From assembly GCA_946410085.1 (NCBI GenBank), contig CAMJZA010000034.1, positions 1 to 36,958 of the forward strand: a stretch of DNA of 36,958 nt. The letters run 5' to 3'. This document shows positions 1 through 36,958 of this stretch, piece after piece; position 1 is the first letter of the stretch, and every line of letters begins with the position of its first letter. The notes below the pieces were generated by a model. The model saw only the letters and a program-made list of their open reading frames with translations, was not told where the DNA came from and ran no database searches. This stretch comes from an uncultured Treponema sp. GTDB lineage: Bacteria > Spirochaetota > Spirochaetia > Treponematales > Treponemataceae. The translations under genes and the position numbers were made by a program.

Positions 1-62
1 GCGGGCTTGCGGGCTTGCGGGCTTGCGGGCTTGCGGGCTTGCGGGCTTGCGGGCTTGCGGGC
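1..62. repeat. 8-bp tandem repeat (GCGGGCTT), at least 7 copies
   Basis: Seven perfect copies of GCGGGCTT occupy 1-56 and a further 6 bases continue the pattern to 62. The window starts inside the tract, so the true copy number is unknown. Eight is not a multiple of three, so gain or loss of a copy shifts the reading frame of the lipoprotein gene that runs through it. The tract has no stop codon in any forward frame and encodes the periodic peptide LRACGLAG. Confidence 0.95.
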
Positions 63-1677
63 AGCCCTATTCTCTTTCTGCGCCATCCTCTTTGCTGCCT
101 GTGACGGAATCGGCACATCGGTACGGGGAAGCTACGAGCTGTACGGCGACGGCTCAACTCCGGCGGCTTCCGGCACGTCTCCAGATGCTTCCGCAGGTCA
201 TTTTTCTACGAGAGACCTGCTGGAACTGTCAAATGCCGGCGATGCAGAGGCTATCGTAGATCTGTTTCTCGGGGTCAAGGGCCTTGACAGTTCCAGTCCT
301 GAGGGGATGGTTACGGTGTCCCTGCCTGCCGCTGCCATAAAGCTGCCTGCCGGAGGCCGCGTTACCTTGACCATTACAGGAGGCGGATTGAATTATGAGC
401 ATACAGCGGAAGCATCTGATGACGGCATGGTCTATTTTCAGGTTCCCAAGGTACAGAATGGTTCGGTACTCAAGGTCAGTCTCACGGTGAAGAAGGCGAA
501 CGGCAGGCTTTACTGTTCGGGCAGCAAGACCCAGACCGTCAGCGAGCATTCCCATAATTTCGGTATTGCCCTGAAATACGAGCCGATTCCCGTGAGCATG
601 CTGACGGGGGCTCAGATAAATGCAGCCCTGAAGGGAGCTTTCAGTGTTACGGCTGGCGGAACGATGAGGAGCTTCCGTCCTTCGCAGACGCCTCCCCCGG
701 CAGGGATTTCGACGGTGCTCCTTTCGACTGCTGATTCGGAATGTGAGCTTTTTGCCTGGCAGGAGGGGGATGCCATCCTGTTCTATGCGGAAGGGATGGA
801 AGGCAGCGGAAAGATTCCGCTGAGTGCAGATTCAAGACAGATGTTCGACGGCTGTTCTGGACTTACGGCAATTGATATGAGCCGCTTCGATACGCGAGAT
901 ACAACGGACATGATGAAAATGTTCTATGGCTGTTCAAGCTTGGTCGATTTGGATGCAAGCAGCTGGAATACGGGAAAGGTGACAGACATGGTTGAGATGT
1001 TCTCTGGCTGTACATCCCTGTCACATTTGGACACAAGCGGCTGGGACACGGGCAGCGTAATGGACATGCATTTTATGTTTAGAAACTGCAGCAGTCTGAC
1101 CGCTCTGGATGTACACGGCTGGGATACGAGCAAGGTGACGGACATGAGGCGTATGTTCGAGAGCTGCAGCAGTTTGACAAGTCTGGACACAGGCAGCTGG
1201 AATACAGGCAAGGTAACCTCGATGTTCAATATGTTCTATGGCTGTACAAATTTGGGCAGTGTAAACGTACGCGACTGGGATACAGGTTGCGTGACAGATA
1301 TGAATACAATGTTTGCAGGCTGCATCAGTCTGACCAGCGTGGATGCAAGCGGCTGGAACACGAGCAAGGTGACGGCCATGCACCGTATGTTCCAAGGATG
1401 CAGCGGTCTGATTTATGTAGATGTAAGCGGCTGGAATACGGAAAAGGTGCAAACGATTAACAGTATGTTCCAAGAATGCGTCAGTTTGGAGACTATCTAT
1501 GCATCCGGTTCATTTTCTCAAGCTTCTGTTACAAATGGTCGTAACATGTTCAATGCTTGTTCAAGTCTTGTCGGTGGGGCTGGTACCGTATATGATTATT
1601 ATAAACGCCATAGTGACATGGCACGTATGGACAATCCGCCGTCTTCCCCCGGCTATTTTACGCTTAAAACACCATAA
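1..1677 (+). CDS. BspA-like (DUF285) leucine-rich-repeat surface lipoprotein, 5' partial
   Basis: The product is a probable surface lipoprotein of the BspA/DUF285 family; such proteins are common in treponemes, Brachyspira and mycoplasmas and are often linked to adhesion. The frame is open to the left edge, so the true start lies outside the window or in a different copy-number state of the octamer repeat; a TTG at 7 is possible but unsupported. After the repeat-encoded arginine-rich segment comes a hydrophobic stretch ending FAAC followed by Asp, a relaxed spirochaetal lipobox. A long N-terminal domain of unrecognised type follows. From about nt 840 there are roughly eight 26-residue repeats of the form DM..MF.GC.SL..LD.S.W.T.KVT. 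The chain ends in a PGYFTL motif, typical of these proteins, and then two TAA stops. Family call firm; function inferred. Confidence 0.85.
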   Translation, partial: AGLRACGLAGLRACGLAGLRAALFSFCAILFAACDGIGTSVRGSYELYGDGSTPAASGTSPDASAGHFSTRDLLELSNAGDAEAIVDLFLGVKGLDSSSPEGMVTVSLPAAAIKLPAGGRVTLTITGGGLNYEHTAEASDDGMVYFQVPKVQNGSVLKVSLTVKKANGRLYCSGSKTQTVSEHSHNFGIALKYEPIPVSMLTGAQINAALKGAFSVTAGGTMRSFRPSQTPPPAGISTVLLSTADSECELFAWQEGDAILFYAEGMEGSGKIPLSADSRQMFDGCSGLTAIDMSRFDTRDTTDMMKMFYGCSSLVDLDASSWNTGKVTDMVEMFSGCTSLSHLDTSGWDTGSVMDMHFMFRNCSSLTALDVHGWDTSKVTDMRRMFESCSSLTSLDTGSWNTGKVTSMFNMFYGCTNLGSVNVRDWDTGCVTDMNTMFAGCISLTSVDASGWNTSKVTAMHRMFQGCSGLIYVDVSGWNTEKVQTINSMFQECVSLETIYASGSFSQASVTNGRNMFNACSSLVGGAGTVYDYYKRHSDMARMDNPPSSPGYFTLKTP

Positions 1678-1711
1678 TAAGGGCAGCGCAGGAGACCAAA
1701 GGGAATATGCC

Positions 1712-1925
1712 CTGTCGGGTGTGACCCGAATGGCCATTCGCGTGTGGCACGAATGATCTGTCGGGTGCGACCCGATAGCGCTGTCGCGTATGACACGAAT
1801 GAGCAGTCGCGTGTACACGACAGTCCAGTCATCGATGTGATGACAACGCTGTCACAGGTGCGGTGACAGCCCTGTCATGGGTGGTATAACAGCGCTGTCA
1901 TTGATACTATGACTGCCCGGTCATG
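1712..1925 (+). repeat. Degenerate 23-bp tandem repeat array, about 9 units
   Basis: Units start at 1712, 1735, 1758, 1781, 1804 (22 bp), 1826, 1849, 1872 and 1895, with a partial tenth at 1918. The unit begins CTGTC and often contains GTRTGACACGAATG or its variants. Most units contain an inverted repeat whose arms change together: TCGGGT/ACCCGA, GTCATC/GATGAC, CTGTCAC/GTGACAG, GTCAT/ATGAC. The units become less alike toward the downstream nuclease gene. There are no spacers, so it is not a CRISPR array. A related array in the opposite orientation sits at the right edge of the window. Confidence 0.85.
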
Positions 1926-1935
1926 CCTCCTGCCC

Positions 1936-1963
1936 TTGTTTTTGCCCGGCAAGCGTGTATAAT
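1936..1963 (+). promoter_or_regulatory. Predicted promoter of the small nuclease gene
   Basis: TTGTTT (1936-1941), a 16-bp spacer and a perfect TATAAT (1958-1963). The predicted start of transcription is at about 1970, exactly at an in-frame GTG, which suggests a leaderless mRNA. The promoter begins about ten bases after the end of the 23-bp repeat array. Confidence 0.6.
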
Positions 1964-1969
1964 GAGGGT

Positions 1970-2332
1970 GTGGAAAAGCTTGTTTTTGTCGCGGAAGTCA
2001 AAAAGTCCTTACTCGCAGAACTCTCATTGGATGGTCTGGAAGTAAAGGTTTACCGTTCAAAAGGGCTTCTGGCACATCTTCTAAAACGTCGGCATTATGT
2101 TGCCGCAAAATATCTGGATTTCATCCCTGACATCATAAACGAACCCGATTATGCGGGAACGACCGGAGGGCAGATTGAGCTGGTCAAATGCTTCCGGGAT
2201 TCCATTTTCCTGTCAATCAAGCTCGACAAGGCCAAGGGGACATACTACGTGGCAACCATGTTTGACGTAAAGCAGTCCAAAATCGAATCATATTGCAGAT
2301 CCGGCAGGTTAAAGAAGCTCCGAAAAGATTGA
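1970..2332 (+). CDS. Small PBECR-type (barnase-EndoU-colicin E5/D-RelE-like) nuclease domain protein
   Basis: A protein of about 120 residues that is almost entirely one domain. I recognise the pattern of the phage-type PBECR nucleases: a histidine after a short helix (LLAHLLKRRH), then IPDIINEPDYAG, a central ELVK strand, a YYVATMFDV strand and the C-terminal SGRLKKL motif. By family these are predicted ribonucleases, found in phage, toxin or processing contexts; the activity here is inferred. GTG at 1970 is preferred because the -10 box covers the upstream GTG at 1955. No antitoxin-like ORF is next to it. The gene reads AT-richer than its neighbours, which hints at acquisition. The stop codon overlaps the -35 box of the next promoter. 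Confidence 0.6.
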   Translation: MEKLVFVAEVKKSLLAELSLDGLEVKVYRSKGLLAHLLKRRHYVAAKYLDFIPDIINEPDYAGTTGGQIELVKCFRDSIFLSIKLDKAKGTYYVATMFDVKQSKIESYCRSGRLKKLRKD

Positions 2333-2356
2333 CAAACGCATATATTCTGATATAAT
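2329..2356 (+). promoter_or_regulatory. Strong sigma-70-type promoter for a structured RNA
   Basis: A perfect TTGACA (2329-2334), a 16-bp spacer and a perfect TATAAT (2351-2356). The -35 box overlaps the TGA stop of the nuclease gene. Predicted transcription start is at about 2363. It is the best consensus promoter in the window, and no coding start follows within 200 bases. Confidence 0.8.
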
Positions 2357-2362
2357 GAAAAT

Positions 2363-2472
2363 GAAATTTGAGAAGCAGGAAAGGCACCCTGCGCTCCCCT
2401 CGGGGAACCTGATATGATGGATACGCCGCCCATCCAAATTTTATATAAGCCATCCTTCGGGATGGTTTTTTT
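2363..2472 (+). ncRNA. Structured RNA of about 110 nt ending in an intrinsic terminator (small RNA or riboswitch-like leader)
   Basis: The predicted transcript can form a closed multi-branch fold. AAATTTG (2364-2370) pairs with CAAATTT (2435-2441). Inside are three hairpins: GCAGG/CCTGC (2375-2379 with 2388-2392), TCCC/GGGA (2395-2398 with 2403-2406) and GATGG/CCATC (2416-2420 with 2430-2434). A terminator hairpin follows. GATGG could also pair with the 5' arm of the terminator, which would give an antiterminator switch. I checked by eye for the SRP, 6S, tmRNA, c-di-GMP, fluoride and cobalamin classes and saw none of their conserved cores. It could be an independent small RNA or a termination-controlled leader for the membrane protein at 2613. 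Confidence 0.55.
2450..2472 (+). terminator. Rho-independent terminator
   Basis: CCATCC (2450-2455), UUCG tetraloop (2456-2459), GGATGG (2460-2465), then seven T residues (2466-2472). This is a textbook intrinsic terminator that ends the structured RNA. Confidence 0.9.
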
Positions 2473-2482
2473 ATGCGCTTCG

Positions 2483-2599
2483 GCCGCCTTAGCCAATGCT
2501 CACCGAAAGCAGGACGCAGGCTGCAACAAGGCGGCGTAGGAGGCGTACCCCCGGTTCGACCGGGGCAGGGCCCCCTTTGACGAAGTTCCGTGAAAGGGG
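2483..2599 (+). promoter_or_regulatory. Structured 5' leader with a hairpin that buries the ribosome binding site
   Basis: Three nested or successive stems precede the membrane protein gene. GCCGCCTT (2483-2490) pairs with AAGGCGGC (2528-2535), and inside it AGCC/GGCT and TGCT/AGCA extend the helix. CCCCGGT (2549-2555) pairs with ACCGGGG (2559-2565) across a 3-base loop. CCCCTTT (2572-2578) pairs with AAAGGGG (2593-2599), the only purine-rich candidate ribosome binding site, across a 14-base loop. The last stem would block translation unless opened. No coding gene is convincing in this stretch. Confidence 0.5.
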
Positions 2600-2612
2600 T
2601 ATGCTGTACGCT

Positions 2613-3416
2613 ATGTTCCGTTTTCTCATCAAAAAGAATTTTGCCGATATATGGGACAATCTCTTTCACCTGATTGTCCTGAACCTGTTTACGGTGTTTG
2701 CTGGCGGCATCTGCCTTGCCGCTGTCATGCTTGCAGCTGCCGTTCCCGTTCCCGACGGCCTCAGGCTCCTGTGCCTGCTTGCCGCCATCGCCCTCGGCTG
2801 CATGATCATGGGAGTGCTGTTCTTTGCCGAAGGGGACAATGCCCTCAAGATTGCAAATTTTGAGGGGGCAAAGCTTTCGTACTACTTTAAGAACATACTT
2901 CCTTCCATAAAAGACGGGGCCTGCTTCGGCCTCTATCTGGCACTCGTCATCTCCATTGCCCTCGTCAGCATTCCCTATTACGCCTCGCAGGGCAGCCTCT
3001 TCGGACTTGTCCTGCTGTCCTTCGTGTTCTGGTTCGTCATCATCACGGTCCTTGCCCTCCAGTATTTCCTGCCCATCCGGAGCATCATGCACAACGGCTT
3101 CCGGAAATGCCTGAAAAAGAGCTACATCATCTTCTTTGACAACAGCTTCTTTACGGTCGGGCTGGGGCTCTTGAACCTGGTCAACATCGCCGTGGCGGTG
3201 TTCAGCCTGGGCATCCTGAACGGACCGGCAACGATTACCCTGACCTGTACGGAAGCGATGCGCCTGCGCCTGTACAAGTACGACTGGTACGAGGTAAACC
3301 CCGGGCTCACCAAGGAACAGCGTAAGGACGTACCCTGGGAAGACCTGATTGCAAACGATAAGAAACTGCTCGGTCCCCGCCACTGGAAGTCCTTCATCTT
3401 CCCGTGGAAAGATTGA
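2613..3416 (+). CDS. Conserved integral membrane protein of about 267 residues
   Basis: A hydrophobic protein with about five or six membrane segments. It opens MFRFLIKKNFADIWDNL, which is followed by a long hydrophobic segment, a short charged stretch (EGDNALKIANFEGAKLSYYFKN) and further paired segments. It ends in a charged cytoplasmic-looking tail with a KEQRKDVPWEDL region. The layout resembles YesL/DUF624-type proteins, but I cannot assign it firmly and propose no function. ATG 2613 is preferred over ATG 2601: the AAAGGGG site ends only one base before 2601, and about 13 bases before 2613. The open frame extends upstream to 2496, but that part is arginine-rich translation of the structured leader. 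Its stop overlaps the -35 box of the ilvB promoter. Confidence 0.7.
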   Translation: MFRFLIKKNFADIWDNLFHLIVLNLFTVFAGGICLAAVMLAAAVPVPDGLRLLCLLAAIALGCMIMGVLFFAEGDNALKIANFEGAKLSYYFKNILPSIKDGACFGLYLALVISIALVSIPYYASQGSLFGLVLLSFVFWFVIITVLALQYFLPIRSIMHNGFRKCLKKSYIIFFDNSFFTVGLGLLNLVNIAVAVFSLGILNGPATITLTCTEAMRLRLYKYDWYEVNPGLTKEQRKDVPWEDLIANDKKLLGPRHWKSFIFPWKD

Positions 3417-3441
3417 CTTAAATTCCCTCTTAGGCTAGAAT
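3413..3441 (+). promoter_or_regulatory. Predicted ilvB promoter
   Basis: TTGACT (3413-3418), a 17-bp spacer and TAGAAT (3436-3441). There are only 7 bases between the -10 box and the ilvB ATG at 3449, so the transcript would be leaderless or nearly so. No Shine-Dalgarno sequence is visible upstream of the ATG. Confidence 0.75.
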
Positions 3442-3448
3442 AAGCCGT

Positions 3449-5149
3449 ATGAAACTCAATGGATCTCAGCTAGTGGTGGAATGCCTTGTCGAGCAGGGCG
3501 TGGATACGGTTTTTGGATATCCCGGCGGGGCAATTCTCAATATATATGACGAGCTGTACAAGAATTCCGACAGAATCCGGCACATTCTGACTGCCCACGA
3601 GCAGGCTGCGGCCCATGCGGCGGACGGCTATGCCCGTTCAACGGGGAGGGTTGGCGTGTGCATGGCAACGAGCGGTCCGGGAGCGACAAACCTCGTAACC
3701 GGCATTGCAACCGCCTACATGGACTCTTCCCCGATCGTCGCGATTACCTGCAACGTGCCGACCTCACTGCTGGGCAAGGATTCCTTTCAGGAAATAGACA
3801 TCACGGGCATTACGATGCCCATTACCAAGCATAACTTCATGGTCCACGACATCAAGGACCTTGCCGCAACGATACGGGAAGCCTTTTTCATCGCGAAGAG
3901 CGGCCGTCCCGGCCCGGTCCTCATCGACATTCCTAAAGAGGTAACTGCACCGAACAATTTCATTGAGTACGAGCCGCTCACGGCTGCCGCGCCGGCGGAC
4001 ATGCAGCGGGTCAGGAATGCCGCAGAGCCCTCCGATGCCGAGATACAGGCTGCGGCAGCCATGATAAACGCCGCTGCCCGTCCCGTCATCTACGCCGGCG
4101 GCGGTGTCGTCATTTCGGGAGCCGAAGCCGAGCTTCTGGAACTCGCCGAAAAGGGGTCCATCCCGGTCTGCGAGAGCCTTATGGCGCGCAGTGCCTTTCC
4201 GTCTGCCCATCCACTGTGCACCTGGATGGTCGGCATGCACGGTACCAAGGCGAGCAACATGGCAATGACGGAAAGCGACCTCATCATCGCGCTCGGCTCG
4301 CGCTTTTCCGACCGCGTAACGTCCGACACGTCCCGCTTTGCGGTGAACAGCAAGATCCTGCACATCGACGTTGACCCCGCCGAGATAAACAAGAACATCA
4401 CAAGCACGGCGTCCGTCGTCGGCGACGTCAAGGCGGTCCTGCGGCGCCTGCTTCCCCTGCTTGAGAAGAAAGACCGCTCCGACTGGACTGCAAGGATTGC
4501 GGCATGGAAAGCGGAACATCCTGCTTCATACGATAAGCAGCCGTCCGATTCGATCAATCCCAAGTTCATCTGCGAATACATCCACAAGGTCGCAGGCGAT
4601 GATGCCTTCATCACGACGGAAGTGGGCCAGCACCAGATGTGGACTGCCCAGTTCTATCCCTTTGCAAGGCCGCGGACCTTCATTACCTCCGGCGGTCTGG
4701 GAACGATGGGCTTCGGTACGGGAGCGGCAATCGGCATTCAGTGCGCCAATCCCAAGGCCCGTGTCGTGCACATTGCAGGAGACGGTTCATTCCGCATGAA
4801 CTGCAACGAGCTGGCGACGATTCAGCACTATAAGCTTCCTATTATTGTAGTCGTGGTGAACAACGGGGCATTGGGCAATGTGCGCATGTGGCAGCACCTC
4901 TTTTACGGGGAGCGCTACAGCCAGACGACGCTGGACTTCGGCCCGGACTGGAAGACGCTTGCTTCTGCCTACGGTATTGCCGGCTATAAGGCCAACACGG
5001 CCGATGAGTTTGCACGGGCCTTTGACGAGGCGTTCAAATCCGGCAAGGCTGCCGTCATTGACGCAAAGGTAGACATCGACGAGATGGTCCTGCCGATGGT
5101 TCCCGGCGGCAAGGCTATCTACGAGCAGATAATGAGCGTCGGCGACTGA
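3449..5149 (+). CDS. ilvB: Acetolactate synthase, large (catalytic) subunit
   Basis: A thiamine-diphosphate enzyme that condenses two pyruvates to acetolactate (valine/leucine branch), or pyruvate with 2-ketobutyrate (isoleucine branch); cytoplasmic. Its 566 residues match the usual length. Visible features are the N-terminal FGYPGGAILNIYDEL motif, the catalytic glutamate in AHEQAAAHAADGYAR, the SGPGATNLVTGIA segment, the central FAD-type domain, and the C-terminal diphosphate-binding motif beginning AGDGSFRMN and ending at VVVNNGALG. No small regulatory subunit gene (ilvN) is adjacent, so it must lie elsewhere or be absent. Eleven bases separate it from the downstream DtxR-family gene, which suggests co-transcription. 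Confidence 0.95.
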   Translation: MKLNGSQLVVECLVEQGVDTVFGYPGGAILNIYDELYKNSDRIRHILTAHEQAAAHAADGYARSTGRVGVCMATSGPGATNLVTGIATAYMDSSPIVAITCNVPTSLLGKDSFQEIDITGITMPITKHNFMVHDIKDLAATIREAFFIAKSGRPGPVLIDIPKEVTAPNNFIEYEPLTAAAPADMQRVRNAAEPSDAEIQAAAAMINAAARPVIYAGGGVVISGAEAELLELAEKGSIPVCESLMARSAFPSAHPLCTWMVGMHGTKASNMAMTESDLIIALGSRFSDRVTSDTSRFAVNSKILHIDVDPAEINKNITSTASVVGDVKAVLRRLLPLLEKKDRSDWTARIAAWKAEHPASYDKQPSDSINPKFICEYIHKVAGDDAFITTEVGQHQMWTAQFYPFARPRTFITSGGLGTMGFGTGAAIGIQCANPKARVVHIAGDGSFRMNCNELATIQHYKLPIIVVVVNNGALGNVRMWQHLFYGERYSQTTLDFGPDWKTLASAYGIAGYKANTADEFARAFDEAFKSGKAAVIDAKVDIDEMVLPMVPGGKAIYEQIMSVGD

Positions 5150-5160
5150 GGAGGGAATCA

Positions 5161-5553
5161 GTGGCGAAAAAACGGGAAGACATTCACGAATCCGGCGAGG
5201 ACTACCTTGAGGCAATCCTCATGCTGCAGAAGAAGAACGGAGCTGCCCGGTCGGTAGACGTCGCCCGGCACCTGAACGTTTCAAAGCCGAGCGTCAGCCG
5301 GGCCATGAGCGTGCTGGAAGAAACCGGCTATGTTACGGTCGGCGAGACGAGCTTCCTGCAGCTGACGGAGAAGGGCAAGGCAAAGGCGAACGACATCTAT
5401 GGCCGCCACATCCTCCTGACGAAATTCCTCATGCAGATTACCGGCGTGGGCGAAGAGCAGGCAGAAGAAAATGCCTGCCGGATTGAACATGACATCGATG
5501 CCGACGTGAAAGCAGGCATTGAAAAGTGGATGGAAAAGAATGCCAGATCGTAA
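5161..5553 (+). CDS. DtxR/MntR-family metal-dependent transcriptional regulator
   Basis: A 130-residue regulator expected to bind DNA when loaded with manganese or iron. An N-terminal winged helix (residues about 8-65; VDVARHLNVSKPSVSRAMSVLEETGYV is the recognition region) is followed by the dimer and metal domain. Compared with B. subtilis MntR, the Asp and Glu ligands in GEDYLEAI are present, as are the His in YGRHILL and the Glu-His pair in RIEHDID. The position of MntR Glu99 is a cysteine, as in DtxR and many clostridial relatives, so the metal preference cannot be read from sequence. It lacks the SH3-like domain of full-length DtxR. GTG start with a strong GAGGAGGG site. It sits between ilvB and argH, an odd place for a metal regulator. 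Confidence 0.88.
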   Translation: MAKKREDIHESGEDYLEAILMLQKKNGAARSVDVARHLNVSKPSVSRAMSVLEETGYVTVGETSFLQLTEKGKAKANDIYGRHILLTKFLMQITGVGEEQAEENACRIEHDIDADVKAGIEKWMEKNARS

Positions 5554-7006
5554 AAAGGAAACGCAGGGATCCGGTGCATCGCACGGAACAATGACGGGCG
5601 ACAACCACAAGGCCCTGTGGAGCGGACGCTTTGCGGAAGGTCCCGATGCTGCCGCCGTGGAGTTTGAAACGTCAATCCGCGTAGACGAACGGATGGCCCT
5701 TGACGACATCGCAGGTTCCGTCGCCCATGCGACGATGCTCGGCAGGCAGGGCATCATCGGTGCGGATGATGCGGCCGCAATCGTCAAAGGACTCAAGGGC
5801 ATAGAGGCGGATCTGATTTCCGGCGCCCTTGCCGTTGACTACAGCGCAGAAGACATCCATTCATTCATTGAAGCGACGCTGACCGACCGGATCGGGGAAG
5901 CGGGCAAGAAGCTCCACACCGGCCGGAGCCGGAATGACCAGATAGCCCTGGACGAACGGCTCTACCTGCGCCGGGTCATTCCCCTCCTGCAGAATGAAAT
6001 CATCACCCTTATAGAGGCATTGCGGGCAATAGCAGAACAGCACACAAAAACCCTGCTGACCGGCTACACGCACATGCAGCACGCCCAGCCGGGAACGCTC
6101 GCCCAGCACCTGAATGCCTGGGCCTTCATGCTCGTCCGCGACTGGGAGCGGCTGGAAGACTCGCTGGGCCGCATAGACAAGTCCCCCCTCGGCAGCGGTG
6201 CGCTCGAAGGCAGTACCCTGCCGCTGGACCGGGAAGCCGTTGCCGCAGCCCTCGGATTTTCAGGCGTTACGGAAAACTCGATGGATTCCGTGTCAGACCG
6301 CGACTACTGCATTGAGTTTACGAGCGATTTTGCCCTGCTGCAGAGCCATTTGAGCCGGATGTGCGAGGAGATTGTCCTCTGGGCTACGACGGAGTTTGCC
6401 TTTGTGGAACTGTCGGAAAAATGGTCCACCGGCTCTTCGATCATGCCCCAGAAGAAAAACCCCGACTTTGCCGAGCTCATCCGCGGCAGGACCGGCAAGG
6501 TATACGGCGACCTGATGAACCTGCTGACGATGGTAAAGGGCCTGCCGCTCGCCTATGACCGCGACCTGCAGGAAGACAAGGAACCCCTGTTTGACGCACT
6601 GGACACGGTGGAAGCAAACCTCAAGGTCTTTACGGCCATGATTGCAAGTGCACGCTGGAATACGGCGAATCTGGAAAAGAGCGTCGAGGGCGGTTTTGCA
6701 AATGCGACGGATGTCGCAGAATACCTGGTACGGAAAGGCATGCCCTTCCGTACCGCACACTCGGTTGCGGCAGCTACCGTCCGCAAGGCGCTGGATAAAG
6801 GCCTGTCCCGCATAGAGGACCTGCCGCTTGACGAACTCAAGAGCTGCTCGCCGCTGCTGAAAGGGGATGTGCTTGAAAAAATCAGTCCCCGCGCCTGCAT
6901 GGAAGGGCGGAAAACCGCCGGAGGTCCGTCCCCGGAACGGGTACGGGAGCAGCTGGAGACGCTTGCCGCCTTCTGCACGCAAAAGCGCAAGGACACCGCC
7001 CGCTAG
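5540..7006 (+). CDS. argH: Argininosuccinate lyase
   Basis: Cleaves argininosuccinate to arginine and fumarate, the last step of arginine synthesis; a member of the fumarase/aspartase superfamily and normally a homotetramer. Visible motifs are KALWSGRF near the start, EDIHSFIE, TGRSRNDQIA, GYTHMQHAQP (catalytic histidine region) and the superfamily signature GSSIMPQKKNPD. ATG 5540 overlaps the end of the DtxR-family gene by 14 bases and would allow translational coupling. ATG 5591 gives 471 residues, closer to the usual length, but has no better ribosome binding site; the start is uncertain between the two. Likely the last gene of an ilvB-regulator-argH transcript. Confidence 0.95.
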   Translation: MPDRKKETQGSGASHGTMTGDNHKALWSGRFAEGPDAAAVEFETSIRVDERMALDDIAGSVAHATMLGRQGIIGADDAAAIVKGLKGIEADLISGALAVDYSAEDIHSFIEATLTDRIGEAGKKLHTGRSRNDQIALDERLYLRRVIPLLQNEIITLIEALRAIAEQHTKTLLTGYTHMQHAQPGTLAQHLNAWAFMLVRDWERLEDSLGRIDKSPLGSGALEGSTLPLDREAVAAALGFSGVTENSMDSVSDRDYCIEFTSDFALLQSHLSRMCEEIVLWATTEFAFVELSEKWSTGSSIMPQKKNPDFAELIRGRTGKVYGDLMNLLTMVKGLPLAYDRDLQEDKEPLFDALDTVEANLKVFTAMIASARWNTANLEKSVEGGFANATDVAEYLVRKGMPFRTAHSVAAATVRKALDKGLSRIEDLPLDELKSCSPLLKGDVLEKISPRACMEGRKTAGGPSPERVREQLETLAAFCTQKRKDTAR

Positions 7007-7067
7007 GCGGGCAGGACCGTGATCCGGGTGCTTCCGCAGCGGGCTGACGCCAGCAGAAGGCGGGCTT

Positions 7068-7472
7068 TTACACCGGTTCCTGCGTTCCGCCGTCGTCGAG
7101 GATGTGCTTGTCGGGGTAGATTTTCGCCATGAGCTTTTGGATGGAGCGGACGAGTTCCGCCACTTCTTCCAGGTTCTTGTCAAGGCTGAGGGTATAGAAT
7201 ATCTGGGTGCCGACTTTCCGCGGCTTTATGATGCCGTAGTCCTTGAGGACTTTCAGGTGGTGGGAAATCGCAGGCCGGGAAAGCTTGGACTTTGCGCTCA
7301 GGTCAGAAACGTTGATGCCTTCTTCGTTGCTCGCCTGTCCTTCCGCTATGTCAAGGACAAGCTGCTGGCGCACCTCGTCGCCGAGGGCAATGAAGAGGGG
7401 ACCGCATGAGCTGAACAGCAGCCTGATCCGGTGCCAGTCTGATTCATCGATAGAAAATAGCCTTCCTTCCAT
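7068..7472 (-). CDS. ArsR/SmtB-family winged-helix repressor without metal-binding cysteines
   Basis: A 134-residue regulator. The winged helix (residues about 54-98) shows VSDLSAKSKLSRPAISHHLKVLKDYGII, the classic ArsR recognition pattern, followed by an arginine-containing wing (KPRKVGTQIFYTL). The only cysteine is near residue 23, so the metal-sensing CxC-type site of ArsR and SmtB is missing and a non-metal signal is likely. ATG 7472 is preferred over the upstream ATG at 7532, which lies within the -35 box. It is divergent from the MMPL gene. The shared intergenic region carries two copies of a 16-bp operator, and a third lies before the LolA-like gene. I infer that it represses itself and the transport genes. 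Confidence 0.88.
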   Translation of the reverse strand: MEGRLFSIDESDWHRIRLLFSSCGPLFIALGDEVRQQLVLDIAEGQASNEEGINVSDLSAKSKLSRPAISHHLKVLKDYGIIKPRKVGTQIFYTLSLDKNLEEVAELVRSIQKLMAKIYPDKHILDDGGTQEPV

Positions 7473-7503
7473 ACTCTTTCTTCCCCCGAACTCCCCTTTC
7501 CGT

Positions 7504-7532
7504 ATAATATGCATCGGACACATTTTTGTCAA
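7504..7532 (-). promoter_or_regulatory. Predicted promoter of the ArsR-family gene
   Basis: On the minus strand TTGACA (7532-7527), a 17-bp spacer and TATTAT (7509-7504). Operator copy 1 lies four bases upstream of the -35 box. Confidence 0.75.
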
Positions 7533-7535
7533 GCC

Positions 7536-7551
7536 GTTTAATTATTTAAAC
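7536..7551. promoter_or_regulatory. Operator copy 1 (GTTTAA-N4-TTAAAC)
   Basis: GTTTAATTATTTAAAC has perfect 6-bp inverted arms separated by TTAT. It sits just upstream of the ArsR-gene promoter, and a further TTTGAAC half-site follows at 7553-7559. The same motif recurs at 7618 and 10790. Confidence 0.7.
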
Positions 7552-7578
7552 ATTTGAACAGAAAAAAGGCAAAAGTTA

Positions 7579-7607
7579 TTGACACTGGCCGTAAATAACA
7601 GTAGATT
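7579..7607 (+). promoter_or_regulatory. Predicted promoter of the MMPL transporter gene
   Basis: TTGACA (7579-7584), a 17-bp spacer and TAGATT (7602-7607). The predicted start at about 7614 lies just before operator copy 2, the usual geometry for repression. The transcript has a leader of about 70 bases. Confidence 0.7.
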
Positions 7608-7617
7608 TAGATTATCA

Positions 7618-7633
7618 GTTTAATTATTTGAAC
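7618..7633. promoter_or_regulatory. Operator copy 2 (GTTTAA-N4-TTGAAC)
   Basis: GTTTAATTATTTGAAC lies immediately downstream of the predicted MMPL transcription start. It differs from copy 1 by one base. Confidence 0.7.
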
Positions 7634-7683
7634 GTTTACTACAGGTTACTGCAGTGTGTTCAAAACAATGAAGAGGTGCCACA

Positions 7684-10600
7684 ATGAAGTTTTTGAGGGC
7701 GTTTTTTAAGCATCCCCTGATCATCATCATTGTTTCCGTCGTACTGACGGGGGCGACGGGATTCTTCCTGAAAGACCTGGAAATGGATAATTCCACGAGG
7801 ATGTTCTTCCCGCAGAAGGACGTTTCCTATGTACGGCTTGAAAATACCGAGGCCGAATTCGGCAGTATGCTCGCCATCGGCGTCAGTATCGAAGCCAAAG
7901 ACGGTTCCATTCTGACTCCCGAGTACATAGAAGTCATCCGCGAGATAAGCGACAAGGTGCTGGAGCTGTCTAACGTCGAGGACGTGGATTCCCTGACGAA
8001 CATCGACTTCGTCTGTGATCAGGACGGGGCCATTTCCGCAAATCCGCTGATTCCCGACAGCTATACCGGAACGGCGCAGGACATTGCGCAGCTGGAAAGG
8101 CGGCTCGCCGAGTGGGACGACATGTACAACCGCGTCATCATCAACGACGAGGGAACCGGAACCCAGATGTCCATTTCCCTGCGTCCGAAGAGCGACATCC
8201 TGCTTGCCTTTGATGAGGCAAAGGAAGCCCTGAAGCTGGCGAAGGAAAGCAATGCGCCTGCCGAAGAGCTTGCCGCCGCAACAAAGGCGTACAAGGAGGC
8301 AAAACGGGCCAAAAAGCTTGCTCCGCCGGATTCCCAGCGGCTGCAGGACACCCTGTATGAGGTAAAGAAGATTACCGAGGCAGCCTGTGAGGGTCATAAC
8401 CTTTCCTACAAGTTCTACGGTGATCCGGTGGTTTCGGACAACTGCAAGAGCTTCATGCTCTCCGACCTGCTCCGGCTCATCCCGCTCGTCATCGTGGTGG
8501 TCATCATCACCCTGTACCTGAGCTTCCACACGCTGGACGGAACAATCCTGCCCCTGCTGACGGTGCTCATGTCGACGATCATGTCCTGCGGCCTGATGGG
8601 CTTCTTCCACTTTACCTTTACGCTCGTCGCAAGCGTCATTCCGGTTGCCCTGATAGCGGTCGGATCCGCCTACGGCATCCACGTCCTGACCCACTACTAC
8701 ATAGAGCTGAGCAACGTGAAGGGTGAGATGACGAAGGAACTGTATGAGGAGGCCATCTTCAAGGGACTTAAGGAAGTCTTCATGGCCGTCCTCCTTGCAG
8801 GCATAACGACCATCGTCGGCTTCGTCTCGCTCATTACCAGTCCGCTGGAACCGCTGCACAGCTTTGCAATTTTCGCTGCAATCGGCGTGGCGATGGCGCT
8901 CCTCCTGTCCATCACCTTCATTCCGGCGCTCCTCCTGCTGAAGTCCTACAAGAACCTCAAGAAGCGGGGCCGCATCGAGCAGCTGTCCGACAAGGTACGG
9001 CAGAAGCTTGACCGGGCGCAGCAGCTGCGCGGCGGAAAATCCGTCACGGAAGCGAGCGGCGATACCCTGTACATGATATACCGCTTCTTCTGCGGCACGA
9101 AGGTCCGCCTCATCATCACCTCGCTTGTCATCGTCGTCATATCCGTCACCGGCCTGCTCAAGCTGAAGGTTGACACCTCGCTGATCAGCTATTTCCCCCG
9201 GAATTCCCAGCTGAGAACCGACATTGACTACGTCAATGAGGAATTTGCCGGTACGAACAGCGTGTACTTCACGATTACCGGGCAGGAGAAGGGCGACATC
9301 ACGAACCCCGAGCTGCTCAAGGCGGTAGATGACCTGGAAGTCTACCTGAAGGGCAAGTACCCGGAAGTCGGCAAGATCATTTCACTTGCGACCTTCATCA
9401 AGCGGATAAACCAGGTCTGGCATGTGCCCGCACAGCCTGCAGGGCTTGAGGACGGTGCATCCGCCCTTGAGGGCAGCGGGAGCCTTGACGACAGCTTTGC
9501 TGATGACGGCTGGGACAGCGGCTTCGGCTCAGACGACAGCTTCGGCGACGACGGCTGGGACAGCGGCTTCGGCTCAGACGACAGCTTCGGCGACGAGGAC
9601 TGGGACAGCGGCTTCGGCTCAGACGACAGTTTCGGCGACGACGGCTGGGACAGCGGCTTCTCCGAGGCAGAATCCCCCGCATCGGACGGCGGCGACAGCG
9701 GTATGCCGGACGGTTGGGTTGACCCGAACGACGCCTATGCCGCAGCCCTGTCCAAGCAGGTTACCGGACAGGAAATCCTCGACATGTTCAACAAGGCCTA
9801 TGTCGCAGCCGGCGGCAGGACCGCAAGCCTGGAAAAAATCGTCGACGAGCTGATGAAGCAGATGAACTACAACGGCATGGCCTACTATGAGGTTCCGTAC
9901 GACCCCGCCAAGTACCCCGTGGCAAGCCGTGAAGAGCTTTCCGGCGTCGTCAGCGGCTACCTGACCCTGCTTTCCGGCTCGCTTGACCGTTTCATTGACG
10001 ACGACATCAATCCCAAGGAAATGCGCATCACCTGCCAGCTGCGGGAGCACTCAACCGAGGTTTCCGGCAAGATCATCGCGGACGTGAAGCAGTACGCCGC
10101 AGCGCATTTCCCGGCCGGCTACACGGTCGAAGCAACCGGTACGGGCGAGATGGAGTACACGATGACGAACATGATCATATCCAGCCAGTTCATGAGCCTC
10201 ATCGTCTCCCTGCTGTCCGTGTTCATCATCATCACCCTGTCCTTCAAATCTGGATGGGCAGGCCTGCTGGGAGCCGTCCCGCTGGCCTTTGCAATCATGC
10301 TGAACTACATGACGATGGGCTTTGCGAAGATTAACCTGGACTTCATCACGAGCATCATCGCATCCGTCGTCGTCGGCGTCGGCATTGACTATACGATTCA
10401 CTTCCTGACGACCTACCGTGAGGAACGGTCCCGGAGCCGTGATCTGGTGGAGGTAACGAAGAATACCTTCAAGAAGAGCGGCCACGGCATCGTAACGAAC
10501 GCGCTTGCCGTCGGACTGGGCTTCATCGTGCTCTGCCTGTCCAAGTTCATCGTCCTGCGCTACATCGGAATCCTTGTCGCAATCGAAATGATTGCATCAA

Positions 10601-10713
10601 GCTTCCTTGCCATGACGATCATCCCGGGCATCCTGAACATGACCGATCCCAAGTTCATGCGGCCCAAAGAAGAGCCGAAGGCCGTCATCGTCACGGACGA
10701 GGACGAAGAGTAG
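7684..10713 (+). CDS. RND/MMPL-family inner-membrane transporter with an acidic repeat insert
   Basis: A 1009-residue permease of the RND/MMPL superfamily, which moves lipids or other hydrophobic substrates using the proton gradient. The two halves each have one membrane segment, a large periplasmic loop and five more segments: segment 1 near residues 12-28, loop to about 260, segments to about 420; segment 7 near 475-493, loop to about 830, segments to about 982. The paired motifs GSAYGIHVLTHYY and GVGIDYTIHFLTTY mark the symmetric halves. The second loop holds four 15-residue acidic repeats (residues about 608-667) rich in D, G, S, W and F. A GAGGTG ribosome site precedes the ATG. With the next two genes it forms an inner membrane-periplasm-outer membrane set; substrate unknown, lipid transport inferred. 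Confidence 0.9.
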   Translation: MKFLRAFFKHPLIIIIVSVVLTGATGFFLKDLEMDNSTRMFFPQKDVSYVRLENTEAEFGSMLAIGVSIEAKDGSILTPEYIEVIREISDKVLELSNVEDVDSLTNIDFVCDQDGAISANPLIPDSYTGTAQDIAQLERRLAEWDDMYNRVIINDEGTGTQMSISLRPKSDILLAFDEAKEALKLAKESNAPAEELAAATKAYKEAKRAKKLAPPDSQRLQDTLYEVKKITEAACEGHNLSYKFYGDPVVSDNCKSFMLSDLLRLIPLVIVVVIITLYLSFHTLDGTILPLLTVLMSTIMSCGLMGFFHFTFTLVASVIPVALIAVGSAYGIHVLTHYYIELSNVKGEMTKELYEEAIFKGLKEVFMAVLLAGITTIVGFVSLITSPLEPLHSFAIFAAIGVAMALLLSITFIPALLLLKSYKNLKKRGRIEQLSDKVRQKLDRAQQLRGGKSVTEASGDTLYMIYRFFCGTKVRLIITSLVIVVISVTGLLKLKVDTSLISYFPRNSQLRTDIDYVNEEFAGTNSVYFTITGQEKGDITNPELLKAVDDLEVYLKGKYPEVGKIISLATFIKRINQVWHVPAQPAGLEDGASALEGSGSLDDSFADDGWDSGFGSDDSFGDDGWDSGFGSDDSFGDEDWDSGFGSDDSFGDDGWDSGFSEAESPASDGGDSGMPDGWVDPNDAYAAALSKQVTGQEILDMFNKAYVAAGGRTASLEKIVDELMKQMNYNGMAYYEVPYDPAKYPVASREELSGVVSGYLTLLSGSLDRFIDDDINPKEMRITCQLREHSTEVSGKIIADVKQYAAAHFPAGYTVEATGTGEMEYTMTNMIISSQFMSLIVSLLSVFIIITLSFKSGWAGLLGAVPLAFAIMLNYMTMGFAKINLDFITSIIASVVVGVGIDYTIHFLTTYREERSRSRDLVEVTKNTFKKSGHGIVTNALAVGLGFIVLCLSKFIVLRYIGILVAIEMIASSFLAMTIIPGILNMTDPKFMRPKEEPKAVIVTDEDEE
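9505..9684 (+). repeat. 45-bp in-frame tandem repeat, 4 units, in the MMPL gene
   Basis: Units start at 9505, 9550, 9595 and 9640 with an exact 45-bp period; a half unit precedes them and the last is truncated. Each encodes a version of DGWDSGFGSDDSFGD. Length change in this repeat stays in frame and would only lengthen or shorten the periplasmic loop. Confidence 0.95.
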
Positions 10714-10789
10714 GTTCGGAAACGCAGGGGGAAGGGAAACGGGAGCTTGAAAAACAGCACGAATCCTGTAACCTTTCGCCTGTCAATCC

Positions 10790-10805
10790 GTTTAATCTTT
10801 TGAAC
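10790..10805. promoter_or_regulatory. Operator copy 3 (GTTTAA-N4-TTGAAC)
   Basis: GTTTAATCTTTTGAAC has the same arms as copy 2 and lies 70 bases before the LolA-like gene. This suggests that the gene has its own ArsR-controlled promoter besides read-through from the MMPL gene. I could not identify a convincing -35/-10 pair here. Confidence 0.65.
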
Positions 10806-10874
10806 ATTCAAGAAAAGCAGATCGTGCTTTCCTTGAGAAGAAATGAAAACTTTTTTTTGCAAGGGAGATGTACT

Positions 10875-11684
10875 ATGAAAATGATTTCCAAGGGCTTTAC
10901 GGCTATGGCTTTTGCTTTGACCTTCGCCGCCGCTGCGGCATTTGCTGACGAAAAGGGGACCGCTGTCATGCAGGCTGCCCTCGACGTCGAGAAGCCCAAG
11001 TTCTCCAAGTCCATGGTCGAGATGAAGCTGAAGGACCTGAAGTCCGGCGACGAGGAAGTCCGCCAGATCATGGAGTACGGCCGCAACTACGATGACGGTT
11101 CCGGCCACAAGGTGACGGACATGGTCATGCTCTTCCAGTCACCGGCGAACATCAAGGACACCCGCTTCCTCCAGAAGGAGAATTACGGCAAGGATGACGA
11201 TAAATGGATTTACCTGCCCGCACTCAAGAACACCCGCCGCGTCAACACGAGCGAGGGCAGCAAGGCATTCGTCGGTTCCGATGCGTCCTATGACGATATG
11301 TCCACCCGCGAGATTGACGAGGACGACCACCAGTATCAGGGAGTCGAAGAGAAAAATGTCCGCGGTACGACCTATACCTGCGACAAGGTAAAGGAAGTTC
11401 CCCACGACAAGAAGAACAGCCAGTACAGCTACCGGATTACCTGGGTCGATCAGGCAACCCGCGTGCCGGTCTATACCGAGATGTACGACAAGGACGGCAA
11501 GCTCGAAAAGACGCTCGAGGTTCCGGTCATCGTCAACTACAAGGGCTATACGATTACCAAGGAAGCTTACCTGACCAACGTGCAGAAAAAGCACTCCACG
11601 GCCCTGATAATCAAGAAACTTGCCGTAGACGAGGCAATTCCCGACCGCGTGTTCACGGCAGACTTCCTGAAGACGGGAAAATAA
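10875..11684 (+). CDS. Periplasmic LolA-like protein (outer-membrane lipoprotein-sorting family)
   Basis: A 269-residue exported protein. The first residues (MKMISKGFTAMAFALTF, then an alanine-rich stretch) form a signal peptide with a likely AFA/D cut and no lipobox cysteine, so it should be soluble in the periplasm. The mature part reads like the LolA-like family (PF17131): a KSMVEMKLKD strand, a central KWIYLPALKNTRRV segment, SDASYDDMSTREID, YRITWVDQATRVPVYTEMYD and YKGYTITKEAYLTNV. Family members have a lipid-binding open barrel and are often encoded beside RND/MMPL permeases. ATG 10875 follows an AGGGAG ribosome site by seven bases. Likely a hydrophobic cargo carrier between the MMPL protein and the outer membrane. 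Confidence 0.85.
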   Translation: MKMISKGFTAMAFALTFAAAAAFADEKGTAVMQAALDVEKPKFSKSMVEMKLKDLKSGDEEVRQIMEYGRNYDDGSGHKVTDMVMLFQSPANIKDTRFLQKENYGKDDDKWIYLPALKNTRRVNTSEGSKAFVGSDASYDDMSTREIDEDDHQYQGVEEKNVRGTTYTCDKVKEVPHDKKNSQYSYRITWVDQATRVPVYTEMYDKDGKLEKTLEVPVIVNYKGYTITKEAYLTNVQKKHSTALIIKKLAVDEAIPDRVFTADFLKTGK

Positions 11685-11720
11685 GGGATTTTTCCCCTCC
11701 GTACCTGGCTCTGTGCATGA

Positions 11721-11760
11721 AATGGACTCGGGCTGCCGGCCTGAGTCCATTTATTTTATT
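11721..11760 (+). terminator. Rho-independent terminator after the LolA-like gene
   Basis: A 13-bp stem (11721-11733 with 11739-11751, one G-T pair), a five-base loop, then TATTTTATT. It separates the LolA-like gene from the outer-membrane protein gene. Confidence 0.85.
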
Positions 11761-11861
11761 CTTTTCACTAGATTAAAATTATAAAAAGTGATATACTTTT
11801 TCTATATAGTGCGGACCTGTGTCCAAGGCTTGCTAGAGCAAAGGGAAGGATTAGGAATACT

Positions 11862-13649
11862 ATGAAGATTAAAAAACTGGCGTTCTGTGCTGTTACAGTG
11901 TGCATGCTGACATTTACTGCGGTCGCTCAAGATGATTGGGACGGAGGCTGGGATGACTCCGGTACGGAATCATCCGATGACGGCTTCGGCTCCTTTGATG
12001 ACTCCGGTTCAGATTCTCTCATCGGTTTCGGCAGCAGTGCTTCCGGCAGCGCCATCACCTTCAGCGGGCGGCTGACCTTTGACGGACGCTATTACTTTGC
12101 AAAGGATGATTCAGAGTACTTCAGAACCAGTTACATGTCCTTCGATTCCGAAAACCTCCGCTTCCTGCAGGAACGGAGGCTGACGACGATGATCCGCTGG
12201 AATGATACCTATCCTGATGTCTATAACCTGACGGACCAAAAGAAGCGCTACTTCGATGATCTGGGCTACCGCGAAGTCGATTACGACGATAATGAGATTG
12301 CAACCATTCCTGCCGCCCGCCTGGGCGTCGCTTACAGCGGCAACAAGGCAGACGCAAGCCTTTCCCTGAACCTGACAAAGCAGACCCTGCGGAAATATCA
12401 GGAGGACATCATCGACGAGATGATTCTCCGCGGCTATTTCTTCGACAACCGTTTCACGGTCGAAGCTGGAAAGATGAAGGTTGTCTGGGGCAAGGGCGAC
12501 AAGCTCCACGTTCTGGACAATTTCAATGCAGACGACTACACGGACTTCATCATTCCCGACTACATTGACCGCCGCATCAGCACGCCGATGCTCCGTCTGG
12601 CATACTCCTTCCCCACGAAAGCCCCCCTTTCCGTTGAAGCGCTCTGGACCCCCTTCCTGCCGACCGACCGCTTTGCAACGGAAGGCGTTTGGACGCCTGC
12701 AGCCTATGCAAAACTGTCCTACCTGACGCAGTCCATCATCGCATGGGACTACACACGGGGAACCATGCTCGCATCAGATGTTTCTTCATTCGAAACCGAC
12801 GACCTCTTTCCCAATACGCACAACATCAGGTACTCGCAGGGCGGTTTCAAAGTCGGCGGAACGGTTGCCGCACTTGACTGGGGTGTCAGTTACTACATCG
12901 GCCGCTACAAGCAGCCTTCCGTAAACCTGGACAAAACCGTCACGCCGATACAGACCTGCCTGCTGTATAAGGCTGCCGCCAAACAGTATCTGGAACTCGC
13001 AGAAAAAGCAGCGAATGCAGGAGATGCGGCAGCGGCGGCAAACTATGCGACGCTTGCAACGAATTCCGCAACGGCCGCAACAAATGCCCTGAACTATATA
13101 GGCCTTCCGTCCCTCGATTATGACCGGAAGCAGACTGTCGGCCTTGAGTTCGCTGCCGTCCTGGGCCGTTTTAACCTGCGCAGTGAAGCGGGCTACAATT
13201 TGACGAACGATATGGCCGGCGACGACCCCTGGGTCCACAACAACTCGATTCAGTGGCTCTTCGGCTTCGACTTTGACCTGCCGATCAGCAACCTCAACGT
13301 CAACATCCAGGAAACGGGAACCTATATTCTCGGCAGCAACAATATTAAGGACTGGGATTTCGCCGAATACGACGTAGACTATGATCCCGAAAGCCGCTAT
13401 ACGAACGACAAGCTCGTCGTGAATATCTCCGATTCCTGGCTGAATGACCGCCTTAAGCCCGAACTTACCTTCCTGTGGGGACTCGAGCGGGGCGATTTTG
13501 TCTTCCAGCCAAAGCTGACCTATGCACCGAATCCCTACGTCTCATTCTCGCTGAGCGGCGTCATGATTCATGCAAAGGATGAGTACAGCGAATTCTATGC
13601 ATGGAAGAACAATAACTTCGTCAATTTCGGAGTTAAGCTGGAGTTCTAG
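11862..13649 (+). CDS. Outer-membrane beta-barrel protein (DUF1302-like) with an acidic N-terminus
   Basis: A 595-residue exported protein. Signal peptide with a likely cut after AVAQ, then about 35 residues rich in D, G, S, W and F (DDWDGGWDD, DDGFGSFDDSG) that resemble the acidic repeats of the MMPL protein. The rest has the alternating aromatic strands of a barrel (SGRLTFDGRYYF, FFDNRFTVEAGKMKVVWG, PKLTYAPNPYVSFSLSG) and ends in FGVKLEF, a terminal Phe typical of BAM substrates. An alanine-rich insert lies near residues 368-411. Elsewhere DUF1302-type barrels co-occur with MMPL and LolA-like/DUF1329 genes, so I infer it is the outer-membrane partner. An AT-rich upstream region (11755-11812) with a TATACT probably holds its own promoter; no ArsR operator is visible there. 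Confidence 0.75.
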   Translation: MKIKKLAFCAVTVCMLTFTAVAQDDWDGGWDDSGTESSDDGFGSFDDSGSDSLIGFGSSASGSAITFSGRLTFDGRYYFAKDDSEYFRTSYMSFDSENLRFLQERRLTTMIRWNDTYPDVYNLTDQKKRYFDDLGYREVDYDDNEIATIPAARLGVAYSGNKADASLSLNLTKQTLRKYQEDIIDEMILRGYFFDNRFTVEAGKMKVVWGKGDKLHVLDNFNADDYTDFIIPDYIDRRISTPMLRLAYSFPTKAPLSVEALWTPFLPTDRFATEGVWTPAAYAKLSYLTQSIIAWDYTRGTMLASDVSSFETDDLFPNTHNIRYSQGGFKVGGTVAALDWGVSYYIGRYKQPSVNLDKTVTPIQTCLLYKAAAKQYLELAEKAANAGDAAAAANYATLATNSATAATNALNYIGLPSLDYDRKQTVGLEFAAVLGRFNLRSEAGYNLTNDMAGDDPWVHNNSIQWLFGFDFDLPISNLNVNIQETGTYILGSNNIKDWDFAEYDVDYDPESRYTNDKLVVNISDSWLNDRLKPELTFLWGLERGDFVFQPKLTYAPNPYVSFSLSGVMIHAKDEYSEFYAWKNNNFVNFGVKLEF

Positions 13650-13666
13650 GACGTCAGAACACGGCA

Positions 13667-13709
13667 GTTTCAAGAGTCCTGCGGCTTCGCTGCAGCGGAC
13701 TTTTGAAAC
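13667..13709 (+). terminator. Hairpin after the barrel gene, possible terminator lacking a T-run
   Basis: GTTTCAAGAGTCC (13667-13679) pairs with GGACTTTTGAAAC (13697-13709) with one G-T pair. The loop contains a further GC/GC pairing around GCTTCGC. There is no T-run on the plus strand, so its role in termination is uncertain. Confidence 0.45.
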
Positions 13710-13734
13710 AGGCTCAGGACCTTTCCCCGAACCC

Positions 13735-13763
13735 TTGAGGGAAGACTGCCTTTACGCTATACT
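13735..13763 (+). promoter_or_regulatory. Predicted uvrA promoter
   Basis: TTGAGG (13735-13740), a 17-bp spacer and TATACT (13758-13763). The predicted start is about three bases before the ATG at 13773, so the mRNA would be almost leaderless. Confidence 0.7.
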
Positions 13764-13772
13764 GGAAGCATC

Positions 13773-16724
13773 ATGAGTAGCGCGTTGAACCATATTGAAG
13801 GCGAAAAAATAGTCATCCAGGGGGCGAGGGAGCACAACCTGAAAAACATCAGCGTGGAGTTGCCGCGCAACAAGCTCGTTGTCATCAGCGGCCTTTCCGG
13901 GAGCGGAAAGTCATCCCTTGCGTTTGATACGCTCTTTGCCGAAGGTCAGCGCCGTTACATGGAAAGCCTGTCATCGTATGCCCGGCAGTTCCTCGGGCGG
14001 ATGGACAAGCCGGACGTTGACCTCATCAGCGGCCTTTCTCCCGCAATTTCAATCGAACAGAAAACAACCCACAAGAATCCCCGTTCGACGGTTGCAACCG
14101 TTACCGAAATTTATGATTACTACCGCCTGCTCTTTGCCCGGATTGGCAAGGCCCACTGTCCCAACTGCGGCAGGGAAATCCAGGAGCAGTCGATTGACCA
14201 GATAATCGGCACGATTCTTTCCTGGACCGAAGGAACAAAGCTGACCATCCTTGCCCCGATTATCAGGGGAAAGAAGGGCGAACACGTCAAGCTCCTTGAC
14301 GATGCGGTAAAATCAGGCTTCAGCAGGGCACGGATTGACGGCCTGATGGTCTCGCTCGATGACTCCATTAAGCTCGACAAGCAGAAAAAACACACGATAG
14401 AGATAGTCGTTGACCGGATTGTTCTCAAGGAAGGAATCAGGAACCGTCTTGCCGACTCAATCGAGACGGCGCTGAAAAATGCGAACGGCATCGTCATTGT
14501 GCTCAGACGGGTGAACAAGAGCGATGAAGCCTATAAGACTGTCGTTGCAGCCCTTGACAGCCGGGGAACCCCGTATGATGCCGCCGCAGACTACATTGAA
14601 CAGGAAGTATTCTTTTCGCAGAAAAACGCCTGCCCTGACTGCGGCATTTCAATTCCGGAGCTGCAGCCCCGGCTTTTTTCCTTCAACAACCCCTACGGAG
14701 CCTGTCCTGACTGTACGGGGCTGGGGGAAAAGATGGAATTTGATGAAAAACTGATCATGCCCGACGGTTCGCTTTCGTTCAATGAAGGCGGCCTTGCCCC
14801 CTATAATCCCGAAAGCGCATGGAATGAATCGATGTTCGGGGCTATAGCCGCTGCCGGAGGCTTTGACCTTGACACCCCGCTCAAAAAACTGACGAAAAAA
14901 CAGAAAACATTCCTCTGGAATGGTGATGAAAGCAGGAGCATCCACTGGATTTACCATAAGCAGAGCGGGGAGGGGACAAGCAGCTACAACCGTCCTTGGA
15001 TAGGAATCTATGCCGACCTGCGCCGCCGCTATGTAGAAGCCTGGGGCGACACCATGAAAAGTTCCCTCGAAAAGTACATGTCCCACCGGGAATGTCAGTC
15101 CTGCAAGGGAAAGCGGCTCCGTCCTGAAGCCCTCTGCATCACCGTCGGCGGAAAAAACATCTGGGATTTGACGGAACTTTCCGTCCTGGAGACAATAGAC
15201 TTCTTTGAGAAACTGCAGCTGACGGAAACGGAGCAGCGGATTGCCGCTCAGGTCATGAAGGAAATAAAGAGCCGCCTGCTTTTCCTGAAAAACGTCGGAC
15301 TGGAATACCTGACCCTGGAGCGGTCGGCGGCAACGCTTTCGGGTGGTGAAGCACAGCGGATCCGCCTTTCCACCCAGATTGGCAGCGCCCTCACCGGCGT
15401 CATGTATGTCCTCGATGAGCCTTCAATCGGACTGCACCAGCGGGATAACGAGCGGCTCATCAATTCCCTCCTGTACCTGCGGGATCTCGGCAATACGGTC
15501 ATCGTCGTCGAACATGACGAGCAGACGCTGCGGACCGCAGACTTTCTGGTGGACATCGGTCCCGGCGCCGGAGTCCACGGCGGGCAGGTCATGGCAGCAG
15601 GAAGCCCCGCACAGGTCATGCAGTGCGAGGAAAGCGTCACCGGCCGCTATCTGGCAGGAAAGATAACGATGCCGCTGCGGAAAGAACGGCGGAAGGGAAA
15701 CGGCCGGGAAATCAAGATCAGCGGGGTTACGGAACACAATCTGAAGGGAATTGACGTGACCATCCCGCTCGGCACCTTTACCTGCATAACGGGTGTCTCC
15801 GGCAGCGGCAAGTCGACCCTCCTGAATGACGTACTCTACCCGGCAATCAGCAACAGCCTGATGAAGACGGAGTACAGCGTCGGCGCCTACAAAAAACTGA
15901 CGGGGCTCGAAAACATCGATAAGGTGATAAACATCGATCAGACCCCGATCGGCCGCACCCCCCGGAGCAACCCCGTCACCTACATCGGGGTCTTTGACCG
16001 GATTCGGGAACTCTTTGCCTCCCTGCCGGAAGCAAAGTCCCGCGGCTACAAGAACGGGCGTTTTTCCTTTAATGTCAAGGGCGGCCGCTGCGAAAACTGT
16101 CAGGGCGCAGGAACGATTACGATTGAGATGAACTTCCTGCCGGATGTCTTCATTCAGTGCGATGTCTGCCACGGCAAACGCTTCAACCAGGAGACGCTCG
16201 ACGTGCTCTACAAGGGCAAGTCCATCTCCGACGTGCTGGACATGACCGTCGAAGAAGCCTGTGAGTTTTTTGCAGCGATTCCCCACATAGCCCGCAAGAT
16301 GGAAACGCTCAAGAGCGTCGGCCTCGGCTACATCCAGCTCGGGCAGAATGCACTGACCCTGTCCGGCGGAGAGGCACAGCGGGTCAAGCTTGCTTCGGAA
16401 CTGGCCCGGCCTTCCACGGGAAAAACCCTCTATATCCTCGATGAACCGACAACGGGGCTCCATTTTGTCGACATAAAGCAGCTGATGGAAGTCATTCAGC
16501 GCCTGGTCGACAAGGGGAATACGGTCGTCATGATCGAACACAACATGGACGTCATCTGTCAGGCGGACCATATCATCGATCTGGGGCCCGACGGCGGCGG
16601 GGGAGGCGGCAGCATTGTGGCGACAGGCAGCCCGGAGGAACTTGCTTCCTGCAAGGGAAGCTATACAGGCAGGTACGTCGGCGAAATGCTGGAACGGCTG
16701 AGGAACCAGGAAGGTGAAGCCTAG
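13773..16724 (+). CDS. uvrA: Excinuclease ABC subunit A
   Basis: The damage-recognition ATPase of nucleotide excision repair, which loads UvrB at lesions. The 983 residues include two ABC modules: Walker [10 protein letters not shown] with [11 protein letters not shown] and [10 protein letters not shown] in the first, and [11 protein letters not shown] with [11 protein letters not shown] and [10 protein letters not shown] in the second. Zinc-binding CxxC clusters are visible: CPNCG, CPDCG with CPDC, CQSC, and in the second module CENC with CDVC. It is slightly longer than the usual 940 or so residues, with a charged N-terminal extension and C-terminal tail. It overlaps the lptD-like gene by 11 bases; this uvrA-lptD order is also found in Treponema pallidum. 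Confidence 0.97.
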
Positions 16725-19700
16725 TCGGGTACGCATTCTCTTTTGCATCACGGTTCTCCTCGTGTTCGGGGCCGTCATCCAGCCTGCTGCGCAGGAAGCA
16801 AAGACGACGCTCGTGCGGATAAATTATGCCCGCCATACAGAATATGAAAAACAGGAGGCAAGCGGAAACGAAATCATTGTCCTGACCGGCAATGTCTCCA
16901 TGACCGTCGAAAAGGGAAACACCACCCTCGAAATAGAGGCGGCAACCGTCCGCTATGACCGGAAAACCAGCATGCTGTTCGCACAGGGCGATGTTGTCCT
17001 CACGTCACGGGGGACGGGCAGCAGGCAGGATGCGACGGCACAGTCCGTCCTGCTCAACACGGATACACTCGAAGGCATCCTGGACAACTCCCGCATTGTC
17101 CGCTACGGCGAAAACGATACGTCCATCCCCTCCGGCTCCACACTGGTCGCTTCCTCCAAAATACTCGGAACAGGCCCCGCCGGTACGATGGCGTTCAAGC
17201 ATGCGACGATATCCTTCTGCGATGATGATAATCCCCACTGGAAAATCAGGGCGACAAAGGCATGGATGCTTCCGGGCGGGGAATTTGCATTCCTGAATGC
17301 CCTGCTGTACGTCGGCCCCGTTCCGATCCTCTACCTGCCGGCATTCTACTATCCCAAGGATGAACTCATCTTTAATCCCGTCATCGGCATTGACGCCCGG
17401 CGGGGCTATTTCCTGCAGACCACGACCTACCTCTGGGGCCGGAAACCCCTCTCTGCCTATACGACGGGAACGGAATCCGACGACGATTCCTTTCATTTCG
17501 GCAGGCCTTCCACGCTCAAGGAGCAGGTCCGGGAAGGGGTGATCCTCCATAACCTGGACACCGACTACACCGGAGAAACAAAGGACTATCTGAAGCTGAC
17601 GGGAGACTACTACAGCAGGCTCGGCGGCATGCTGGGACTGGACGGCAACTTTACCCCGAAACCGGACAGTTTCATTCCGTCCGTCAGCGGATTCCTCGAT
17701 TTTGCGTTTTCAAACACGATATTCTACTATCCTGACGAAGACCAGTTCAGCCGCTACGGCATTTCGCTGGAAGGCATGAAGCGCTTTCAGGACTATTCAA
17801 CGTTCCTGGGACACCGGCTGCCCTTCCGCTATGGGGGAGACATAAAAGTCAGCGGAAATAAGCGGGTGAACTACACGCTCTCCCTGCCGATCTATTCCGA
17901 CCCGTACTTTCTTGTCGACTATGGAAGCCGAAACGAATACATGAACTGGATCGAATTCCTGACAAAGAGCAGTTCTGATGAAATAAGCGATGAAATGAAG
18001 GCAACGGACGACGACAGCCGCCTGATTTCAAGCTTCAACTGGGACGCAAAGGTCTTTTATAATTTCCCCGAACTTTCGCAGTTGGACAGCTATTACCTGA
18101 GTTCTGCACGGATAGACCTTGCCAGCAGCGTCCTTTTCAAGAGCTGGAAGCGGACTGATACGGAGTTCATGGAGCAGCCCCTCACCTGGAGGACCTATTC
18201 GCCGGAGCGGAACATATTCTATCCTTCACTCGTTACCCCCATCAAGCTTTCTGCAAGCGCAGAAGGCAGCATCTTCAAGTATCCGGGGGCCGGAACGCAA
18301 GCGGACAATACGCCGGAAGAAAGCGACGGAGCTGCCCTGGGACCGGAAGAAGAAGACGGCAGCAAGCCTGAACGGGTAGAAGAAGAGGAAACTGAAAGTC
18401 CGCAGACAAAGGGACTCTTTTCGCCGGACGACCTTCCGCTCCTGAACGACATTACGCTTCCGGCTCTGGCAGAATTCAAGGGCTGGGAGTACAGTCTTGA
18501 CTACAGCCTGAAGCCGCAGTACGTCAGGCAGGACAGTTACAGTACGTCCATGCTCTTTACGGACAACATCGATTTTGACCGCAAGAAGGTGTTCTCTTCG
18601 TATTACGAACTCGATGTTCCCGTCGAAGTCAAGAATACTGCTTCATACCGGAGTAAGTTCCTCGCCATGACAAACACCCTGACCTTTGATCCCCACTTCC
18701 AGAAGCATCCGGATCTGGCAGGCTACACGGATGAACGTTCAAAAGATTCTGTTCTGAATGCCGACTACGGGGCGAAAAAGTTCGATATAGACGACGGAAC
18801 CATCGTTTCCTTCCGGCCCTTCATGTATGACAGCGTCCTGTACGACACCGGACTTGACTGGACAAGTACCGTTAAGATCCTGCGGACAAAATACGCCGGA
18901 GACGCAAAGCATCCCGACTGGGATTACCTGACCGTTGACGTCACCGACGACAAGAGCGTCGTAGAAAACACGCTGACGGGTTATGTCGCGGCAAAGGAAA
19001 GCGAAAAGACCTCCCAGAAGTTTACGGCCTCGACCTCCCTGTGGCCCCGGGCAGGGGAGCGGGACTTCATGGTTGACCTGACCTTCCCCCATGTTGATTT
19101 TTCCTTTTCAACCGGCGTGGAACGGATTGAGCTGGACGAAGATGATGAAGATGCGGAGGTGGAATTCAAGAACAAGCCGTTCAAGCAGTCAGCGACCGTC
19201 AGCTTCTTCAAGACGCTGAAATTGACCGAATCCCTGAACTTCAACATGGAAGAAAGCCACTATGATTCCATGAAGCTTGCCATGAGCTGGAACGGCTTTC
19301 AGGCTGCCTACACGATGCAATATGCCTACGGCTACGAGTATATTCCCCGGAAGGGCTGGACTGCGGAAAAAGAGAAGGACTTTAAGCCCTACAGCCTGAC
19401 GTTTGCCTATTCGTCACCCCAAAAGAAGTTCCGCTACTGGCGCAAGCGCATCACCTGGGCCCCTTCGCTGCAGACAAGCTTTGTCTACAACATGATAAAA
19501 CCGACGGAAAGCTATTTTACCTTTATCCCCGCAATGACCTTCAGGATAAACCAGTTCCTCTACCTGACCTTCAGTTCAGAATCCAAAAACTCGGTCGTTT
19601 TCCGCTACTTTGAGGATTACACGAAATACGGCGACATCATAAGCGGAGAAAAAAATCCGCTTGCAGACCTTGCCGATTCCTTTGCCTTCGGAGACAAAGA

Positions 19701-19938
19701 CCGGAGGAAGGCATCCGGATTCAAGATCAAGAACTTCAAGATTACCTTTGCCCACAACCTGCACGACTGGACCTTTGCGACCTGCTACATATTCAAGCCG
19801 AAGGTGACGACTGACAAGCATAACAAGTCCGTCTACAGCTACGATCCCTACTTCTCCTTCATCATCAACTGGCGGCCTATGTCAGGACTGCGGACTCAGG
19901 TGGTTGACGACTACGGCGACATACAGCTGAATCCGTAA
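16714..19938 (+). CDS. lptD: LptD/OstA-like outer-membrane assembly barrel
   Basis: A 1074-residue exported protein. A signal peptide (RILFCITVLLVFGAVIQPAAQ) is followed by an OstA-type periplasmic domain (residues about 45-170; GNVSMTVEKGNTTLEIEAATVRYDR region), the conserved link VGPVPILYLPAFYYP, and a long C-terminal barrel. In diderms LptD places LPS in the outer membrane; treponemes are generally regarded as lacking classical LPS, so the cargo is open. An acidic, low-complexity insert lies near residues 530-570 (rich in E, D and P). GTG start at 16714, overlapping uvrA by 11 bases, with an AGGA-type site just upstream; translational coupling is likely. Confidence 0.85.
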   Translation: MKPSRVRILFCITVLLVFGAVIQPAAQEAKTTLVRINYARHTEYEKQEASGNEIIVLTGNVSMTVEKGNTTLEIEAATVRYDRKTSMLFAQGDVVLTSRGTGSRQDATAQSVLLNTDTLEGILDNSRIVRYGENDTSIPSGSTLVASSKILGTGPAGTMAFKHATISFCDDDNPHWKIRATKAWMLPGGEFAFLNALLYVGPVPILYLPAFYYPKDELIFNPVIGIDARRGYFLQTTTYLWGRKPLSAYTTGTESDDDSFHFGRPSTLKEQVREGVILHNLDTDYTGETKDYLKLTGDYYSRLGGMLGLDGNFTPKPDSFIPSVSGFLDFAFSNTIFYYPDEDQFSRYGISLEGMKRFQDYSTFLGHRLPFRYGGDIKVSGNKRVNYTLSLPIYSDPYFLVDYGSRNEYMNWIEFLTKSSSDEISDEMKATDDDSRLISSFNWDAKVFYNFPELSQLDSYYLSSARIDLASSVLFKSWKRTDTEFMEQPLTWRTYSPERNIFYPSLVTPIKLSASAEGSIFKYPGAGTQADNTPEESDGAALGPEEEDGSKPERVEEEETESPQTKGLFSPDDLPLLNDITLPALAEFKGWEYSLDYSLKPQYVRQDSYSTSMLFTDNIDFDRKKVFSSYYELDVPVEVKNTASYRSKFLAMTNTLTFDPHFQKHPDLAGYTDERSKDSVLNADYGAKKFDIDDGTIVSFRPFMYDSVLYDTGLDWTSTVKILRTKYAGDAKHPDWDYLTVDVTDDKSVVENTLTGYVAAKESEKTSQKFTASTSLWPRAGERDFMVDLTFPHVDFSFSTGVERIELDEDDEDAEVEFKNKPFKQSATVSFFKTLKLTESLNFNMEESHYDSMKLAMSWNGFQAAYTMQYAYGYEYIPRKGWTAEKEKDFKPYSLTFAYSSPQKKFRYWRKRITWAPSLQTSFVYNMIKPTESYFTFIPAMTFRINQFLYLTFSSESKNSVVFRYFEDYTKYGDIISGEKNPLADLADSFAFGDKDRRKASGFKIKNFKITFAHNLHDWTFATCYIFKPKVTTDKHNKSVYSYDPYFSFIINWRPMSGLRTQVVDDYGDIQLNP

Positions 19939-19944
19939 TTTTTA

Positions 19945-19973
19945 TTGCATTATCCCATACTTCGCTGTATACT
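19945..19973 (+). promoter_or_regulatory. Predicted promoter of the histone-like gene
   Basis: TTGCAT (19945-19950), a 17-bp spacer and TATACT (19968-19973). Only 7 bases separate the -10 box from the ATG at 19981, again a leaderless arrangement. Confidence 0.7.
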
Positions 19974-19980
19974 TCCAAGT

Positions 19981-20619
19981 ATGGCAACTACGAAAAAGAA
20001 AGCGCCGAAGTCAGCGCAGCCGGTCAGGAAAACAGAAAAAAATGCTTCTGTCGGAAAGACCAGTAAGGAAATTCTGGATAAAGGTCTGGAAGCCTCAAAA
20101 AAGTGGTTTGAAAGTGCAAAGAAGACTATCTCCGAATGGGGAGACGAATCAGTCAAGCAGGTAGAGATTGCAAAGCTGAACTCAAAACTGGAGAAAGGAT
20201 ACAAGGCACTCGGTAAACTGGTCTATGCGAAACTCGCCGGGAAAAAGGGAAGCGCTTCCGTTTCAACTGATGATGAAGAAATCGGTGAGACCGTAAAGCT
20301 GCTTTCCGACATGGCAAAGCAGATAAAGAAGCTGGGTGGCAGTCCTGCATCCTCCGGCAGCAAAACAGGCAGCCGGAAGAAGGCTGACGACACGGAAGTG
20401 AAAGCCCTCCCTGACAAAACAGGCAGCAGGAGCAGGAAATCACCGGCAGCATCGGAAAAAACCGCTGCCAAAACGGCAAAGAAAAGCACGGGAAGGAAAA
20501 CTGCGGCAAAGCCGGCAGCGGCTCAGAAAAGCACCGCAAAAACGGCAGCGAAAAAGCCCGCTGCAAAAAAAACGACCGCAAAAAAGGCGGGCAGCCGCAG
20601 CAGGAAAAGTGAAAGCTGA
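19981..20619 (+). CDS. Small basic protein with a histone-H1-like lysine/alanine tail
   Basis: A 212-residue protein. Residues about 28-85 are helical and charged (ILDKGLEASKKWFES, then SKLEKGYKALGKLVYAKL). The last 80 or so residues are almost only K, A, S, T, P and R, with repeated AAKTAKK, AAKPAA and KPAAKKTTAKK patterns like the C-terminal tail of histone H1 and bacterial H1-like proteins. Such tails bind DNA without sequence preference; here I infer a nucleoid-associated or RNA-binding role, which is not proven. The N-terminal helix could be a coiled-coil interaction part. It is convergent with the helicase gene, whose stop is 17 bases away. Low-complexity lysine tails can mislead homology searches. 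Confidence 0.7.
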   Translation: MATTKKKAPKSAQPVRKTEKNASVGKTSKEILDKGLEASKKWFESAKKTISEWGDESVKQVEIAKLNSKLEKGYKALGKLVYAKLAGKKGSASVSTDDEEIGETVKLLSDMAKQIKKLGGSPASSGSKTGSRKKADDTEVKALPDKTGSRSRKSPAASEKTAAKTAKKSTGRKTAAKPAAAQKSTAKTAAKKPAAKKTTAKKAGSRSRKSES

Positions 20620-20635
20620 GGCCGCCGACTTCATC

Positions 20636-22666
20636 CTACAGCTTGGGTACGCGGGGACGGGAGAGGTTCTTGAGCATGTTCTGCAGCATCTCGTGCGCGT
20701 CCTGCGGCCCCAGTTCCTTACTCGGTTCATGATATTTCACCAGCTGCTGGGGAATTTCGTCAAGGAAACGGCTCGGTTCACACTCAGCGGTGCCTGTCTG
20801 CCGCCGCCTGTTGCGGCATGACGAGATTAACAGCCGGTCCCGTGCCCTCGTTACCGCAACATAAAAGAGCCGCCGCTCTTCCTCCACTGCGGTGTCTCCC
20901 CCTTCTTCGACAGCCCTCGCATGGGGCATAATGCCTTCTTCCGCCCCTGCAATAAAGACAACGGGGAATTCCAGCCCCTTGCTTGCATGAACCGTCATCA
21001 GGTTCACCTTGCCCTTATCTTCTTCACCGTCATCAAGGTCATCGCGGGAGAGGAGGGTAATCCGGTTCAAGTAAGCGTAGAGGCTCGTATCCTCGTGCTC
21101 CGGGTTGTTTTCCCACAGCTCCATGCTCTTTATGAGGCTCTCTATGTTCATGTACTTGAAGCGGGCAGCCTTCTCGCTCTTGGGATTGTCACTGATGAGA
21201 TAGTCATAGTAGTTTATCTCGTCAACCATCGCCTTGACTTTCTTGCTCAGGCCCTTGCCTGACAGCATGTTTTTCCCCGCTTCAATGAGGCTGATAAAGG
21301 ACTCCAGGTTTACCCTGACAGCCTCCGTCAGCTTGCTTTCTTTCTCGGGCGCCTCAAGGACCGCCTTTGCAGCCTCCCAGAGGGAATAGCCCATCCGGTC
21401 TGCAACGACATTGAGTTTTTCGACCGTTGCTCGCCCCAGACCGCGCCGGGGGGTGTTCAGGATACGGAGCAGGTTGATGTCATCGTCATGGTTTGCAATG
21501 ACCCGGAGATATGAGATGATGTCCTTTATCTCCTTGCGTTCAAAAAAACTCGTCCCGCCAGACATGACGTAGGGGATGTTGTTTTCCAGAAATGCCTCTT
21601 CGATGGGCCGGCTCTGGGTATTCGCCCGCATGAGGACACCGAAATCATCGTAGGTACGCTTTTCTTCAACAGAAATGGACAGGATGCTTTCTGCAATGAA
21701 GTCCGCTTCGGCAGCTTCGTTCTCGGGCATAAAGAGTTCTATCGGCTGTCCGTCGCCGTTTCCGCTCCACAACTCCTTATCCTTCCGGTTGGTATTGTGT
21801 TTTATGACGCCGTTTGCCGCTGCAAGTATTGTACCTGTCGAACGGTAGTTTTGCTCAAGTCTTATTTCCTGTACGGCAGGAAAATCCTTTTCGAAATTGA
21901 TGATATTCTGATAATCTGCACCGCGCCATGAGTAGATGCTCTGGTCGTCGTCGCCGACGACTGCGACATTTTTGTCGGCAAGCAGGCGCATCATCTCGTA
22001 CTGCTGGTGGCTCGTGTCCTGGAATTCGTCGACCATAATATAGCGGTAGCGGTCCCGGTAGCGCTGTAGCGTTTCAGGACTTTCGCGAAACAGCTGTATG
22101 GGAAGGACAATGAGGTCGTCGAAGTCTACGGCATTATAGAGCTTAAGCCCTTCCTGATAGGCCTCGTACAGCTCGCGGTAGCCGTCATTTGCACTCTGCC
22201 AGTCCTTGCGGCCCGTCTTGATGTCGCTGAACAGCCCTCCTATCTTGTACAGGTCCAGCGCATCCTCGGTAAAGTCCAGCTCCCGTGCACTCTCCTTGAT
22301 AAGGGCGTTCCGGTCCGTTTCGTCATATATGGAAAAATTCGTCCGCCAGCCGAGTTTGTCAATGTCCTGCCGGAGAATCCTGACGCCGAAGGCATGGAAC
22401 GTACTGATGGTCAGATTCTGCAGCTTGCGCGCCGTCAGCTTCCTGATGCGGTCCGACATCTCCTTTGCAGCCTTATTCGTAAAGGTAAGGGCAAGAATCT
22501 GGCTCTGAGGAATGCCCTTCTCCAGCATGTTCGCAATGCGGTAGGTGATGACCCGCGTCTTACCGCTGCCCGCCCCCGCAATAATCAGGATGGCTCCGTC
22601 CGTCGTCGTGACGGCACGGTACTGCTCGGGATTCAGTTCGTCTTTCAATGTTTCTTCCAGTGACAT
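20636..22666 (-). CDS. pcrA: UvrD/PcrA-type superfamily 1 DNA helicase
   Basis: A 3'-5' DNA helicase expected in repair and replication restart. All SF1A motifs are visible in order: LNPEQYRAVTT (Q motif), AGAGSGKTRVI (Walker A), LTFTNKAAKEM (Ia), VDEFQDTS (Walker B), GDDDQSIYSWRGA (III), LEQNYRST (IV), TVHASKGLEFPVVFI (V) and VAVTRARDRL (VI). The 676-residue length fits PcrA/UvrD/Rep. The start is taken at 22666 (MSLEETLKDEL) because the longer frame up to 22798 runs through the promoter region and is not conserved-looking. The C-terminal region is short and lacks an obvious UvrD-type tail. Confidence 0.93.
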   Translation of the reverse strand: MSLEETLKDELNPEQYRAVTTTDGAILIIAGAGSGKTRVITYRIANMLEKGIPQSQILALTFTNKAAKEMSDRIRKLTARKLQNLTISTFHAFGVRILRQDIDKLGWRTNFSIYDETDRNALIKESARELDFTEDALDLYKIGGLFSDIKTGRKDWQSANDGYRELYEAYQEGLKLYNAVDFDDLIVLPIQLFRESPETLQRYRDRYRYIMVDEFQDTSHQQYEMMRLLADKNVAVVGDDDQSIYSWRGADYQNIINFEKDFPAVQEIRLEQNYRSTGTILAAANGVIKHNTNRKDKELWSGNGDGQPIELFMPENEAAEADFIAESILSISVEEKRTYDDFGVLMRANTQSRPIEEAFLENNIPYVMSGGTSFFERKEIKDIISYLRVIANHDDDINLLRILNTPRRGLGRATVEKLNVVADRMGYSLWEAAKAVLEAPEKESKLTEAVRVNLESFISLIEAGKNMLSGKGLSKKVKAMVDEINYYDYLISDNPKSEKAARFKYMNIESLIKSMELWENNPEHEDTSLYAYLNRITLLSRDDLDDGEEDKGKVNLMTVHASKGLEFPVVFIAGAEEGIMPHARAVEEGGDTAVEEERRLFYVAVTRARDRLLISSCRNRRRQTGTAECEPSRFLDEIPQQLVKYHEPSKELGPQDAHEMLQNMLKNLSRPRVPKL

Positions 22667-22673
22667 GGCATGT

Positions 22674-22702
22674 ATTCTAGCAGAAGCCCGATGGAGGGGC
22701 AA
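22674..22702 (-). promoter_or_regulatory. Predicted pcrA promoter
   Basis: On the minus strand TTGCCC (22702-22697), a 17-bp spacer and TAGAAT (22679-22674). Seven bases separate the -10 box from the ATG at 22666, another leaderless arrangement. Confidence 0.65.
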
Positions 22703-22791
22703 GCTTGCAGCACAGGCAGCGAGCCCTGCAGCCCCCTGTACATGCAAAATATGCCACCCGTAAAAAAAACAGGAAAAAAATGATTTTTTTG

Positions 22792-22820
22792 TTGACAAAC
22801 AATATTATTCTCCGTATATT
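22792..22820 (+). promoter_or_regulatory. Predicted promoter of the padR operon
   Basis: TTGACA (22792-22797), a 17-bp spacer and TATATT (22815-22820), within very AT-rich DNA. Unlike several other genes here, the transcript has a leader of about 50 bases and a strong AGGAGG site. Confidence 0.75.
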
Positions 22821-22856
22821 ATTATCAAGAAGCAATGCTATAGCGAAAATAATATT
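22801..22856. promoter_or_regulatory. Inverted repeat around the padR operon promoter, candidate PadR operator
   Basis: AATATTATT (22801-22809, in the promoter spacer) and its exact inverse AATAATATT (22848-22856, in the leader) flank the predicted start site. Self-repression by the encoded PadR protein at these sites is an inference. The sequence is AT-rich, so chance similarity is possible. Confidence 0.4.
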
Positions 22857-22875
22857 AGACAACAAGGAGGTATGG

Positions 22876-23211
22876 ATGACCTTTGCAACGGGGGCAGCAG
22901 TCCTGGATGCCATCGTCCTTTCCATCGTAGCACAGGACGGAGAAGGGACCTACGGCTACAAGATAACCCAGGACGTACGGAACGTCATTGAGGTTTCCGA
23001 AAGCTCCCTCTATCCCGTGCTGAGACGGCTGCAGGCAGCAGGACTCCTGGAAACCTATGACAAGGAGTTTTCCGGCAGGAACAGGCGCTACTACAAGCTT
23101 ACGGCGCAGGGTGGACGTGCCCTGGAAGGTTACCGGAAGGACTGGGAAGCATACCGGGCAAAGATGGATGCCATTCTGCTTTCCGGCCCCGGTACGATGA
23201 CAGAAAACTGA
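22876..23211 (+). CDS. PadR-family transcriptional regulator
   Basis: A 111-residue winged-helix protein. AVLDAIVLSIVAQDGEGTYGYKITQDV, ESSLYPVLRRLQAAGLLET and the GRNRRYYKLTAQGGRAL wing are hallmark PadR motifs. There is a short C-terminal dimerisation helix. ATG 22876 lies five bases after an AGGAGG site; a second ATG at 22872 is out of frame. It is the first gene of a three-gene operon with a HAAS/DUF4097 protein and a PspC protein, a combination known from envelope-stress loci in many bacteria. PadR regulators usually repress their own operon. Confidence 0.92.
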   Translation: MTFATGAAVLDAIVLSIVAQDGEGTYGYKITQDVRNVIEVSESSLYPVLRRLQAAGLLETYDKEFSGRNRRYYKLTAQGGRALEGYRKDWEAYRAKMDAILLSGPGTMTEN

Positions 23212-23228
23212 AATAAGGAGAAAAAAAT

Positions 23229-24155
23229 ATGACACGGCATGAGTATTTGCAGGAACTGAAGTGGGAACTCCGCTCGCTGAGCGTAGAGGAACAGGAAGAT
23301 GCCCTTGAATATTACCTGGGCTACTTTGAAGATGCAGGAGATGACGAGGCGGTGATGCGGGAGTTTGGAACGCCGCACGACCTGGCATCCAGCATCCTCA
23401 CGAAAATCGCCGGACTTCCAGCAGAAAAGCGGGAAAGGCGGAAGAACGCAAGCGAAAGCGGTTCATCAGGTGCCTTCCTGCGGAGCGAGGTGAAGTCCCT
23501 GGACATTTCCGTCGGGGCGGCAGAAGTCGTCCTGATCGAGAACGAACAGAATCCTGATGCCTTTTCGCTGGACTACCGGGGACTGGGACCGGGGGACATC
23601 AGTTTTGGCCTGACCCCCTTCGGAACGCTTTCCATCGAGAATTCCCTGCGGGTTTCGGTATTGAACTTTGTCGGACACAAGGACGCGAAGGACGGCAACG
23701 TGAACCACCCCCGGATTTTGATTCGGGTTCCCAGGAATGCTTCCTTTGACTTCCTGAAGCTGCACATCGGGGCAGGGGCCTTCAAGGGAAAGTCTGTTGA
23801 GCTTTCCAGCAAAAGGAGCTATATTGAAGTCGGTGCGGGACTCATGGAAATAGAAAGCCTGACGTCCGCAAACAGCAAGATCCGCTGCGGCATGGGCAGC
23901 CTGACCATAACGGGCAGGCTGGACGGCATTACAACCCTGGACTGCGGCATGGGCAGCGTCAAGCTGAACATCAGGGAAGGCGAGGAAGGCCATTCCGTCT
24001 TTGCAAAGATTGGTCTCGGAAGCTTCGAGTATGACAACCTCAAGAAAGGCGGCATAACGACCTTTGAGAGCGGTGAGAAGAAGAAGAACCATTTCTCCAT
24101 AAACTGCGGTATGGGTGAAGTGAAAATCAAGAGTCTGGACAGGAACCAGGCATAA
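23229..24155 (+). CDS. HAAS-domain (DUF1700) plus DUF4097-like beta-repeat protein
   Basis: A 308-residue protein. Residues 1-65 form a HAAS/DUF1700 helical domain (YLQELKWELRSLSVEEQEDALEYYLGYFEDAG, then a REFGTPHDLASSIL segment). Residues about 83-305 are a DUF4097-type repeat of short strands with glycine turns (IEVGAGLMEIESL, IRCGMGSLTITGRL, LDCGMGSVKLNI, INCGMGEVKIKSL). Many relatives have membrane helices between the two domains; I see none and no signal peptide, so this protein appears cytoplasmic. An AAGGAG site precedes the ATG, 17 bases after padR. I infer a partner of the PadR protein or of PspC in membrane-stress control; no biochemical function is known. Confidence 0.8.
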   Translation: MTRHEYLQELKWELRSLSVEEQEDALEYYLGYFEDAGDDEAVMREFGTPHDLASSILTKIAGLPAEKRERRKNASESGSSGAFLRSEVKSLDISVGAAEVVLIENEQNPDAFSLDYRGLGPGDISFGLTPFGTLSIENSLRVSVLNFVGHKDAKDGNVNHPRILIRVPRNASFDFLKLHIGAGAFKGKSVELSSKRSYIEVGAGLMEIESLTSANSKIRCGMGSLTITGRLDGITTLDCGMGSVKLNIREGEEGHSVFAKIGLGSFEYDNLKKGGITTFESGEKKKNHFSINCGMGEVKIKSLDRNQA

Positions 24156-24175
24156 AACACAGGAGGAATAGAACT

Positions 24176-24448
24176 ATGTCAAAGAGATTGTACAAATCCG
24201 AGCAGAAAACGCTCTGCGGTGTGTGCGGCGGGATTGCCGACTACTTCAACATGGATCCGACGATTGTCCGCCTGCTCTGGGTCGTCCTGACCCTGGTCAG
24301 CTTCGGGGCAGGGGGCGTCATCGCGTATATCATCTGTGCGCTGGTCATCCCCGACAGGCCGTCGTCTCATGCCGAATGGGACAATGTGCCGAAGACGGAA
24401 AGCGAAAGCGCCGCAGACCGGGAGTTCAACAGTCACTTCGAAGGCTAG
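24176..24448 (+). CDS. PspC-domain membrane protein
   Basis: A 90-residue protein. The PspC domain takes up residues 1-60: RLYKSEQKTLCGVCGGIADYFNMDPTIVRLLW, then one hydrophobic segment (VVLTLVSFGAGGVIAYIICALVI) ending in PDRP. The tail is acidic and polar. In enterobacteria PspC senses inner-membrane stress; small PspC proteins next to PadR and HAAS genes are common, and a similar role is inferred. It has a strong AGGAGG site nine bases before the ATG and is followed by a bidirectional terminator. Confidence 0.9.
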   Translation: MSKRLYKSEQKTLCGVCGGIADYFNMDPTIVRLLWVVLTLVSFGAGGVIAYIICALVIPDRPSSHAEWDNVPKTESESAADREFNSHFEG

Positions 24449-24463
24449 AGGGCAGGGGCTTTC

Positions 24464-24507
24464 AAAATGCGTCCATTCCACAGACCGTGGAATGGACGCA
24501 TTTTTTT
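24464..24507. terminator. Bidirectional rho-independent terminator between pspC and pfkA
   Basis: A perfect 18-bp stem (24464-24481 with 24487-24504) and a five-base loop, with a T-run on the plus strand to 24507 and an A-run at the left arm that serves the minus strand. The T-run overlaps the pfkA stop codon, so the one element ends both convergent units. Confidence 0.93.
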
Positions 24508-25504
24508 ACTCGTCAAGTACCGCTTCCACGGAAAGGAGCTTTGATACCTCAAACTGATAGGCATCTATCGGTTTCTTCTGCTCCGCAAGCGCCGCTTCAA
24601 TGTCAAGATCGGTAAAATTGCCCTTCCTGAAGCAGACAATCCGGTTTTCCTTCCCCTGATAGAGCAGATCAACCGCATAGGCTCCCATGATGGACGCATA
24701 GTAGCGGTCCTTTGCACTTGGACTGCCTCCCCGCTGGATGTAGCCCAGGACGGTCGCGCGGGTTTCTATCTTCGTCGCCGCCTCTATCTCCTTTGCCAGC
24801 TCCACGGAATCCTTTCCTGTTCCTTCCGCATTGATGATGATGTGGTGGACCTTACCTTTCCGGCGGTTATCAATGATGTTCCGGGCCAGTTTTCCGATGT
24901 CAAAGTCCTCTTTATACTCCGGCAGCAGGATGTCCTCGGCTCCATTCGTTATGCCGCACCAGAGGGCAATGTAACCGGCATGACGGCCCATCACCTCGAT
25001 GATGCTGCAGCGCTCGTGCGAAGAAGAGGTGTCCTTTACCTTGTCAATGGCTTCCATTGCCGTATTGACGGCCGTATCAAACCCTATCGTATATTCCGTA
25101 CAGGCTATGTCAAGGTCAATCGTTGCCGGAATGCCAACGACGTTGATGCCGTGCCGGGACAGGCCGAGCGCCCCCTTATAGGAACCGTCTCCGCCGATGA
25201 CGATCAGGGATTCAATGCCGTGTTTCCGGCAAATGTCCGCCCCCTTCTTCTTGCCTTCATCCGACATGAACTCCTCGCAGCGTGCCGTCCCGAGAATGGT
25301 ACCGCCCCGATCGAGGATCTTTGAGACGGACCGCGACCCCATGTCGACAATCTCTTCATTCAGGAGCCCCTGATACCCTTTCTTGATTCCTGCAACCTTC
25401 ATTCCCCGTGCAAGGGCCGTGCGGATGACAGCCCTGACGGCAGCATTCATTCCGGGGGCATCGCCTCCGCTTGTCAGTACGCCGATTGTTTTTATCTGTG
25501 CCAT
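24506..25504 (-). CDS. pfkA: ATP-dependent 6-phosphofructokinase
   Basis: Phosphorylates fructose 6-phosphate to fructose 1,6-bisphosphate, the committed step of glycolysis. Its 332 residues match bacterial PfkA. Visible motifs: GVLTSGGDAPGMNAA at the start, GGDGSYKGA with a glycine where PPi-dependent enzymes have aspartate, MGRHAGYIA, and GYIQRGGSPSAKDR. The active-site segment reads PATIDLDIACTEYTIGFD instead of the usual PGTIDNDIAGTDYTIGFD: both aspartates remain but the asparagine between them is leucine. The small alanine (E. coli position 124) also fits ATP use rather than PPi use. It is divergent from the hexokinase gene, with its own promoter and a palindrome over the predicted start site. 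Confidence 0.94.
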   Translation of the reverse strand: MAQIKTIGVLTSGGDAPGMNAAVRAVIRTALARGMKVAGIKKGYQGLLNEEIVDMGSRSVSKILDRGGTILGTARCEEFMSDEGKKKGADICRKHGIESLIVIGGDGSYKGALGLSRHGINVVGIPATIDLDIACTEYTIGFDTAVNTAMEAIDKVKDTSSSHERCSIIEVMGRHAGYIALWCGITNGAEDILLPEYKEDFDIGKLARNIIDNRRKGKVHHIIINAEGTGKDSVELAKEIEAATKIETRATVLGYIQRGGSPSAKDRYYASIMGAYAVDLLYQGKENRIVCFRKGNFTDLDIEAALAEQKKPIDAYQFEVSKLLSVEAVLDE

Positions 25505-25515
25505 ATGATTCTCCT

Positions 25516-25531
25516 ATGCGTTAAAACGCAT
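25516..25531. promoter_or_regulatory. Palindrome over the pfkA transcription start, candidate operator
   Basis: ATGCGTTAAAACGCAT has perfect 7-bp arms around a central AA. It overlaps the last bases of the pfkA -10 box and covers the predicted start site. In RNA it could also form a short hairpin just before the AGGAGA ribosome site. The cognate regulator is unknown. Confidence 0.5.
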
Positions 25532-25558
25532 GATACACAGATGTCCTTGCTCTGTCAA
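25530..25558 (-). promoter_or_regulatory. Predicted pfkA promoter
   Basis: On the minus strand TTGACA (25558-25553), a 17-bp spacer and TATCAT (25535-25530). Confidence 0.75.
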
Positions 25559-25601
25559 GAAAAAGGCGGATACCGGCAGCGGGGACGGCAAATCCGCACC
25601 C

Positions 25602-25629
25602 TTGCATTTTCCGCCCGTTATGATATAAT
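25602..25629 (+). promoter_or_regulatory. Predicted hexokinase promoter
   Basis: TTGCAT (25602-25607), a 16-bp spacer and a perfect TATAAT (25624-25629). The leader is about 33 bases and includes an AAGGAG site. Confidence 0.75.
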
Positions 25630-25668
25630 GGACAGAAACATAAAAAAGGTGTTTCAAGGAGCTTTCCA

Positions 25669-26964
25669 ATGAATAGTGCAGTAGCGGCTTTTCTGGGCCG
25701 GCATAATTTTCCCGTACAGCAGGACATAGACTCAGTTATCGACGCCCTTCTCTTTGACATGAACGAAGGGCTTTGCGGCCGTAAGGCCGGTGAGGACATG
25801 ATCCGGACATTCTGCAATCCGCCGGCAAAAGGCCCGGACGGCGAGAGCGTCATCGTCATTGATGCCGGCGGCACGAACTTCCGTTCCTGCCTGGTCAGCT
25901 TTGACAGCAAGGGCAAGCCCTCCATCGATTTTATGGAAAAGACCCGCATGCCGGGGACGGAAGGAGAGCTGTCAAAGAAGGACTTCTTTGACAAGTTTGC
26001 AGAAAACCTCGAGCACCTGAAGGATAAGTCCGACAGAATCGGCTTCTGCTTCTCCTATCCCATGACAATCACCGAAGACGGAGACGGCGTCCTGATCAAC
26101 TTTTCAAAGGAAATAAAGGCGCCGGAAGTCGTCGGCAGCCACATCGGCAAGGAACTGGCAAAGGCCCTCAAGGCTCACGGCTGGAAAAAAGACGTCAAGA
26201 TTTCCCTGCTCAATGACACGGTTGCGGCCCTGCTCGCAGGTGCAGCAACGGTTGCGGACGGCATGCAGTATTCAAGCTACGTGGGCTTCATCCTGGGAAC
26301 CGGCATGAACGGGGCCTACATACAGGGTGAGGATCCGCGCTACAAGGGGCTCAAGCGGCAGATCATCGTCTGCGAAAGCGGAAAATTCGCAGAACTCATC
26401 AAGAGCGATTTTGACATCGCACTGGACCAGAAGAGCGAGAAGCCGGGGACCGGCCTTATGGAAAAACAGTGTTCCGGCGCCTATATGGGACCGCTCAGCT
26501 ACGAGGCTGTTCATACCGCTGCTGAGGAAGGCCTGTTCAGCGAAAAGTTCTGTCAATCCCTGCTCCAGATAAAGGGGCTGACCCAAATCGAGATGGACAA
26601 TTTCCTCCATGCTCCCCATTCCACCGCTTCCATTTTGGGTGCAAAAGCTGCCGAATGTGCGACGGGAGAGGACTACGAGAAGCTGTTCCAGCTGCTTGAT
26701 GCGATTGTCTGCCGCTGTGCAAGGCTTGCATCCGCAATCCTTGCGGCCTGCGTTATCCAGAGCGGCTGCGGAAAGGAAGCGACAAAGCCAGTCTGCCTTC
26801 TGTGCGACGGAACTTCCTTCTATAAAACATATAAAGTACGTGCCCGTGTGGAAGCATTCCTCGAAGACGTCCTCATCGGTCGGCGGGGGCTCTACTACAA
26901 TATCGTCAGCTGCGACAACGACATCACGCTGGGTTCTGCCATCGGCGGGTTGATCAAGAAATAG
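25669..26964 (+). CDS. hxk: Hexokinase (eukaryote-type family)
   Basis: Phosphorylates glucose (and probably other hexoses) with ATP. Its 431 residues fit the eukaryote-like hexokinase family found in Treponema rather than the short bacterial glucokinases. Motifs: VIDAGGTNFRSCLVSF (phosphate 1), IGFCFSYPM (sugar-binding region), LLNDTVAALLAGA (catalytic aspartate region), GFILGTGMNGAYIQ (phosphate 2) and the C-terminal LCDGTSFYKTY adenosine region. It is divergent from pfkA, so two early glycolytic steps share a control region. Start 25669 follows an AAGGAG site. Confidence 0.93.
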   Translation: MNSAVAAFLGRHNFPVQQDIDSVIDALLFDMNEGLCGRKAGEDMIRTFCNPPAKGPDGESVIVIDAGGTNFRSCLVSFDSKGKPSIDFMEKTRMPGTEGELSKKDFFDKFAENLEHLKDKSDRIGFCFSYPMTITEDGDGVLINFSKEIKAPEVVGSHIGKELAKALKAHGWKKDVKISLLNDTVAALLAGAATVADGMQYSSYVGFILGTGMNGAYIQGEDPRYKGLKRQIIVCESGKFAELIKSDFDIALDQKSEKPGTGLMEKQCSGAYMGPLSYEAVHTAAEEGLFSEKFCQSLLQIKGLTQIEMDNFLHAPHSTASILGAKAAECATGEDYEKLFQLLDAIVCRCARLASAILAACVIQSGCGKEATKPVCLLCDGTSFYKTYKVRARVEAFLEDVLIGRRGLYYNIVSCDNDITLGSAIGGLIKK

Positions 26965-26979
26965 GTCACCCGCCACGGA

Positions 26980-27032
26980 GAAGAGGGGAAAGAGTGCATT
27001 CTTTCTATTTTTCTTTTACGTTTCCCCTCTTC
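26980..27032 (+). terminator. Long inverted repeat after hexokinase, possible terminator
   Basis: GAAGAGGGGAAA (26980-26991) pairs perfectly with TTTCCCCTCTTC (27021-27032) over a 29-base T-rich loop, in which AAAGA/TCTTT can pair further. No T-run follows the 3' arm, so termination is plausible but unproven. The 3' arm overlaps the sigma-28-like promoter of the flagellar genes. Confidence 0.5.
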
Positions 27033-27043
27033 CCTGCCGATAG
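27016..27043 (+). promoter_or_regulatory. Sigma-28 (FliA)-like promoter before the flagellar genes
   Basis: TTACGTTT (27016-27023), 12 bases, then GCCGATAG (27036-27043). The flagellar sigma-28 consensus is TAAAGTTT-N11-GCCGATAA, so 13 of 16 box positions match with one extra spacer base. Position is right for the flbB-fliK-flgD-flgE unit, with a leader of about 35 bases. Confidence 0.6.
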
Positions 27044-27084
27044 TTAAAGCTGAATGATAGGTTTAAAAGGGTAGGGGTGTTGTT

Positions 27085-27711
27085 GTGTCACACGCGAAAG
27101 CTTTAGGAAAGTCAATATTACTTCTCATTCTCATTGTGATTTTGGCCCTGTTTGGACTGCTTTGGTTTGACTATCTTGGCCTTATTCAGGCGAAACATGT
27201 ATTTACGCCCGTCTATAAAATGGTCGGCCTGCAGCCGCAGACGTCCGTTTCCATCTCTTCTCCCAAGAGCATGGAAGAGCTTGACCTTGACAACGACCGC
27301 TACGCCAAAAGGCTCGAAGCCCTTGACGTCCGGGTAGAGGAACTGGACAAGCGTGAAGCTGACATCGCCAGGCAGGAAGAGAACAACACGCAGGTTGCCC
27401 AGGAACTTGAAGACCGGCAGGCTGCACAGGAAGAACGAGAAAAAACATTCAATAATGAAGTCAAAAAGTACGATGATAGAAGTACAAACATCGAGCAAAT
27501 TGTATCGAACCTGCGCGGAATGCAGCCGACCAATGCGGTTGCGATTCTTTCTGCAATGGACGACCAGGACATCATCGATGTCCTTCGCAAGGAGCAGGCA
27601 CTGTATGCTTCCTCCGGTTCCATGGGTTCATACTGGCTGTCATTGATGGATTCGACGCGCGCCGCCGAAATCCAGCGGAAGATGGCAAACAAACCGACAA
27701 GCCTGGACTAA
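27085..27711 (+). CDS. flbB: Periplasmic flagellar protein FlbB (MotE-like)
   Basis: A 208-residue protein with one N-terminal membrane segment (SILLLILIVILALFGLLWFDYLGLI), a linker, a coiled coil (residues about 65-135, rich in E, K, R and Q) and a C-terminal MotE-like helical domain (QPTNAVAILSAMDDQDIIDVLRKEQ). In Borrelia FlbB forms part of the spirochaete-specific collar around the periplasmic flagellar motor and helps stator assembly; the role here is inferred by family and by position directly before fliK-flgD-flgE. GTG start, with an AGGGG site upstream. Confidence 0.85.
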   Translation: MSHAKALGKSILLLILIVILALFGLLWFDYLGLIQAKHVFTPVYKMVGLQPQTSVSISSPKSMEELDLDNDRYAKRLEALDVRVEELDKREADIARQEENNTQVAQELEDRQAAQEEREKTFNNEVKKYDDRSTNIEQIVSNLRGMQPTNAVAILSAMDDQDIIDVLRKEQALYASSGSMGSYWLSLMDSTRAAEIQRKMANKPTSLD

Positions 27712-27755
27712 GATAAGGCCTGCCGGCAATCCTTCGGTGTTTGCGGAGGTTGCCG

Positions 27756-29234
27756 ATGCAGGCATTGCAGTTTTTGAAAGGCATAAGCCAGCTTCCTGCC
27801 CAAAAGGATGCTGTCAGTCTTTCAAACCGGAAAGAAAGCTCTGTTTCATCCTTCAAGACAATCCTTGAAGATGCCTCCCGGAAGGAGGCGCCACAGGAAG
27901 TGCTTCACACGGTAGAAAATGCTGCCGGGGACGAGGTTAAAAATGCGGACGTCCCGAAAGAAGCACAGGAAACCGCTGAAGTTTCCCGCGTGAAAAGCGG
28001 GAACCGGCCGGAAAAAGAATCCGAACAACAGGAATACAGTGCCCCCCTGCAGGACAGCGAAAAGCAGCTTGCGGCTGCTGAACATGCAAGTCTGCCCGTC
28101 GTAACGGGGGAAGAAGTCCTCTTTGGCCAGCCCGTCGAGCAGGCAGCAGAAAACCTGCTTGCCGTGGAAACAGAAGCAGGCCTAGAAGATGTCACCGTCA
28201 TTGAGACGGCCTTTGACAGCCGCAGCCTGCCGCAGGACAGGGGGCAGGCAATTGAACTTGCTGTCGCAGGATTTCCCGCAGTTGAAGCAGAACAGCCGGC
28301 AGCAGCCGTTGAAACGGCAGCATTCAGGATGGAACTCGAACGTGCTGACGTGTCCGGAGAGGAAATCGCGCATTCAGACCTGCAGCCGTTCAATCCGTCT
28401 GCAGCAGCTTTTGATGCTGCAGCGGAAAGCGCAGTCAGCATGCAGCTGCAGGAGTCAGCGTCCGGGCAGACGGATGGGACCCCCGGTGACCGGAGCCGTC
28501 AGTTCCAGACAGAGGCGCTGCAGGGTCCTGAAAACAGCTCTAGGGGAAGCAAATTCACGATCGTCGACAACCGTTCCGCGGACGCAAAGCGGGAAGCGGT
28601 AAAGGCGGCTCCGGTGGAACTGAAGGCAGAGTCCGTCAGGCAGCACGGGAATACACTGGATATCACGTTTAACCTGAATCAGGAACAGGAATTCGCAGCC
28701 ACTGTAGAACAGAACATCCTTTCAACGAGCGATCAGGCTGCTGCAGGAGATGCATCAAACTTCCAGCGCATGCTCTCAAACCAGCTGCTGAATCAGGCTC
28801 CCGAGTTCGTCAAGGCAGGTTCCATCATCCTCCGCGACAACGACAACGGAACGATAAACCTCAACTTAAAGCCCGAGGCACTGGGAAATGTAAAGATTAC
28901 GCTTCATGTTACCGATAAGGGAATTGAAGGACAGATTGTGGTTGCCAGCAGGGAGGCGTTCGAAGCCTTCAATCAGAACATGGACAACCTCAAGCAGTCT
29001 TTCCGCCAGAGCGGCTTTGACGCGGCAAACCTGAGTCTGAGCCTTGCGGACGGTTCTGCCGCCCAGGGCGATCAGCTTGCACAGGGAAATGCCCGGGGCC
29101 AGCAGCGGTCCGGAGAGGATTTCATGGCGACCAGAACCTTCGGCGGACTGGCAGACGGCGACGAAAAGATTTCGTCTGCAACAATCGCAGCCGCGTACGG
29201 AGCTGGCGGACATCAGATTGATGTTGTTGCCTGA
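27756..29234 (+). CDS. fliK: Flagellar hook-length control protein FliK
   Basis: A 492-residue protein. The first 300 or so residues are long, low-complexity and rich in A, E, Q and S, as expected of the export-ruler region. The conserved C-terminal hook domain lies near residues 350-440: GTINLNLKPEALGNVKITLHV, then KGIEGQIVVASREAFEAF and a predicted LKQSFRQSGFDAANLSLSL helix-strand pair. FliK measures hook length and switches export specificity. Weak overall conservation is normal for this family; the call rests on the C-terminal motif and on the flbB-fliK-flgD order. ATG 27756 lies six bases after GGAGG. Confidence 0.88.
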   Translation: MQALQFLKGISQLPAQKDAVSLSNRKESSVSSFKTILEDASRKEAPQEVLHTVENAAGDEVKNADVPKEAQETAEVSRVKSGNRPEKESEQQEYSAPLQDSEKQLAAAEHASLPVVTGEEVLFGQPVEQAAENLLAVETEAGLEDVTVIETAFDSRSLPQDRGQAIELAVAGFPAVEAEQPAAAVETAAFRMELERADVSGEEIAHSDLQPFNPSAAAFDAAAESAVSMQLQESASGQTDGTPGDRSRQFQTEALQGPENSSRGSKFTIVDNRSADAKREAVKAAPVELKAESVRQHGNTLDITFNLNQEQEFAATVEQNILSTSDQAAAGDASNFQRMLSNQLLNQAPEFVKAGSIILRDNDNGTINLNLKPEALGNVKITLHVTDKGIEGQIVVASREAFEAFNQNMDNLKQSFRQSGFDAANLSLSLADGSAAQGDQLAQGNARGQQRSGEDFMATRTFGGLADGDEKISSATIAAAYGAGGHQIDVVA

Positions 29235-29262
29235 CAGCCAGGCGAGTATATAAGGAGCATGT

Positions 29263-29727
29263 ATGGATACCGGAAGCGCAGTTACGCTTAACACGACGAT
29301 GAGCGATCAGGAGCAGGCGAAGCTGAAGATGGAAGTTGACAGCTTCAACAAGTCGCTTGTTCAGAACGGCCGCAAGACATCGCAATCATTGGGAAAAGAT
29401 GACTTCCTGAAGCTGCTGATAACGCAGCTGTCCAATCAGGATCCGACTTCCCCGATGGAAGACACGGAGTTCATCGCCCAGATGGCACAGTTCAGCTCAC
29501 TTGAGCAGATGACGAACATGAATGCCAATTTTGAGAAGATGAACACCATGCTTTCTTCAAACCAAGCTGTCAGCACGATCGGCAGAACGGTTGAGATTGA
29601 CGCAGGTGACGGCTCGGGACAGATTGTTGGAACCGTGCAGGGCGTAAGCTGCGGAAGCAATCCGCAGGTTCTCGTCGGCAACAGGTATTACGATATGAAC
29701 AAAATTCAGGCCGTTTACGGCGAGTAA
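29263..29727 (+). CDS. flgD: Flagellar hook capping protein FlgD (short spirochaete form)
   Basis: A 154-residue scaffold protein that caps the growing hook. The N-terminal FlgD domain is clear: [41 protein letters not shown]. The C-terminal part is short ([23 protein letters not shown]), much smaller than the tudor/Ig-like half of enterobacterial FlgD (about 230 residues), as expected in spirochaetes. It has an AAGGAG site and begins 28 bases after fliK. Confidence 0.94.
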
Positions 29728-29749
29728 TTTATAAACAGAGGGTAGCAAT

Positions 29750-31141
29750 ATGATGAGATCACTTTACGCAGGCGTAAGCGGCTTGCAGAACCATCAGACA
29801 AGGATGGACGTAATCGGCAATAACATTTCCAACGTCAACACCACCGGATTCAAGAAGGGTAGGGTTGACTTTCAGGACATGATCAGCCAGCAGCTCAGCG
29901 GTGCATCACGCCCGAACGAAGAAGTCGGCGGTATTAACCCCAAAGAGGTCGGACTCGGCATGAGCGTTGCCGCAATCGACACCATCTTTACGCAGGGAAA
30001 CCTGCAGACGACCGGTGTTTCAACGGATATCGCCATTGAGGGAAACGGATTCTTCGTTCTGAAGAACGGAGAGGAGACCTTCTACACCCGTGCTGGTGTC
30101 TTTGGCGTTGATTCAAACGGAACCCTCGTCAATCCCGCAAACGGACTCCGCGTGCAGGGCTGGATGGCCGAGACCATCAACGGAACGCAGGTCGTCCAGA
30201 CGTCTGCAACACCGACCGACATTACGATTCCCGTCGGACAGAAGGATCCGCCCCATGCAACGGAGAATGTCCACTATTTCTGTAACCTGAACAAGAATAC
30301 GCCCGAGATTACCGATGCGAATGACCCCCTGCAGGTTGCAAATGGCACCTGGCAGACCGAGTTTGACATCTACGACTCATACGGCAATGCCCATCAGCTG
30401 CAGATGAACTTCCAGAAGGTCGTCGGCAACCCCAACCAGTGGACAGTCACGGTGAATGTAGACCCTGCTGCCGAGCAGGCAACGGACACCCGCGTCGGAT
30501 TCGGTACGACGGACGGCGTTACGAACACCTACACGCTGAACTTTGACAACATGGGAACCCTGCAGTCCATCACGGACAGCGCAGGCAACGTGTCAAATCC
30601 TGACGGAGAAATCATCCTGCAGGCCTCCTACACGGTTGCCGACTCCAATCCTGATGAGGCAGGCAATCCCTACCGGCAGACCTTTAACCTGAATCTGGGA
30701 ACAATCGGTTCCATGCAGAATACGATCACCCAGAGCGCATCGGCTTCTTCTACGAAGGCGAACTATCAGGACGGCTACAAGCTCGGTTACCTCGACAACT
30801 TCTCGATCGGACAGGACGGTACAATTACCGGTGTCTATTCAAACGGCTCAACACGGACGATCGGAAAGATTGCGATGGCAAGCTTCGTCAACCAGGGCGG
30901 CTTGAACAAGGAAGGCGATACGATGTTTGCCGAGTCAATCAACAGCGGCACGGCGAATATCGGTGAAAGCGGCACGCAGGGAAAGGGTAAGCTCCTTGCA
31001 GGAACCCTTGAAATGTCAAACGTCGACCTGACTGAGCAGCTGACCGACATGATCGTAACCCAGCGCGGCTTTGAGGCCAACTCCAAGACGATCATAACGG
31101 GCGATTCAATGCTTGAGACCGTCCTGAGCCTGAAGCGCTAA
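29750..31141 (+). CDS. flgE: Flagellar hook protein FlgE
   Basis: The structural hook subunit, 463 residues. The N-terminal rod/hook motif [34 protein letters not shown] and the C-terminal [26 protein letters not shown] are typical and form the coiled D0 core. Lys165 and Cys178 (numbered from the first Met) match the positions used in Treponema denticola FlgE for the self-catalysed lysinoalanine crosslink that joins neighbouring hook subunits. It is followed directly by a strong terminator, so the flbD-motA-motB genes that follow flgE in other treponemes are not here. Confidence 0.96.
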
Positions 31142-31178
31142 CTGATTCTGTCATAAAACCTCCTATATATTGTGTTGG

Positions 31179-31225
31179 CCCCCCGGGTTGCTCTGCCTCT
31201 GCTGCCCGGGGGGTGTTCTTTTTTC
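31179..31225 (+). terminator. Rho-independent terminator after flgE
   Basis: CCCCCCGGG (31179-31187) pairs with CCCGGGGGG (31205-31213) over a 17-base loop, followed by TGTTCTTTTTT. It closes the flagellar unit. Confidence 0.9.
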
Positions 31226-31240
31226 CGGCTGGATTTTGAT

Positions 31241-31269
31241 TGACAAGAGACGGGTAGGGGTGGTACAGT
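31241..31269 (+). promoter_or_regulatory. Predicted promoter of the ABC importer unit
   Basis: TTGACA (31241-31246), a 17-bp spacer and TACAGT (31264-31269). Ten bases separate the -10 box from the ATG at 31280, so the leader would be only about four bases, too short for a riboswitch. Confidence 0.65.
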
Positions 31270-31279
31270 TCAGACTGCT

Positions 31280-32251
31280 ATGACACGCTTACGAACAAAA
31301 ATCACCGCAGCACTGCTTTTCCTCCTCGGATCAGCCCTTCTGTTCCCATTCAGCAGACGAAAGGGAGAAGAGGAGTCTCTGGAAGTTCAGTTTCTGAAAG
31401 TGGCATCCCTGAACGGACCTTCCAGCATTCCGATTGCCTACCTGTATGAAAATGCGGCAGTCCTCGACGGAGCTCCCATTGAATTCCAGCAGTATGCCAG
31501 CCCCGTGACGGAGCTTCCCAAACTGCTGAACGGGGAAGCTGACATAGGCTTTCTGCCCCCCAATATCGCCGCAAAAGCGTATAACGGCTCAGACCATGCC
31601 CTCGTCATGCTGGGGATCAGCGGCAACGGAAACCTCTACCTCCTGTCGGACGACCCGGCGCTCTCATCCCTTGAGGGCCTGTCAGGCAAAACCGTCGCTG
31701 TAGCAGGGCAGGGGGCAACCCCGGAGTACGTCTTCCGTTCCCTGACAGAGGGGCTGGATGTGACCTGTGACTACTCCATCCAGACAGCCCAGCTCGCGGC
31801 AGCCATTGCTTCCGGAAAGATACACTATGCCCTTATCCCGGAGCCGTTCGCCACGGTCGCGACGTCAAAGTCTGCGACTGTCCGCCGCTCGCTGGACATC
31901 CAGAAGCTCTACGGTGAAAAACGGGGGACCACAAGCTACCCGATGACCGTCATGGTCTGCCGGGCTGACTTCGCCAGGAAGTACCCGGCCGTTGTCCAGA
32001 AGTTCCTGCATTCTTACAAAAAGGCGACCGACTGGACAGTCTCGCACCCCAAAGAAGCCGGTGAGCTGACGGAAAAGCATACGCTGGGCCTTAAAGCAGA
32101 GGTCGCCGCTGCCTCCATTCCGAATGCCAATTACGTGTGGATTCCTGCAAAAAAAGGGCGGGGTGACATGGAAAAGCTGCTTTCCGTGTTCCTGTCGTTT
32201 GCTCCGGAGTCTGTCGGCGGAGCCCTGCCGGACGATGGCTTCTACTACTGA
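31280..32251 (+). CDS. NitT/TauT-type ABC importer, substrate-binding protein
   Basis: A 323-residue exported binding protein of the SsuA/ThiY-like fold. An N-terminal hydrophobic segment (ALLFLLGSALLFPF) is followed by RRKG and no lipobox cysteine, so it may be a cleaved signal peptide or a membrane anchor. Two lobes are visible: LLNGEADIGFLPPNIAAKAY and GISGNGNLYLLSDDP in the first, GLSGKTVAVAGQGATPEYVFRSL and IASGKIHYALIPEPFATVA in the second. Substrates of this family include sulfonates, nitrate, bicarbonate and thiamine precursors; none can be chosen from sequence. It overlaps the fused permease-ATPase gene by 17 bases. Confidence 0.85.
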   Translation: MTRLRTKITAALLFLLGSALLFPFSRRKGEEESLEVQFLKVASLNGPSSIPIAYLYENAAVLDGAPIEFQQYASPVTELPKLLNGEADIGFLPPNIAAKAYNGSDHALVMLGISGNGNLYLLSDDPALSSLEGLSGKTVAVAGQGATPEYVFRSLTEGLDVTCDYSIQTAQLAAAIASGKIHYALIPEPFATVATSKSATVRRSLDIQKLYGEKRGTTSYPMTVMVCRADFARKYPAVVQKFLHSYKKATDWTVSHPKEAGELTEKHTLGLKAEVAAASIPNANYVWIPAKKGRGDMEKLLSVFLSFAPESVGGALPDDGFYY

Positions 32252-33902
32252 GCCTGCCGGAAAGGGCGGCTTCCTGACCTATCTTCTTTCTTTCGTCCTT
32301 TTCACCCTGGGATGGCAGCTGCTGGCAGCAGCTGTCTCTGCGCCCCTCATTCTGCCCGGTCCCCTTGCCGTGCTGAGACGGCTCGTTTCCCTCTGCGGGA
32401 CAGCGGACTTTTACCGGCATGTCGGAGCAACGATGGGGAGGGTGTTTACCGCATTCGCCGTCACGTTTGCTGCAGGAAGCATTCTTGGCCTCGTCTGCGG
32501 ACGCTCAAGGGTAACAAGACAGCTCCTTTCCGTATTATTGACTGCCGTTCGTTCGGTACCAGTCGTTTCTTTCATACTGATTGCCCTGTTCTGGCTCGGT
32601 TCTTCCGCCGTCCCGGTCTTTGTTGCCGTCGTGATGACCCTCCCGGTGATGATGACCGCCGTCTGCACGGGATGTTCCGCCGCCCCCCGGCAGCTCCTTG
32701 ATGCGGCAAGCTCGTACAGACTGAAGCCGGGGCAGCTATTCCGCCATCTGACGCTTCCCTGCCTGCTGCCCTTCGTCCGGGACGGCTCGATCTCCTCGTT
32801 CGGCATGATATGGAAGGTTGTCGCTGCCGGGGAAGTCCTGGCCCTGCCCAAGCTGGGGACGGGCCAGCTGCTCTACACGGCGCAGCTGCATCTGGAAAGC
32901 GCAGACCTGCTTGCAGTGACGCTCACCATCGTCCTGCTCAGTTTCTCATTTGAGCGGGGGGCGGCAGCCCTGTTGACCCTGCTTGCAGGGCAGGGCCAGG
33001 ACCGGCGGAGGCAGGCCTCCGCACGGGCAGCGGAACGGTACGGCATGCCGGAAAGCCCTGCAGAAAACGTGAACATGGCAAAAAACGGGAATTCAGGGAT
33101 CAGCCAGCCGTCAAAGGCATCCCTGCCGCCAGAGATCCTGCTGGAAGGCGTCTCTGCCGTGCGTTCCGGCAGGCCCCTGTACAGGGATTTCACCCTCCGT
33201 TTTGCCCCTGCCAGTTCCACGGCAATCATCGCACCGAGCGGGGCAGGTAAGACAACCCTGCTGAATTTCGTTGCCTCGCTCCTCCGGCCGGATGACGGGG
33301 AATTCTCCGGGAAGGTCAGTTTCGGGGACGGCACCGAAAGCCCCCGCATCTCCTTCCTCTTTCAGGAACCATGCCTCTTTCCCCGCTGTACCGTCTATGA
33401 GAACGTCCTGCTCCCCCTGCTGAACATACTGGAGCGGGAGGCGGCATCCCGGACGGCACTTCGCTTTCTCGCCGCATGCGGGCTTTCCGGCAAGCTTTCC
33501 TCATTCCCGGACGAGATGAGCGGGGGAGAACGGCAGCGGACGGCACTGGCACGGGCCTTCGCCTTTCCCTCCCAGATCCTGCTTTTGGACGAAGCATTCC
33601 AGAGCCAGGACCTTGCACAGAAGCTTTCCCTGATGAGGCTGTACGAAAAACTTCTCGGAGACTGCCCCCGCACGGTCATCTTCGTCACCCATGACATACG
33701 GGAAGCCGTAAGCTGCTGCTCCCGCATCATTGTCCTGAAAGGCAGCCCCCTCAGCACGCAGATGGACGAGACACTTTCAGCCCCGAAAACTTCCTTTGCA
33801 GCACGGTACCTGTCCCCCGATGCGGCAATGCGCTCTCTGGAACAGCGCATTGCAGGACTCCTGCTTGACCCGCCACTTGCCGAGCCCTGCTGTTTTCACT
33901 AA
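32235..33902 (+). CDS. Fused ABC permease-ATPase of a NitT/TauT-type importer
   Basis: A 555-residue protein that joins two subunits normally made separately. Residues about 1-250 are a SsuC-like permease with about six membrane segments and an EAA-type loop (AASSYRLKPGQLFRHLTLPCLLPF, ending at GMIWKVVAAGEVLALP). A charged linker follows (residues about 250-295). The ATPase has Walker A APSGAGKTTLL (the first glycine of the usual motif is alanine), Q-loop FLFQEPC, signature MSGGERQRTALARA, Walker B ILLLDEA and the FVTHDIREA histidine switch. ATG 32235 lies inside the end of the binding-protein gene, which suggests translational coupling. The complex would be a homodimer of the fusion plus the binding protein. 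Confidence 0.87.
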   Translation: MASTTEPAGKGGFLTYLLSFVLFTLGWQLLAAAVSAPLILPGPLAVLRRLVSLCGTADFYRHVGATMGRVFTAFAVTFAAGSILGLVCGRSRVTRQLLSVLLTAVRSVPVVSFILIALFWLGSSAVPVFVAVVMTLPVMMTAVCTGCSAAPRQLLDAASSYRLKPGQLFRHLTLPCLLPFVRDGSISSFGMIWKVVAAGEVLALPKLGTGQLLYTAQLHLESADLLAVTLTIVLLSFSFERGAAALLTLLAGQGQDRRRQASARAAERYGMPESPAENVNMAKNGNSGISQPSKASLPPEILLEGVSAVRSGRPLYRDFTLRFAPASSTAIIAPSGAGKTTLLNFVASLLRPDDGEFSGKVSFGDGTESPRISFLFQEPCLFPRCTVYENVLLPLLNILEREAASRTALRFLAACGLSGKLSSFPDEMSGGERQRTALARAFAFPSQILLLDEAFQSQDLAQKLSLMRLYEKLLGDCPRTVIFVTHDIREAVSCCSRIIVLKGSPLSTQMDETLSAPKTSFAARYLSPDAAMRSLEQRIAGLLLDPPLAEPCCFH

Positions 33903-33911
33903 ACTGAATTG

Positions 33912-35051
33912 ATGAAAGTTCACTATGCCTTCCTTGACGGATTGAAGACCATTATCTGCCTTTTCGTATTCATCGGGCATTTTTTCGTCGACTTCTGTAT
34001 AGGAGACATCTTTCCGCTGAATTCCCTCCTGTACCGTGCCGGTATGCTGCTGTTCTACGGATGCTACACCGTGCCGCTTTTCTGTGCCATCAGCGGTTTT
34101 CTTGCCGTTCAGAAGGAACTGGAAAAGGGCTGGCAGTTTGTACTTGCCGCAGGAAACCGCTTTCTGCGCTTTGAACTGCCCCTTTTTTTTCTGATAGGAG
34201 CAGTCATGTTCCTGAACAAAAAAGGGCTCTTCATGTGGGGTGATCTGTTAGCCCAGCGCCTTGTCAACAAGCAGCTTGCATTGAACTATACCTATGACAG
34301 CCATTATACCTGGCTCTTCCGAAAACCCTTCTGGGAACTCCACCTCTATGACAACCCCCTCTGGATGATAGGCTCCCTCTTTGCCGGTAATATCACCCTC
34401 TACAGCTTCCGTTACGTCCAGGCACTCTACCGCCGGTCCCTGAAAGGAAGTCTCTGTTCTGCCGTACAAGCCGCCCTCATGCTGCTCCTCCTCCTGCTGG
34501 CACGGCATAATATTCCCCTGCTCGCCGTCCTGCTGGGTGGCTGCTGCGGGCTGGCAGGGGAGCACAAGGACAGAAGAAACGGCAGCCGGCAGTCCAAGGC
34601 CCCGGGAGGGGTGGCTGCCCGTAATGCCAGCTCCCTTCTTCTCGTTTCCCTTGTCCTCATCCTGAATATCTGGCTCTACTTCCTCCGGGACTTCGACTTC
34701 GAGCACTTCCCGCGTTACTACGAGTGGGCAGGGCTTTTGACCGCATTCGCCATCCTGTACCTTGCCTTCACATTCAGCCCGCTGCAGAAGATTCTTGCAG
34801 CAAAGCCTCTGACAGCCCTGAGCGGCCTGTCATTTGCGGTTTATGTCGTCCACTATCCCCTGATAGGCCTGCTGTCCTGCCCCATGATCTATGCCCTCTG
34901 GAACAGGCTGCCCTACGTTCCCCTCGTCCTGATGACCTTCGCCGCTACGTCTGCAGCCTGCTTCCTGCTCGCCTTTGCCTATAACCGCATCGTCGAGCGT
35001 CCCTGCTACGCCGTCATACGACGGGTCATCAGCTTTTTAGCGGAAAACTGA
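33912..35051 (+). CDS. Acyltransferase-3 family (OafA/YrhL-like) membrane protein
   Basis: A 379-residue integral membrane protein with about ten hydrophobic segments. The start HYAFLDGLKTIICLFVFIGHFF carries the family pattern of an aspartate/arginine-type first helix and the conserved histidine in H-F. Later segments include LSGLSFAVYVVHYPLIGLL, the typical late motif with a second histidine. Such enzymes move acetyl or other acyl groups from the cytoplasm to sugars, lipids or glycans at the outer face. It begins ten bases after the fused ABC gene, so it may be in the same transcript, but a functional link is not evident. A TTG at 33909 is in frame; ATG 33912 is preferred. Confidence 0.8.
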   Translation: MKVHYAFLDGLKTIICLFVFIGHFFVDFCIGDIFPLNSLLYRAGMLLFYGCYTVPLFCAISGFLAVQKELEKGWQFVLAAGNRFLRFELPLFFLIGAVMFLNKKGLFMWGDLLAQRLVNKQLALNYTYDSHYTWLFRKPFWELHLYDNPLWMIGSLFAGNITLYSFRYVQALYRRSLKGSLCSAVQAALMLLLLLLARHNIPLLAVLLGGCCGLAGEHKDRRNGSRQSKAPGGVAARNASSLLLVSLVLILNIWLYFLRDFDFEHFPRYYEWAGLLTAFAILYLAFTFSPLQKILAAKPLTALSGLSFAVYVVHYPLIGLLSCPMIYALWNRLPYVPLVLMTFAATSAACFLLAFAYNRIVERPCYAVIRRVISFLAEN

Positions 35052-35135
35052 CGGGATTCCCGACGTACGCGGATGGATTTCCGCCGCATGCGTCTCCCGC
35101 TTCCCCGCTTTTCTTCCTTATCGCCCCGCAGGCAA

Positions 35136-35645
35136 ATGCCGAAAAAGAAACAAATGACAAAGTTACGACTTCTTGCCGCAGTCCTTTCCGGCACACTTGT
35201 ATACGCAGCAACATCCATATCATGCGGCAGGAACAGCATCTGGGCCGAACGGCAGCTTGAGGAGCAGAAACGGCTCCTCAGCAGCCATACGGTTGAAATA
35301 GAGAAGATTCATGAGGAGCTGGCACTGGAAAAAGTTGCCCTCGAAAAGGACATGGATGTGGTGGCAGCCTACGCCCGAAAGCTCTCCTACCTGAAAGATG
35401 GGGAAAAGCTCGTCATCATATCCGGCCTTGCATCCTCGGAAAACAGGATTTACGACCCCGGAACCGTCCTCTTTCACGATGAAGTCAAGTACTTTCCCGA
35501 ATGGTTCTGCAAGAGCGTCGGCCTCATCGCCTTTACCGCCGTCTATTTTATCCTGCTGATGTTCGATGCAGGACGGGGACTGGTCCACTACCGGAAGCAG
35601 AAGGCGCAGGCCGGGCACCACCGGGCCCAGGGAGCGGCAATCTGA
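35136..35645 (+). CDS. FtsB/DivIC-like septum-formation protein with two membrane segments
   Basis: A 169-residue protein. The first membrane segment (LRLLAAVLSGTLVYAATSI) is followed by a coiled coil (residues about 35-80: ERQLEEQKRLLSSHTVEIEKIHEEL) and a DivIC-type segment (VAAYARKLSYLKDGEKLVII). By family this part acts in the divisome complex with FtsL and FtsQ. A second hydrophobic segment (VGLIAFTAVYFILLMF) near the C-terminus is not usual for FtsB. The open frame starts at 35073, but the extra residues are arginine-rich and have no ribosome site; ATG 35136 or 35154 is likely. It ends three bases before tsaC. Medium confidence in the family call. Confidence 0.65.
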   Translation: MPKKKQMTKLRLLAAVLSGTLVYAATSISCGRNSIWAERQLEEQKRLLSSHTVEIEKIHEELALEKVALEKDMDVVAAYARKLSYLKDGEKLVIISGLASSENRIYDPGTVLFHDEVKYFPEWFCKSVGLIAFTAVYFILLMFDAGRGLVHYRKQKAQAGHHRAQGAAI

Positions 35646-35648
35646 CTC

Positions 35649-36275
35649 ATGCTACTGCAGAAGGATGACCGGCTTTCGCTGGAAAAAGCAGCAGAACTGC
35701 TCGCGGCAGGGAACATTGTCATACTTCCGACCGATACCGTGTATGGATTCAGCGGGATAGTTGACCTGAAAGGAGCTGAAAAAAAGGACTGCGGCAGCCT
35801 GATACGGCGCATCAAGGGGAGGGACGAAGGAAAGCCCTTCATAGAACTCATTTCCTCCCCGGATGAAATAACGGACTATACCGATGAACCAATCCCGGAC
35901 GAGCTGCTGAGCCTCTGGCCCGGTCCGCTCACCCTCATTGTTCCCCTCAAAAAGGATTCCCCGCTTGACACGGACCTGTCGACAGTCGCCTTCCGCTGCC
36001 CGGGAGACGGCTGGCTCCGCCGGGTCATTGCACGCACAGGACGCCCCCTCTATTCAAGCAGCGTCAACAGGAGCGGAAGCCCCGTCCTGTCGTCAATTGC
36101 CGCCATAGAAAAAGAGTTCGCCGCAGAGGTTCCGCTCATCATCAGCGACGGTGACAAGAACGGCTCCCTTCCTTCTACGATCGTTTCCGTCGGAAGCGGT
36201 GGTATCAGGCTTATCCGGCAGGGGACGCTGAAAATCCCCGCAGGCTTGACGGCATCTACCGCTGCCTGTCCTTGA
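35649..36275 (+). CDS. tsaC: L-threonylcarbamoyladenylate synthase (Sua5/YciO/YrdC family)
   Basis: Makes threonylcarbamoyl-AMP from threonine, bicarbonate and ATP for the t6A modification at position 37 of ANN-decoding tRNAs. Its 208 residues fit the short TsaC/YrdC form without the Sua5 C-terminal domain. Motifs are ILPTDTVYGFSG, the basic RRIKGRDEGKPF (nucleotide and carbonate binding), LWPGPLTLIVP, VAFRCPGDGWLRRV and LYSSSVNRSGSPV, with the final STIVSVGSGGIRLIRQG. It overlaps the convergent smpB gene by 20 bases, so the two 3' ends make overlapping antisense transcripts unless ended within the genes. Confidence 0.92.
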   Translation: MLLQKDDRLSLEKAAELLAAGNIVILPTDTVYGFSGIVDLKGAEKKDCGSLIRRIKGRDEGKPFIELISSPDEITDYTDEPIPDELLSLWPGPLTLIVPLKKDSPLDTDLSTVAFRCPGDGWLRRVIARTGRPLYSSSVNRSGSPVLSSIAAIEKEFAAEVPLIISDGDKNGSLPSTIVSVGSGGIRLIRQGTLKIPAGLTASTAACP

Positions 36276-36720
36276 ACTCCCTTGACAGCTCTCGCTTCAC
36301 GTCGCGGTCCTTCATGTCTGCCCGCTTATCAAAGACTTTCTTTCCCTTGCAGACGCCCAGCTCCAGCTTGACACGGCCCTTCTTGAAGTAAAACTGGAGG
36401 GGAACGAGGGTATAGCCCTTTTCCGCAACCTTGCGTTCAAGCCGCTTTATCTGTTCCTTGTGCAGGAGCAGGCGTTTTTTCCGGTCTGGATTATGGCCGA
36501 AGTTCGCCGCGTAGGCATACTCGGTGATATGGCAGTTCTGTATCCAGACCTCGCCCCGCTCTATGAGGGCAAAGCTGTCGGGAAAGGAAACCTTGCCTTC
36601 CCGCAGGGACTTTACTTCCGACCCCTGCAACTCTATGCCGCATTCTATCTTTTCTTCAACCGTATAGTTGAAATATGCCTTCTTGTTCTGGGCGATTATC
36701 TTCCGTGCCTCGTCTGCCAT
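36256..36720 (-). CDS. smpB: SsrA (tmRNA)-binding protein SmpB
   Basis: Partner of tmRNA in trans-translation, rescuing ribosomes stalled on broken mRNA. Its 154 residues match the usual length. Signature motifs: IAQNKKAYFNYTVEEKIECGIELQGSEVKSLREG, then the ITEYAYAANFGHNPDRKKRLLLH tmRNA-binding region and KKGRVKLELGVCKGKKVFDKR; the basic tail ends in ELSREFKDRQR, which enters the empty mRNA channel. The start has a promoter 8 bases upstream and no Shine-Dalgarno. No tmRNA gene (ssrA) was recognised in the window. Confidence 0.96.
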   Translation of the reverse strand: MADEARKIIAQNKKAYFNYTVEEKIECGIELQGSEVKSLREGKVSFPDSFALIERGEVWIQNCHITEYAYAANFGHNPDRKKRLLLHKEQIKRLERKVAEKGYTLVPLQFYFKKGRVKLELGVCKGKKVFDKRADMKDRDVKRELSREFKDRQR

Positions 36721-36728
36721 AGGAAAAC

Positions 36729-36757
36729 ACTATAGCCTGTATCGGACAAAAAGTCTA
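36729..36757 (-). promoter_or_regulatory. Predicted smpB promoter
   Basis: On the minus strand TAGACT (36757-36752), a 17-bp spacer and TATAGT (36734-36729), eight bases before the smpB ATG. The 23-bp repeat array starts about 18 bases upstream of the -35 box. Confidence 0.6.
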
Positions 36758-36774
36758 CTCGCTGTCACTGCGGC

Positions 36775-36958
36775 AGCAGGCCATGTGCGACATACACGCC
36801 AGCCCATGTGTTGGTCACCCGACAGCCCATTCGTGCCACCCCCGACAGTCCATTCGTGTCATACCTGACAGTCCATTCGTGTCATACCTGACAGTCCATT
36901 CGTGTCATACCCGACAGTCCATTCGCGTCATACCTGACAGTCCATTCGCGTCATACCC
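36775..36958 (-). repeat. 23-bp tandem repeat array, 8 units, reaching the window edge
   Basis: Units start at 36775, 36798, 36821, 36844, 36867, 36890, 36913 and 36936 with an exact 23-bp period, and the last ends at the final base. Read on the plus strand the unit begins GACAGTCCATTCGTGTCAT. On the minus strand it reads CTGTCAGGTATGACACGAAT and matches units of the left array at about 19 of 23 positions. TGTCA-TACC-TGACA forms a short hairpin across each unit junction. Units nearest smpB are the most diverged and those at the edge the most alike. Confidence 0.93.

Follow-up and report, generated by a model that had tools for sequence, protein, structure and literature searches.

An octamer tract runs into the signal peptide of a lipoprotein gene

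Does the octamer repeat at the start of this Treponema gene switch a surface lipoprotein on and off, and is its copy number read out through the reading frame or through the 5′ end of the mRNA? The window, the whole stretch of 36,958 nt that was analysed, is the entire contig C34 of a draft genome (3.64 Mb, 134 contigs), and its nt 1, the first base of the contig, lies inside the repeat. The features at issue are:

1..62, + strand: octamer tract GCGGGCTT x7.75, truncated at the contig end (minimum length)
1..1677, + strand: lipoprotein ORF, 558 codons, 5′ end open, stop codon TAA at 1675-1677
55..57, + strand: last in-frame TTG, candidate start codon
55..102, + strand: minimal signal peptide and lipobox LFAAC, Cys codon 100-102
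100..579, + strand: N-terminal domain common to the paralog family (profile A1)
835..1569, + strand: DUF285/PARCEL repeats with a BspA-type LRR_5 match, residues 279-523

The tract has a period of 8, 7.8 copies, and 100% matches (Tandem Repeats Finder), and comprises seven complete GCGGGCTT units followed by the six bases GCGGGC, with zero mismatches. It is thus an SSR: a long, perfect tandem tract at a 5′ end, with a unit length not divisible by three. Because nt 1 is the point at which the assembler stopped inside the repeat, 7.75 copies is a lower bound, and the gene start lies outside the contig. Elsewhere in the genome, GCGGGCTT is found solely at two contig ends, C90 (upstream side) and C114, the latter carrying a second paralog that exits a GCGGGCTT tract (87% identical to the window gene); a search of all contigs for the reversed octamer pattern gave zero matches. 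Copy-number differences were observed between loci and between species.

The layout described in the original prediction is borne out: at least seven perfect copies run into the signal peptide, the tract is free of stop codons in all forward frames, and a single frame reaches the lipobox and the mature protein. Specifically, frame 1 passes L-F-A-A-C (Cys at nt 100-102) and is open to 1675-1677, while frame 2 stops at 257-259 and frame 3 at 102-104. The prediction also presupposed that the gene does not start downstream of the tract, and we find no in-frame ATG, GTG, or TTG between the tract and the lipobox. The in-frame start codons of the window gene are TTGs only, at 7, 31, and 55, all within the tract and all lacking a Shine-Dalgarno sequence. 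A start at TTG 55, the putative start codon, would yield M-R-A-A-L-F-S-F-C-A-I-L-F-A-A-C at any copy number, the frame from this codon being independent of the octamer number.

The protein is a predicted bacterial lipoprotein (LFAAC, with C-x-G-x-G conserved in paralogs), and profile searches assign it to the PARCEL/DUF285 repeat surface proteins (DUF285, 1e-92, with PF03382 at 306 bits against a curated cut-off of 25; PARCEL TIGR02167, 4e-71, 234 bits against a curated cut-off of 30). It also counts as a BspA-type LRR protein, with LRR_5 above its cut-off (5e-12, 46 bits, cut-off 27.7), in a segment that overlaps the far stronger DUF285 stretch. The earlier label "BspA-like" is therefore only roughly right: the LRR_5 match is real, and the main repeats are DUF285 and PARCEL.

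The window contains other repeats. Degenerate 23-nt tandem arrays (ACCCGACAGTCCATTCGTGTCAT and relatives) lie between genes at 1707-1924 and 36817-36958, and such arrays recur at several places in the genome, including the L064 and L017 ends. A 45-nt tandem repeat of about four copies, of in-frame length and probably coding, lies at 9487-9701.

Non-triplet repeats mark the 5′ ends of a modular lipoprotein family

A six-frame search of the genome revealed 26 places, two of them in one gene, and hence 25 paralogs. This is a minimum, since another family lipoprotein was found in C12 (L136, C12:39499), with G9 and CTCTT both in the signal peptide and in frame. The paralogs have in common an N-terminal domain of ~160 residues, and their C-terminal ends vary, comprising DUF285, LRR_5, FGE-sulfatase-like, PKD, or unassigned domains; DUF285 is present in only four of the 25 members found (C34, C114, C51, and C40). 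What defines the family is thus the N-terminal domain, whereas the C-terminal domains are exchangeable. L062, L063, L064, and L072 are members with FGE-sulfatase-like C-terminal domains. The N-terminal domain is present in 8 of 200 genomes of the genus, with at least three copies in the window genome and six others. Within the named GTDB collection, it matches MAGs of Treponema or Spirochaetaceae, several of which come from rumen (RUI307, RGIG3441, RUG14227, and SRR1267595_bin.11), and the window probably derives from a rumen-type Treponema.

The 5′ ends of the family carry units of several kinds: GCGGGCTT (C34, C114), GCGGTCTT (C104), TGCGGAC (C46), CTATT (C64), CTCTT (C19, C29, C63), and poly-G of 8-13 (C7b, C7c, C31a, C40, C28). 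Counting long tracts only, repeats of 1, 5, 7, or 8 nt are present in 12 of 25 family 5′ regions versus 2 of 555 control windows (P=1.7e-16), and non-triplet and triplet units stand at 12:0 in the family versus 2:8 in the control windows (P=1.4e-4). Six relatives have poly-G of 8-19 in or near the signal peptide in the same gene family, and one has TTCCTTA x9.6. Outside the family, G11 is present at the 5′ end of a glycosyltransferase-like ORF (L139, C24:31953) and G13 within a methyltransferase-like ORF (L141, C38:5741), both functions being guessed from residues; these are possible candidates for phase-variable glycan genes.

Family members are found in ON and OFF frames

Reading-frame states could be scored for the nine paralogs in which start codon, tract, and mature domain are all complete: three are ON (in frame: C64, C7c, C28), and six are OFF (out of frame, with a long open frame behind the tract: C19, C29, C63, C7b, C31a, C40). 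In the OFF paralogs the frame is broken at the tract only and the mature ORF is intact. In all five poly-G genes the poly-G length decides the frame, G9 being ON and G8, G10, and G13 being OFF. A start codon with a Shine-Dalgarno sequence upstream, and the tract inside the ORF, are seen in the pentamer paralogs and in several poly-G paralogs; the CTCTT, CTATT, and poly-G paralogs thus appear from their sequences to be frame switches of the classical translational kind. Pseudogene decay was considered for the OFF paralogs and rejected, as it would not confine the break to the repeat and leave an intact ORF behind it; decay may apply to C31b, in which the break is elsewhere, and to C1, which lacks a signal peptide.

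The ON/OFF pattern is the mark of translational phase variation across the family, and it supports the original idea of a switched adhesin better than any other finding. Together, the repeat enrichment, the ON and OFF paralogs, and the same pattern in relatives make phase variation well supported. As regards the window gene, the idea holds insofar as the gene encodes a surface-type lipoprotein from a family rich in non-triplet 5′ repeats with relatives both ON and OFF; the proposed switching by frame at the octamer fares less well, since the only in-frame starts are the tract TTGs without Shine-Dalgarno sequences and TTG 55 is frame-independent.

A σ70 promoter directly precedes heptamer and octamer tracts

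The C90 and C64 contig ends reveal what precedes such tracts: TTGACA-N16-TATAAT-CGCTT, a 12/12 match to the σ70 consensus, and then the tract. The promoter pattern AAAGYACTTGACA-N14-18-ATAAT has exactly four matches in the genome, each at a contig end and adjoining a tract of 7- or 8-nt units, and two of the four are 12/12 consensus. The GCGGTCTT tract has a sole entry (C64) and a sole exit (C104), so the C64-C104 join is secure, and the C104 ORF begins exactly as the window ORF does. The GCGGGCTT tract has one entry (C90) for two exits (C34 and C114), and we infer that the window gene continues upstream into C90 or else into a sister contig missing from the assembly. The heptamer tract is entered from both C45 and C117 and left through both C33 and C46. 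Given the near-perfect σ70 promoter immediately ahead of such tracts, mRNA +1 probably coincides with the first base of the tract, placing the presumptive transcription start of the window gene at its tract.

Using the upstream motif found with the C64 flank, we located modules of the same kind in relatives, in which the same promoter is followed by GGCCTGTC, GGCCTGT, GACTGCG, CGCTTGTG, or CGCTTGT tracts (3.7 to 14.8 copies, separated from the −10 box by 0-1 nt). Twelve modules in five genomes, including the two octamer entry flanks (one of them only putatively that of the window gene), have a tract of unit 7 or 8 beginning 0-5 nt after the −10 box, and thus at the −10 box/transcription start, as in hmwA-type systems. 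These are 12 of the 16 modules with readable sequence behind the promoter, and their unit sequences differ; L246, L267, L268, and L270 are without a tract, and L266, the contig of which ends 8 nt behind the −10 box, was left out of scoring. L268 and L274, similar around the promoter, have ~1 versus 6.4 copies of the same unit, CGCTTGT, and L250 has units of 7 and 8 mixed. The L274 module precedes a gene unlike a surface protein. A conserved upstream motif, AACKCACTAAAATTCYGTGCGTTGTACTCTA, perhaps an operator, recurs at L245-L279; a genome has many copies, and these frequently precede genes for surface proteins or lipoproteins. With the same upstream motif ahead of them, L257, L265, and L273 encode lipoproteins of another type (C-D-Y-W/C-D-F-W), the signal peptides of which contain a poly-G run of ~10.

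In C33, L250, and L259, the tract is followed by a 138-155 nt leader with a hairpin and a U-run, and then by a Shine-Dalgarno sequence and ATG. (The hairpin and TTTTT of C33 are visible in the fold and were missed by the terminator scan, probably owing to the long loop.) Because the start codon lies behind this leader, the tract is untranslated in these three; likewise, in modules with a visible gene start, the start is downstream of the tract. The untranslated tracts indicate that the common denominator of the modules is the transcription start, not the reading frame. A leader peptide running through the tract to the lipoprotein ATG in one open frame with an ATGA overlap (L250 and L259; similar in C33) was rejected, since the L250/L259 differences fall 7:9:8 over the codon positions, indicating no coding constraint. 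A conserved peptide upstream of the tract, MKENAKKWAK..LD..HIIAC, is explained by A-rich promoter DNA, as read off the sequences, its frame being the only one left open by TTGACA-N16-TATAAT. No credible match to a known RNA family was found at the module.

Read-out of the repeat number

Taken together, the window tract is probably a hypermutable SSR at the promoter/coding junction of a phase-variable surface lipoprotein, with a leader read-out as the probable mode. In the proposed mechanism, presumed slippage at the window tract would change the octamer number and so lipoprotein expression: the mRNA would begin within the tract, copy number would set the length and structure of the 5′ leader, and this variable leader would precede a TTG start in the last repeat, comparable to hmw1A/hmw2A of Haemophilus. 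The locus would be one member of a family-wide contingency repertoire. Taken by itself, the leader read-out (mRNA start in the tract, TTG in the last repeat) falls just short of an even chance. We prefer it to a frame read-out since untranslated tracts have the same promoter module; the effect of copy number may accordingly lie in the 5′ leader or in transcription, in place of the frame or in addition to it. Counting against the leader read-out is the weakness to be expected of a TTG start that lacks a Shine-Dalgarno sequence. The tract has a predicted 5′ hairpin (−7.4 kcal/mol per copy), but for most sister tracts permuted units fold just as stably, and a selected RNA hairpin as a conserved trait was rejected because the permutation test is non-significant for most units. 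A G-quadruplex was likewise rejected, as GGG recurs only in GCGGGCTT and a fold allowing quadruplexes formed none.

An opa-like translational switch, in which translation would begin where the tract begins or farther upstream, so that the 8-nt unit shifts the lipobox frame and one copy number in three is in frame, is doubtful for the window gene but has substantial points in its favour: the lack of a start codon from tract to lipobox, coding sequence that extends to the edge of the tract in C34, C114, and C104 (third codon GCA or GCT, synonymous), the frame switching of the CTCTT, CTATT, and poly-G paralogs, a TTG that follows the −10 box of C64 and C90 at 3 nt, and an ATG in C90 with a frame open into the tract. 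However, this ATG lies upstream of the 12/12 promoter and is absent from C64, a promoter with 16-nt spacing leaves a frame open across it in any case, internal starts at an in-frame TTG every 24 nt would blur a frame effect, and sister tracts at the same promoter are untranslated. Unstable 5′ DNA without regulatory effect, tolerated since the last TTG always gives a working signal peptide, would fit the frame independence of TTG 55 and the repeat-less promoter modules, but 12 of 16 modules keep a 7-/8-nt tract of differing sequence at the same place and repeats are strongly enriched in the family, which makes this account unlikely. We regard a mis-joined or collapsed repeat at contig ends as very improbable: every GCGGGCTT, GCGGTCTT, and GCGGACT tract of the window genome is indeed at a contig end, but long repeats can be expected to interrupt an assembly, other genomes have equivalent tracts in full within contigs (L259, L260, L262, L250, L274), and the pentamer and poly-G tracts of the window genome sit inside contigs.

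Whether through the leader, as we prefer, or through the frame, the window gene is, judging from its sequence context, most likely phase-variable. A broader proposal, which we hold tentatively and with the chances somewhat against it, is that rumen treponemes carry a dispersed module, AACGCACTAAAATTCTGTGCGTTGTACTCTA plus a σ70 promoter plus a 7-/8-nt tract at +1, that tunes many surface genes and is fused to the coding start in the window gene. If so, tract position and unit length would be kept with sequence left free, copy number at the transcription start would tune many surface genes together, and the window tract would set both leader length and reading frame.

Comparison with known systems

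Repeat-based phase variation is known chiefly from pathogens, and its principle is not new. In the literature covered, which was incomplete, no paper on rumen Treponema repeats, DUF285 phase variation, or spirochete slipped-strand lipoproteins described such a system, nor did we find the combination seen here: a treponeme that is a commensal, a modular family with four types of repeat, and a promoter module whose +1 repeat is conserved in length but not in sequence. Rumen treponemes probably switch surface proteins at random. It appears that this uncultured lineage of gut commensals maintains a large stochastic repertoire of surface proteins, in which a single gene family uses four or more types of repeat, among them CTCTT, the unit of Neisseria opa, adopted independently. 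Modules with differing units would permit a sequence-independent test of the effect of a repeat at the transcription start.

The mature part of the window protein resembles PARCEL/DUF285 surface proteins (PMC2996958), but the family is set by its N-terminal domain, with DUF285 in just four of 25 members. In Treponema pallidum, poly-G acts in the promoter of tpr genes and Tp0126 (PMC7864442); the likeness is that, in the same genus, repeat length alters surface-protein expression (there shown, here predicted), whereas poly-G here lies in the lipoprotein coding start and 5-, 7-, and 8-nt units occur besides. The likeness to Neisseria opa (PMC3960869) lies in the CTCTT of C19, C29, C63, and C12, a non-triplet unit encoding LLFSS in the signal peptide and found in ON and OFF frames; in contrast to Opa outer-membrane proteins, these are spirochete lipoproteins, and the window unit is an octamer without a convincing upstream start codon. 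In Haemophilus influenzae hmw1A, the 5′ UTR contains the heptamer, which overlaps the P2 −10 box, and mRNA declines as the copy number rises (PMC8262952). The modules resemble hmw1A/hmw2A, with (ATCTTTC)n, in having a 7-nt tract at the −10 box/transcription start, in the 5′ UTR of a surface adhesin gene with a separate start codon downstream. Unlike in hmw1A/hmw2A, the Treponema units vary by locus and species, lengths of 7 and 8 occur, in L250 even together, a single promoter type serves several loci of a genome, and the window tract also reaches the signal peptide codons.

Follow-up and report, generated by a model that had tools for sequence, protein, structure and literature searches.

The stretch of DNA analysed here (the window) comprises 36,958 nucleotides from an uncultured Treponema sp. 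and carries on its forward strand an operon encoding, in this order, an MMPL/RND transporter, a LolA-like carrier and an outer-membrane barrel, with uvrA located downstream (Table 1). Near the intergenic gap that separates the operon from a divergent regulator gene, both strands have promoter-like sites. The stem-loop between the carrier and barrel genes is a possible attenuator, and the count of terminator-like sites in the region is no higher than in shuffled sequences.

Table 1. Features of the operon and its surroundings, in coordinates of the window
Feature	Position	Strand	Basis or remark
ArsR-type winged-helix regulator, divergent, possible operon regulator	7068..7532	-	PF01022 E=2.7e-8
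MMPL/RND-type inner-membrane transporter, 1009 aa	7684..10713	+	PF03176 E=3e-41, two stretches
Acidic D/W/F/G/S segment, MMPL residues 600-664	9481..9675	+	second periplasmic loop, site B
45-bp tandem array inside the MMPL segment	9487-9660	+	3.9 copies, 93%
LolA-like periplasmic carrier with signal peptide	10875..11684	+	PF17131 E=4.3e-52
Arg98 codon of the LolA-like protein (alignment A2 numbering), candidate docking residue	11163..11165	+	conservation
Terminator-like stem-loop between the LolA-like and barrel genes	11720..11752	+	15 pairs, T-rich tail
Many-stranded outer-membrane beta-barrel with a porin-like fold, 595 aa	11862..13649	+	AlphaFold2 model pLDDT 75.6
Acidic-aromatic tail, mature barrel N-terminus, residues 23-60	11928..12041	+	directly before first strand (65-78)

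The transporter contains the MMPL domain twice (141.9 bits against PF03176, cut-off 20.5) and matches the chains of MmpL3, HpnN and Dispatched weakly. Its acidic segment lies between the TM-like stretches 467-501 and 829-859 in the hydropathy profile and comprises 23 D/E and 12 F/W/Y residues with no K/R. The original prediction that this loop holds four 15-residue repeats is borne out by the tandem array, except that three full units, the third of which reads DEDWDSGFGSDDSFG, are followed by a shortened fourth.

The carrier scores 176.9 bits against PF17131 (cut-off 30) and shows only a weak match to DUF1329. Its AlphaFold2 model (mean pLDDT 90.4) has a LolA-type fold that matches 9tp6, 3bk5 and 4z48 with TM values of 0.79-0.81, the closest solved fold being that of P. 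gingivalis LolA3 (9tp6, TM 0.81). The best structural matches of the barrel model are porins at low TM, and its Porin_O_P match lies below the family cut-off. No DUF1302 match was obtained in Pfam at E up to 0.001, which places the barrel outside that family, and a profile search with the barrel against solved structures returned no match. The predicted mature N-terminus of the barrel, QDDWDGGWDDSGTESSDDGFGSFDDSGSDSLIGFGSSA, includes 11 D/E and five aromatic residues and is devoid of K/R; it contains the DDWDGGWDDSG string with which it had been said to start, preceded by a Q. Residues 14-61 of the model have pLDDT values below 50 and the tail is predicted to be disordered, without secondary structure. 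Judging from topology, both the MMPL segment and the barrel tail are likely to reside in the periplasm.

The shared character of the two tails stands out against the rest of the genome. In a sample of 413 kb, consisting of the window and 20 sampled stretches with 716 ORFs of at least 100 aa, the two longest stretches of D/E/F/W/Y/G/S/A/T residues, by a fixed rule that was chosen after the data were seen, are those of the MMPL (64 aa) and the barrel (30 aa), which confirms the acidic D/W/G/S/F sequence first noticed in both proteins. The next-longest stretches, 23 and 22 aa, lack the repetitive D/F/G/S look. The codon pattern for D-x-W-D-x-G-[FWLC] has four matches in the whole genome, all within the MMPL and barrel genes (reversed control: none), and the motif is thus not common in unrelated proteins of this organism. 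A DFGDFG codon pattern gives 41 matches in 98 genomes compared with 4 for its reversed control. When placed by their positions, 32 of the 41 fall in MMPL or barrel genes, for which reason a general trait of envelope proteins was rejected; of the other nine, short frames account for six and large, acidic, functionally uncharacterised proteins for three. The same genome encodes three MMPL-LolA pairs, only the window's MMPL carries the segment, and the pair designated C90 has no adjoining barrel gene. An origin of the likeness by DNA copying or by gene conversion was also rejected, since the MMPL and barrel genes differ in Asp codon use (GAC:GAT of 19:1 and 4:6, respectively) and their longest exact match is 12 bp.

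Homologous MMPL-barrel pairs were surveyed with the longer loci L041-L094 in place of L012-L040 where retrieved, leaving aside L065 (masked, broken MMPL), L076 (partial MMPL) and MMPL loci for which barrel DNA was not retrieved or not located, e.g. L062, L068, L072 and L090. Among the resulting 85 family pairs, the segment is carried by every MMPL and by 82 barrels; of the three exceptions, L058 is a broken gene, L164 has a mis-picked start and the tail of L167, QDSFFDDSNFNDES, falls just below the rule. Co-occurrence of the two genes is directly observed: 67 of 98 genomes have both MMPL and barrel and 29 have neither, with one MMPL-only and one barrel-only genome. By sequence comparison the paired segment extends well past its own genome, to Treponema and many other spirochaetes, in most of the systems read. 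Within the MMPLs of 82 pairs it occupies site B only in 60, site A only in 18 and both in four. A supposed clade of MMPLs without the segment was rejected, as these have it at the second insertion site.

Apart from the three exceptions above, homologues with the segment in one partner only, which would speak against a paired function, are not found among the 85 pairs and occur far off in the phylum, where L360, L367 and L363/L371 have a barrel tail without an MMPL segment and L312 has an MMPL segment with a barrel tail that lacks it. The barrels of L342 and L343, which have their own LolA, bear degenerate tails. Tail-less MMPLs usually pair with barrels that have no aromatic tail, as seen in the distant systems L328, L330, L346, L353, L356, L358, L365, L366 and L370.

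The segments are written in several dialects, among them DDWGD, DFGDFG, SFFDD, xPSFGDD and PPLGF[DE], and their style tends to match between the MMPL and barrel of a pair, in line with the original expectation that homologous pairs would share matching segments. Aromatic-trimer similarity is 0.46 to the own partner versus 0.24 to others (permutation p=1e-4) and 0.41 versus 0.19 in 23 pairs that are at least 35% apart, and a partial Mantel analysis of partner style gives r=0.46 at n=82 (p=5e-4) and r=0.36 for a set of 45 pairs. Matched dialects are also seen at distance, e.g. SFFEE/SFFEE (L313), PPLGFE/PPLGFD (L321), xPSFGDD/LPSF..PGFGDE (L277) and DSFFDD/DSFFDD (L165). T. ruminis has two systems of different dialects, each resembling its own partner, and genome-wide composition is therefore not the cause of the matching; genomes of genus g15 likewise hold two systems with different matched dialects. 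The W content of the segment tracks that of the partner (rho 0.70) and not GC (0.05 and 0.16), on which grounds a GC-driven choice between W and F was rejected. Specificity for single pairs is loose, as the own barrel is best or tied-best by longest shared string in only 10 of 43 systems of a hand-made, dereplicated set with segment ends set by hand. The own-versus-crossed comparison fails in genome G418; true swaps are limited to G151, T. ruminis, G418 and G427, and L165 of G151 stands in for the first system in the rows for G145 and G112.

These patterns bear on two rival explanations. The first holds that the tails have no shared function and are acidic low-complexity sequence produced by slippage of repeats and by common mutation bias. 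The MMPL repeats of the window are indeed young tandem copies, but the idea is scarcely credible in view of the retention of the segment over many genera while its site shifts between two places, the partner-linked W content, the different codon use of the two genes and the lack of a comparable stretch in the sampled remainder of the genome. The second is that the tails bind calcium, as raised in the original prediction, or another metal and stiffen or sense the periplasm, in keeping with their high Asp content and Gly/Ser spacing. Metal binding is disfavoured and very improbable because the aromatic context co-varies, beyond acidity alone, and because acidity is very low in some matched dialects: PPLGF[DE] of L321 persists as a pair with few acidic residues, and an acidic ligand pattern is hence not retained in all homologues. 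Docking to the LolA-like protein, the other function originally suggested, is the better of the two readings, on indirect grounds.

It is proposed, with slightly more confidence than doubt, that the tails act as a matched pair of short linear motifs, both of which would dock to one site of the carrier encoded in the same operon. Arginine or lysine occupies position 98 of the carrier in 131 of the 133 proteins in the tail-bearing set, which includes near-duplicates and a few carriers not adjoining an MMPL, and none of three tail-less carriers has a basic residue there. In tail-less systems the position is mostly S/G/A/V, with L357 (K) and L370 (R) as exceptions; the FEFEEP-tailed L363/L371 has A. 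A basic residue at this position thus tracks the presence of a tail, with exceptions. The tail-less carriers are distant relatives and therefore phylogeny may account for the pattern. A bulk electrostatic pull by a basic carrier was rejected: the carriers are near neutral, with a mean net charge of +2 over the 133 proteins and -1 for that of the window, so that docking is not explained by bulk electrostatics.

The tails could instead bind each other like-with-like and link pump and barrel across the periplasm, with the carrier working in between. Self-association through identical motifs would yield matched styles within pairs and the repeats hint at multivalency, yet such bridging seems unlikely, as strongly acidic tails would repel one another without a counter-ion, the intervening carrier is left without a role, and L360, L367 and L363/L371 have no MMPL segment for the barrel tail to bind. 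A barrel tail alone, accompanied by K98 in L360 and L367, is sensible if the carrier is the partner and less so if the tails bind only mutually. It is likewise rather improbable that a common third partner such as a chaperone, the BAM complex or an unseen adaptor reads both tails in place of the operon's carrier. A general factor should keep the motif constant within a genome, and the two dialects per genome in T. ruminis and genus g15 count against it, as do the segment-free paralogous MMPLs of the window's genome.

Docking to the carrier can be set beside several known systems. The operon encodes an RND pump, a LolA-superfamily protein and an outer-membrane barrel together and in this respect qualifies as an AmeABCD-type cassette. 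According to the accessible part of its description, AmeABCD of Castellaniella defragrans consists of the HAE3-type RND protein AmeD, the DUF1302 barrel AmeA, the DUF1329/LolA-superfamily protein AmeB and the periplasmic AmeC; paired acidic-aromatic tails are not mentioned in that part (PMC6394551). The Treponema operon differs in that it has no fourth gene, with no homologue of AmeC, the second periplasmic protein, between the regulator and uvrA, in its PF17131 carrier with weak DUF1329 similarity and in a barrel without DUF1302. In Pseudomonas putida, PP_0765/PP_0766/PP_2018/PP_2019 encode DUF1302, DUF1329, periplasmic and RND proteins, respectively, and the DUF1329 protein is predicted by AlphaFold co-folding to contact both barrel and pump in the manner of a shuttle, with no shared disordered motif reported in the accessible text (PMC10866462).

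The Lol pathway is represented by entries of LolA with LolC/LolE and LolB (6f3z, 8orn; partial records). Its carrier, of the same superfamily, is bound by an inner- and then an outer-membrane partner, which are an ABC pump and a lipoprotein receptor in contrast to the MMPL and barrel described here. To our knowledge, no matched tails are known in this pathway. RseA and MucA are inner-membrane proteins, and a periplasmic segment of each is bound by a LolA-fold protein. Going by entry titles, RseB, MucB and E. coli LolA have been solved as such or in complex with an inner-membrane protein (RseB-RseA and MucB-MucA: 3m4w, 6jau, 6in9). RseB and MucB differ in serving stress signalling and not transport, and the bound segment has no outer-membrane twin. 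In eukaryotic lipid-transfer proteins, FFAT motifs combine a short acidic tract with aromatics as a docking tag between membranes; their receptor is unrelated and the likeness is one of analogy only. PcoB is an outer-membrane barrel with a disordered N-terminal domain that acts on a periplasmic partner from the same operon, but this domain is His/Met-rich and serves copper efflux, with no inner-membrane pump twin mentioned in the accessible portion (PMC12509749). None of the papers found by literature searches, which did not extend to subscription journals, describes paired tails in such a system in its title or abstract opening, and a search joining DUF1302 with Treponema found no paper. What is new in this system, which resembles known HAE3-RND/LolA-like/DUF1302 exporters, is its pair of tails.

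If the carrier is indeed the partner of the tails, the operon may encode a conveyor of three components that moves a hydrophobic, presumably lipid-like molecule across the periplasm, in which the soluble carrier would travel between the MMPL/RND pump and the barrel. The MMPL tail would capture the empty carrier (or release the loaded one) at the inner membrane, and its counterpart on the barrel would capture the loaded form at the outer membrane, this direction of transport being the presumed one. With one motif shared by both ends, the carrier would be bound to only one of them at any moment, and repeats that are weak and multivalent would permit its fast exchange. More speculatively, the tails could form a periplasmic address label, whereby pump and barrel display the same system-specific disordered motif to be read by one soluble carrier and the dialects keep paralogous conveyors within a cell separate. 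Such a label is doubtful at present; if true, it would amount to a targeting code for lipid conveyors by short linear motifs in bacteria. The paired tails bear on how the soluble carriers of RND/MMPL lipid-type transport find, and then leave, the right inner- and outer-membrane partners, for which two peptides, a small soluble carrier with one candidate residue, and natural dialect variants provide a testable handle.

The MMPL/RND pump of the inner membrane, its LolA-like carrier and the outer-membrane barrel are encoded by a three-gene operon, with a divergent ArsR-type regulator gene upstream and a downstream gene that we take, from its sequence rather than from a family search, to be uvrA. 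Residues 600-664 of the MMPL form an acidic D/W/F/G/S segment flanked by TM-like stretches (467-501 and 829-859), which by RND topology would place it in the second periplasmic loop. The mature N-terminus of the barrel (residues 23-60) carries a tail of the same composition, which is without secondary structure in the AlphaFold2 model (pLDDT below 50 for residues 14-61) and precedes the first strand at residue 65. A terminator-like stem of 15 pairs separates the carrier and barrel genes and could control the carrier:barrel ratio. Tandem 23-bp repeat arrays lie close to both contig ends and seemingly belong to one family in opposite orientation.

Genes and repeat features of the window
Feature	Position	Strand
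MMPL/RND transporter gene	7684-10713	+
LolA-like carrier gene	10875-11684	+
Outer-membrane barrel gene	11862-13649	+
Terminator-like stem	11720-11752	
Tandem 23-bp repeat array	1707-1924	
Tandem 23-bp repeat array	36817-36958	
8-bp array GCGGGCTT	1-62	

The original observation that both membrane partners share an acidic sequence holds. Two measures single out these two genes. The codon pattern for D-x-W-D-x-G-[FWLC] has four matches in the whole genome, all four in the MMPL and barrel genes. Under a rule chosen post hoc with the data already seen (10-residue windows with at least nine of D/E/F/W/Y/G/S/A/T, at least two acidic and at least two aromatic residues and no K/R/H), the MMPL segment and barrel tail come out as the two longest passing stretches when 716 ORFs from 413 kb of the genome are scanned. 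The likeness lies at the protein level, since Asp codon usage differs between the two stretches and their longest exact DNA match is at most 12 bp. That the tails are calcium-binding stretches is a disfavoured reading of this composition. Large acidic proteins with DFGDFG (open frames of 742-1005 aa; loci L374, L377 and L379) occur outside the system in three Treponema genomes.

The MMPL (matches with E up to 1e-60) and the barrel (up to 1e-20) each occur in 68 of 98 genomes in the genus. They occur together in 67 and are both missing from 29; one genome has the MMPL only and one the barrel only, these two being about 71-72% complete. At family level the barrel is present in 123 of 195 genomes and 11 of 20 genera. 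Matching segments in homologous pairs were likewise borne out: in 85 pairs assembled from fetched loci, a survey confined to one phylum, the rule is passed by 85/85 MMPLs and 82/85 barrels, the three misses being technical or borderline. Of 82 pairs, 60 have the segment after the KRxNQV block of the MMPL (site B), 18 have it ahead of the LTNPEIL block (site A) and four carry it at both sites, moves that fit a tethered short linear motif and that a folded element would hardly tolerate. Some genomes encode the barrel apart with its own LolA paralogue and retain both tails. At L138, L142 and L280 the barrel stands beside two consecutive LolA-like paralogues away from the MMPL gene. In L342 and L343 a second barrel is accompanied by a LolA-like gene of its own, and its tail has shrunk to an acidic stretch that contains tyrosine, QDYEEEPFEP.

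Segment and tail also change style together. Measured by the spectrum of aromatic-centred tripeptides, similarity is 0.46 within and 0.24 between pairs (82 pairs; p=1e-4 by permutation), and 0.41 versus 0.19 in a set thinned to 23 pairs that differ by at least 35%. A partial Mantel test that corrects for MMPL core distance still finds the segment and tail distance matrices correlated (r=0.46, p=5e-4, n=82; r=0.36 for a reduced set, n=45). Such permutation tests remove shared ancestry only in part. Tryptophan use tracks the partner (rho 0.70), not GC. Matched styles turn striking in more distant systems, with DSFFDD (L165) or SFFEE (L313) in both proteins, LPSFGDD in the MMPL and LPSF-PGFGDE in the barrel of T. 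ruminis (L277), and PPLGFE and PPLGFD, respectively, in L321. Mere drift as the explanation of the tails is disfavoured. The matching is by clade, because barrels of relatives at less than 25% distance do no worse than a system's own (0.50). There are also results to the contrary. Judged by the longest shared string, only 10 of 43 systems have their own barrel as the best or equal-best match, though the mean of 4.2 versus 3.0 lies above all 20,000 shuffles. When own and crossed partners are compared, the own is preferred in T. ruminis and genome G427, whereas G151 shows this in a single direction and G418 does not show it.

Of the three MMPL-LolA pairs in the genome itself, the window's is the only one whose MMPL carries the segment. 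The segment-free pairs lie on contigs C90 (622-3950) and C27 (21094-23822); no barrel gene adjoins the C90 pair, and the window's barrel is the sole match of a barrel profile search of the genome, hence none for the C27 pair. In distant systems, MMPLs without the segment accompany barrels without an aromatic tail (L328, L330, L346, L353, L356, L358, L365, L366, L370); as an exception, L312 has the segment in the MMPL but not in the barrel. The barrel tail is able to stand alone, since it occurs without the MMPL segment in L360, L367 and L363/L371, and weakly in L359 and L361. This points to a partner distinct from the MMPL tail; direct bridging, in which the two tails bind each other, is kept as an alternative, as is a common third partner binding both. 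Another tail style, DDEPSLPSGLG repeats without aromatics, is seen in L369 (G241), where the contig ends within the MMPL gene.

LolA-fold proteins hold periplasmic segments of inner-membrane proteins, as in RseB-RseA, MucB-MucA and LolA-LolC. The carrier, modelled by AlphaFold2 with a mean pLDDT of 90.4, has as its nearest solved fold P. gingivalis LolA3 (9tp6), whose role is left open in the available text of PMC13103446 and PMC11885536. The carriers' overall charge is near neutral. Alignment position 98 (Arg98 in the window) is R in 128 and K in three of 133 carriers of the tail-bearing set, G, S and S in three tail-less carriers and G in 9tp6. Further tail-less carriers have S (L346, L353, L356, L358), G (L354, L366), A (L365) or V (L369); exceptions are L357 (K) and L370 (R) without a tail and L363/L371 (A) with one. 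Its association with the tail may be taken as a lead, with descent as a confounder.

For P. putida, co-folding with AlphaFold placed a DUF1329 protein in predicted contact with both barrel and RND pump; two alternative complexes were suspected by the authors (PMC10866462, in the part available). The closest described cassette, going by the accessible portion of PMC6394551, is AmeABCD of Castellaniella. The present system, known from sequence and models, would work like these two, but it is not filed with them because no fourth protein adjoins the operon and the barrel has no DUF1302 match. Most likely it operates as a shuttle of pump, carrier and barrel with a candidate shared docking motif, which pump and barrel would both present to the carrier.
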